From an uncultured bacterium (GTDB taxonomy: Bacteria; Armatimonadota; HRBIN16): 42,603 nt of DNA. The position numbers were made by a program, and so were the translations under genes. Below the pieces are notes generated by a model. It saw only the letters and a list, made by a program, of their open reading frames with translations. It did no database searches and had not been told where the DNA came from. This document shows, in pieces, positions 1 to 42,603 of this stretch. The DNA lies in contig CALJAP010000090.1 of assembly GCA_938027655.1 (NCBI GenBank), positions 1 to 42,603 on the forward strand, read 5' to 3'. How positions within the stretch are numbered: the stretch's first letter is position 1; the number at the start of each line of letters is the position of its first letter.

Positions 1-1
1 G

Positions 2-385
2 GTGACTGTGCCAGGCTTTTACAACGGCTATCTGGCAACCGTGCACAGCGCGGATGAGAACGCAGTCATCACCAGCCTGCTCACCCTTCCCGCGTGGCTG
101 GGAGGGTACCAGCCGCCCGGCGAGCTTGATCCAAACGCCAACTGGCAATGGGTCACCGGCGAGCCGTGGACCTATACCAACTGGTATCCCGGGCAACCTA
201 ACGACTACTTGGGACCGGGTAGTGAGCAGTATCTGGTCATCTACACAAACGGCATGTGGCATGACTACCCGCAGGGCACTCGCCCCAGCTTCGTCGTGGA
301 GCTAAACCCGGTACCCGACCCGGCGAGCATCGTGGGGTTGGGAGCCGGTATAGCAGGGTTGCTCCTGCGCCGCCGAAAGCGCTGA
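2..385 (+). CDS. C-type-lectin-like PEP-CTERM protein, 3' part
   Basis: Only the C-terminal part of the gene lies in the window; the reading frame is open to the left edge, so the GTG at base 2 is probably internal. The visible 127 residues read as the second half of a C-type-lectin-like fold (GYLATVHSADEN, then WQWVTGEPWTYTNWYPGQPND, WHDYP and a closing FVVE strand), the layout of secreted lectin domains that bind sugars or proteins. It ends in VPDPASIVGLGAGIAGLLLRRRKR, a PEP-CTERM-type sorting tail: short proline motif, one membrane helix, arginine-rich end. Such tails are recognised by exosortase and direct proteins to the cell surface. The VPDP motif is a variant of the usual VPEP. A strong palindrome follows the stop codon. 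The ligand cannot be told. Confidence 0.8.
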   Translation: MTVPGFYNGYLATVHSADENAVITSLLTLPAWLGGYQPPGELDPNANWQWVTGEPWTYTNWYPGQPNDYLGPGSEQYLVIYTNGMWHDYPQGTRPSFVVELNPVPDPASIVGLGAGIAGLLLRRRKR

Positions 386-419
386 TAAGACACGCCCGGC
401 AAGACACCGTTTCTTGACC

Positions 420-445
420 GCTTTCGTTGCGCCCGCAACGAAAGC
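420..445. terminator. Palindromic hairpin after the lectin-like gene
   Basis: Perfect 12-bp inverted repeat GCTTTCGTTGCG / CGCAACGAAAGC with a 2-base centre, 34 bases after the stop of the lectin-like gene. It is followed within about 10 bases by GTTTTGTTGCC, a poor T-run, so it is a plausible but not certain rho-independent terminator. Confidence 0.5.
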
Positions 446-467
446 AGGGAGAGTTTTGTTGCCTTTT

Positions 468-497
468 AAGCCGGCAGGTTTGAGCACCTGCCGGCTT
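468..497. terminator. Second hairpin, AAGCCGGCAGGT stem
   Basis: Perfect 12-bp stem AAGCCGGCAGGT / ACCTGCCGGCTT around a 6-base loop, preceded by TTTT. On the minus strand that becomes a hairpin followed by AAAA, and on the plus strand there is no T-run after it. It may be a second terminator of the upstream gene or a dispersed palindrome. Confidence 0.4.
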
Positions 498-587
498 CGA
501 TATGTACAGGTTCCCCCTTGTATAAGGCAGGATTCCCCACATCGACAGCGAACCTCTTCTACAGAAGGTTCCTGTGGGGAGGCCGCT

Positions 588-1541
588 ATGCCTGAAGTCT
601 GGTTACCTTTTGCCAAACGACACTTATGGGGTTTCACACAGGGTATTCAGGTTGGTATTGCCCCGGATGAAGTAGAGGAAGGGGCGCATTCCCCTCGTGG
701 ATTGTTCCGCATCGGCTATCCCATTCTGGATAATGGCAAAAAAACGGGGTTGATCAACTTCATTGCGGTGGAACCCATCGTGCGCGGGCAAAGAGGCTTT
801 AGCGAACTGGAATGGAGCCAAACCGACCAGCAACAGGGCAAGAGATTCTGGTGCCTGAAGGACAATGAGCCAGTATCCGAGCCACAACATGGTGAACGAT
901 ACAAAGAGGGCAAGGTAGAGTATCTGAGGGTACGCTTCCTGATAGAGCGATTCGAAAACGGCGCGGAAGTAACCGTCGCAGCAACCTTCCGCAGTGACCG
1001 CCCCGACGAGGTATGTCTGGTTGCAGAGCCCACCCCGAACAGCGCATCTCTTGACCAGTGCGTGCTTACCGCCACGATGGGGAACTACATTCGCGCCCGC
1101 CAGCTATGGCTCAGGGATGCCGTGGTACACAGCCGTGAGTTATTCGGCAGTTACCAAGGAGAACACTTCGCCCCGGATACCTGCTTCCCTCTGGAGCGAC
1201 TTCCCCGCAATCACGCAGGCGACATCGTTGTCTGCTTAACCACCGACGAGGCTGATCCGGGCAAAGAGCCAGCAAACCCGCGCGCTCCCTGGTGGCGGTA
1301 TCGAGGCTCTTTCCCTGTCACCCAGTACTGGCGCAAGCCGAAAGGCACGTGGAACCGGGACTTGCAGGTACGCGTGAACGCCCGACGTGTCTACTGGGCA
1401 AGTCAGGTGGAGATTCCGCACGGCATCGCTTACGAGAACTTTGACCTCGTCGAGCGGTTTCATAGCAGTAGCCCTTTCTGTTTTGGCGTCACCCGTAAAC
1501 CGCCAAGCTCCCTCGCGATACTAAATTACCGAGCGCGGTGA
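588..1541 (+). CDS. Protein of unknown function (317 aa)
   Basis: I do not recognise this family. The ORF track opens at 414, but that stretch covers two hairpins; the ATG at 588 (MPEVWLPFAKRHLWGF) has a GGGGAGG ribosome site just before it and is the better start. The product is soluble-looking: no signal peptide, no membrane helix, rich in Trp, Arg and aromatic residues, with alternating beta-strand-like stretches (YLRVRFLIERFENGAEVTVAATF). The first segment (HLWGFTQGIQVGIAPDE) and the C-terminal VYWASQVEIPHGIAYENFDLVERF look like conserved structural parts rather than a catalytic motif. It stands alone between terminator-like hairpins and a repeat-rich gap, so the context gives no role. 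Confidence 0.7.
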   Translation: MPEVWLPFAKRHLWGFTQGIQVGIAPDEVEEGAHSPRGLFRIGYPILDNGKKTGLINFIAVEPIVRGQRGFSELEWSQTDQQQGKRFWCLKDNEPVSEPQHGERYKEGKVEYLRVRFLIERFENGAEVTVAATFRSDRPDEVCLVAEPTPNSASLDQCVLTATMGNYIRARQLWLRDAVVHSRELFGSYQGEHFAPDTCFPLERLPRNHAGDIVVCLTTDEADPGKEPANPRAPWWRYRGSFPVTQYWRKPKGTWNRDLQVRVNARRVYWASQVEIPHGIAYENFDLVERFHSSSPFCFGVTRKPPSSLAILNYRAR

Positions 1542-1706
1542 ATCCCCCTTTTTGTTTGGCGAAGAGGCAGGATTACAGATACCCGATGGTTAAATTGAAC
1601 AGGCGGGTTTCGCCATAGAAATGAAGGCACTTCGGGCAGTAAATCTAACCCATTGGATAGGGGGAACCAGTAGCAGTTTGTCAAGCGTGAACCCTCGCTT
1701 TCCCAC

Positions 1707-1841
1707 TCTGGAGGGCGAACCTGCCGGTGAGCCGATTCGCCCCACCCAACCTCCCCGCACGCGGGGAGGAGCGTCATGTCCCCCTGCTTGCGGGGGGACG
1801 ACAGGGGGGCTAACGGCTCGGCAGGAGCCTCGCCCTCCAGA
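1707..1841. repeat. Interspersed palindromic element, copy 1
   Basis: A 135-base element bounded by inverted arms: TCTGGAGGGCGAACCTGCCGGTGAGCC on the left and GGCTCGGCAGGAGCCTCGCCCTCCAGA on the right. Two smaller hairpins lie inside (CCTCCCCG/CGGGGAGG and GTCCCC/GGGGAC), giving a cloverleaf-like shape. A related copy sits at 6804-6910 and one arm at 10736-10763. Translated, it yields the spurious 'GGRGSCRAV' peptides seen in several ORF-track lines, so those ORFs are not genes. It fills most of the 454-base gap before the TetR gene. It carries no transposase and may be a non-autonomous mobile or REP-like element. Confidence 0.75.
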
Positions 1842-1917
1842 AGAGTGAATCTTGATAAACCAGTGGTAGTCTGTCAAGCACGATTCTTTGAATATGAGCC
1901 GGGTGGCTGCGCTTCGC

Positions 1918-1946
1918 TGTCATTCTGAGCGAAGCGAAGAATGACA
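1918..1946. repeat. TGTCATTCT...AGAATGACA palindrome
   Basis: Nine-base perfect inverted arms TGTCATTCT / AGAATGACA around GAGCGAAGCGA, followed by AAAAA on the plus strand. It lies 49 bases upstream of the TetR start. This sequence resembles dispersed palindromes known from many bacterial genomes. It could be a hairpin in the 5' region of the TetR transcript, a terminator of anything entering from the left, or a passive repeat. An operator role is possible because TetR genes often repress themselves, but the arms are long and far for that. Confidence 0.55.
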
Positions 1947-1995
1947 AAAAGGTGAGGTCATTTAGTAAAAACAAACATCTTTGGAGGAGAAAAAC

Positions 1996-2601
1996 ATGCA
2001 AGAACCGCAAGCGCCCAGCAAACGACCAACCGCGCGTGACCGCATCATGCGAGCAGCAGAAGCGCTGTTCGCCGAACGGGGGTTCGAGGCGACCTCTATC
2101 GGCGAGATCGCCCTGCGTGCGCACGTGAACCGCGCACTGCTGTACTATTACTTCGAGCACAAGGAGGACCTGTACCACCAGCTGCTGCAAGAAGGGGTAG
2201 AGAAACTGCGTGCGACGGTGCTCACCGCTATAAACACCACTACCTCTGCACGCGACGCGATCCGCGCCTTCCTGCAAGGTTACCTGCGGATTGCCCATCA
2301 TAATCCGGGGCTGGTACGCATCGTCTACCGGGAAATCGTTGGGGCGCAGCGGGGCGACCAGGAAAGCCAGTCGCTGGTGCGGCAGTTCATGCAAACTATT
2401 GCGCAGATGGAACAGGTGATACGGCGGGGGATAGAGAACGGCGAGCTGGTGCCGCACGACACCGGTAAAAGCGTGTACCTGCTGCTGGGGATGGTGAACG
2501 TTTTTGTCACGCTCACTTATCTCGAGCAGGTATCCTACCCAACGGACGAGATAGTGGAGCATATCGTGCACGTGTTTTTGCACGGGTTGGGGAAAGATTA
2601 G
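1996..2601 (+). CDS. TetR/AcrR-family transcriptional regulator
   Basis: A 201-aa one-component regulator. The N-terminal helix-turn-helix is typical of the family: RDRIMRAAEALFAERGFEATSIGEIALRAHVNRALLYYYFEHKEDLYHQLL at about residues 14-65, which binds a palindromic operator as a dimer. The rest is an all-helical ligand-binding and dimerisation domain whose inducer cannot be predicted. I chose the ATG at 1996 because GGAGGA lies 8 bases before it; the TTG at 1981 in the ORF track is part of that site. The gene converges on the GAF protein with only 14 bases between stops, so it does not share an operon with it. Targets may include itself. Confidence 0.93.
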   Translation: MQEPQAPSKRPTARDRIMRAAEALFAERGFEATSIGEIALRAHVNRALLYYYFEHKEDLYHQLLQEGVEKLRATVLTAINTTTSARDAIRAFLQGYLRIAHHNPGLVRIVYREIVGAQRGDQESQSLVRQFMQTIAQMEQVIRRGIENGELVPHDTGKSVYLLLGMVNVFVTLTYLEQVSYPTDEIVEHIVHVFLHGLGKD

Positions 2602-2615
2602 AGGATTTTGTGCCC

Positions 2616-4595
2616 TTAAGTCTCCAGCACCAGTTCCGCCACGGTGCTGAGCAGTTCGGCATCGTGGCGGGTGAACTTACGTGGTTGCAAGGTATAGACC
2701 GCCAGCAGGCTGGTGGGTTTCTTCCCACCGAGTGGAACCGCCAGACATGATGCCATTCCCTCGCGCTGAACGAAGGGGTCGTCTCGGAAGCGCACATCGG
2801 ACGACGCCTGATACACCAGCAACGGACGCCCCGTTTTCACCACCCACGCCATGCTGGAGGCCTCTTCCTCGTCCAGCAGTGTCGCCACCCGCGAGCCGCT
2901 TACCGCCATTGGCTTGACGCGATGCCCCTCCACCGTATAGTATATCGCTCTATCCGCTCGCAACACTTCCGCAGCGATGTTAGCGATAAGCTGCGGAACC
3001 TCTCCCTGTTTGACTGTGCTACCGATTGCCCGCGCTACCCGCAGGAAATACTGCCGCAGGTCCTCCGACTTCTGCCGCTCCTCTTCGTAACGCAGGGCGT
3101 TATCGATAGCCACTGCCGCCTGATTGGCGATGGTGTACAGAAGCTCCATTTCGGCGATGGTGAATAGCCGTCGCCGACTGCTCATCGCCAGCATGACGCC
3201 CATCGGCTCCATGCCCACCTGCAGAGGCACACACGCCAGCGACACCACCCCCTCGCGGTCCAGTGGAACCGCCGCATTGCGCGGGTCAGCAGAAACGTCC
3301 AGCACATAAACAGGGCTTTGAAACTCCAGCACCCAACCGGGGATACCCTGCCCCTTGGTAGGACGCAGGCGGTCGAAATAGGCAGGGTCTACGCCGCGGC
3401 TCACGTACGTGCGCAACACACCCTCATTGCTGTCGTAAAGCATCAGCGCAAACTTATCCACCTGTAGCAGGCGCAGTACGCTGTCCGCCACCAGGTCCAA
3501 CACGCTGTGCAGCTCCAGCGAGGAGTTCACCGACTGCGACAGCTCGTAGATAGAGGTAGCCTCCTCCGCGCGACGGTGGGCGTCCTCATAAAGCAGGGCG
3601 TTTTCAATGGCAATCCCCGCCTGCGACGCCACCCCGTTCAGCAGCTTCAGGTCCGCTTCGGTGTAGGCGTTGCGGCTGGTGCTGGTGACCAGAAGCAACC
3701 CGAGCGTCTTCGTGCGCGACTTCACCGGCGCATACAGGGCAGAGTGTATCCGCAAGCGAGGCACAAACTGCTCGACGCCGGGCTCCAGGTCCGCGGCATT
3801 GACCAGGCGCGGTTCGCCACTGCGCAACACCTCCGCCTGCAACCCCTCATCCGCCGCCAACATCACCTCACGCTCTTCCCCTTCCAACCCACGCTCGGCG
3901 GCAATAAACAGGTGCGTGCGCTCATCTGTCAACAGGAAAAGCGCGGCGAAGGCATGAGGTAGGTGTGCCGCAACCTCGTCCACCACGGTGTCCAGCACCT
4001 CATTGAGGTTCAAGCTGCTGCCGATGCTCTGCGCCGCGTGGTACATCACATCCAGCTCGCGTCGCAGGCGGTCGGTGCGCTGTTCCAGCTGCCTGCGCCG
4101 CCACAGGCTAGCAATATGCGAAGCCAGTATCTGCAGAATGCGAACATCGGAGGAGTCGAAACGGGAACCATCGCGTTTGTTCAGCACAGCGAGCGCACCC
4201 AGCATCCGCTGATCACACTGTATCGGCACTACAGCAGCGCCGCGCAATCGCGCTCCGCCCAGCAGGCTTTCCATCACCGGGTCGGGGTGTACCGGATAAA
4301 ACGGGATGGCGTTTTCGCCGCGGCGCACGGTGCTCTCCATCAGTGAGTTCTCCACACGAAACACCGTGCCCCGCAAATCCTGTACATCTTCCCCGGCTAC
4401 CGCTACCAGTCGCAGTTTGGTCTCGCTCTCCGTCAGGAAGGCGATGGCACTTGCGCTCGCTCCGGTCAGCAAACAGGCTTCCTCCGCGATGCGACGCAAC
4501 GCCTCCTCCGGTGCCAGGGGGTCTACTGCTACCTGTGCTACCCGGTGAAGCCCGGCAACCTGCTGTTCAATAGAAACGATGCTCTCTGCATCCAT
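2616..4595 (-). CDS. Multi-GAF-domain signalling protein, no output domain
   Basis: About 659 residues made almost wholly of four GAF domains, at roughly 28-170, 200-345, 365-505 and 530-659. Each shows the usual pattern of an early helix ([24 protein letters not shown]), a hydrophobic core strand, and a closing segment of the type [20 protein letters not shown]. Helical linkers between them ([20 protein letters not shown]) are coiled-coil-like and suit a dimeric signal relay. GAF domains bind cyclic nucleotides, haem or other small ligands. There is no histidine kinase, GGDEF, HD or sigma-54 domain after the last GAF, which is unusual. The ATG at 4595 follows a GTG at 4598; the ribosome site is weak. 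It may act through a partner encoded elsewhere. Confidence 0.88.
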
Positions 4596-4796
4596 CACAA
4601 CGCCCCTGTTCTCTGGGCAAACATGGAAACCACACTTTTATTGTTATATATCTGTCCCCCTTTGTCAAGTCGTGTGGCTCTGGAAAAGACTTCGACACCT
4701 GCGCCGCCCCTCCTGCGCAAAGCAGGAAGATACGCTTTTTATGGTAAAATATTAGTTACCCAAAGCGCGATATTCAGATGTAGAGGAGGGAATATC

Positions 4797-6776
4797 ATGA
4801 GCGACGGCGTTGCGGAAGCAACAAAAGCACAAGCGGCTATCGAAGCCCTTTTGCGGGAGAACCGCACGTTCCCGCCTTCCGAATCGTTCCGCGCACAGGC
4901 GAACGTGAACGACCCGCGTATCTATGAAACGGCTGCGAAAGACCCTGAGGCATTCTGGGCAGGCTTTGCCAGCGAACTGGAATGGTTCGAACCGTGGCAC
5001 AGAGTGCTGGAGTGGGATCCGCCTCACGCGCAATGGTTCATCGGCGGAAAGCTGAACGTCTCGGTAAACTGCATAGACAGACACCTGCGCACAGCCCGAC
5101 GCAACAAAGCAGCCATTATCTGGGAAGGCGAACCCGGTGAAGAGCGCGTACTGACCTACTGGGACCTCTACCGCGAGGTGACCAAGTTTGCCAACGTGCT
5201 GAAACGACTTGGCGTGCACCGGGGCGACCGGGTGGTCATCTATATGCCGATGGTGCCCGAAGCCGCCATCGCGATGCTCGCCTGTGCGAGAATAGGTGCG
5301 CCTCACTCCGTCGTATTTGGAGGCTTCTCCGCCGAAGCGCTGCGCGAGCGCATTAACGACTGTGGGGCAAAAGTGGTTGTCACCGCTGACGGCGGCTATC
5401 GGCGAGGCAACATTGTACAGCTAAAACGCGCCACCGACGAAGCTCTGAACCACTGCCCCACCGTGCAGCATGTTATCGTGCTCAACCGTGCAATGGACGC
5501 CACGCATGTGCCCATGTTGGAAGGGCGTGACCACTGGTGGCATCGCCTGATGGAACATGCTCCCATGCACTGCGAACCCGAGGCGATGGACTCCGAAGAC
5601 CTGTTGTATATTCTGTACACCTCTGGCTCTACCGGCAAGCCCAAAGGTATCGCCCACACCACAGGCGGCTACCTTACCGGCGTGTATGCAACGACCAAGT
5701 GGGTTTTTGACCTCAAAGAGGACGACGTGTTCTGGTGCACCGCCGACATCGGCTGGGTTACCGGACACTCTTACGTGGTGTACGGTCCCCTTGCCAACGG
5801 CGCAACGGTGCTGATGTACGAGGGCGCACCCGACTACCCCGACCGTGACCGCTTCTGGGAGCTGGTGGAGAAATACCGGGTGACGGTGTTCTATACCGCG
5901 CCTACCGCCATCCGTGCCTTCATGAAGTGGGGACCGCAGTATCCGCAGCGACATGACCTGTCCAGCCTGCGCCTTTTGGGTACCGTCGGCGAGCCGATTA
6001 ACCCCGAGGCGTGGATGTGGTACCACGTGTATATCGGTGGACAGCGTTGCCCCATCGTCGACACATGGTGGCAAACCGAAACAGGACACATCCTGATCAC
6101 ACCTCTGCCCGGCATCACCACGACAAAGCCCGGTTCCGCCACACACCCCTTCCCCGGTATCGAGGCGGACGTGCTTAACGAACACGGTGAGTCGGTACCG
6201 CTGGGCGCAGGCGGCTATCTGGTTATCAGGAAGCCCTGGCCGGGCATGTTGCGCACCATCTACGGCGACCCCGAGCGCTATGTGCAACAGTACTGGAGCC
6301 GTTTCCCCGGCATCTACTTTACAGGTGATGGATGCAAACGCGACGAAGAAGGCTACTACTGGCTGCTGGGGCGCGTGGATGACGTGATGAACGTAGCGGG
6401 ACACCGCATCAGCACAATGGAGGTGGAATCCGCTCTGGTAGACCACCCCGCGGTCGCCGAAGCGGCGGTCATCGGCAAGTCGCACGAAATCAAAGGGCAG
6501 GCGATAGCCGCCTTCGTCACTCTCAAAGAAGGGCACCGCCCAAGCAGCGAGATGATAGACGAGTTGAAGGAGCACGTGGTGCAGAAGATTGGTCCTATCG
6601 CTCGCCCCGATGATATTCTCTTCACGGCGGAACTGCCCAAGACCCGCTCCGGTAAAATTATGCGACGCCTGCTACGCGACATCGCCGAGGGGCGCGCACT
6701 GGGCGATACCACCACACTGGCAGACCCATCGGTTGTTGCCGCCCTGCGCCAGCACTACGAGGAAAGCGAGACGTAG
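4797..6776 (+). CDS. acs: Acetyl-CoA synthetase (AMP-forming)
   Basis: A 659-aa enzyme, normal for the family, that converts acetate, ATP and CoA to acetyl-CoA, AMP and pyrophosphate in the cytoplasm. The N-terminal domain ([46 protein letters not shown]) is the ACS signature. The P-loop-like [20 protein letters not shown] and the adenylation core [18 protein letters not shown] are intact. The C-terminal [17 protein letters not shown] holds the catalytic lysine that is reversibly acetylated in studied ACS enzymes. The ATG at 4797 has AGAGGAGGG 7 bases upstream; the ORF track's longer start at 4545 would overlap the divergent GAF gene. The gene stands alone and is followed by a palindromic element and tRNA-Ser. 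Confidence 0.97.
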
Positions 6777-6803
6777 CCAGCACACGAGAAGGGTGAACAC
6801 ATC

Positions 6804-6910
6804 GGAGGGCGAACCTGTGGGTGAGCCGGTTTAGCCCCCACCCCAGCCCTCCCTGCTCACGGGAAGGTCAGGTGGGGGCATTCACACTGCTCGGCAGGAG
6901 CCTCGCCCTC
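6804..6910. repeat. Interspersed palindromic element, copy 2
   Basis: A 107-base relative of the 1707-1841 element. The left arm GGAGGGCGAACCTGTGGGTGAGCCGG and right arm CTCGGCAGGAGCCTCGCCCTCC match copy 1 closely, while the interior differs and carries its own hairpin-like CCCCCACC/GGTGGGGG pair. Conserved ends with a variable centre are what one expects of a miniature mobile element or a REP-like unit. It lies between acs and tRNA-Ser, where it could also end acs transcription. Confidence 0.75.
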
Positions 6911-6916
6911 CAGAGG

Positions 6917-6945
6917 TTGACGAAAACGCTACTTTGTGGTACTGT
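6917..6945 (+). promoter_or_regulatory. Probable promoter of tRNA-Ser(UGA)
   Basis: TTGACG, 17 bases, then TACTGT preceded by TGG, an extended -10 type. It is the best sigma-70-like match upstream of the tRNA at 7002 and lies just past the palindromic element. The -10 hexamer is weak, so confidence is moderate. Confidence 0.4.
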
Positions 6946-7001
6946 ACAAACTGCCGAAGGCTCCAGGTTGCCTCTTCCATTCCGAGGTGCGCACCCGTAG
7001 C

Positions 7002-7088
7002 GGAGAGGTGGCCGAGTGGTTGAAGGCACCGGTCTTGAAAACCGGCAGGCGATGAGCCTCGTGGGTTCGAATCCCACCCTCTCCGCCA
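7002..7088 (+). tRNA. tRNA-Ser (anticodon UGA)
   Basis: Cloverleaf read by eye: acceptor GGAGAGG pairs with CCTCTCC, discriminator G, encoded CCA. D arm GCCGAGTGGTTGAAGGC; anticodon stem ACCGG / CCGGC region with loop TTGAAAA giving UGA; long class II variable arm (AGGCGATGAGCCTC) as expected for serine; T arm GTGGGTTCGAATCCCAC. It reads UCA and related codons. Confidence 0.96.
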
Positions 7089-7127
7089 CCTGCCGATGGT
7101 TTGGTTCATTGGGGGACTGGTTCGCCC

Positions 7128-8498
7128 GTGGGGGAAAAACGTACACTGAAATGGTTTTTCTGGCTCGCATGGGTTGTTGGCGGTCTGTACTTCGCCGATA
7201 AGGGTGCAAGCTACTACCGCCAGGCGCGTGCTTTGCCGCCCTCCGCAATAGAGGCTATTCCCGAAATGCCTCCGCACCATGCAGGGGACCGCGTGCTGGT
7301 GTTCGCTCCTCATCCCGACGACGAAGCCATCGGCTGTGCCGGGGTAATCCAGCAGGCTCTTGGTGCGGGAGCGCAGGTGTGGGTAGTCTATATGACCAAC
7401 GGTGACGGCTTTCGCCTCGCTGTGGAGCAACAGTACCGACAGCCCAAACCCACCCCCAGGCAACATATCCTGTTTGGGGAGATGCGTCAACAAGAAGCAC
7501 GCCGTGCGATGCATCTGCTGGGACTGGCGGACTGGCGCATCACCTTCCTGGGCTACCCCGACCGAGGGCTCTATCTCCTCTGGCGTTCCAACTGGACACC
7601 CTCCAGCGCCTTGCGCTCTTACTATACCGATACCGACTCTAATCCATACCGCGATACCCTGCGACCGGGTTCGACATACTGCGGGCAAAACGTGCTGCGT
7701 GATGTGGAGACAGTGCTGAGGCGTACCGTACCCACCCACGTCTACGTGACCCACCCGGCTGACGATCATCCCGACCACGCGGCCACCGCCCTTTTTGTGC
7801 AGACTGCGCTGGCTCGTCTGCGAGTGCAGGGTGTCGGCTTCGCACAGCGGGTCGTGCTGAGGCACTATCTAGTGCACTGTGGCGACTGGCCCCAACCACA
7901 CGGACTGCACCCTGACGAGCCACTTACTCCACCCGCCGCTTTCTTCAACATCGGCTTGCACTGGAAGCGACTGAGCCTGACCCCGGCACAGCAAATGAAG
8001 AAGCTGAAGGCGATACAGTCCCACAACTCCCAGATGCTCATGATGTCGCGCTTCTTGCAAAGCTTCGTGCGTCAGAACGAACTGTTTATCGAACAGCCGG
8101 TGACGATGCCTCTTGAACCGGCGCGTGGCATTGTCTGGGAAGAGCCTGACGAAGAAGACTTTCTGCGCGAACTGCAATCACCCGGCGACTTCAGCTGGGG
8201 GGTTCTGCACCTGGAAAACGGGCGACTGATACTGCACCTGAACACACGGGGCAAGCCGCGTGTTGGCTTCACCTACATCTGCACCGCGCATGTACTGCTG
8301 CCGGACGGCAATATGACCACACTCACGCTACGGGCAAAGAGCGGGAAACGCAGCGTATCGGCGCAGGTAGACGAGGATGGGGTTACCTTCCGGTTTCCCT
8401 CCTTCCCCAGAGGCTCTGTGGTAACACTACACGCTCAGTCGCGCTTTGCTGGTTTACCGGTGGACAAAACTATCGGGCATGTGGTGCGCCTGCCCTGA
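7128..8498 (+). CDS. Membrane-anchored PIG-L family deacetylase
   Basis: About 456 residues. The N-terminal KWFFWLAWVVGGLYF is a membrane anchor. The catalytic domain follows with the zinc-binding signature VFAPHPDDEAIGCAG (about residues 60-75) and a second motif HPADDHPDHAATA further on, both typical of the LmbE/PIG-L family, which removes acetyl groups from N-acetylglucosamine-type substrates. The last 110 residues or so form a separate beta-rich region (DFSWGVLHLENGRLILHLNTRGKPRVGF) not found in short PIG-L enzymes. I prefer the GTG at 7128, with GGGGG 12 bases before it, over the TTG at 7101 next to the tRNA; neither start is certain. Substrate unknown; an outward-facing role on glycans is inference. 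Confidence 0.88.
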   Translation: MGEKRTLKWFFWLAWVVGGLYFADKGASYYRQARALPPSAIEAIPEMPPHHAGDRVLVFAPHPDDEAIGCAGVIQQALGAGAQVWVVYMTNGDGFRLAVEQQYRQPKPTPRQHILFGEMRQQEARRAMHLLGLADWRITFLGYPDRGLYLLWRSNWTPSSALRSYYTDTDSNPYRDTLRPGSTYCGQNVLRDVETVLRRTVPTHVYVTHPADDHPDHAATALFVQTALARLRVQGVGFAQRVVLRHYLVHCGDWPQPHGLHPDEPLTPPAAFFNIGLHWKRLSLTPAQQMKKLKAIQSHNSQMLMMSRFLQSFVRQNELFIEQPVTMPLEPARGIVWEEPDEEDFLRELQSPGDFSWGVLHLENGRLILHLNTRGKPRVGFTYICTAHVLLPDGNMTTLTLRAKSGKRSVSAQVDEDGVTFRFPSFPRGSVVTLHAQSRFAGLPVDKTIGHVVRLP

Positions 8499-8503
8499 GG
8501 GAT

Positions 8504-8533
8504 GAAAAAGGCGCCGGTGGTCAGCCGGCGCCT
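8504..8533 (-). terminator. Rho-independent terminator of the pilin-like gene
   Basis: Nine-bp stem AGGCGCCGG / CCGGCGCCT around TGGTCAG. On the minus strand the stem is followed by a run of T (complement of GAAAAAG), the classic terminator form, 46 bases past the stop of the minus-strand pilin-like gene. The plus-strand deacetylase stops only a few bases before it. Confidence 0.8.
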
Positions 8534-8578
8534 CGCGGGAGGAGAGGAGGAGGATGGTGCTAGGCGTTAAGTCGGTTG

Positions 8579-9262
8579 TCAAGGCGTCTGCAGCGGATTG
8601 AACTGGCTGACGCCCCACGGGCTCTGCACCGCCAGCCTGACCCACCGCACGTGACCATCTGCAAACGCGATGTTGTTTCCATCGTTGTGACGCGGACGCT
8701 GCCACGGCGCTCGCTCACGGTACGCCGATTCCCAGTTCGGATGTCGCTCGGCAAGCTGCCCGGGCATCACAAACATCATGTAACTGCCCATCGCGCCGTT
8801 CAGGTTGTTCACACCTGCTTGATTGTTCGGCGTGTCATACGCCAGAAACGTGTTGCTCGGTACCGTTATCGCGTCCAGAGCCAGTCCGCTATATCCGTAA
8901 GCCGTACCCATCAAGCGGGGAAACCCCAGAAACGTATTGTAAGCATAACTGGGCACCGGCATCGTGTTCTCAGGGCATACCCAGATTCGCGCGTCCTTCA
9001 CATACGGCTGCAACGCTATCATCCAGGCTCGTCCTGCCGGGGCGACCGCTGCGTAAGGCATTGCCGCGGGCAGGTTGCCATCCCAATCCTGTGCATACAT
9101 CGCGAACGCCTGCCCAATCTGGCGCAGGTTGCTCACACACGCTGTCGTGCGCGCCGCCGCACGGGCACGCCCAAATACCGGCATCAAAACGGACGACAGT
9201 ATCGCCACCACGGCGATGACTACGAGCAGTTCCACTAACGTAAAGCCTTTTCGCGTTCTCAT
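8579..9262 (-). CDS. Type IV pilin-like protein with H-X9-DG-type C-terminus
   Basis: A 227-aa protein starting MRTRKGFTLVELLVVIAVVAILSSVLMPVFGRARAAARTT: a short basic leader, a GFTLVE prepilin peptidase site (cut after Gly), and a 20-residue hydrophobic helix that doubles as membrane anchor and pilus core. The next segment, ACVSNLRQIGQAFAMYAQDWDGNLP, and the closing HNDGNNIAFADGHVRW are the signature of a pseudopilin family greatly expanded in Planctomycetota and Armatimonadota. Its role in those phyla is largely undefined; it may form thin fibres or part of a type II secretion-like machine. The ATG at 9262 has AAGGAG 8 bases before it; a GTG 9 bases further up is less likely. Confidence 0.93.
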   Translation of the reverse strand: MRTRKGFTLVELLVVIAVVAILSSVLMPVFGRARAAARTTACVSNLRQIGQAFAMYAQDWDGNLPAAMPYAAVAPAGRAWMIALQPYVKDARIWVCPENTMPVPSYAYNTFLGFPRLMGTAYGYSGLALDAITVPSNTFLAYDTPNNQAGVNNLNGAMGSYMMFVMPGQLAERHPNWESAYRERAPWQRPRHNDGNNIAFADGHVRWVRLAVQSPWGVSQFNPLQTP

Positions 9263-9447
9263 GACACCCACTCCTTAAAGATAGTTTTCGCGTTGTCGGG
9301 CACCTCTCTTGCAGTGCCTCTTTTTGCCTTGCACCCATCTTAGTTGCAAAAAGCGTACCAAAGCCGTGATAAAATTACCGGTTTTTGCCCCAGAAAGCGG
9401 GAAAATCCCTTCTTGATGCTGAAGAGATTACGAGGAGGGAGAACAAG

Positions 9448-10713
9448 ATGTTGCGTGTACTAGCTGAAGAAACTATCGCCACCTGCGAGCCGCCCAACAA
9501 CGGCTCTGGACCATTGTGGTGTTGGGGCGCGCCGCTTATCGCGCGTGTCGGACAGGATGTTTTCGCCAGCATCATGGAGACAGGCGTTGGCATACCGCCA
9601 CTGTGCAATACCCGTCCTCGCCTATACCGCAAGCGAGGCAACGAAGGGTGGCAAATGGTATGGTCTCCACCTGCGTTTCGCGAGCGTGAACCGTGTCCTC
9701 TGGTGGTCTTACCACGTGGCAGGTTGTTCCTTTCGGTCAACACCTCCGTGATGCCCGTCGGCACTCAGTACGGCAGGTGCGAGCCGCGCCTGCTGCAGTT
9801 TTCGCGAGGCGCGCTCTCTGCACCGAAACAGCATACCCCACCCTTCCCGCAAACGGCTACGTTTACCGACCACTCCTATCGCGGAATCGCCGCCGATAGC
9901 CAGCGAGGCGAGATACTGCTCCTGCACATCGACGCCCGCACCAGCGAGTACCACTACGCGCTGTTGAAAAGCGACGGACGCTGGGATGCGCCGGGCATTC
10001 TCTCCTTCCCTATCCGTGCTTGTTATCCGCAGGTGCTGTTGCGCAATCGCGCTGCATACGTGCTTGCGATTGGCGATATTGTGGAGCCGGTCGAGGAGTG
10101 GCGACGCTACAAGCGCGAGAGAACTCAGCGCGAATGGGACTATGTGTTCCGCAGGCTCTTCTTTGCCTGGACACCAAACGTGCTTTCTGAGCCGTTCTCT
10201 GCGCCGCTGGAGATAGACAACGTGGACGCTACAGGCGGACACATCACCAATTTAGACCTGTGGCTGGATAGCGAAGGCACCGCTCATCTGCTGTATTTGC
10301 GCCAGCAGACTACCCCCCTCTTGCGCGAGAAGTACTTTCCCAACCTGCCCCTGCGCACGAGACTGGAGCATTGCGCGGTCAAGGAAGGACACACCGTACT
10401 GAGGCAAACGCTCATGGAGGGCGGTGAGGGATTGAATACCCCCACCCCGCTGTATGCCCGCTTCCACTCGCCCGACGACAAGCGGCTGCTGGTGGTCTAC
10501 GCGGCGTCCCATGCCGACGGCACACGATTTAATGCGCTGCTGCCGCTACTGCCCCAACGCGCAGAATCACAAACCATCCCCCTGCGCGAGCCGTTTAGCG
10601 TCTTTTTCACCGCTTGCGAGCGCGGAGGGAACAAACCGTCGCATACCATAGACCTGTTCGGCATCGCACAGGACGCGAGGGTGCTGCGGTACGCTGGTAT
10701 ACAGACAGGGTAG
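9448..10713 (+). CDS. Unknown protein, possibly a beta-propeller
   Basis: A 421-aa protein without a signal peptide or membrane helix. I do not recognise a family with confidence. The pattern of repeated strand-rich blocks, each with a small bulk of the form DGRWDAPGILSFP or SEGTAHLLYLRQQTTPLL, and phrases such as RLLVVYAASHADGTRF recall sialidase/BNR-type propellers, but I see no clean Asp-box. The start at ATG 9448 has GGAGGGA 9 bases upstream. The ORF track's 9385 start precedes that ribosome site. It converges on the secreted sialidase-like gene at 10867, with an arm of the palindromic repeat between the two. Confidence 0.6.
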   Translation: MLRVLAEETIATCEPPNNGSGPLWCWGAPLIARVGQDVFASIMETGVGIPPLCNTRPRLYRKRGNEGWQMVWSPPAFREREPCPLVVLPRGRLFLSVNTSVMPVGTQYGRCEPRLLQFSRGALSAPKQHTPPFPQTATFTDHSYRGIAADSQRGEILLLHIDARTSEYHYALLKSDGRWDAPGILSFPIRACYPQVLLRNRAAYVLAIGDIVEPVEEWRRYKRERTQREWDYVFRRLFFAWTPNVLSEPFSAPLEIDNVDATGGHITNLDLWLDSEGTAHLLYLRQQTTPLLREKYFPNLPLRTRLEHCAVKEGHTVLRQTLMEGGEGLNTPTPLYARFHSPDDKRLLVVYAASHADGTRFNALLPLLPQRAESQTIPLREPFSVFFTACERGGNKPSHTIDLFGIAQDARVLRYAGIQTG

Positions 10714-10735
10714 CGGTCTGCCAAGGCGCGTTCTT

Positions 10736-10763
10736 CTGGAGGGCAGGGCTCCCGCCAAGCCGA
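10736..10763. repeat. Single arm of the palindromic element
   Basis: CTGGAGGGCAGGGCTCCCGCCAAGCC matches one arm of the elements at 1707 and 6804 (CTGGAGGGCGAGGCTCCTGCCGAGCC on the reverse strand) with a few changes. No second arm is visible. It looks like a decayed or solo copy. The remaining bases up to 10866 hold short hairpins (ACGGCTGAAGCCGT, CCCTGCACAGGCAGGG) that may end both convergent genes. Confidence 0.55.
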
Positions 10764-10866
10764 CTTCCCCCGATTGAGGAGTGTTTACGGCTGAAGCCGT
10801 TCCCTGACAGACGAAGGCAGCCCTCGCTGGCTAAAGAGCCCTGCACAGGCAGGGTGAGGTCAAATA

Positions 10867-11958
10867 CTACCGGGAAAGAACCTCTTGCTCCTCGAACACC
10901 GCGTGGTAAATCACGGTGCGCCCCTGTGCACTGAACACCAGATGGATTTTGCCGTCGTCGGTCTGAATCGCACACGGATAGGCAAAGGCGTCTTCGCCTT
11001 CAAACAGGTTGAACCGGTACGGATAGCTCTTGTCGTTGTCCGTTGAAATCGCAACGGTGAGTGGGGTGCGCTCGGCAGTGGAGTCATTGTAAATGAGCAA
11101 GAGGTGTCCGTTGCGCAGGCGCAGGAACTCCACCGCCGCGTTGGGGTTCTTGAACTCCGTCTCCTTGCCCTCGCTCCAGGTGCGTCCGCCATCGCGCGAC
11201 TCCGCCCGCACGATGCGCCTGTCAGGGGTATCCTCGTAACTGCCTCCAGCCCGGCAGTAACACACCAGATAATCCTCCGTTATCGCCGCCACCGCCGGCT
11301 GCAGGTTGCCCAGCCGCGAGCGGATGCGATTCGTCTCCGTCCAGGTGTGCTTTCGGGAATCGTAGATAAAGAATAGCGAACAGGTCTCCGGCGAGACAAA
11401 CTCCGGGTCCTCCCCTACTTCGTAATAGGCAGGCAACAGGATGTCGCCGTTGGGCAAGGCAAGCGGGCGGTTGCGTACCATCATGCCCTGTGTGAAGCTT
11501 ACTATCATCGGGTCAGACCACGTTTTCGCACCGTCGTTAGAGATTTTCGCCTGAATGATGGATTTGCTCCATGTCGCTCCATAGCGTACGACATAGAACA
11601 GCCACACCTTGCCGTCAGGCGCCTGCCAGATAACGGGGTTGCCCTCAGGGCGGTTAGGCGCATCGGCAATGGCGACAGGCGTCGTCCATTCCTTACTCCC
11701 GTTGGGCAAACGTGCCCCGTAGATAGCGGTATCTTCTGCGTACTCATCGGAGCCTGCATAGAACACCAGATACAGGTCGCCGTTGGACAGTTGCGTGATA
11801 GAGGGTGCGTGCTTGTATTGACCGCCCGGATGTTCGGGACCGAACACGCGCTGCATCGGAACGTTCGCTTTCATCGCAGGTAGCGCCTCCTGTGCGCTTG
11901 TAGATAAAGGGAGCAAAAAGATATTCCACCCCACTGCCAGTAGCACAAGAAAAGGCAT
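10867..11958 (-). CDS. Secreted sialidase-like (BNR/Asp-box) protein
   Basis: A 363-aa protein with a signal peptide (MPFLVLLAVGWNIFLLPLSTSAQ, cut near SAQ-EA). The mature part is a six-bladed propeller type: Asp-box motifs SNDGAKTWSDP and SRDGGRTWSEG, plus the conserved HAPSITQLSNGDLYLVFYAG opening and MMVRNRPLALPNGDILLPAYYE core common in BNR_2 exo-sialidase-like proteins. Such enzymes release sialic acid or related sugars, but many members of this subgroup have unproven activity. The ATG at 11958 has AAGGAGGG 9 bases upstream. It is the last gene of a long minus-strand carbohydrate cluster, 84 bases after the second epimerase. Confidence 0.88.
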   Translation of the reverse strand: MPFLVLLAVGWNIFLLPLSTSAQEALPAMKANVPMQRVFGPEHPGGQYKHAPSITQLSNGDLYLVFYAGSDEYAEDTAIYGARLPNGSKEWTTPVAIADAPNRPEGNPVIWQAPDGKVWLFYVVRYGATWSKSIIQAKISNDGAKTWSDPMIVSFTQGMMVRNRPLALPNGDILLPAYYEVGEDPEFVSPETCSLFFIYDSRKHTWTETNRIRSRLGNLQPAVAAITEDYLVCYCRAGGSYEDTPDRRIVRAESRDGGRTWSEGKETEFKNPNAAVEFLRLRNGHLLLIYNDSTAERTPLTVAISTDNDKSYPYRFNLFEGEDAFAYPCAIQTDDGKIHLVFSAQGRTVIYHAVFEEQEVLSR

Positions 11959-11994
11959 GTTGTCCCTCCTTATCCTCACCCCTTACCCCAAAGA

Positions 11995-12017
11995 CCCCTC
12001 TCCCACCGGGAGAGGGG
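11995..12017. terminator. Perfect 10-bp hairpin between epimerase and sialidase-like genes
   Basis: CCCCTCTCCC / GGGAGAGGGG around ACC. It lies between two minus-strand genes, upstream of the sialidase-like start, and lacks a T-run on the minus strand. It belongs to the same sequence type as the hairpins at 36318 and 36406, so it may be a dispersed repeat; it could also dampen readthrough into the last gene. Confidence 0.5.
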
Positions 12018-12042
12018 CTGCGGAGAGGTTACACACCAAACG

Positions 12043-13080
12043 CTACTTCTCCGCAAACGCGGCGTCAAAGGCGATGCGCGACGGCTCGAAGTCCATTCGC
12101 TTCACGAACGCGCACGCCTCTTTCGCACCGTGCTCGCGGTCCATACCGCTGTCTTCCCACTCGACCGAGAGCGGTCCCTGATAGTTCACTTCGTTCAGCG
12201 CGCGGATGATGCCCTCGAAATCGATGCACCCGCGTCCCAGCGAGCGGAAGTCCCAGTAGCGTTCGGGATGTCCGAAGTTCAGATGCCCGCCGAACACACC
12301 GGACAGGCGCGGCGTAGACGACCAGTACACGTCCTTCATGTGCACGTGGAAGATTCGCTCGCGGAAGGTGCGGATGAACGCCACGTAGTCCACGCCCTGA
12401 TAGCCCAGGTGGCTGGGGTCATAATTGAAGCCGAATCGTCTGTGCCCGTTTACCGCCTCAATTGCCCTCTGCGCGGTGACGATATCGAAGGCGATTTCGG
12501 TCGGATGAACCTCCAGCCCGAAGTACACATCTTCCTGTTCGAACACGTCGAGGATGGGTTTCCATCGCGCCGCAAAGTCGGTAAAGCCTTTATCCACCAG
12601 GTCAGGGGGATTAGGCGGGAAGGAGTACAGGAAGGGCCAAATGGAGCTGCCCGTGAAGCCGTTGACCACCACGCGCTTGAGCTGTGCCTTCACTTCGGGG
12701 GGAGCGGCATTGAACAGCTTGCGAGCAGCGCGGGCGGTATTCTTCATCTCCTCCGCGGCACGCTCTTTCACTCCTTCGGGTTTGCCGTCGCCCCACACGT
12801 AAGGGGGCAAAATCGCCTTGTGCCGCTCATCGATATGATCACACACCGCCTGCCCCACCAGATGGTTGCTAATCGCGAAGCACTTCAGCCCGTATTTGCT
12901 CAGTATCTCCCAGCGCGATTCTACATAGCCGTCCTGCGACAGCGCTTTGTCCACCTCGAAGTGGTCGCCCCAGCAGGCGAGCTCCAGACCGTCGTAGCCG
13001 AACTCTTTCGCCTTCTTCGCCATCTCCTCCAGTGGCAGGTCTGCCCACTGTCCGGTGAACAGCGTAACCGGTCGCGCCAT
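12043..13080 (-). CDS. Sugar phosphate isomerase/epimerase (345 aa)
   Basis: A xylose-isomerase-like TIM barrel. The metal-binding residues of the family are visible in order: GLEVHPTE (Glu), [10 protein letters not shown] (Asp), IFHVHMKD (His) and SVEWED (Glu). These enzymes interconvert keto- and aldo-sugars or epimerise them with Mn or Mg in the cytoplasm; the substrate cannot be assigned. Compared with the 278-aa paralog at 19273 it has longer insertions ([31 protein letters not shown] and the [16 protein letters not shown] segment). The ATG at 13080 has GAAGGAGGG 8 bases before it; the ORF-track start ten codons earlier includes that site. It follows the interrupted sdpI-like gene on the same strand. 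Confidence 0.9.
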
Positions 13081-13153
13081 AGCGAATCCCTCCTTCAGCA
13101 AGGTTTTCACCCTTCGATTCGCCCTGCGGCGCCGCCTTCCTGCTTGCGTGCGT

Positions 13154-13804
13154 TTAGACCATCCCTCGTTTCTCCATCTGCTTATACAGCACCAGCGAGT
13201 AAATCACCGGCGCAAACACCAGTAATAAGAACAGTACAAAGCAGACGGCAGGTGGCACGCCCAGCCAAACCGCTGCCGCCCCCAACACCCCGGCAAGCGA
13301 GTAGAGGCGTGCAGACAGATGATGAGTCTTGTCCCACACAGCGTCGCTGGCGAGCGTCCACGGTGTACGCACGCCTACCCAGAAGTTACGCTTGACCCTG
13401 CCCAACAGCAATCCGATTCCGCCGAACAGCAGGAAGATGCCGCCAATCAGCGCGCGTGATACGTCCAGCTGGGGGTGCAGCGCCGCCTGTAAGGCAACCA
13501 CGTGGATATACGCCATCAGCGCAAGCACCAGTACCACGATGAGGTTGTAGGTGGAGCGGAACGGCTCGATCTTAAAGCCCTTTGGCGAGAGTCAGGGTAA
13601 TGCCAGAAACAGCAGGAACATCCCCGCCAACATGCCCGGCAGGAAGAAGGTGCCAAATGACCTACTGCTCCACCCGTCCACCTCGCCCTTCCAGTTCCAG
13701 TGTGTGGGTATCCTGTCGGGCAACGACGGATAGAGCCACAGCGAGTACGCCAGCGTGGCTGCAATCAGCAACAGCCCACAGAGAAACGCAGTACGAGTTG
13801 TCAT
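13154..13804 (-). pseudogene. SdpI-type membrane protein interrupted by one in-frame TGA
   Basis: The track shows two ORFs, but they are one frame. From the ATG at 13804 (GGAGGTG before it) the protein reads MTTRTAFLCGLLLIAATLAYSLW, then YPSLPDRIPTHWNWKGEVDGW (DUF1648), a helix ending LFLALP, then TGA at 13592-13594, and continues without shift as LSPKGFKIEPFRSTYNLIVV into the SdpI domain (VKRNFWVGVRTPWTLASDAVWDKTHHL). Without the stop it would have 216 residues, the normal size. In relatives a tryptophan is plausible at this spot (TGG to TGA). SdpI gives immunity to the SdpC toxin in Bacillus; elsewhere its role is unclear. The second half has no good ribosome site. Sequencing error, recent nonsense mutation or readthrough are all possible. 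Confidence 0.85.
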
Positions 13805-13940
13805 GTGAAACACCTCCGGTGAATACGACACCGTGGGGGAGAGGTTCAATCGCTTTATTTTTCAAAGTTCATCAATCGTGGGGTTCAGTTGCCTGCATCA
13901 CAGTAATCACGCTTGACAGACCACTCAGGCAACTATACCC

Positions 13941-16625
13941 CTATTTTGTCGCGACTGGTCGGCGTGCCGTCGCAACCACCTCGTACCAGAGCGTCCGGTA
14001 CTGTGCCCCAATCTGAATCACTGCTCGACCGCTGGGATCGCGGCTCACAGGCAGCTTTACCTTGCGCGCACCGCGTTCATCCAGAGCGTACGCCTGCACC
14101 GCGTCGGCGGGCATCGGCAGAGTGATGCGAGCGGGAATACCCTCCACCAGCGTGGGCGCGGTTCCCCAGTTATCGCGCACCGTCACGCGGTTATCGCCCA
14201 GCTCCTCCCAGCCCCAGCCGGTGTTCTGCACGTAACCGGTGGCGGTGATGAGCAACTGTGTGGTCTGGGTGACCTGTGAAGAGAGTGCGCCCTGCTTGAC
14301 GGTGAGGGTAATCACGCCGAAGCCGTTCTGGCGCGTACTTCCGGGTTCTATCACGACGCCATCGCCCAGGTCAAACAGCCTGCCTCCGCCGAAGCCTATG
14401 ACCGCCTTCGTGCGCGCTGTGGAGATTGTCACAACACCTTTGCCGGACAACTTCCAATCCCACTTCAATTGCCCGGTGTCGGAAGTAAGGGTATCGCCAG
14501 AGGTGTTCACCTGCTCAGGGCGCAGGGCGTCAGGAGGTATCGTCTGCCCTTCCAGTGCCACTGCAACGCGGTGCTTGAGAGCAATCTCCCCACGTAAGCC
14601 CACAAACGAACCGTCCGCTATACCCCACATCCAGCTACCGCACAGGGCATTTATTACCTGTTCGCGGCTCAGCGACGCCACCACCAGCTGTTGCGCAGGC
14701 GACACGTCTCCCCGCAGGAACATCGCCCCCGCCGAGACTAAACTTACCCACTGCACAGGGTGCTGGTCGATGTCGAAGAAACCGGTAATCTTGCGGGTGT
14801 CCAAGTTATCGCGGCGGTGCGAATAGGTGTAGAAGTAAATCGCGTCCCAATCCTGTAACAATCCGTACGCCGCCGCAATGAGCAGTCCCTCCCCGGTAAA
14901 GGTATTCGGGGCGGGATGGTTGTACTCGGTAAGCGTGTGGGGTTTGCCCAGCACCCGCTTCGGCGCGAGCCATGTGAGCGTGCCGCCGCGCTCGTTCGCC
15001 ATCGAGATGTTGCGGATGTACCAGTTGAGGTTGTCCCACACTCCACCGGGGAACTCAGGATGTTGCCAGTACGCATGTGTGTCCACCGTGTCCATCTGCG
15101 CCATTGGGTGAGGCATAGTAAAGCCAACAGCAGTGCCCGTCACCAGCGCACGCACGCCCAGATCGTTCTTCAAGTAACGGTAGATGCTCATCCAGTATTG
15201 CTCTTCAGTGTCCTGTAAGAAGCGGAGCCAGTCTTTTTGAATGGGTTCGTGCGTGGCTCCCCAGTTGCTGCGCAGCACATTGGCAACCGTCTTCGCCTCC
15301 AGTGTTTGCCCCTCCGGCAGCCCGCGCAAGGTACCGCCCGGGCGCAGCGATACCCCTGTTATCCAGTACGTGCCGGTCTGTAAACCCATGTTGGTGAAAA
15401 GCACCCGCGCGTTCTCATCGCTCTGGCTTACCACAAAGGTATACTCGTAGCGCTGCCATGATGTCGCGAGCGGAACCGATATCCACGGACCCAGACCTTG
15501 CCACGGTTCATGCGCCATCGCCACTGCCACAGTAAAATTGCGAGCGGTGTTCGCCTTTGCCCAGAAGGAGAGGGTGTACAGCCCGTTGCCGCTCACCGTC
15601 AGCCCCGATTGCGACCACTGAACATGCCACCCTTGCGTGCCTGTACGGGTGACCTGAATGCGGACGGAACGGGTGTATCCCGATGGGGCGTCGGTTACCA
15701 CCGTCGCCGTTGCCTGAGCGCCCTCAAACTGTTCCAGGTACCAGCCCGTCGTGCCTCCGGTATAGTTGCCGTTGGTAATTATCTCCTGCCCCAGCGGTTC
15801 GCTACGTTCGCCCCATGCCTGACGTAAAGCCTGTGTGTTGCCGTACCTGGCGATAAGCCACTCGTTCCACTGCCTCTGCAGGTCCGCCTGGAACACCGCC
15901 GGAATACGGTCGGTCACTCCGCCCAGAAAGCCGTACACCAGCCCGTTCTCGTTGTTTACCTCCACGAACGCGACGGCGGGGTCCTGCGCGTACGTCAAGC
16001 CCGTGTAGGGGTTACGATGGGTGAGCAGTAGCCGTGCATACTCTTTCTGCAGCTCCAGCATCGGCTGGTAGAAAAAGCCGATGACGTGCTGGTCTTTCTG
16101 GTCGGAGAGGCTTTCTATCTCCGCAGGCAGTCCGTCGGACGCGAAGAAGCGACGATGAACCAGCAAGTTGATGTTCGCATAGACGCCCACCTTCTTCAGC
16201 TGCGCGAAGAAGTAGTCCAGGTTGTCCAGAGCCTGTGCGTTCAGCTGGCGCGAGTTGCCCTTCGAGTAGTCGATCAGGGATGGGTTCGCCCATGGCGCGT
16301 CCATGTGGTGGAAGCGCACCACATTCACCCCAGCCTTTGCCAGACGCAGAGCCACCTTCGGCGCATTCGCTTTGTGCTGGAAGCAGGAGCTCGCGCTCAT
16401 ATTCACTCCCCAGAAGCGGATGCGCTGACTACCCACGTACAGATGCCCGTCTGTGCCCACGTGCACGTGCCCGAACTTCCCTGCAGGGCGGTGCAGCAGG
16501 ACACTCAGGTCGGCAACGCCGGTGGGAGCAACATCCCACGGCACCACAAAAGAGAAAAGGTCATCCTGTGCCAGCAAACTTTTCGCCAGCACTATCAGGA
16601 TAAGGGAAAGCCAGCAGTTCTTCAT
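13941..16625 (-). CDS. Large secreted glycoside-hydrolase-like protein with inserted carbohydrate-binding module
   Basis: An 894-aa protein with a signal peptide (MKNCWLSLILIVLAKSLLAQ). The catalytic part looks like a clan GH-A barrel: RIRFWGVNMSASSCF, then GVNVVRFHHMD, an acid/base-type AVAFVEVNNENGL and a later nucleophile-type HTLTEYNHPAPN. The barrel is split at about residues 290-440 by a beta-sandwich of the CBM4_9 kind (ITNGNYTGGTTGWYLEQFEG ... TYWITGVSLRPGG). The C-terminal 250 residues are beta-rich. It probably cleaves a beta-glycan outside the cell; the substrate is not predictable. The ATG has GGAGGA 4 bases upstream, a short spacing. It follows the zinc-ribbon gene by 63 bases on the same strand. 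Confidence 0.85.
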   Translation of the reverse strand: MKNCWLSLILIVLAKSLLAQDDLFSFVVPWDVAPTGVADLSVLLHRPAGKFGHVHVGTDGHLYVGSQRIRFWGVNMSASSCFQHKANAPKVALRLAKAGVNVVRFHHMDAPWANPSLIDYSKGNSRQLNAQALDNLDYFFAQLKKVGVYANINLLVHRRFFASDGLPAEIESLSDQKDQHVIGFFYQPMLELQKEYARLLLTHRNPYTGLTYAQDPAVAFVEVNNENGLVYGFLGGVTDRIPAVFQADLQRQWNEWLIARYGNTQALRQAWGERSEPLGQEIITNGNYTGGTTGWYLEQFEGAQATATVVTDAPSGYTRSVRIQVTRTGTQGWHVQWSQSGLTVSGNGLYTLSFWAKANTARNFTVAVAMAHEPWQGLGPWISVPLATSWQRYEYTFVVSQSDENARVLFTNMGLQTGTYWITGVSLRPGGTLRGLPEGQTLEAKTVANVLRSNWGATHEPIQKDWLRFLQDTEEQYWMSIYRYLKNDLGVRALVTGTAVGFTMPHPMAQMDTVDTHAYWQHPEFPGGVWDNLNWYIRNISMANERGGTLTWLAPKRVLGKPHTLTEYNHPAPNTFTGEGLLIAAAYGLLQDWDAIYFYTYSHRRDNLDTRKITGFFDIDQHPVQWVSLVSAGAMFLRGDVSPAQQLVVASLSREQVINALCGSWMWGIADGSFVGLRGEIALKHRVAVALEGQTIPPDALRPEQVNTSGDTLTSDTGQLKWDWKLSGKGVVTISTARTKAVIGFGGGRLFDLGDGVVIEPGSTRQNGFGVITLTVKQGALSSQVTQTTQLLITATGYVQNTGWGWEELGDNRVTVRDNWGTAPTLVEGIPARITLPMPADAVQAYALDERGARKVKLPVSRDPSGRAVIQIGAQYRTLWYEVVATARRPVATK

Positions 16626-16688
16626 GGATTCCTCCCGTATCAGAGTGGGTTTACCTTCCCAACCTCAGACCGGGCACAGACGGCAACC

Positions 16689-17297
16689 TCAGAGAACCAC
16701 CCACGCGGACATGACACTGCTCAGCAGGTCACACTTCCACTTGCCATCTTCGCCCTTTACCACAATCACGTTCCAGTCGTCGTTCTTGCCTCCGCGCGTT
16801 ACCGAGGTCTTCACAGTTGCCCGGTTTTCCTGAGTGGTGACCTCTTTGATAGAGTAGGCGTCGATGGTTACGTCCATGCCGAGCTGCTTCGCCATATCGA
16901 AGACTCGCTGGACGTCCTGCCCGCTTTTCACGAAACCGAGAAATCCCGTCCACACGCAGGACTGGTATATCTTCTCATAGTCTTTTGCCTTCAGAGCGTC
17001 CAGAAACTGGCGTGCGGCGTACTGGGGTGAGCGCATGTAGATGAAGTAATACCAGCCCGCTACGCCTGCTGCCGCCAGCAGGATGATGACCAGTATCACC
17101 GCAAGTGCCCCACCGCCTTTGCCGCCAGAGCTTCTGGGCACGGATTGCGCTGTGCGTCGTGTCCGGGGCGTTATCTGGGGAGCCTCTTTCGCCAGCTTCG
17201 CCACGCGCTCCGCTTCCTCGCCCGTCAACGGGGCAAAGCACACGCTGCACGCGGCTAGCCCTTCTTTTACTTCTGCACCGCACTTTGGGCACTTCAT
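16689..17297 (-). CDS. Zinc-ribbon single-pass membrane protein
   Basis: A 202-aa protein. It opens with a zinc ribbon, MKCPKCGAEVKEGLAACSVCFAPL (two CxxC pairs), followed by a polar linker and one membrane helix (GALAVILVIILLAAAGVAGWYYFIYM, about 63-88). The remaining 110 residues are an outward alpha/beta domain (SPQYAARQFLDALKAKDYEKIYQSCV ... WNVIVVKGEDGKWKCDLLSS) of the DUF4878/NTF2-like type found in many lipoproteins and membrane-anchored proteins. Function unknown; a sensor or scaffold is inference. The ATG has AAGGAGGG 8 bases upstream. It lies 20 bases after the J-domain gene and was probably co-transcribed with it. Confidence 0.82.
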   Translation of the reverse strand: MKCPKCGAEVKEGLAACSVCFAPLTGEEAERVAKLAKEAPQITPRTRRTAQSVPRSSGGKGGGALAVILVIILLAAAGVAGWYYFIYMRSPQYAARQFLDALKAKDYEKIYQSCVWTGFLGFVKSGQDVQRVFDMAKQLGMDVTIDAYSIKEVTTQENRATVKTSVTRGGKNDDWNVIVVKGEDGKWKCDLLSSVMSAWVVL

Positions 17298-17317
17298 GGC
17301 AATACCCTCCTTGTGGA

Positions 17318-17722
17318 TTAAATCAACTCCTCGCGCAGCCGGCGGTCGTACTCCGCTCGCCGCGCGGGGTCGGAAAGGATGTTGTAGGCGGCGTTGATTT
17401 GCTTCATCCGCTCTTCCGCCTGCTGTCGTGCTCGTGCATCCGGCTGTTTGTCGGGATGATACTTGAGTGCAAGCTGGCGGTAAGCGGCTTTAATCACCTC
17501 CGGCGAGGCGTTGGGACTGACTTCCAACAGGTCGTACAACGTGTCTCGACGCGGAGGTGGTTGCGTGCGCGGAGGCGGAGGCTGGTAGGTGGTCTGCTGG
17601 TAGCGATAGGAGTGGGTTGTCTTGACCTGCCTCGACGCTGCCCACAGCGACCAGAAGAACACCAGCCAGAAAATCGGAAACTTCCACGCCAGAATGAACG
17701 AAATCAACGCCACCAGACACAT
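17318..17722 (-). CDS. Membrane-anchored J-domain protein
   Basis: A 134-aa protein with an N-terminal hydrophobic region ([27 protein letters not shown]), a Pro/Gln/Tyr-rich linker, and a C-terminal J domain from about residue 60: [67 protein letters not shown], with the HPD tripeptide that stimulates Hsp70 ATPase. It lacks the Gly/Phe and zinc domains of DnaJ, so it is a class III co-chaperone that could bring DnaK to the membrane. The start lies 7 bases after the xylulokinase stop, indicating one transcript. Its link to sugar metabolism may be only positional. Confidence 0.9.
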
Positions 17723-17729
17723 GGTAACC

Positions 17730-19259
17730 CTACTCCATTAGCGCTGCCACCTCGGCGAAATCCGCTTTCAGGTGCTGGTACAGCTTGCGATAGAGCGCGT
17801 AATACCGCTCGTAGGCGCGATGGGCGTCGGGGTTGGCAGGCGTGTTGCTCACCACCTCGATGGTGGCGTGACAGGCTTCGGGAACGCTCTGCCATATGCC
17901 CGTGCCCACACCCGCCAGCAGAGCCACGCCGAACGCCGGACCCTCATCCACGTTGATGGTCACGTGGTCGTAGCCCGATACATCGGCGAGAATCTGCCTC
18001 CATACCGCACTGCGTGCCCCTCCGCCCGATGCCCGTACCTGTGTAATCGGCAAGCGCATCTCGCGCAGGATTTCAAAAGAGTCACGCAAGCCGAACGCCA
18101 CCCCCTCCAGTATCGCTCGGGCGAAGTGCGACCGGTCGGAGCGCAGGGTGATGCCGAAGAAGACGCCTCGCGCGTGGGGGTCGGCGTGTGGGGTGCGCTC
18201 GCCCGTGAGGTAGGGCAGGAAAATCAATCCCTCTGTGCCCAGCGGAGCCTGCGCTGCCTCGGCGGTGATGAGCTCATAGGGGTCTACGCCCATCGCGGAG
18301 GCAACGCTCTTCTCCTCGGTAGCGAAGGCATCACGCCACCAGCGCAGACTACCTCCTGCCGACAGCATCACGCCCATCACGTGCCATTTGCCGGGCACTG
18401 CGTGGCAGAAGGTGTGCGTGCGCAAGCCGGGGTCCACCACCGGCTCGTCCGCAAAGGCGAACACCACACCCGACGTACCCACCGACACCGACACCACGCC
18501 CGTTTCCACAATGCCGTTGCCCACTGCACCCGCCGCCTGGTCACCGCCGCCGCCAACAACGGGAGTGCCCTCTTTCAGTCCTGTTGCTGCCGCCGCTTCG
18601 GCAGTGATGCGCCCGGTGATTTCCGGCGACTCGTACACCGTGGGCATCCACTGGCGCGGGACGCCGATAGCATCCAGCACCTCGTCCGCCCACTGACGCT
18701 TGCGCACGTTGAACAGCGACGTGCCCGAAGCGTCGGACACCTCCGTTGCGTACTCGCCGGTGAGCAGGTAGCGGATGTAGTCTTTGGGTAACAGCACCTT
18801 GCGTACGCGGGCGTACGCCTCCGGCTCATTGTTGCGTAGCCAGATAATCTTGCCTGCCTGAAAGCCCGTGAGCACCGGGTTGGAGGTCAGCTCCACCACA
18901 CGCTCGCGCCCGACGGTTTCGGTAATCCACGCGCATTCCGCCGCCGTGCGCTGGTCGCACCACAAGATAGCGGGGCGGATGACCTGATTGTTCTGGTCGA
19001 GGAATACCGAGCCGTGCATCTGCCCCGATAAGCCTACGCCCTGCACCTGCTCGCCGGTGATGCCTGCCTGCCGTAATACCTCGCGGATGCTCTCGCAGGT
19101 AGCTCGCCACCAGTCGGCAGGTTCCTGCTCCGCCCAGAGGGGTTTGGGGGTATACAGTGGGTACTCGCTCACCGCGCGGGCGACCACCTTCCCGCGCTGG
19201 TCGATGAGCAACGCCTTCGTGCCGCTGGTACCGACGTCGACGCCCAGCAGATATGCCAT
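17730..19259 (-). CDS. xylB: Xylulokinase
   Basis: A 509-aa FGGY-family kinase, normal length, that phosphorylates D-xylulose to xylulose 5-phosphate for the pentose phosphate pathway. Motifs: the ATP-binding [21 protein letters not shown] at the N-terminus, [29 protein letters not shown] (the MH pair and WCDQR of xylulokinases), [16 protein letters not shown] and the FGGY signature [19 protein letters not shown]. The ATG at 19259 has GGGAGGGTGAC before it; the ORF track's start at 19373 would run into the upstream epimerase. The epimerase stops 13 bases upstream, so the pair is probably one operon and the epimerase may feed the kinase. Confidence 0.95.
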
Positions 19260-19272
19260 TGTCACCCTCCCG

Positions 19273-20109
19273 CTACACAAACTGGCTGAGGTATCGCTTG
19301 CCGGCGAGGAAGCCCTCCTCACGCCCGAACGCGCTGTCCTCATGCTCGATGGAGAGCACGCCGTCGTAGCCAACAGCCCTCAACGCGCCGATGTACTCAC
19401 CCCAGCGCACCGCGCCGAAGCCCGGGATGACGTAGCGCCACCAGCCGTGCGCTTGATTGCCCAGCCAGCGCAGCTTGTCCTCGCGAATCTCGGTGTCCTT
19501 CGCATGCGTGTGGAAGATACGCTTGCCGAAATGATGCACGGCTGCGATGTAGTCGATGCCCTGCCATATCAGGTGCGAGGGGTCAAAGTTCAAGCCGAAG
19601 TTCTCATGCGGGATAGCGTCGAACATGCACTTCCAGTGCTCCAAGCCCTGCATGTTGGTGGCATACCAGTTCTCCAGCGCGATTTTGATGCCGCGCTCGC
19701 CCGCGTAATCCAGTACCGGCGGGAAGACCTGCGTGCAGTCCTCCTGAATGGTCTTGAACTTATCCTTGCCGGGCAAAGGCATTCCGCCGAGAGTGCATAC
19801 CACTTCCACGCCCAGCAGCTGCGCGGCGTCCACCGCTTTCTTCAGCAGGTCAATCACTTTCGCACGCTCCTGCGGGTCAGCCGGAGTGGTGTTGGTGTAC
19901 ATTGCCACACTGCTGATGCGCAGGGCGCGTCGTTCCATCAGCTCCAGAACGCGCTCGGCATCCGCCTGCGTGAAGTTCGTGATGTCGATATGTTTGGAAC
20001 CCGGTCCGGAGGCTACTTCCAGCGCGGCGAAGCCGTGCTCGCCGGCGAAAGCTGCCACTACCTCCAGCGGTTCCCCACCAAACGGCGCGGTCAATATGCC
20101 GATTTCCAT
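19273..20109 (-). CDS. Sugar phosphate isomerase/epimerase (278 aa)
   Basis: A xylose-isomerase-like TIM barrel of standard length. Metal ligands in order: KIALENW (Glu), FGLNFDPSHL (Asp), IFHTHAKD (His) and LSIEHED (Glu). It probably isomerises or epimerises a sugar that xylulokinase, 13 bases downstream, could phosphorylate; the substrate is inference. The ATG at 20109 has AAAGGAGTG before it; the 25 residues before this in the ORF track are non-coding. It is a paralog of the gene at 12043 but shorter. Confidence 0.93.
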   Translation of the reverse strand: MEIGILTAPFGGEPLEVVAAFAGEHGFAALEVASGPGSKHIDITNFTQADAERVLELMERRALRISSVAMYTNTTPADPQERAKVIDLLKKAVDAAQLLGVEVVCTLGGMPLPGKDKFKTIQEDCTQVFPPVLDYAGERGIKIALENWYATNMQGLEHWKCMFDAIPHENFGLNFDPSHLIWQGIDYIAAVHHFGKRIFHTHAKDTEIREDKLRWLGNQAHGWWRYVIPGFGAVRWGEYIGALRAVGYDGVLSIEHEDSAFGREEGFLAGKRYLSQFV

Positions 20110-20195
20110 GCGTTGAACACTCCTTTCCTCTGTGCTGACAGTGTTAGAGTACGCTTTCGGGGGCGAGCAAGGCGATTCCTGCAAGTGCGGTTATT

Positions 20196-20711
20196 TCACC
20201 GGCTCCTGCGCTCTCTGCGAAACTGCCAGGGCGGGGTGGGGTTCTTGTCACGCCACAAGCCGCGTCGCTCGCGCCGCGCCTCCTCCTCCAGCTGCTGTAG
20301 CACCGGGTCGTCTGAATAGCGTCGATACCACCACGCATAGCCATTGCGCACCAGCTCGCGGTTCAGGCTGCGCCCATCGGGCAGAATCACTTCCCCAAGA
20401 ATGCGCCCGTACTGGTCGGTTCCATGTACCTGCACCGCCACCGTCTTCCCAAACGCCAGTTCGGCGGTAAACTGTTTCGCCCGCGTGCCATACGCCTGGT
20501 GGCTTTCCGGGCAGTCTATCCCCTGCAGGCGCACACGCACCGCGCGTCCCGCACGCATCACCTCTATCGTGTCGCCGTCGGAGACACCCACCACTTTGCC
20601 GGTAAAATCTCCCCGCACAGGCATCCAGCGGTACCACAGCGCGGACGCGACAAGCACCAGCACCACCGCTGCGAGGGGAACGGTTGTTCGGACTGTTCGA
20701 CTTTTACGCAT
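20196..20711 (-). CDS. Thermonuclease-family (SNase-like) nuclease, membrane-anchored or secreted
   Basis: A 171-aa protein. A basic start and helix (RTTVPLAAVVLVLVASALWYRW) form a signal or anchor. The OB-fold nuclease domain keeps the staphylococcal nuclease active-site series: VSDGDTIEV, VRLQGIDCPESHQAYG (Asp and Arg), and DQYGRILGEVILPDG (second Arg). These enzymes cut DNA and RNA with calcium, outside the membrane. The ATG at 20711 is preferred although its ribosome site is weak. The ORF track's longer start adds a sequence with no homology-like features. It is the first gene of the minus-strand run, 86 bases before the epimerase, so co-transcription is uncertain. Confidence 0.9.
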   Translation of the reverse strand: MRKSRTVRTTVPLAAVVLVLVASALWYRWMPVRGDFTGKVVGVSDGDTIEVMRAGRAVRVRLQGIDCPESHQAYGTRAKQFTAELAFGKTVAVQVHGTDQYGRILGEVILPDGRSLNRELVRNGYAWWYRRYSDDPVLQQLEEEARRERRGLWRDKNPTPPWQFRRERRSR

Positions 20712-20991
20712 AGTGGTTCTTAGTTGGCGATTGGGGAAACGGTATCCTGCAAAAAGAGCAACCACAAGGGGGCACCCCACCTGTGCCGAATACATACAGC
20801 AGCATGGAACAGCCCCCTGTGTCTGCCCAAAAACCCAACGGACTGCTACCGCGAGCCGGTAATCGAAGAGGAAACCGACGTGCTCTGCGGTATGACCTCT
20901 GGCGGCTCAGACAGGATGCCTTTCATCGCGGATTGAGAAGTCTTGTGCATATTTCAAGGGTCTCTCATCCTTTTATCGCAAGTTCAGCATC

Positions 20992-21020
20992 TTGACATCG
21001 CCCGCCGGATGCGCCAAAAT
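20992..21020 (+). promoter_or_regulatory. Probable sigma-70 promoter of the adenosyltransferase operon
   Basis: A consensus TTGACA, 17 bases, then CAAAAT (4 of 6), ending 29 bases before the ATG at 21050. It lies in the 338-base divergent gap. The rest of that gap holds no gene or riboswitch that I can see. Confidence 0.55.
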
Positions 21021-21049
21021 GAGAGCGTACTTCGCGAACGAGGTTTGCC

Positions 21050-21592
21050 ATGCGCATCTACACCAGAACGGGCGACGACGGCACAACAGGCTTGCTGGGC
21101 GGACAACGGGTTAGTAAGGATTCGCCTCGCGTGGAGGCGTACGGAAGCGTCGATGAGCTGAATGCGTATTTGGGGCTAGCGATCGTGCATCTGCACCCCT
21201 ATCCGCGTCTCTCTGAGATGTTGCAAGAGATACAGAACGAACTGTTTATCGCCGGTGCGGAGCTGGCGACGCCTATCGGTTACAAAGTGCCGGTAGAGCC
21301 TATCGGTGAGGAGCACGTGCAGAGGCTGGAGAGCTGGATCGATGAGCTGGAGCAAAACCTGTCTGCGCTGAAGCATTTCATCCTGCCCGGAGGAACCGCC
21401 GGTGCAGCTGTGCTGCATGTCGCGCGCACTGTATGCCGTCGGGCGGAGCGGCGCGTGGTGTCGCTTTTTCATGTCGAGCCGGGCAACCTGCACCTCATCA
21501 CCTATCTCAATCGTCTGGGCGACCTGCTGTTCGTCATGGCACGGGCGGTAAACGCAGCGGAAGGAGTGCAAGACGTCATCTGGGACGGTTAA
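21050..21592 (+). CDS. PduO-type ATP:cob(I)alamin adenosyltransferase
   Basis: A 180-aa enzyme that transfers the adenosyl group of ATP to cob(I)alamin to make coenzyme B12. The N-terminal ATP-binding motif TRTGDDGTTGLLGG is intact, followed by VEAYGSVDELNAYLGLA; the C-terminal half has the conserved RTVCRRAERRVVSL and LITYLNRLGDLLFVMARAVN helices that build the trimer's active site. It starts at ATG 21050 with only a weak ribosome site. It leads a four-gene operon with the dehydrogenase 4 bases downstream. The neighbours are not B12-dependent, so the grouping may be historical. A B12 user elsewhere in the genome is implied. Confidence 0.95.
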   Translation: MRIYTRTGDDGTTGLLGGQRVSKDSPRVEAYGSVDELNAYLGLAIVHLHPYPRLSEMLQEIQNELFIAGAELATPIGYKVPVEPIGEEHVQRLESWIDELEQNLSALKHFILPGGTAGAAVLHVARTVCRRAERRVVSLFHVEPGNLHLITYLNRLGDLLFVMARAVNAAEGVQDVIWDG

Positions 21593-21596
21593 AGCA

Positions 21597-22664
21597 ATGG
21601 ACGTATCGGTTATCGGCGCCAGCGGCGATTGCGGGCGCGAAATTGCGATACAACTGGTGGCGGAACGAGTGCTCTCCCCCACCGAACGCCTGCAGCTAGT
21701 CGGTAGACGGGGGGGCAGAAGCGAGCGTGTTCTATTTGGGCTACGTAGTGACCTCTCCGACGCCTATGCCGAAATCGCCCCCGAACTGGACGTAGCGTTG
21801 CATCCCGAAGAGGTAGTTGGCGACATCATCGTGATGGCGGCGGGACAGGCAGTGCCTACCGACGCCACCAGCGCGCCATCTCGCGATACGCTGGCGCAGT
21901 CCAACCTGCCGGTTTTCCACTCCTATGCTCGCGCTATCGAAAAGTATGGACACGGCAACGAGGTGGTCATCATTGTCACCAATCCGGTGGAGCTGGGCGT
22001 GGAGATTTTCAGCCGTTATCTGGGCAGACACCGCGTCATCGGCATCGGCGCGTATTCGGATTCGCTACGTTTCCGCCGTGAAATCGCCGTCGATGTGGGG
22101 GTGCGCCGCCAGATGGTGCACGCCTTCGTGGTAGGCGAGCACGGCGAGCAGATGCTTCCCCTCTGGAGCAGCGTGCGTATCTACGGCATGGACATGGAAG
22201 AGATGCTGGCGATTACCAGGCGATTGCGCGGGGAGCGCAGCGTGCTGGACTTTCCGCAGGAGGTGCAACGCGAGAAGCTGAGCGTGCTCGCATACCTGCA
22301 GCAAGGGCTGATACGCGAGGCATTTGAACATGTGGACCGCCTTCCTCCCGACCTGCGCGTGGTGTTAAAGCCATACCTCACCCACCTTTCGGGCGCGAAA
22401 ACGGCGGTCGCCACCGCCAACGTGACCGTAGACCTCGTGCGTACCCTCATGGACGGGCGTGAGATTGTGGTAGCAGGGCAGGTGCGACTGGATGGAGAGT
22501 TCTACGGCATCCACACCGCTATCGGTGCGCCGATTGTGGTGGGCAATAACGGTTGGTCGCAGGTAGTGCCGATACAGCTTTGGCAGGACGAAGCGCGGCT
22601 GCTGATGCAATCCGCCAGCCAGATTCAACGCAAACTACGGGAGTGGACGAAATATGGAGAATAA
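21597..22664 (+). CDS. Malate/lactate dehydrogenase family protein
   Basis: A 355-aa NAD-dependent 2-hydroxyacid dehydrogenase. The Rossmann motif is MDVSVIGASGDCGREIA; TNPVELGVEIFSRYLG, the DSLRFR pair (catalytic Asp and substrate-binding Arg) and GEHGEQMLPLW with the catalytic His follow in the normal order. The mobile loop is odd: where malate dehydrogenases have an Arg-Lys-Pro-Gly-Met block, this protein reads AAGQAVPTDATSAPSRDTL, so the Arg that sets malate specificity is not evident. It is also some 40 residues longer than usual, with a longer C-terminal half. It may act on another 2-hydroxyacid. The start has no strong ribosome site; translation may be coupled to the upstream gene. Its 3' end overlaps the ACT gene by 11 bases. 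Confidence 0.85.
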   Translation: MDVSVIGASGDCGREIAIQLVAERVLSPTERLQLVGRRGGRSERVLFGLRSDLSDAYAEIAPELDVALHPEEVVGDIIVMAAGQAVPTDATSAPSRDTLAQSNLPVFHSYARAIEKYGHGNEVVIIVTNPVELGVEIFSRYLGRHRVIGIGAYSDSLRFRREIAVDVGVRRQMVHAFVVGEHGEQMLPLWSSVRIYGMDMEEMLAITRRLRGERSVLDFPQEVQREKLSVLAYLQQGLIREAFEHVDRLPPDLRVVLKPYLTHLSGAKTAVATANVTVDLVRTLMDGREIVVAGQVRLDGEFYGIHTAIGAPIVVGNNGWSQVVPIQLWQDEARLLMQSASQIQRKLREWTKYGE

Positions 22665-23121
22665 TCGCTGGGTGTTTGTCATTAAAGTACAGGATAAACC
22701 GGGCGCACTGACCGCTATCGCTTCAGCGTTCTCCAGTCGGGGAGTGTCTCTAGAAAACACGCTTGGCAGTAGTGCAGCGAGTATGCTCGGCGCACCCAGC
22801 ACCATTGTGCTCAGCTTCCGTGCTACCGAACGCAAGAAGGAGACGCTGTTGCGCACCCTGTCCCGCCTTCAGCAGGTGTTGCAGGTGCAGGCATACCCGT
22901 ATGGTTCCCGTGAACTGCGCAGTATCGCTATCGTGCGTGTCGTCCCCGGCGAAAAGATGGACTTCCCGACAAAGGGGATACAAACGGAGATTATCTCCGA
23001 ACGTGGTGACAGCAAAACGCTGCTCATCACCGGCGGCACGCAGGCAGTAGACAAGGTAGTGGAGATACTACGCGAGCGCGGCACTCTGCTGGACACAGTA
23101 ACCACCGTGATGGCGGTGTGA
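22654..23121 (+). CDS. Two-domain ACT protein
   Basis: A 155-aa regulatory protein. The first ACT domain is plain: WVFVIKVQDKPGALTAIASAFSSRGVSLENTLG (about 6-40) through to residue 75; a second ACT-like half follows (ELRSIAIVRVVPGEK ... KTLLITGGTQAVDKVVEILRERG). The layout recalls IlvN, the small subunit of acetolactate synthase, but there is no ilvB nearby and the sequence is divergent. ACT domains bind amino acids and control an attached or partner enzyme. The 11-base overlap with the dehydrogenase gene suggests coupled translation, so it may regulate that enzyme; this is inference. Confidence 0.82.
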   Translation: MENNRWVFVIKVQDKPGALTAIASAFSSRGVSLENTLGSSAASMLGAPSTIVLSFRATERKKETLLRTLSRLQQVLQVQAYPYGSRELRSIAIVRVVPGEKMDFPTKGIQTEIISERGDSKTLLITGGTQAVDKVVEILRERGTLLDTVTTVMAV

Positions 23122-23124
23122 AGC

Positions 23125-23922
23125 ATGCCACGCAAGCCTGTTCTCAGCCCCAGCCGAATCCGAACCTACCTGCTGTGCGAGGTGAAGTACTACCACACCT
23201 ATCTCAATCCGCAGGGTAAGTTCTACCTGCGGGCAAAGCGCGAGTACTCGTTTGGCACGACGATGCACGCGGTACTACAGCATCTGCACGCTTCCGGCGG
23301 CGTCGAAGCGGTGCCGGTGGAGCAACTGCAACAGGTAATGCAACAGCAGTGGGTGACAGCAGGCTACGAGTCGCCCCACGAGGAGCAACAGTTCCAGCAG
23401 ATGGCGGCGGCGTTGCTGGAACAATACCATGCCCGCGCGCAGGAAGCGTTGCAGCAGATACCACCCGAACAGCGTCCACGTATCCTAATGCAGGAGCGAA
23501 TGCTGCGGCTGGATATGGGCGCGTTCGCGCTGGTAGGGCGCGTGGACCGCGTGGACGAGCATCCTGACGGCACGCTGGAGATTATCGACTACAAAAGCTG
23601 GCGCACCGACGTGACTCCCGAAGAGGTGCACGACGACCTCGCCATGTGCTGTTACCAGCTGCTATTGAAGCACCTCTACCCGCACCGCCGGGTAGTCGCC
23701 ACCATTGTCGCCCTGCAAACAGGCGCGTTCGCCAGCGCAAGCCTCACCGATGAAGAGCTGGCAGAGTTTCGCGAGGACATTCGCCTGCTGGGCGAAGAGA
23801 TAATCTCCCGCGACTTCGAGTATCTGGAACCGAAGCGCATCCCCCACTGCGAGGTGTGTGATTTCCTGCCGTTGTGCCAGCGTATCTGGCAGCAGCAGGC
23901 GGGGCATCCCTTCGGGGGATAG
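23125..23922 (+). CDS. RecB/Cas4-like PD-(D/E)XK nuclease with probable Fe-S cluster
   Basis: A 265-aa stand-alone nuclease. N-terminal SPSRIRTYLLCEVKYY, then FGTTMHAVLQHLH (motif I His region), the catalytic GRVDRVDEHPDGTLEIIDYKSW (D-x(n)-E-x-K type: the EIIDYK strand) and CCYQLLLKHLYP (QxxxY-like). Cys in LLCEVKYY and a C-terminal PHCEVCDFLPLC (CxxCx5C) make the four-cysteine set that binds a 4Fe-4S cluster in AddB and Cas4. Such enzymes cut single-stranded DNA ends in repair. There is no CRISPR array or cas gene near, so a repair role is more likely. It starts 3 bases after the ACT gene stop and closes the operon. Confidence 0.9.
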   Translation: MPRKPVLSPSRIRTYLLCEVKYYHTYLNPQGKFYLRAKREYSFGTTMHAVLQHLHASGGVEAVPVEQLQQVMQQQWVTAGYESPHEEQQFQQMAAALLEQYHARAQEALQQIPPEQRPRILMQERMLRLDMGAFALVGRVDRVDEHPDGTLEIIDYKSWRTDVTPEEVHDDLAMCCYQLLLKHLYPHRRVVATIVALQTGAFASASLTDEELAEFREDIRLLGEEIISRDFEYLEPKRIPHCEVCDFLPLCQRIWQQQAGHPFGG

Positions 23923-23932
23923 CGTGACCACC

Positions 23933-23961
23933 TTGAATTACCCCTGAAAATCCTGTATATT
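23933..23961 (+). promoter_or_regulatory. Promoter of tRNA-Ser(CGA)
   Basis: TTGAAT, exactly 17 bases, TATATT (5 of 6 to consensus). The expected start point lies at about 23968, directly before the tRNA at 23970. It starts only 11 bases after the nuclease stop. It could also serve murB, 30 bases past the tRNA. Confidence 0.75.
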
Positions 23962-23969
23962 TATGGGTT

Positions 23970-24062
23970 GGAGAGGTCGCATAGTGGCCTAGTGCGCCCG
24001 CCTCGAAAGCGGGTACCCGGCGAAGAGCTGGGTCGCGGGTTCGAATCCCGCCCTCTCCGCCA
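23970..24062 (+). tRNA. tRNA-Ser (anticodon CGA)
   Basis: Acceptor GGAGAGG / CCTCTCC with discriminator G and encoded CCA, the same as tRNA-Ser(UGA) at 7002. Anticodon stem CCCGC / GCGGG with loop CTCGAAA (CGA). Long class II variable arm (TACCCGGCGAAGAGCTGGGTC). T arm GCGGGTTCGAATCCCGC. The D arm (GCATAGTGGCCTAGTGC) differs from the usual GCCGAG type. Confidence 0.95.
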
Positions 24063-24091
24063 TTTTCATCCTTCGGTGGCTGACGAAGCGT

Positions 24092-25084
24092 GTGACCACA
24101 CCGTTACAGCAAACACCGCTCGCTGACGCCCTGCATCACCTGATGCAGGCGGTTCCCGTTCCCTCTCACCTGCGCCTTCGCGAACCGCTGAAGGGGTACA
24201 CCACCCTGCGTGTGGGCGGTCCTGCCGACCTGTTCTACAGGGCGACCGACATCGAGGAGTTTGCGCAGGTGGTCATCGCCGCTCACCAGATGAACGTGCC
24301 CACCCTCATCCTGGGATTGGGTAGTAACCTGCTGGTGAGCGACAGGGGCGTTCGGGGGCTGGTAGTGTACAACTGCTGTCGGCGCATTGAGGTGGGCGAA
24401 CTGACCTTCTCCGAATCGGGCGCATCGTTTCAGCAGCTTTTTCTCAAGACGGCGCAAGCGGGGCTATCAGGGCTGGAGTTTGCAGTGGGCATTCCGGGCA
24501 CGGTGGGCGGCGCGCTGGTATCCAACGCGGGTGCGTTCCGTGAGAACATCTGCGACCTAGTAGAAACCATCGACGTGGTGGTGGAAGGCGAGCGCAAGCT
24601 AGTGAGCAAGGAGTGGATGCAGTTCTCGTATCGCGATAGCATCCTGCGTCGCCCCAATCCCCCGCGCGCGGCGATTCTGGCAGTGACCTTGCGTTTGCAG
24701 CGCGGCGACCGCCGACAGATTTTCGCCCGAGCACGCGAACTGCAACGCTGGCGCATCGAGAGGCAACCACCCAACCCTTCAGCGGGCAGTTTCTTCAAGA
24801 ACGTCACCGATCCGGAGCTGGCGCAAAGGCTGCCCGGTTTGCCCGCCGCGCTGAAAGAGGCAGGCATTGTGCCTGCGGGATACCTGATTGCCGAGGCAGG
24901 GCTGAAAGGGCTGCGCGTGGGCGGGGCGATGGTCTCGCAGAAACATGCCAACTTCCTCATCAACGCGGGCGGCGCTACCGCCAGCGACATCCGCCAACTG
25001 GCAGACATCGTGAAGCAAAGGGTTTATGAAAAGTTCGGTGTGTGGCTGGAAGAGGAGGTGTTGACAGTCGGCGAGTGGGAGTGA
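24092..25084 (+). CDS. murB: UDP-N-acetylenolpyruvoylglucosamine reductase
   Basis: A 330-aa FAD enzyme that reduces UDP-GlcNAc-enolpyruvate to UDP-MurNAc with NADPH in peptidoglycan synthesis. FAD-binding parts: YTTLRVGGPADLFYRA and ILGLGSNLLVSDRGVRGLVV; then GLEFAVGIPGTVGGALVSNAGAF, the YRDSILR segment and the NPSAGSFFKNV motif holding the proton-donating serine. The C-terminal AEAGLKGLRVGGAMVSQKHANFLINAGGAT is typical. The GTG start at 24092 is the best in-frame choice although the ribosome site is weak. It lies 30 bases past tRNA-Ser and may be read from that promoter. murB usually sits with other cell wall genes; here it is alone. Confidence 0.96.
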   Translation: MTTPLQQTPLADALHHLMQAVPVPSHLRLREPLKGYTTLRVGGPADLFYRATDIEEFAQVVIAAHQMNVPTLILGLGSNLLVSDRGVRGLVVYNCCRRIEVGELTFSESGASFQQLFLKTAQAGLSGLEFAVGIPGTVGGALVSNAGAFRENICDLVETIDVVVEGERKLVSKEWMQFSYRDSILRRPNPPRAAILAVTLRLQRGDRRQIFARARELQRWRIERQPPNPSAGSFFKNVTDPELAQRLPGLPAALKEAGIVPAGYLIAEAGLKGLRVGGAMVSQKHANFLINAGGATASDIRQLADIVKQRVYEKFGVWLEEEVLTVGEWE

Positions 25085-25089
25085 GGCGG

Positions 25090-25119
25090 TTGACGAGGGT
25101 GTAGATTTTATGGGATACT
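25090..25119 (+). promoter_or_regulatory. Probable promoter upstream of the antitoxin/NAD synthetase genes
   Basis: TTGACG, 18 bases, GATACT, overlapping the end region of murB and placing a start point near 25126, about 20 bases before the antitoxin ATG at 25147. The AGAGGAGGT ribosome site lies between. It may drive the whole 25147-28185 run. Confidence 0.5.
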
Positions 25120-25146
25120 CGTGGTAAACTCAGAGGAGGTACGGCA

Positions 25147-25386
25147 ATGCCAGCCACCACCTTTCGCGTTAGCAAGAAAATCCATGATCAGGTGAGAGCG
25201 CTCGCGCAGCAAACTGGGGAGAGTATGCAGGAGGTTATCTCGAAGGCGATAGAACAACATCAGGAGCAGCTTTTCTGGCGGCAGGTGCGTTCCCCGCGAG
25301 CGGTTCCGGGAACGATGGGGGAACGTTACGCCACAGACAATCGCGCAGGTCGAGCACCGACTGAGGATGCTGCGTGGGCTGAATAA
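25147..25386 (+). CDS. Ribbon-helix-helix antitoxin-like protein, C-terminus replaced
   Basis: A 79-aa ORF with a very good ribosome site (GAGGAGGT). Residues 1-45 (MPATTFRVSKKIHDQVRALAQQTGESMQEVISKAIEQHQEQLFWRQV) are a ribbon-helix-helix domain of the type II antitoxin kind usually paired with MazF/PemK toxins. From about residue 46 the sequence (RSPRAVPGTMGERYATDN) no longer resembles the toxin-binding tail of such antitoxins. In the +1 frame the same bases encode what looks like the end of a MazF toxin (see next entry). So this seems to be the fused remains of an antitoxin-toxin pair after an internal deletion. The N-terminal DNA-binding part could still bind its operator. Confidence 0.7.
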   Translation: MPATTFRVSKKIHDQVRALAQQTGESMQEVISKAIEQHQEQLFWRQVRSPRAVPGTMGERYATDNRAGRAPTEDAAWAE

Positions 25387-25393
25387 TGAGTAG
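25289..25393 (+). pseudogene. Remnant of a MazF/PemK toxin C-terminus (+1 frame)
   Basis: Read one base ahead of the antitoxin frame, 25289-25390 gives VPRERFRERWGNVTPQTIAQVEHRLRMLRGLNNE followed by TAG. This matches the general form of the MazF/PemK C-terminus (a strand, then 'lsPetlaqVe.aLr..lgL'). No start codon, ribosome site or N-terminal toxin domain precedes it. I infer that about 90 codons of toxin and the end of the antitoxin gene were deleted. The match is by eye. Confidence 0.6.
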
Positions 25394-25408
25394 CACGGAG
25401 GTTCCTCC

Positions 25409-26311
25409 ATGAAAATCCGTGTGGTGGCGGTACAGTTCAAACCGCGTAAGGGCGATGTGGAACACAATTTAGATCGCGTCACAGACGCACTGCGACAGGT
25501 CGTGGAAGACAATGTGCCTGCCGATGTGGTGGTGTTTCCCGAGACCATCTCCTCCGGCTATTTTCTGGAGGGCGGCGTGCGCGAAGCAGCACGAACCCGC
25601 GAACAGATACTGGAAGCGCTAGCACAGCGCTATCAACCGTTTGCGCGCCAGGAGCCGCTGGACGTAGTGCTGGGTTTTTACGAGCTCTGGCGCGGCAAGT
25701 ACTACAACTCCGCGCTGTATTTAACCCTGAGCGCAGAACCCGAAGCCTGTCGAATCGTGCATACGCACCGTAAGTTTTTCCTGCCTACCTATGGCGTGTT
25801 TCAGGAGAAACGCTTTGTGGCGCGAGGGCGTAATATCGAGGTATTTCAAACTCGATTCGGCGTCGCCACCGTATTAATCTGTGAAGATGTATGGCACTCC
25901 ATCACAGGCGCCATCGCGGCGTTAAAAGGTGCGGAGGTGTTTTTTGTGATTGCCGCCTCACCTGGCAGGGGCTTTCATGGCGAGAACGTGGACAACGTGA
26001 TGAAGTGGCAACAATTGCTGTGCAACATGGCGGAAGAACACGGGGTATGGGTAGTGAACGCGAGCCTGGTTGGTTTCGAAGGGGGTAAGGGGTTCGTCGG
26101 ACAGTCGATGGTGGTCAACCCCTTCGGGCAGATTGTGGTTTCCGCTCCGTTGATGAAAGAGGCGATGATTACCGCCACTATCGACACCGAGGAGATAGCC
26201 ATCGCGAGGGCGAACGCCCCCCTGCTCGCCGATTTGGAGGCAGGGTTGGCAGACCTGCTGATAGAGATGCAGGAAATCGCTGCGGAGCAACATGCGAGGG
26301 ACCGGCAATGA
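25409..26311 (+). CDS. Nitrilase-family amidase, probable glutaminase partner of NAD+ synthetase
   Basis: A 300-aa carbon-nitrogen hydrolase. The catalytic Glu-Lys-Cys triad is visible: VVFPETISSGYF (Glu), HTHRKFFLPTYGVF (Lys) and VLICEDVWHS (Cys). The ICEDVWH phrase and FPETISSGYF resemble the glutaminase domain of glutamine-dependent NAD+ synthetase. Its stop overlaps the nadE start as ATGA, so the two proteins are made together. I infer that it hydrolyses glutamine and passes ammonia to the synthetase, doing in two chains what the fused NadE enzyme does in one. The ATG at 25409 lies 16 bases after the toxin remnant stop, with GGAGG before it. Confidence 0.85.
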   Translation: MKIRVVAVQFKPRKGDVEHNLDRVTDALRQVVEDNVPADVVVFPETISSGYFLEGGVREAARTREQILEALAQRYQPFARQEPLDVVLGFYELWRGKYYNSALYLTLSAEPEACRIVHTHRKFFLPTYGVFQEKRFVARGRNIEVFQTRFGVATVLICEDVWHSITGAIAALKGAEVFFVIAASPGRGFHGENVDNVMKWQQLLCNMAEEHGVWVVNASLVGFEGGKGFVGQSMVVNPFGQIVVSAPLMKEAMITATIDTEEIAIARANAPLLADLEAGLADLLIEMQEIAAEQHARDRQ

Positions 26312-27171
26312 GCAAACTGGAGGTGATTCGTGCGCCTGCGCACACGCACGATGCGGAAGAGCTGTTGCGCATCAACGCGCCTCTGGTGGCGGAGTGGCTG
26401 GTGGAGTTCCTGCGTGACGAGATGATACGTCGGCGGGGCTTTCATCGCGCGGTCGTCGGGCTATCGGGCGGGGTGGACTCGTCGGTGACCGCGTTTCTGT
26501 GTGCGCGTGCTCTGGGGGCGGAGAACGTCTGGGGCATCCGAATGCCCTATCGCACCAGCAGTGTCGAGAGTCTGGAACACGCGCAGCTGGTCATCGACCA
26601 GCTGGGCATCCATTCCCGCACGATAGACATCACGCCGGCAGTGGACGGCTACCTGCAGTACGAACCCGACGCCGACGGCAGGCGACGCGGTAACGTGATG
26701 GCGCGGATGCGCATGATTGTGCTGTTCGACCTCTCCGCCAAACTCAACGCCTTGCCTGTCGGCACGGGTAATAAGACCGAAAGGCTGTTTGGATACTTCA
26801 CTTGGCACGCCGACGACTCGCCGCCTATCAACCCGCTGGGCGACCTGTTTAAGACGCAGGTGTGGCAGCTGGCGCGGTATCTGGGCGTGCCGGAGGTGAT
26901 TGTCTCCAAGCCTGCCTCGGCAGACCTGATTGTTGGGCAAACGGACGAGGACGACCTGGGCATTTCTTATCATCTCGCCGACCAGATTCTGTACTTTCTG
27001 CTGCGCGGCTATCGCGTAGAGCAGATTGAGGAGATGGGCTATCCGCGCGAGAAGATTCTGCTGGTGAAAGGAAGGCTGGAGAGCACACACTGGAAACGCC
27101 ATCTACCCACGACCGCCATGCTCTCCACCACGTCCATCAACGACTACTACTTACGTCCGGTGGATTATTGA
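26308..27171 (+). CDS. nadE: NAD+ synthetase (synthetase subunit)
   Basis: A 287-aa N-type ATP pyrophosphatase that amidates nicotinic acid adenine dinucleotide to NAD+. The PP-loop is VVGLSGGVDSSVTAFLCARALG; MPYRTSSVESLEHAQLV, the GTGNKTERLFGYFTWHADDSPPINPLGDLFKTQVWQLARYLGVP block and KPASADLIVGQTDEDDLGISY are the signature of the family. It has no amidase domain of its own. The upstream amidase overlaps it by 4 bases (ATGA). The next gene starts at its last base (TGATG). The tail (HLPTTAMLSTTSINDYYLRPVDY) is short. Confidence 0.95.
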   Translation: MSKLEVIRAPAHTHDAEELLRINAPLVAEWLVEFLRDEMIRRRGFHRAVVGLSGGVDSSVTAFLCARALGAENVWGIRMPYRTSSVESLEHAQLVIDQLGIHSRTIDITPAVDGYLQYEPDADGRRRGNVMARMRMIVLFDLSAKLNALPVGTGNKTERLFGYFTWHADDSPPINPLGDLFKTQVWQLARYLGVPEVIVSKPASADLIVGQTDEDDLGISYHLADQILYFLLRGYRVEQIEEMGYPREKILLVKGRLESTHWKRHLPTTAMLSTTSINDYYLRPVDY

Positions 27172-27515
27172 TGTACGACCTGATTATCGAACCCGAAGAG
27201 GAAGACACCGAGTGGTGCTGGGAAGAGGTAGAGGGTGCCCTGGGTGCGGTTGGGTTAAGCGTCGCTGAGGGTACATGCTTGCCCGCGAACGTGGAGGGAA
27301 CGGTGTGGGTGGACATCGGCTCACCGGATAGCCCGAGCGTGATGCTGATTGCGGTGCGGGCGAAAGAAGATGGGCGCCCGGAGACCATCCGGCAGGCAAC
27401 GGACGTTGCCTTTTATCTGGCAAACCGGTTGGGCGGCATAGTGATAGATATGCAGCTGGGAGGTCGTGTGTTGCCCGAAAATCGCGATTTGATCGAAGCG
27501 GAGTTTTTGCGCTAG
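27171..27515 (+). CDS. Unknown small protein, coupled to nadE
   Basis: A 114-aa acidic protein starting at ATG 27171, sharing one base with the nadE stop (TGATG), so it is translated by coupling. The sequence (MYDLIIEPEEEDTEWCWEEVEGALGAVGLSVAEG ... VMLIAVRAKEDGRPETIRQATDVAFYLANRLGGIVIDMQLGG) suggests a small alpha/beta fold. It has no signal peptide, membrane helix or known motif. I do not recognise the family. Its place in the NAD operon is the only clue. Confidence 0.75.
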   Translation: MYDLIIEPEEEDTEWCWEEVEGALGAVGLSVAEGTCLPANVEGTVWVDIGSPDSPSVMLIAVRAKEDGRPETIRQATDVAFYLANRLGGIVIDMQLGGRVLPENRDLIEAEFLR

Positions 27516-27522
27516 AGGTACG

Positions 27523-28185
27523 ATGGACAGCTCACTGATTGTTGGAGCGATGATAGGCGCGGGAAGCGCGGCAGGCACTTACTACCTGTTCAAACGCTGG
27601 GAGGTGTTCCGCGAGCGCACGCGCGAGCAGTCGCGTCGTCGCGACGTTCTGCACCGCCTGGTGGTGGAAGCGCTGGACAACGCTGCGTGGAACGCCTACA
27701 TCGAGTCCATCATCGACGGCTGGCTAAAGGCACATGAGGCAAAAATACTCACTCCCCAAGAGGTTCAGGACGCCCTCTATCGCTGGATTGCGGAGCCGTA
27801 CTCCTTACGCTCCCATCGCGACGCCCTGCAGCAGTACGTAACTTTGCCGATACATGATGACACAGAGCAGGAACTGTATGTGGCTGTCACCAGCGTATAC
27901 CATGAGCTGACCATGAACACGCTCACTCTGCGCATGTTGCGCCTGTTTCAGGAGCTGGAGACGACAGACACCCCCTGCATCGCCCCCGAGCAGTTGATGC
28001 TACTGCTGCAGCGGGTAGCGCAGGAGTTCAAAGCAAACGGCGAGCGGTTCTACGCGCTGGCGGTGCGTCTGGTGGAACGATACCCCTTCCTCGCCGAAAC
28101 GCACGCCCGCAAGATGCGCCTGCTACTGGAACAGCTGGAAAACTATCAGAAGCAGGCGGAAGCGAGCCAGGATACAGAGCGGTAG
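27523..28185 (+). CDS. Unknown helical protein with N-terminal membrane segment
   Basis: A 220-aa protein. The first 23 residues (SSLIVGAMIGAGSAAGTYYLFKRW) form a glycine-rich hydrophobic helix, probably a membrane anchor. The rest is mainly helical and charged (REQSRRRDVLHRLVVEALDNAAWNAYIESIIDGW; KMRLLLEQLENYQKQAEASQ). The gene starts 7 bases past the previous stop and converges on the DUF4058 gene with a single base between stops. No family recognised. Confidence 0.75.
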   Translation: MDSSLIVGAMIGAGSAAGTYYLFKRWEVFRERTREQSRRRDVLHRLVVEALDNAAWNAYIESIIDGWLKAHEAKILTPQEVQDALYRWIAEPYSLRSHRDALQQYVTLPIHDDTEQELYVAVTSVYHELTMNTLTLRMLRLFQELETTDTPCIAPEQLMLLLQRVAQEFKANGERFYALAVRLVERYPFLAETHARKMRLLLEQLENYQKQAEASQDTER

Positions 28186-28186
28186 T

Positions 28187-28966
28187 CTACCGAGCAGACA
28201 CCTGCTGTAGCACCCACGACACCTCTTCGGCAGATAGAGTCACCGGCAGAGCCTGCCGGTAGTCCACCAATCGGTGATACGCTCCCTCCTCATAACAGCG
28301 TGTGAAGGCTTGCTGCAGGTCTAACACCACATCGGGGTCGCCTTCCAGCAAGGGTACCCAGACCCGCGGTAAACGTTCTTTCAGCGTCACGGGCCACACT
28401 TCATAGCTCGCGCCGCTGCCCGCCCGATGCAGGCAGACCAGATAGTCATAGGCGCGAGGTATGTGGTGTTTGGGCACAGCCACCGTATGCTCTCCGCCAT
28501 GAAGGAGGTCTATTTCCAGCAGGTGCACCTGGCTGGCGAGCAGCTCCGCCTGTTTCTGCAAGTAAAGCTCTCTGCCTGGGTGCCCCGGCGCCTTGTTCGT
28601 ATGGCTGAGCACCTCGATAATCGTGACCACGCGATAGTCCAATTTGGGTGCAACAATCTTGATGAAGGCTTCGCGCACTTCATGCAATGCGAGGAGGGCT
28701 TTAATCTGAATCGGCGGGTCGGCTACAGCGGTGGCAGCAGATGATGGAGATGGCGTTACGGGCTTGGTCTGCACCACCACAACATCGGGGCGCATGTCGC
28801 GCTCGCTTTGCACAATGTACAGTCGTTCTTCCACATCCGCTACGTATGCTTCTGGAAGAACCGCGTTCAGCTGTGCGCGGATGGCGTTAATCAACCCATC
28901 ATGCACGCCACCCCAGAGCGCGGGGTTCTCCAGATAGGGGTCCATTCCGGGAAACGGGCTGGGCAT
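28187..28966 (-). CDS. DUF4058 family protein
   Basis: A 259-aa protein with the family opening MPSPFPGMDPYLENPALWGGVHDGLINAIRAQLNAVLPEAYVADVEERLYI, then DMRPDVVVV and a middle segment (VVTIIEVLSHTNKAPGHPGRELYLQKQAELLASQVHLLEIDLLHGG) whose IIEVLS...K and EIDLLHGG strands resemble the E/D-x-K core of restriction-like nucleases. DUF4058 proteins are common in cyanobacteria and related groups and have no proven function; a link to Uma2-like folds is my inference. The second ATG (28966) is chosen over the GTG one codon earlier. It stands alone. Confidence 0.88.
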   Translation of the reverse strand: MPSPFPGMDPYLENPALWGGVHDGLINAIRAQLNAVLPEAYVADVEERLYIVQSERDMRPDVVVVQTKPVTPSPSSAATAVADPPIQIKALLALHEVREAFIKIVAPKLDYRVVTIIEVLSHTNKAPGHPGRELYLQKQAELLASQVHLLEIDLLHGGEHTVAVPKHHIPRAYDYLVCLHRAGSGASYEVWPVTLKERLPRVWVPLLEGDPDVVLDLQQAFTRCYEEGAYHRLVDYRQALPVTLSAEEVSWVLQQVSAR

Positions 28967-29008
28967 CACTTTTCACCGGTGATATTGTAGCCTGAGCTGC
29001 TACGCCTG

Positions 29009-30109
29009 TCAAACTCGTCTCTCCACTTCTCTCAGAAAGGCTTCTGCCTCATCCACGCTGCGGAAGCCCTCGCCAACGGTCAACCACACGCCTTTTGCCC
29101 CGACCGCCTCCAGCACAGTGAGCGCGTCCTGCGCGGACTCGGCAATCACCTGCACGCTTTTGCCCGCCTGCAGGCAGCGACGGTAAACCTCTATCCAGCG
29201 CGAAGCGGGTCCCTGCCCTGCACCGTACACCCACTGTATCGCGTGCAGGTTCGGGATGTCCAGCAATAGGGGCAAATGCTTCAGTGCGCCCACCCCATCC
29301 AGATGGAAGATGCTTCGCTCTAGAGGCTCCATCTCGAACAGGATGTCGGGCAGAATCATTTCCCGCGCCATTTCGGGCGAGACCATGATCCAGAAGTCGC
29401 AGCTGGGCACGTAGTAGCTGCCTTCGTGGTAGGCGTTGAGCCAGGTGGTGCAGCCGAACCCTGCTTCCGCTATTTTCGCATAGCTGCGCTCGAAGCTCCG
29501 CACGAACGCTTTCGCCACATGCCTGCCCGCCTGCACAATCAGGTCAGGGCAGTCCAGCATGTCCATGCACAGCATCTGCGGGTCACGCAGGGCGGCGAGG
29601 ATGTCGTAGTTACCGTGTAAATCGGTGATGCCCACGATGTACCGCCCCTCACACCGCTGAACGGCGTAGTCGGTCATGCGTTCAACGGTCTGCCAGTAGG
29701 GGTTCTCGAAGTCAGCCTGCGTACGCAAGATGCGATGCCAGTCTTCTGGTTCGTGCACAACAGGCTTCGACCAGCTGGTGCTCTCCGAAAACTCCAGCTC
29801 GCAGCCGAACAGCGTGGCGGTGATTTCGGGCCCGAGGTTGGGCCAGAACATGGGAAAGTTGTCGCCCACATAATCGTGGCACTCCATCCATGCGATGGCG
29901 GAATCCACCACGTACTCCACATCCATCCACCGCTCACGTAAAGATGCGTGCTGTTTAACCGGTCCCCGATATGGGCGTGATGGGGCAACGTGCAAGGTGA
30001 CCGGTGGACGATCCACTATCTCACGATGCCACCATGCTTCGAACCGCTCCACCGTTTTGCCGAAATCAGGTTTCCACTTCAGCTCGTGTATCAACCGCGT
30101 TTCCTCCAC
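29009..30109 (-). CDS. URO-D-like TIM-barrel protein, paralog 2
   Basis: A 366-aa protein of the uroporphyrinogen decarboxylase/methyltransferase-like superfamily. It lacks the N-terminal RQAGR motif of HemE, so it is not the haem enzyme. Conserved parts shared with its upstream paralog: FWPNLGPEITATLFG, DLHGNYDILAALRDPQMLCMDMLD, CDFWIMVSPEMAREMILPD and FHLDGVGALKHLPLLLDIPNLHAIQWVYGAGQG. Relatives act on corrinoid-bound methyl groups or sugars. The gene starts at a GTG inside the last 19 bases of the paralog, pointing to translational coupling. The two may form a heterodimer; that is inference. Confidence 0.8.
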   Translation of the reverse strand: MEETRLIHELKWKPDFGKTVERFEAWWHREIVDRPPVTLHVAPSRPYRGPVKQHASLRERWMDVEYVVDSAIAWMECHDYVGDNFPMFWPNLGPEITATLFGCELEFSESTSWSKPVVHEPEDWHRILRTQADFENPYWQTVERMTDYAVQRCEGRYIVGITDLHGNYDILAALRDPQMLCMDMLDCPDLIVQAGRHVAKAFVRSFERSYAKIAEAGFGCTTWLNAYHEGSYYVPSCDFWIMVSPEMAREMILPDILFEMEPLERSIFHLDGVGALKHLPLLLDIPNLHAIQWVYGAGQGPASRWIEVYRRCLQAGKSVQVIAESAQDALTVLEAVGAKGVWLTVGEGFRSVDEAEAFLREVERRV

Positions 30110-31179
30110 TTTTTGGACTGTCGGACGAGTTCATCTGCCTGCTCGGGGGTGCTGGTGTATGTGCTTATCATCACGCCGCGTGTGCCGATGGCTTCCACTA
30201 GCGGCTGCACGCTTTCAGGCGGAACCCCCAGAGCCAGCACACCCTTGCCCGCCTTCAACGCCTTCTGGTACAGCGGATACCAGCAGGGGTCGCCTGCGTG
30301 CGGTTGTCCTGCGCCCGGCGTCCACTGGATGGCATCCAGTTTGTTGATACTGCACAGCGCGTCCAGATGCTTGATGGCATTCACACCGTCTAGGTGGTAG
30401 ATGGTGTTGTCCAGTCGCTCGCATTGCTGCTCCAGGTAGGGCAGAACAAATTCGTTAAACAGCTCCGGGCTGATCATACACGACATGTCGCACTGCAGTT
30501 TGCAGGTTCGTCCGATGCCCCAGATGTTGAACGCTGAGAAGACGGTTCCGCCATCCTCATCGCGGATAATCGGCTCGAAGGCGTCATAGTAATCGAAGTA
30601 CCGCTCCAGAATCTGCCTCTGCAGGCGATGCACGTGTTCAGGATGGTCTACGAGGTCGGTGAGCAGCCCCAGCGTGCCGCGCAGGGACGCCAGCGTATCC
30701 AGATTCTCCACAAAGTCGGGAAAGCTCACCAGCGCCTTGCCCTTGAAGTGCTCCATCGCCTGCCGAGCCATCTCGGTGTTTATCTTCCAGTACTTCTCGT
30801 CGGGGTTGTACGGCGGTATCTGCGCGGTGGTGATGTCATCGAATACCTTGCCATACCACACGGTGTTATGGTCAAAGGTGGGTGGGCTACCCAGATGGAT
30901 GGCGAGACTGCCCGGTCCTAGGTTGGTATCGAACCAGGGAAAGCCATCACCGCCGTGATAGGTATGGGCGAAGTGCCACTCTTGCTCGGTGATGCGATAC
31001 TCGATGTCCAGCCAGCGTTGCTCCGGCGTAGGGTCGGGTTTAGGCGGAGGAACGTCTACCACCGGCTTCTCGAGCGGCGCGTACACGATGAGAAGCGGTC
31101 CCTCCATCTCCTCTCGCGCCCACCATGCCGTGTAGCGCATTTTGACATGGTGCCAATCCGGTTTGTACAGCAGCGACAC
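30091..31179 (-). CDS. URO-D-like TIM-barrel protein, paralog 1
   Basis: A 362-aa homolog of the downstream gene, with matching blocks (FDTNLGPGSLAIHLG, DFVENLDTLASLRGTLGLLTDLVD, CDMSCMISPELFNEFVLPYLE, YHLDGVNAIKHLDALCSINKLDAIQWTPGAGQPH). The CDMSCM segment and the Cys-rich CKLQCDMSCM stretch could hold a metal, unlike the other copy. No HemE signature is present. The start is a GTG at 31179 with GGGAGG about 8 bases upstream. It is divergent to the hydrolase at 31308, with 128 bases between. Function unknown; corrinoid or sugar chemistry is possible. Confidence 0.8.
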   Translation of the reverse strand: MSLLYKPDWHHVKMRYTAWWAREEMEGPLLIVYAPLEKPVVDVPPPKPDPTPEQRWLDIEYRITEQEWHFAHTYHGGDGFPWFDTNLGPGSLAIHLGSPPTFDHNTVWYGKVFDDITTAQIPPYNPDEKYWKINTEMARQAMEHFKGKALVSFPDFVENLDTLASLRGTLGLLTDLVDHPEHVHRLQRQILERYFDYYDAFEPIIRDEDGGTVFSAFNIWGIGRTCKLQCDMSCMISPELFNEFVLPYLEQQCERLDNTIYHLDGVNAIKHLDALCSINKLDAIQWTPGAGQPHAGDPCWYPLYQKALKAGKGVLALGVPPESVQPLVEAIGTRGVMISTYTSTPEQADELVRQSKKWRKRG

Positions 31180-31307
31180 CCTTCATCCTCCCGATGCGAT
31201 TACTGTTGTCATTTTCTGTGAAGGAATAACCGGTTCCTTGTGCAGAAAGAACATGGGGCAGACACGGGGCGCTGCGCCCACCATTTTGTTCAATCGGAAG
31301 GAAGAGG

Positions 31308-33803
31308 ATGGTTATGAGGTACATTGTTCCGCTGGCGCTGCTGGCGATATTCACCGTTCGGGGCAACGCCCAACCGGTGAGAGAGTGTGTGGTGCTTCCC
31401 CTGCCGAGTGGAATGACGCGCTCCATCGTTTATACGGACCCGGTGCAGGCTCTGCAGGTGTCCGGCGCGTGGACGGCTCCGAAGGCGGGCGATACGGTGA
31501 CCCTCCCTGACGGCTCCACCCGACAGTGGGAAGCGGTGACCGCCAACGCAGAGGGATGGTTTGAACATCCTGCTTTGCGTAACGGTTATGCGTTCGCCAC
31601 GGTATCCTCCGAGCGGGAGCGGGTTGCTTTGCTGGAGGCGCCGGGCAGTGTGAGCGTCCTCGTTAACGGGGAGCCGCGCGCCGGAGACGTGTACCAGCAC
31701 GGTTATGTGAAAGTGCCGGTGCTGCTCAAGCAGGGACAGAACGAACTGCTGCTGCGGTGCAGCCGAGCGGGCAGGCTGTCTGTCCGGCTCAGCAACGCGC
31801 CGGTGGAAGGGGCTCTGCTGGATGTGCGCGATGCCACCTTGCCTGACCTAGTAGTGGGCGAGGAGACGGACGTGTGGCTAGGCATTGTGGTTATCAACGC
31901 TTCCACGCAAGCCCTGCAAGGGCTAACCATTACTGCCTCGCATGAGGGCGGACGCACAACGGAAAGCCAGGTACCCGCATTGCCGCCTCTTAGTATCTGC
32001 AAAGTGCCCGTGCGCCTGCGCGGTTTTGCACCCCGTGCAGCAGGCGTACGCAAGGTGGAACTGCGCCTGTTGCGACAGGAGGGTAAGCAGAAGTTCACGC
32101 TGGACACGGCTGAAGTCACCTTGCGAATCCGTGAACCCCACGAATCGCAGAAGCGCACCTTTATCAGCTCGCTGGACGGCAGTGTGCAGTATTACGCGGT
32201 GTTGCCTGCGCAGAGATTAAGCAAGGATTCCCCTGCCCCTGCGCTCGTGTTAACACTACACGGTGCAGGAGTGGAGGCTATCGGACAGGTGGATTCTTAC
32301 TCCCCCAAAACATGGGCGACGATTGTGGCGCCGACCAACCGCCGTCCCTTTGGCTTCAGCTGGGAAGAGTGGGGACGACTGGACGCTCTGGAGGTGCTGG
32401 ATCTGGCGCAGAAGCGATGGCGCACCGACCCCTATCGGGTATACCTCACCGGACACTCGATGGGTGGGCATGGCACGTGGCACGTGGGATTGACCCATCC
32501 CGACCGCTTCGCCGTCATCGCGCCCAGTGCTGGTTGGGTGAGCATCTGGACGTATGCCACCAGCGCACGGCTCGGACAGCGTGAAGGCAACGCGGATGAG
32601 AAAACTGACCCGATGGAAGATTTTCTGCTGCGATGCGCTTCCCCCAGCGACACCCTGTCGCTGGTACGCAACAGCCTCTTGCAGGGCGTGTACGTACTGC
32701 ACGGCGACGCCGACGACAACGTGCCCGTCACCGAAGCGCGACTGATGCGAGACCGGCTTTCCCCCATCCACCACGATTTCGAGTATTACGAACAACCCGG
32801 CGCAGGACACTGGTGGGATGTGTCGGATGAGCCTGGTGTGGACTGCGTGGACTGGATGCCGATTTTCGATTTCTTCGCCCGCCACCGCCTGCCGACCTCC
32901 GACAGTGTGCGACGCATTGAGTTCACTACCATGAGCCCGGGGGTGTCTGCCCGATGTCACTGGGTGAGCGTCGAGATGCAAGAACAACAGATGAAACCGA
33001 GTTCGGTGAACCTGCGCTACGACCCCGGCAAACGGCGTTTCGTGGGTACGACCAGCAACGTCGTGAGGCTCTCGCTCCATCTGGAACAGGTGAAACCGGG
33101 CGCACCGATTAGCGTGGAGCTGGACGGACAGGTCGTCGGTAATATCTCCTATCCCAGCCGCGAGCGACAGCTGTGGCTGGTGAAAGAGGGCGGGCAGTGG
33201 AAGTTGTCCGCCGCTCCCTCGCCGGCAATGAAATCCCCTCAACGATATGGAGGCTTCAAGAGCGTGTTCACCAACCGCCCGGTGCTGGTGTACGGTACGA
33301 AGGGCACGCCCGAAGAGAACGCCTGGGCGATGGCGAAAGCGCGATTCGACTCGGAGACCTTCTGGTATCGTGGCAACGCCACCTTTGAGGTGATTGCCGA
33401 CACCGAGTTCCAGCCCGACCGCTATCGCGACCGGAACGTGGTGCTGTACGGCAACGCGGAGACCAACGCGGCATGGCCGCTACTGCTCGGCGATAGCCCG
33501 GTGCAGGTACATCGTGGTGCAGTGCATATGGGAGAAAAAACCCTCAGCGGCGAAGGGCTTGCTTGCCTGTTCATCCGACCGCGCGCTGGCTCTGCCACTG
33601 CGCTGGTGGGAGCGGTTGCGGGCACGGGTGTTGCGGGAATGCGTTTAACCGACCGGCTTCCTTACTTCACCGCCGGCGCAGGGGTGCCCGATTGTCTGGT
33701 GCTTTCCACCGACATGCTCACGAAGGGGATGGAGGGCGTGCTGGCAGCAGGCTTTTTCGGCGCGGACTGGGGAGTGCACAGCGGAGAGTTCGTGTGGCGG
33801 TAG
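31308..33803 (+). CDS. Secreted alpha/beta hydrolase (prolyl-oligopeptidase/esterase type)
   Basis: An 831-aa exported enzyme. Signal peptide MRYIVPLALLAIFTVRGNAQ. N-terminal beta-rich domains run to about residue 285. The hydrolase core follows: PALVLTLHGAGVEAIGQ (oxyanion region), VYLTGHSMGGHGTWHVGLTHPDRF with the nucleophilic Ser in GHSMGG, LHGDADDNVPVTEARLM (Asp) and QPGAGHWWD (His). The last 300 residues add further beta domains. It may be a peptidase or a carbohydrate esterase; the serine esterase-type layout cannot decide. Two ATGs (31308 and 31314) fit; both have purine-rich ribosome sites. Confidence 0.88.
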   Translation: MVMRYIVPLALLAIFTVRGNAQPVRECVVLPLPSGMTRSIVYTDPVQALQVSGAWTAPKAGDTVTLPDGSTRQWEAVTANAEGWFEHPALRNGYAFATVSSERERVALLEAPGSVSVLVNGEPRAGDVYQHGYVKVPVLLKQGQNELLLRCSRAGRLSVRLSNAPVEGALLDVRDATLPDLVVGEETDVWLGIVVINASTQALQGLTITASHEGGRTTESQVPALPPLSICKVPVRLRGFAPRAAGVRKVELRLLRQEGKQKFTLDTAEVTLRIREPHESQKRTFISSLDGSVQYYAVLPAQRLSKDSPAPALVLTLHGAGVEAIGQVDSYSPKTWATIVAPTNRRPFGFSWEEWGRLDALEVLDLAQKRWRTDPYRVYLTGHSMGGHGTWHVGLTHPDRFAVIAPSAGWVSIWTYATSARLGQREGNADEKTDPMEDFLLRCASPSDTLSLVRNSLLQGVYVLHGDADDNVPVTEARLMRDRLSPIHHDFEYYEQPGAGHWWDVSDEPGVDCVDWMPIFDFFARHRLPTSDSVRRIEFTTMSPGVSARCHWVSVEMQEQQMKPSSVNLRYDPGKRRFVGTTSNVVRLSLHLEQVKPGAPISVELDGQVVGNISYPSRERQLWLVKEGGQWKLSAAPSPAMKSPQRYGGFKSVFTNRPVLVYGTKGTPEENAWAMAKARFDSETFWYRGNATFEVIADTEFQPDRYRDRNVVLYGNAETNAAWPLLLGDSPVQVHRGAVHMGEKTLSGEGLACLFIRPRAGSATALVGAVAGTGVAGMRLTDRLPYFTAGAGVPDCLVLSTDMLTKGMEGVLAAGFFGADWGVHSGEFVWR

Positions 33804-33889
33804 GATAATCGCCTCTCCGGTTGCCGCATGCCCAGCCCCGTTTGCGGCGAGCGTACCGTCGGGATCTCATCTCTGCTGCGTCTAAACCG

Positions 33890-35335
33890 CTACGTTTCGC
33901 TGGAGCCAAGGCGCATGATAGCCTCTTCGATAATCCAGCGTTCCGATTGCGGAATACGCGCCTGTATCCGCCGGAGCAGTTCCACAGCGCGTGGGCTGGT
34001 ATTCCCTGCCAGCGCAATCAGTGCCCAGTGCCGCATGGTCGGATTGGACGAGTTGAGTGCGCTTTGCAGAGCGTTGACGCTGGCATCACCCATTGCAGAC
34101 AGGGCGCGCGCCGCAAGATAAGCTACGGTGGGGTTGCCAGCCGCGAGCTTCGCCGCCAACGGCTGCACCGCGGGCGCACCGAGAGCGGCCAGTGAGTTCG
34201 CCGCCGCCTCGCCGACGCCCCCGTCTGGGTCGGATAACGCCTCCAGCAGGTATGGGATGGCAGCAGATTGCCCTGTCTGCCCCAGCGCGGCAGCTGCGGT
34301 GCGGCGCACGCGGTAATCGGCATCTTTGAGTGCCACAGAGAGAGCACCCACCGCCGCCGGGTCGTTCATTCCGCCCAGCGATTCCGCCGCCAACCGACGC
34401 ACTTCGGGGTCTGGATGGCGGATTGCCTGAGCCAGTGCCGGGATGGCAGCACGTCCTGCGCGCGCCAGTGCCCCCACTGCCGCCGAGCGCAAAACGAGGT
34501 CTTCATCACGCAGGGCGCGTACCAGAGCATCTACCGCGCGTGGGCTGGCGATTTTGCCCAGTGCGACCGCCGCCTGCGCCCGCGCGTCACCATCGTCTTC
34601 GGGATTATTGACTGCCCGCAACAGGGCTTCTTCGGCGGAAGGATGGGCGATTGCCGCCAGCGCACCGATGACCGTGCGGCGCATTGCGGGAGAATCGTCC
34701 TGATGCCTCAGCAGCGCAGGCACAGCGCGGGGGTCACCCAGTTTGCCCAGCAGCTCGGCAACGGCAATACGCAACGCCTCATCTTTGTCGTCGATAAGGG
34801 GCAGCACCTGTGGCGTGCACACCTTGCCGATGCGCGACAGTGCATCGCTTGCCGCAGCGCGCGAGCCACCATCTTTCAGCGCATCCACCAGCTTGGGCAC
34901 GATAGGCTCGCCCAGCGTTGCCAGCGCTTTCGCCGCCCCTGCCCGCACATTGCTGTCGGCATCCTTCAGCGCGTCCAGCAACGGCTGTGGGTACTTCGGG
35001 GCGAGAGCGATGAGCTTTTGGGTCACGTGTTCACGCATCTTGATTTCAGGGTCTTTCTGCAGGGCAAGCAGCGCTTTCATCGCCTCCTCCGTGCCCAGAC
35101 GCTCGAAGGCATCCGCTGCCCTCATGCGGGCGGCGATAGGGCGCTGCTGTACTAAGTCGTATAGCGAATCGTGGGTCGCCATCAACTTTGCTGCAGCCAC
35201 TTGCTCCTCAGGACTCCTGCCCACCAGAGCGTCCACCGTCTTCTGGGTCTGCACGTTACGCCATATCGTCCAGCCAATAATGCCGCCGATAATGAGTATC
35301 CAGATTGCCCACCGTAGGGCTGCCGCTCGGTTCAT
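33890..35335 (-). CDS. Membrane-anchored HEAT-repeat protein
   Basis: A 481-aa protein with an N-terminal anchor (RWAIWILIIGGIIGWTIW) followed by about a dozen HEAT/PBS-type repeats of some 31 residues, for example DADSNVRAGAAKALATLGEPIVPKLVDALKDGG, DEDLVLRSAAVGALARAGRAAIPALAQAIRHPD and KDADYRVRRTAAAALGQTGQSAAIPYLLEALSDPD. Such solenoids bind partner proteins. No catalytic motif is present. The ATG lies right after a GGGAAGAGGG site with very short spacing. It converges on the secreted hydrolase 86 bases away and diverges from the PEP-CTERM gene. Confidence 0.92.
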   Translation of the reverse strand: MNRAAALRWAIWILIIGGIIGWTIWRNVQTQKTVDALVGRSPEEQVAAAKLMATHDSLYDLVQQRPIAARMRAADAFERLGTEEAMKALLALQKDPEIKMREHVTQKLIALAPKYPQPLLDALKDADSNVRAGAAKALATLGEPIVPKLVDALKDGGSRAAASDALSRIGKVCTPQVLPLIDDKDEALRIAVAELLGKLGDPRAVPALLRHQDDSPAMRRTVIGALAAIAHPSAEEALLRAVNNPEDDGDARAQAAVALGKIASPRAVDALVRALRDEDLVLRSAAVGALARAGRAAIPALAQAIRHPDPEVRRLAAESLGGMNDPAAVGALSVALKDADYRVRRTAAAALGQTGQSAAIPYLLEALSDPDGGVGEAAANSLAALGAPAVQPLAAKLAAGNPTVAYLAARALSAMGDASVNALQSALNSSNPTMRHWALIALAGNTSPRAVELLRRIQARIPQSERWIIEEAIMRLGSSET

Positions 35336-35431
35336 CCCTCTTCCCTCGCTCTAACGGTTTTGCTACGGTCTATTGCTTCTGTGTCGTTGGTGAGGAATCC
35401 TGCCCTGAAGAACCCTGTAGAACCCTGTAGC

Positions 35432-35449
35432 CGCAGGCTTTAGCCTGCG
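35432..35449. repeat. CGCAGGC-TTTA-GCCTGCG hairpin
   Basis: Perfect 7-bp stem in the 279-base gap between the divergent HEAT and PEP-CTERM genes. A tandem AGAACCCTGT / AGAACCCTGT lies just before it. The sequence looks like a dispersed palindrome type. The next 100 bases are strongly A+T-rich and hold a promoter. Confidence 0.5.
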
Positions 35450-35547
35450 CTTAGCTGTCCGCCTCTTAAAATTGCTGTGCATGATTTGCATATTAACGCA
35501 TAATCCAAATAAAAATATGAGTTTTTATTCAGTTTTATGGAATATTA

Positions 35548-35576
35548 TTGACACGAAATAATTTTTTCGCTATGCT
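35548..35576 (+). promoter_or_regulatory. Promoter of the PEP-CTERM gene
   Basis: Exact TTGACA, 17 bases with an AATAATTTTTT tract, then TATGCT, in an A+T-rich region. A start near 35583 gives a leader of about 30 bases to the ATG at 35615, with AAGGAGGT in it. One of the best promoters in the window; strong expression is likely. Confidence 0.75.
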
Positions 35577-35614
35577 TAGCCCGTAAGCAAACAAAATCTA
35601 AGGAGGTACGGAAC

Positions 35615-36295
35615 ATGAAACGGTTTTCGCTGATGCTCGCGGCGGCTATAGCGGTGTGGGCATTCACCGCGAAGGCAATGGCGTTCACGCCCATCTCCAG
35701 CCCGGATGCGGCGTACCTGGCGTCCACAACCTATATCGACCCGTCGGCAATATTGGACTGGACGAACGTGACTTCCATTTCCGACGGCACGCTGATCGTC
35801 TCCTTCAAAAACGCGGCGGGGTCTGCTCCGCTGACGATGAACAAACGAACGGCCCTAGGCAGCAGCTGGGCAACATGGAGCCAGGCTCCCGATTCGCAGC
35901 GCGGTGCAGGCGATGTTCTGCCCGTGTTCTACTCGAACGGGGCTACCGCGGCGCGATTCGTGCTCTCCTCGCCGGTGAACATCTTCGGCTTCGAAGCGGA
36001 GCCCGAGCCGTTCAGCGTGCATACAATGGTTGCCAGCTTCTACGACGCCTCGGACAACCTGCTGGGCACCATCTCGCGCAATGTGGATGGCATTGCTGGG
36101 GCACGCCTGTTCGCCGCCTCTTCGCCAACGCCCATCGCGTACGTGGTGTTCAGTTCTCAAGTGGACTGGGCGGTGGGTGCGTTCCGCTACGGCACGCTGG
36201 GCGGTCCCGTCATCCCCGAGCCGGGCACGATGGCGCTGTTCGGCACCGGGCTGGTAGCGGGTCTGCTTCCGCTTCGCCGACGACTGCGAGCGTAA
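35615..36295 (+). CDS. PEP-CTERM sorting domain protein
   Basis: A 226-aa exported protein: signal peptide MKRFSLMLAAAIAVWAFTAKAMA, a beta-rich body (DGTLIVSFKNAAGSAPLTMNKRTALGSSWATWS, then FVLSSPVNIFGFEAEPEPFSVHTMVASFYDASDNLLGTISR), and a C-terminal VIPEPGTMALFGTGLVAGLLPLRRRLRA, a textbook PEP-CTERM tail. It is processed by exosortase in species that have one and goes to the outer surface or extracellular matrix. The body pattern (edge strands with GFEAEP and YDASDNLLGTIS) recurs in many PEP-CTERM proteins of unknown role. The strong promoter and A+T-rich upstream region suggest it is made in quantity. Confidence 0.93.
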   Translation: MKRFSLMLAAAIAVWAFTAKAMAFTPISSPDAAYLASTTYIDPSAILDWTNVTSISDGTLIVSFKNAAGSAPLTMNKRTALGSSWATWSQAPDSQRGAGDVLPVFYSNGATAARFVLSSPVNIFGFEAEPEPFSVHTMVASFYDASDNLLGTISRNVDGIAGARLFAASSPTPIAYVVFSSQVDWAVGAFRYGTLGGPVIPEPGTMALFGTGLVAGLLPLRRRLRA

Positions 36296-36317
36296 GAACA
36301 AGAACCTCTCCCCCATT

Positions 36318-36468
36318 CCCTCTCCTACGCGGAGAGGGGAGCCGTTTGCACAACATCCCTCTTCCCTTGCAGCAAAGGTTGAACGATGTTAGATAACCTC
36401 TCCCCCCCTCTCCTACACGGAGAGGGGTGTCTCGCCTCGGAGGCCCCCTTCCCCTGTGGGGAAGGGGG
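36318..36468. terminator. Three hairpins between convergent genes
   Basis: The 197-base gap between the convergent PEP-CTERM and DUF2325-like genes holds three strong stems: CCCTCTCC/GGAGAGGG around TACGC (36318-36338), CCCTCTCC/GGAGAGGG around TACAC (36406-36426) and an 11-bp CCCCCTTCCCC/GGGGAAGGGGG around TGT (36444-36468). None has a T-run on either strand. The first two share the sequence of the hairpin at 11995, so this is a dispersed repeat type that may serve as bidirectional terminator. Confidence 0.55.
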
Positions 36469-36492
36469 ACGGGGGGATAGGTTCGAACACAT

Positions 36493-38313
36493 CTATCCCC
36501 TGCCGCACTGTTCCACAATCTGCTGTGCCAGATGGGTGACACCGTAACCCTTCGTCGCCATCACGAACTGTTTGCCGTACTGCTTGGCGATGTCGCGAGC
36601 CTCTTTCCAGCGCGTTCGGCTATAGCGCACCACCACAACGGTCATGTCGGCATTGCGGATACGCGCCTCCATGCTGTTCACGCTCTCGGCACCGTCCAGG
36701 TCGGGCCAGTCCACCTCGGCAAACTGCAGCGCCTCGCGGATATGCTGCTCCGCCTCCGCTCGCCGGTTAAAGCAGAGCATGAACAGCTTTTTGCCCTGCG
36801 TGATTTTGCGGGCTTCGCTCAGCAGGTCGCCGTTATGTTCGGGCTGAGGTTCCTCTTCCGGCTGTTGCTCCTGCGGCGCCTCTTTCTGTTCGCTCTTGAG
36901 CAGTTGTTTGCCCACGTTCACCAGAAACTTGCGAGCCGAGCTCTGTTCGGATTTTGTCAAAGCGCACCGATCCGGTACGGCAGGGTTTTCCAGCAAGAAA
37001 TCGTAGCCGCTCATCAGCGCACACAGTTCCTTATTCGAGTATGGTATTTGCGCCCGATGGCATGCGACCAGTGCGCACAGCAGGTCTTCCTCAAAGGTGT
37101 CTGGATTGGGCGCAGAGAGAACCGCTTGCAGTCGGGCAATCGCCTCCCGCTGTTGCGCCTTCTTCTGTACGCATCGCTTTGCCTCTTCCCAGTGCTCGTC
37201 AGCGTGTTTGATGAAATGCGATTGCCTTTGACGCGAGCTGTTTGCCGCCAGCATATCGAGGTCCCATTTGCGCGCTCTGGCTTCTTCCTGCACTGCATCA
37301 CGCAATGTGTCCGCCCCGTCCTGCTCAGCCAGTCTGCTCAGCAGTTGTTTAGATGTCCAGATTTGCTGAACCATCGGCACCGGAGCGGCGATGCTTTCCA
37401 GCAGAGGCACGCCGACGCCTTTGTCCATATCGGCGCGATGCTGTTCATACCATCTCCACATCTGCCAGCTTCTCGCCAGAGCCTCATAGCCGGTCTGCAG
37501 CGTTTCCAGCTCGTGCTCACTGAAATCGATGCCGAGGTCTAGGGGAGGTAACCACAGGTTGCGAAACCGTTCCTTAGCAAGGGTGGTCAGCTGCCTCTTC
37601 AGCTGGCTGGCATCCCACTCTCGCCCGTACACGGCTGCTTCAGGCTGTATCAGACGATAACGACACGCACATGCCAACAGCAGAGGCACCGCCTCTTCGC
37701 GAGCAAGGGTATGGTTCTCTACATAGTCAAGCCAGCTTGCCAAAGCCTCTAACCGCCCCGATAGCCGATTGCGCGCTTCTTCTTCCCGGGTGTCAACAGG
37801 CTCCGCAACCTTCCCTTCCGTTTGCGGTTGGGTGGGTTCAGCAGCAGGCGGGGCGGTGCTGGCTGGGGTAGGAGGCGTTTCAGTCACACTCGCCATTTGC
37901 GCTTCACCCTCTGCAGATGCGGTAGCAGGTACCTGTTCCACCGGCGGCTCCGCTTCCACTGGCTCCTCCGCTGCCCCTTGCGACGGCGAGGAGGAAACCG
38001 TTTGCTGCGAGAACGTCCATCCCTCCACCATCCGGTACATTGCCCGGAGAGCAAGAGGTATCTCGTCATCCTCGCAAGCGGCTGTCATTTCACAGAGCGC
38101 GTACAGCGCTTGTAGCGTGCTGGCTCCGCTAGCGGGTATCTCCCCACCTACACGGAGGGTTCTCCAGACCAACGTGAGGAAGTCCACAGTCAAAAGCAGA
38201 TGACGACGGCTGTCGCGATCGAGGCTTCGTGCTCTCATGCATGGCGCAAGAGCCAAAATAGCTTGTTCAGCCTGAAAGCACATCTCGGTAGATGTTGCGT
38301 CACCGGTAAGCAT
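36493..38313 (-). CDS. Orphan protein with DUF2325-like C-terminal domain
   Basis: A 606-aa protein. Residues 1-105 are helical; a Pro/Glu/Ala-rich linker (about 110-175) follows; then a long helical region (RLEALASWLDYVENHTLAREEAVPLLLACACRYRLI ... RKWDLDMLAANSSRQRQSHFIKHADEHWEEAKRCVQKKAQQREAI). The last 95 residues, KKLFMLCFNRRAEAEQHIREALQFAEVDWPDL ... RNADMTVVVVRYSRTRWKEARDIAKQYGKQFVMATKGYGVTHLAQQI, match the general pattern of DUF2325, a Rossmann-like domain of unproven function. I compared it from memory only. The ATG at 38313 has GGGAGGG 8 bases upstream. No partner gene lies on the same strand nearby. No signal or membrane segment is visible. Confidence 0.7.
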   Translation of the reverse strand: MLTGDATSTEMCFQAEQAILALAPCMRARSLDRDSRRHLLLTVDFLTLVWRTLRVGGEIPASGASTLQALYALCEMTAACEDDEIPLALRAMYRMVEGWTFSQQTVSSSPSQGAAEEPVEAEPPVEQVPATASAEGEAQMASVTETPPTPASTAPPAAEPTQPQTEGKVAEPVDTREEEARNRLSGRLEALASWLDYVENHTLAREEAVPLLLACACRYRLIQPEAAVYGREWDASQLKRQLTTLAKERFRNLWLPPLDLGIDFSEHELETLQTGYEALARSWQMWRWYEQHRADMDKGVGVPLLESIAAPVPMVQQIWTSKQLLSRLAEQDGADTLRDAVQEEARARKWDLDMLAANSSRQRQSHFIKHADEHWEEAKRCVQKKAQQREAIARLQAVLSAPNPDTFEEDLLCALVACHRAQIPYSNKELCALMSGYDFLLENPAVPDRCALTKSEQSSARKFLVNVGKQLLKSEQKEAPQEQQPEEEPQPEHNGDLLSEARKITQGKKLFMLCFNRRAEAEQHIREALQFAEVDWPDLDGAESVNSMEARIRNADMTVVVVRYSRTRWKEARDIAKQYGKQFVMATKGYGVTHLAQQIVEQCGRG

Positions 38314-38529
38314 CACAGCACCCTCCCTGAGAAGAATGTGTGTTGTATCTCTTTAGACACATAGATTCCCAAAAAAGTTTCAATTTGGCACTTACATACA
38401 TACAAACGACAAATTCAAGCGCGAAAATGGCAGGCTCAGCTGGCAGGGAAACACGAGGTCTTCGCCGTAAGTGAAAATTGCGGAGCGCGTCATTGTGGGC
38501 GCAGACGAGAAAACAGGAGGAAAAAACTT

Positions 38530-39930
38530 ATGCCGAAGATTACCATTGTGGGCGCGGGAGGATACGTCTTCCCCATCCGATTGACGGTAGATATCCTTTC
38601 CTTCCCTGCGCTGCAGGGTTCGAGCATTTACCTCTACGACATCGACGGCGAGCGGCTGGCTCGCTCCAAGCATCTCATCACCGGCATTGTGGAACGCAAC
38701 AACCTGCCCACCCGAGTGGAAGCGGGACTGGACCGTCGGGAGGCGTTGCGCGACGCAGATTACGTCATCGTTGCCTTTCAGGTGGGTGGTGTGGAGGCAT
38801 ACAAGTGGGATGTAGAAATCCCTCGTCAGTACGGGTTAGACCAGTGCGTGGGCGACACGCTGGGTCCTGGTGGAGTCTTTCGGGGGTTGCGCTCGATCGC
38901 CGTCTTCGAGGAGATAGCCCGCGACATGCATGACCTTTGCCCGGACGCGCTGATGCTGCAGTACGCCAACCCCATGTCCATCAACTGCTGGGCGCTGAAC
39001 CTGATGGGGATTAAGGTCGTTGGTTTGTGTCACAGCGTACAGGGAACTAGCAGGATGCTGGCGCACGAGCTGGGTGTGCCCTACGAAGAGGTCTCCTTCA
39101 AGTGTGGCGGTATCAACCATCAGGCGTGGTTTACCGAGTTCAAGCACAAGGGGGTAGACATGTATCCGCGCTTGCGCGAGGTGATGTTCCAGAAGTACCC
39201 GTCTCCACTGGAGGTTGACGCAGAAAGCAAACTGCCTACCAACCGCTTTGCCCAGCGTGGTCTAGACCACAAGGCAGAAGACGAGGTATACTACTACGAG
39301 CGCGTGCGCACCGAAATCATGCGCACTTTCGGCTACTTCCACACCGAGAGCTCGCACCACGGCAGCGAGTATGTGCCCTGGTTCCGCAAGAACCCGGACA
39401 TGGTGAACGCCTACATCCCCGTACGCTGGGATTACTACCAGATTTCCTGCTCGTATCAGGAGGAGAGCCATCAGGAGTACCTGCGTCAGCTGTGCGAAGG
39501 TCCGTTGCACCTGAGCGAGGAATATGGCGCACGCATCATCCACGCCTGCGAAACGGGCGAACCGGTGGTGATTTACGGCAACGTGCCCAACTGGGGCGCA
39601 CCCGGCACAGACCCCAAGCATTCGCGTTCGCACATCATCTCCAACCTGCCACAGGGCTGCTGTGTGGAGGTCGCCTGTCTGGTAGACCGCAACGGCGTGC
39701 AACCGGTCGCTTTCGGCGACCTGCCTCCTCAATGTGCAGCAATTAACCGTCAGAGTATCAACGTGCAAGAGCTGGCGGTGCTGGCGGCACTGAATCGTGA
39801 CCGTTCGCTGGTGTATCAGGCGGTGGCGATGGACCCGCTGACGGGAGCGTTGCTTACCCTTCCGCAGATTCGGCGCATGGTGGACGAGATGTTCGAAGCG
39901 GAGAAACGGTGGCTCCCGCAGTTCGAGTAG
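38530..39930 (+). CDS. melA: GH4-family alpha-galactosidase-type enzyme
   Basis: A 466-aa NAD- and metal-dependent glycosidase. The Rossmann start is KITIVGAGGYVFPIRLTVDIL. The conserved series QCVGDTLGPGGVFRGLRSI, LQYANPMSINCWALN, VGLCHSVQGTSRML (metal-binding Cys) and CGGINHQAWFTEF (metal-binding His) follow as in MelA. GH4 enzymes oxidise C3 of the sugar, eliminate the aglycone and reduce again. The substrate may be alpha-galactoside or a uronide; the symbol melA is by resemblance. The ATG has GGAGGAAAAAACTT before it. It diverges from the DUF2325-like gene and is cytoplasmic, which suits use of imported sugar. Confidence 0.9.
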   Translation: MPKITIVGAGGYVFPIRLTVDILSFPALQGSSIYLYDIDGERLARSKHLITGIVERNNLPTRVEAGLDRREALRDADYVIVAFQVGGVEAYKWDVEIPRQYGLDQCVGDTLGPGGVFRGLRSIAVFEEIARDMHDLCPDALMLQYANPMSINCWALNLMGIKVVGLCHSVQGTSRMLAHELGVPYEEVSFKCGGINHQAWFTEFKHKGVDMYPRLREVMFQKYPSPLEVDAESKLPTNRFAQRGLDHKAEDEVYYYERVRTEIMRTFGYFHTESSHHGSEYVPWFRKNPDMVNAYIPVRWDYYQISCSYQEESHQEYLRQLCEGPLHLSEEYGARIIHACETGEPVVIYGNVPNWGAPGTDPKHSRSHIISNLPQGCCVEVACLVDRNGVQPVAFGDLPPQCAAINRQSINVQELAVLAALNRDRSLVYQAVAMDPLTGALLTLPQIRRMVDEMFEAEKRWLPQFE

Positions 39931-40039
39931 GGTCTCACCTGGCTCGTCGGCTGCCCTCATGGGGGTAATCGCCCAGAATAAATCGCTTTTTAACATTTCT
40001 GGGGTACAACCCGGCTGAGTCCCTATGGGAGGCAGAAAG

Positions 40040-40228
40040 ATGATGACTAACGGTCACGACCTTGCTCAGGTAATCGAAGAGACCTGCCCACGCTGCGGAA
40101 GCAACCTGGCGTTGCACACCGCTGTCGACCTTCGGGGTAAAGATGCCGTCTACGTGCTGAAGTGCACCAATCGGCAGTGCGGTTACCGCCGGGTAAAGGA
40201 TGTCTTTCGCGTTGTGAAGGCAGCGTAA
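40040..40228 (+). CDS. Small zinc-ribbon protein
   Basis: A 62-aa protein. Cys pairs ETCPRCGSNLALHT and LKCTNRQCGYRR (CxxC and CxxxxC) build one zinc ribbon, with a basic tail (VKDVFRVVKAA). Similar small ribbons bind nucleic acid or proteins, but nothing more can be said. The ATG at 40040 has GGGAGG 7 bases upstream; the earlier ATG at 40025 contains that site. A strong hairpin follows the stop. Confidence 0.78.
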   Translation: MMTNGHDLAQVIEETCPRCGSNLALHTAVDLRGKDAVYVLKCTNRQCGYRRVKDVFRVVKAA

Positions 40229-40236
40229 TAAGAAGT

Positions 40237-40259
40237 GGGGGAAGGAGCACCCTTCCCCC
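40237..40259 (+). terminator. Hairpin after the zinc-ribbon gene
   Basis: Perfect 9-bp stem GGGGGAAGG / CCTTCCCCC around AGCAC, 9 bases past the TAA. No T-run follows, so it may be a partial terminator. Confidence 0.5.
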
Positions 40260-40337
40260 CGCGATTGCTATCTTACATACTCCCCCACGCGATATGGCAC
40301 ACCGATAAACACGGATACAACGGGCGAATCAGCGGAG

Positions 40338-40690
40338 ATTTCCAACGAAGCCATTTCGCACCATTACGACATGGACGCTTTCCTGCGAGAGGCGGCGCAT
40401 GTGCTGAAACCGGGCGGCGTGCTGTTAATCGCCGATGGCAACAACACAGCAAACCCCCTTCGCCGCCGCGACCCGAAGAGGTATGGAATCGCTTCGAGAA
40501 CGGACCGCCGGGCGAAGTGCACGGACACAAGTTAGAGACTCCCTATGTGGAGATGCGCCGACAAATCATTCGCTCCACTGCCCCCGACCTATCCGCAGAA
40601 GTTGTGGACCGGCTGGCGCTGGAGACCGCGTATATGAAGCGCGAGCAGGTAGTGCACGCAGTAAACGAATATCTGGCTAGCGGGAGGTAG
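40338..40690 (+). pseudogene. Frameshifted, 5'-truncated SAM-dependent methyltransferase remnant
   Basis: Two frames together give one methyltransferase C-terminal half. From 40338: ISNEAISHHYDMDAFLREAAHVLKPGGVLLIADGNNTANPLRRRDP (motifs IV-VI of class I methyltransferases, with the HVLKPGG block). Near 40480 the frame changes and continues in the 40235 frame as PEEVWNRFENGPPGEVHGHKLETPYVEMRRQIIRSTAPDLSAEVVDRLALETAYMKREQVVHAVNEYLASGR. One missing base at GACCCGAAGAGG (expected GACCCGGAAGAG) would explain it. No AdoMet-binding GxGxG part precedes; the bases before 40338 look like a dispersed repeat (CACGGATACAACGGGCGAATCAGCGG). The gene is dead. Confidence 0.75.
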
Positions 40691-40771
40691 AGCAATACGG
40701 TCTCTGGGCAAGGCACTATGCGGCGCTGGGCGGGGCAATACCCACATGGCTTAGCGTGCCCAACCGCCTTT

Positions 40772-40897
40772 TCACCGCGTTGACTGCGCTAACCTTACCG
40801 TTCGTGGTGAGGACTGACGCACGCGCACGGCGTCGAGGTAGAGGCGAATCGCCTGCGTGAGTTCGTCTGCCACAAGGCGAAGTGCGTAGGTTTTCAT
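40772..40897 (-). CDS. Possible 41-aa small protein with sequestered ribosome site
   Basis: A short ORF, MKTYALRLVADELTQAIRLYLDAVRVRQSSPRTVRLAQSTR, with a perfect AGGAGG 9 bases before its ATG. The AGG of that site lies in the 3' arm of a stem, GTGCCTC / GAGGCAC with a 16-base loop (40904-40933), so the messenger could hide its own ribosome site. The peptide would be a basic amphipathic helix. No family is recognised and length gives little coding evidence. Confidence 0.35.
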   Translation of the reverse strand: MKTYALRLVADELTQAIRLYLDAVRVRQSSPRTVRLAQSTR

Positions 40898-40989
40898 GTT
40901 TTCGTGCCTCCTGTGTTTGTGTGTGAGAGGCACAAGATGTAGTAGGCGAGAGGGGTTTTGAGCGGTTATTGCCACAAGATGTAGGGGTC

Positions 40990-41065
40990 TGGAGCCGACG
41001 GGCGGATTCGAACCGCCGACCTACGCATTACGAGTGCGCCGCTCTGCCAACTGAGCTACGCCGGC
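40990..41065 (-). tRNA. tRNA-Thr (anticodon CGU)
   Basis: On the minus strand: acceptor GCCGGCG pairs with CGTCGGC, discriminator T, encoded CCA. D arm GCTCAGTTGGCAGAGC; anticodon stem GCGCA / TGCGT with loop CTCGTAA (CGT); T arm GGCGGTTCGAATCCGCC. Its 5' end is 5 bases from the CCA of the tRNA-Pro fragment, so the two were once a Pro-Thr tRNA array. Confidence 0.95.
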
Positions 41066-41070
41066 ACATC

Positions 41071-41119
41071 TGGTCGGGGTGAGCGGACTTGAACCGCTGA
41101 CCTCCTGGCCCCCATCCAG
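41071..41119 (-). other. 3' half of tRNA-Pro(GGG), probable attachment site
   Basis: On the minus strand: CTGG, loop ATGGGGG (anticodon GGG), CCAGGAGGTC, T arm AGCGGTTCAAGTCCGCT, CACCCCG, A, CCA. This is a tRNA-Pro from the anticodon stem to the end. The matching 5' half (CGGGGTG... expected) is absent; instead three 10-bp tandem repeats fill the place. A displaced tRNA 3' half beside a tyrosine recombinase gene is the classic trace of integration, with the intact tRNA-Pro expected at the other end of the element, right of the window. Confidence 0.8.
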
Positions 41120-41147
41120 TCCGAGACAGTCCGCGACACTCCCAGAC
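41118..41147. repeat. Three tandem 10-bp repeats at the element boundary
   Basis: AGTCCGAGAC AGTCCGCGAC ACTCCCAGAC: three abutting 10-base units with two to three differences. They take the place of the tRNA-Pro 5' half between the tRNA remnant and the promoter. Ten bases is one helical turn, so they could be same-face binding sites for the recombinase or a helper protein. Confidence 0.6.
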
Positions 41148-41163
41148 AGCTAGTTGCACTATT

Positions 41164-41193
41164 ATTGTACCACAACCCCCTAAGTGCTGTCAA
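41164..41193 (-). promoter_or_regulatory. Strong minus-strand promoter reading into tRNA-Thr
   Basis: On the minus strand: exact TTGACA (41193-41188), 18 bases, TACAAT (41169-41164, 5 of 6). The start point would be near 41157, directly before the tandem repeats, the tRNA-Pro remnant and tRNA-Thr. It lies on the element side of the junction, between the recombinase gene and the tRNA. Confidence 0.75.
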
Positions 41194-41243
41194 CCTAATA
41201 CTTCAAATCGCAAGAAACATTGCATAGGAGGAGGATGCACACC

Positions 41244-42200
41244 ATGGCAAGAGAAGGTCAGCGCAAGGGTAACCGTTTGGTCAAGAATGAACGTGCGTTC
41301 AACCCTGACAGTCTGGATTGGATCCTGAAGGAGTACATCACCTGGATGAAGGTCACCCGCAAGAGACGCACGATTGAACACGCCGAAAGCTACCTCAAGA
41401 AGTTCATCCGCTGGTGTCACGAACAGGGCGTGGAGAACATTCACGACCTGCAGAGGTCGCACATCATGGGGTGGCAAGCGCATCTGCTGGAACACTACAA
41501 GAGTCGCGCTACCGTGTGGTCTATCAATTGTGATGTACGCGCCTTCCTCAACTGGTGCGTGCGAGAGGAGATTATCAAATCTCCACCGTTTAAGCACGGC
41601 GACTTCATCGCTAAGCCCAAGCCCAACCCGAAACCGTTGCGTGTGGATGATGTGCAGAAACTGATTGACGCCACAGACGGTAAGGGCTGGATAGCCGCGC
41701 GAGACCGCGCACTGGTAATCACTCTACTGTATACAGGCGTACGAAGCGGTGAACTGGTGCAGATGAAGGTAAGTGATCTGGACCAGCAGTCCTTCACCGT
41801 CATCCAGAAAGGCGACCGACAACACGTGGTGCATCTCAACGCGGAGTGTATCCACGAGATACGACGGTATCTCAGACTGTTCATGCGCGATACAGGAAGA
41901 CGATTGAGTGCAGATGACGCGCTATGGCAGTCCACACGGGGAGAACCCCTGTCAGGCAATGCACTCCGATTGATCATGAAACGACTGTCCGAGAAGGCAG
42001 GGGTACACGTGTGGGCACATCGATTGAGAGCCACTAGCGCCACACTGAGACTGGCAATGGGCGCTAGCACCGAACTGGTGAGAGAACAACTCGGACATAG
42101 CAGCTTAGAAAGCTTAAGGTCTTACGTCAAACTCGCAGAAGAGGATCGGGCTAGACTGCTGGACGAGACCAGTCCCCTCAAGTTCGTCAAGAAACGGTAA
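41244..42200 (+). CDS. Tyrosine recombinase / integrase
   Basis: A 318-aa site-specific recombinase. N-terminal SAM-like core-binding domain (SLDWILKEYITWMKVTRKRRTIEHAESYLKKFIRWCHEQGVENIHDL, about 20-110). Catalytic domain: YTGVRSGEL (Arg I), VIQKGDRQHVVHL (Lys), HRLRATSATLRLAMG (HxxR) and LGHSSLESLRSYVKL with His and the nucleophilic Tyr. All catalytic residues are intact. AGGAGGAGG lies 9 bases before the ATG at 41244; the ATG at 41235 is right on it. Position beside a tRNA 3' half and its outward direction from it mark it as the element's integrase. The basic C-terminus (PLKFVKKR) is normal. Confidence 0.95.
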   Translation: MAREGQRKGNRLVKNERAFNPDSLDWILKEYITWMKVTRKRRTIEHAESYLKKFIRWCHEQGVENIHDLQRSHIMGWQAHLLEHYKSRATVWSINCDVRAFLNWCVREEIIKSPPFKHGDFIAKPKPNPKPLRVDDVQKLIDATDGKGWIAARDRALVITLLYTGVRSGELVQMKVSDLDQQSFTVIQKGDRQHVVHLNAECIHEIRRYLRLFMRDTGRRLSADDALWQSTRGEPLSGNALRLIMKRLSEKAGVHVWAHRLRATSATLRLAMGASTELVREQLGHSSLESLRSYVKLAEEDRARLLDETSPLKFVKKR

Positions 42201-42383
42201 CTACTTCTTGTAATCGTTCACGTGGAACCCCGGTCCTATAAATTGGATCAGGGGCGGAGTGAACACACGCGCCGTCTCCGAACCACACTCGCATTTCGGG
42301 GGCGGTGCGTTACTCTCTGTGAACGGTCTCTCCATCTCTATGATACGACCGCATCGCTTACAACGATACACATAAGTCGGCAT
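42201..42383 (-). CDS. FmdB-type zinc-ribbon protein
   Basis: A 60-aa protein beginning MPTYVYRCKRCGRIIEMERPFTE, then PPKCECGSETARVF: the two cysteine pairs of the FmdB regulatory zinc ribbon. FmdB was named for a formamidase operon; most copies are of unknown role, and phages and mobile elements often carry them. The ATG has GGGGGGATGACCG before it. Its stop codon directly abuts that of the integrase (no base between). It lies 17 bases after the sigma-like gene and probably shares its transcript. Confidence 0.9.
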   Translation of the reverse strand: MPTYVYRCKRCGRIIEMERPFTESNAPPPKCECGSETARVFTPPLIQFIGPGFHVNDYKK

Positions 42384-42400
42384 CGGTCATCCCCCCAATA

Positions 42401-42603
42401 TTAAGAGAATAGGAACCCCACCTTATCGATGTTCTTGCGAATCCGTTTGATCGCGTTCTGAATGCTGTCGCAGACAGCAGCCCTGGTGATACCTAGGTCC
42501 GACGCTATCTCTTCCATGGTGGAAGCACCCTCATCGGTCAGACCGAAGTATCGGCACAGGCAATACATCTGACGTTCGGTCAGGATACCACTTAACGTGC
42601 GAA
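42401..42603 (-). CDS. Sigma-70 region 4-like protein, C-terminal part (runs off the window)
   Basis: Not in the ORF track because it has no start inside the window. The minus-strand frame from 42601 reads RTLSGILTERQMYCLCRYFGLTDEGASTMEEIASDLGITRAAVCDSIQNAIKRIRKNIDKVGFLFS then TAA. LTERQ...LTDEGASTMEEIASDLGITRAAVCDSIQNAIKRIRK has the layout of a sigma factor region 4 helix-turn-helix. As a phage-type regulator it could control late genes of the element. The N-terminal part and true length are unknown. Confidence 0.75.
   Translation of the reverse strand, partial: RTLSGILTERQMYCLCRYFGLTDEGASTMEEIASDLGITRAAVCDSIQNAIKRIRKNIDKVGFLFS

What the first reader, a model, noticed from the sequence alone, without database searches (positions are those of the whole stretch)
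36493..38313. Orphan 606-aa protein with a DUF2325-like C-terminal domain
A long helical region is tied by a Pro/Glu-rich linker to a Rossmann-like terminal domain of unknown chemistry. The gene is isolated by triple hairpins on one side and a divergent gene on the other. Of the single genes here it is the best candidate for an undescribed function, possibly stress or nucleotide sensing.
Basis: inference. Interest (0 to 1): 0.5.

Follow-up and report, generated by a model that had tools for sequence, protein, structure and literature searches.

The report
Divergent DUF2325 protein of Armatimonadota
This is a real, conserved stand-alone gene for a two-part protein (a helical body joined to a small Rossmann-like domain related to the unstudied DUF2325 family); relatives occur across one bacterial phylum and, for the end domain, on Deinococcus plasmids, but what it binds or does has never been tested.

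Summary
Window 36493-38313 (-) is a real 606-aa gene: in same-genus genomes it diverges with dN well below dS. It has a helical N-terminal bundle, a Pro/Glu-rich linker, a helical middle, a second short linker and a C-terminal Rossmann-like domain (AlphaFold2, pLDDT 92).

DUF2325 kinship is real but remote. The window protein alone scores 15.9 bits on PF10087 (cut-off 33.6). However, 13 of 24 relatives match PF10087 (best 2e-6), and the family profile recovers a canonical DUF2325 protein.

It is not an orphan. The end domain occurs in 46 of 291 Armatimonadota genomes, in two ancient clades that largely follow host lineage, and on eight Deinococcus plasmids. No neighbour is conserved beyond close relatives; no defence family matched it. 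Two genomes of the genus have the HEAT-GH4 site without it.

The strand-end loops, where such folds bind ligands, are strongly conserved. The window's genus has uniformly replaced the family's Gly-Gly (Cys-Phe) and the commonest His (Thr) there, while staying under purifying selection. Best reading: a stand-alone ligand-sensing or adaptor protein with altered chemistry in this genus. The 'triple hairpins' are an interspersed repeat. Function is untested.

The parts
36493..38313 (-). gene for the 606-aa DUF2325-related protein (ATG at 38313, stop at 36493-36495)
   Evidence: same-genus orthologues with dN well below dS
38321..38327 (-). GGGAGGG, probable ribosome-binding site
   Evidence: read directly from the sequence
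38002..38313 (-). residues 1-104: N-terminal four-helix bundle, fast evolving
   Evidence: AlphaFold2 model; 52-60% identity to four same-genus orthologues, 22% to G002
37798..38001 (-). residues 105-172: Pro/Glu/Ala-rich disordered linker 1
   Evidence: pLDDT below 50 over 104-170; 19-26% identity to orthologues
36883..37797 (-). residues 173-477: alpha-helical middle region with the 'xPxSNxxL' stretch (residues 424-430)
   Evidence: pLDDT about 80-95 over most of it; family alignment; no fold match at E <= 0.001
36835..36882 (-). residues 478-493: short Pro/Glu/Gln-rich linker 2
   Evidence: pLDDT below 50 over 478-507 in the whole-protein model; sequence
36496..36834 (-). residues 494-606: DUF2325-related Rossmann-like domain, four strands and five helices; invariant W536, conserved D556; genus-specific C514-F515 in place of Gly-Gly and T567 in place of His
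   Evidence: model pLDDT 92, pTM 0.86; conservation by column; PF10087 sub-threshold here, 13 of 24 family members match

Best explanation
A stand-alone protein (signal or membrane segments were not looked for with a dedicated program) in which a helical body, probably for self-association or partner binding, presents a C-terminal Rossmann-like DUF2325-related domain that binds a small ligand, possibly nucleotide- or nucleoside-like, in the loops at the C-terminal ends of its strands. Ligand binding would change the contacts of the helical body, making it a sensor or adaptor rather than part of a gene cluster. In the window's genus the family's Gly-Gly after strand 1 and the His after strand 3 are uniformly Cys-Phe and Thr, so this version probably binds a different ligand, or has kept binding or scaffolding without any chemistry the others may have. 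Shown: real gene, domain anatomy (by prediction), homology, position of conserved residues, genus-specific substitutions, lack of conserved partners. Inferred: ligand binding, ligand type, the sensor/adaptor role.
For: End-domain model pLDDT 92 with Rossmann-like order. Residues in the four strand-end loops (a set I chose from the DSSP string) are more conserved than random residues of the domain, permutation p = 0.0013, with W 1.00, G 0.88 and 0.83, and H 0.57 / K 0.25 among the top columns. All six complete genus sequences have C-F and T at the key positions, while dN in the domain is 0.06-0.15. No neighbour is conserved beyond close relatives. Top BFVD fold matches include several deoxyribosyltransferase-like proteins and a DUF2325 protein, best E 3e-4. 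DUF2325-like domains recur as C-terminal modules on unrelated bodies: a TPR-like body in G308, a coiled-coil-like one in G016 (read from the sequences), another body in Deinococcus.
Against: No ligand, partner or phenotype is known. The PDB fold search gave no match at E <= 0.001, and the profile comparison with deoxyribosyltransferases is weak and rests on three sequences. The loops at the opposite edge of the sheet are nearly as conserved on average (2.07 vs 2.18), and D556 lies at that edge, so the conservation does not single out one binding edge. The role of the helical body is a guess.
Confidence: 0.35

Rival explanations
1. An enzyme of nucleotide or nucleoside metabolism: the strand-end loops form a catalytic site, as in nucleoside 2-deoxyribosyltransferases, and the helical body assembles the oligomer.
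For: Several deoxyribosyltransferase-like folds among the top viral fold matches; invariant Trp and a mostly conserved Gly-Gly and His/Lys.
Against: No Nuc_deoxyrib_tr (PF05014) match in 24 members at E <= 0.1; hhalign 14%; no conserved acidic residue evident by eye at the deoxyribosyltransferase catalytic Glu position; Gly-Gly and His lost in the window's genus.
Confidence: 0.12
2. An oxidative-stress protein, like the short DUF2325 protein Cj1384 of Campylobacter jejuni, which lies by katA and is regulated by PerR.
For: cj1384c rose 352-fold under violet-blue light and sits in the katA cluster (PMC9426514).
Against: Cj1384 is 104 aa with seven cysteines; the window end domain has two (C514 and C603). 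No redox-defence gene seen among the neighbours scanned.
Confidence: 0.12
3. A replicon-maintenance factor: on Deinococcus plasmids the relatives often lie near replication or partition genes, and the chromosomal forms may act in DNA maintenance.
For: Near RepA in D. taeanensis (1.1 kb), D. sp. NW-56 (0.3 kb) and D. wulumuqiensis (3.5 kb), near ParB in D. proteolyticus (0.4 kb), near HU and nucS in D. gobiensis P3.
Against: Noticed after the fact; large Deinococcus plasmids can carry two or three RepA genes. No replication or partition gene among the Armatimonadota neighbours scanned. Only the end domain is detectably homologous.
Confidence: 0.1
4. An anti-phage defence protein with a TIR- or SLOG-like end domain acting as sensor or effector.
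For: Large helical protein with a small Rossmann-like end domain; a plant TIR domain is among weak PDB fold matches (E 0.028); the genus has sites without the gene.
Against: No PADLOC match for the window protein; three family members had weak DpdC matches (best E 0.0034), none of them among the ten members rescanned; no defence genes among neighbours scanned; the tree clusters by host family, 10 changes against 27 by shuffling.
Confidence: 0.06

Closest known systems
DUF2325 (Pfam PF10087)
   Same: Same order of motifs: glycine-rich loop after strand 1, conserved Asp before strand 3, (S)H/(S)R motif after it; canonical members L083 and L084 pass PF10087 and are recovered by the family's own profile, L084 weakly.
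   Different: The window protein is below the curated cut-off and has lost Gly-Gly and the His; a helical body of nearly 500 aa precedes the domain.
Hypothetical proteins of Deinococcus plasmids (e.g. WP_014682798.1, D. gobiensis P3)
   Same: C-terminal domain homologous: hhalign 99% probability, E 9e-18; long N-terminal body.
   Different: Bodies not detectably homologous; found here on plasmids, often near replication or partition genes; six aligned members retain a G in the GG loop and have GH or AH instead of RT.
Nucleoside 2-deoxyribosyltransferase-like folds
   Same: Similar predicted fold in the viral library.
   Different: No sequence-family match; weak profile comparison; no matching catalytic Glu seen by eye.
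Cj1384 of Campylobacter jejuni
   Same: Described as a DUF2325 protein (PMC9426514).
   Different: 104 aa, seven Cys, in the katA cluster; its sequence was not compared here.

Membership tests
DUF2325 (PF10087) | score above the curated cut-off (33.6 bits) | tested here: not met
   15.9 bits, E 0.015; only 2 of 291 genomes of the phylum have any match above it
DUF2325 (PF10087) | homology to canonical members | tested here: met
   13 of 24 family members match PF10087, best 2.1e-6; the family's C-terminal profile, built without it, finds the canonical L083 protein at E 1.1e-5
DUF2325 (PF10087) | glycine-rich loop after strand 1 and (S)H motif after strand 3 | tested here: not met
   C514-F515 and T567 in the window and the other complete genus sequences; present in many other family members
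Nucleoside 2-deoxyribosyltransferase (PF05014) | match to the family model | tested here: not met
   none of 24 members at E <= 0.1; hhalign probability 14%
known anti-phage defence systems (PADLOC) | match of the window protein to a defence model | tested here: not met
   no match at E <= 1; none in ten relatives at E <= 0.2; weak DpdC matches in 3 of 24
Cj1384-type oxidative-stress DUF2325 | linkage to katA / PerR regulation | not tested
   only a selection of neighbours was examined; no katA-like or PerR-like gene among them

The most novel reading that the evidence does not exclude
DUF2325-related end domains on large helical bodies form an undescribed class of ligand-gated adaptor, one branch serving plasmid or chromosome maintenance in Deinococcus, and the window's genus holds a version in which the ligand site has been remade while the domain stayed under strong selection.
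Probability: 0.12. Interest if true: 0.55.

Novelty: new variant of a known kind. Interest (0 to 1): 0.3.

Why it matters
DUF2325 has no known biochemical function, and only four papers in the held library mention it. A divergent, long-lived family with two ancient clades, a high-confidence domain model and a genus-specific loss of the most conserved residues gives a natural set of variants with which to test what the domain binds.

Tried and rejected
Defence: no PADLOC match for the window protein; DpdC matches in 3 of 24 members (best E 0.0034) were not seen in the ten members rescanned and were not pursued. Conserved partner genes: none beyond close relatives. Solved homologues by sequence: only weak matches, the best E about 0.1, telomeric repeat-binding factor 2 over the helical part. 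Fold search of the whole model: no match at E <= 0.001. Phage records: no match for the Deinococcus protein; PHROGs: one unnamed family in 3 of 50 members. An antisense ORF over the end domain is not open in all orthologues; the lower synonymous divergence there goes with higher GC3. Absence from G004, G005 and G009: G009 has the site without the gene; G005 and G004 remain undecided.

Full report
The observation. The ORF at 36493-38313 (-) is 606 aa from an ATG preceded by GGGAGGG. It is a real gene: five complete same-genus orthologues are 47-69% identical, an HRbin16 partial ORF 86%, with dN 0.21-0.52 against dS 1.3-2.6 over the whole length. The end domain evolves slowest (dN 0.06-0.15).

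Anatomy. AlphaFold2 with six orthologues gives an N-terminal four-helix bundle, a disordered Pro/Glu/Ala linker (104-170 below pLDDT 50), a well-predicted helical middle, a second disordered stretch and a poor C-terminus. With 50 sequences the end domain alone reaches pLDDT 92, pTM 0.86, with four strands and five helices in Rossmann-like order.

What it is related to. The window protein scores 15.9 bits on PF10087 against a cut-off of 33.6; NCBIfam and PADLOC give nothing. A phylum search with the genus alignment found relatives in 38 of 291 genomes, and with the end domain in 46 of 291, 28 of 156 genera. In an alignment of 24, thirteen match PF10087, best 2.1e-6. A profile made without it finds the DUF2325 protein of G013 at E 1.1e-5; that protein passes the Pfam cut-off. 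The end domain is therefore a remote DUF2325 relative.

Two clades. A midpoint-rooted tree of 48 sequences separates two well-supported groups; five genomes of family f9 and one of f8 have a copy in each. Host families cluster (10 changes against 27 by shuffling), which points to mostly vertical descent. The main sequences of the window's genus sit on a long stem branch (1.27).

Conserved residues. The residues in the loops at the C-terminal ends of the four strands, a set I chose from the DSSP string, average 2.18 bits against 1.72 for the domain (permutation p 0.0013); the loops at the other edge average 2.07, so the contrast between edges is small. The strongest columns are W536 (100%), D556 (92%, before strand 3), Gly-Gly after strand 1 (88%, 83%), and His/Lys after strand 3 (57%/25%). 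The window and the other complete genus sequences have Cys-Phe and Thr there.

Fold comparison. PDB: no match at E <= 0.001 for the end domain, generic Rossmann-like folds at TM about 0.5. Viral library: best E 3e-4, with several deoxyribosyltransferase-like proteins and one DUF2325 protein near the top. A profile comparison with three deoxyribosyltransferase-family sequences gave 14%. By eye, no conserved acid aligns with their catalytic Glu.

Context. In the window and three other genomes of the genus the gene lies between a HEAT-repeat gene and a GH4 gene; a PEP-CTERM gene also lies there in the window and in G007, and a similar gene in G006. In G002 and G009 the HEAT and GH4 genes are adjacent without it; G002 has a more divergent copy elsewhere, and no copy was found in G009. 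Thirty neighbour genes around relatives were scanned with Pfam: assorted metabolic, transport and regulatory genes, some without a match, none of defence, replication or partition type. In family f9 a gene whose G054 copy is a class-I glutamine amidotransferase precedes the second copy in three genomes. The hairpin stretch downstream folds strongly (z -5.8) but has 42 matches in the genome.

Deinococcus. tblastn found relatives on eight Deinococcus plasmids: homologous end domain (hhalign 99%, E 9e-18), bodies not detectably so. They lie near RepA in three plasmids, ParB in one, HU and nucS in one, and topA by a degenerate copy. This was noticed after the fact, and large plasmids carry up to three RepA genes; it is a lead, not a result.

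Literature. Four papers in the library mention DUF2325; the most informative reports that cj1384c of Campylobacter, in the katA cluster, rises 352-fold under violet-blue light, function unknown (PMC9426514). A DUF2325 protein is listed as possible secondary cargo of an anammox encapsulin system (PMC6934571).

Verdict. A real, old, single-gene family, new as an architecture but built on a known unstudied domain. I favour a ligand-binding sensor or adaptor whose genus-specific form has altered chemistry (0.35); enzyme, oxidative-stress, replicon-maintenance and defence readings are less likely.

Noticed in passing
window 36300-36490: Interspersed repeat with strong hairpins, 42 matches in the window's own genome; related copies lie near the same gene in the G006 and G007 loci.
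   Followed up: partly
window 40990-42200: tRNA-Thr (CGT) beside a tyrosine recombinase gene (41220-42200), a layout typical of an integrated element; the contig ends shortly after.
   Followed up: no
L003 / L014 (G001, HRbin16): The gene is split into two overlapping frames (residues 1-119 and 116-606) in the linker region; frameshift or assembly error.
   Followed up: no
L148-L155 (Deinococcus plasmids): Relatives often lie near RepA, ParB, HU, nucS or topA genes.
   Followed up: partly
L156 1885-4680 (G308): A 931-aa protein with a methyltransferase- and TPR-like body and a DUF2325-like C-terminus, in a genome outside the phylum.
   Followed up: no
window 36496-36834: The last 113 codons have higher GC3 (0.80 vs 0.64 for the whole gene) and lower synonymous divergence than the rest.
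   Followed up: partly
window 28187-31179: DUF4058 (PF13267) protein of unknown function, followed by two adjacent genes (29009-30109 and 30091-31179) that resemble each other and match Pfam only weakly.
   Followed up: no
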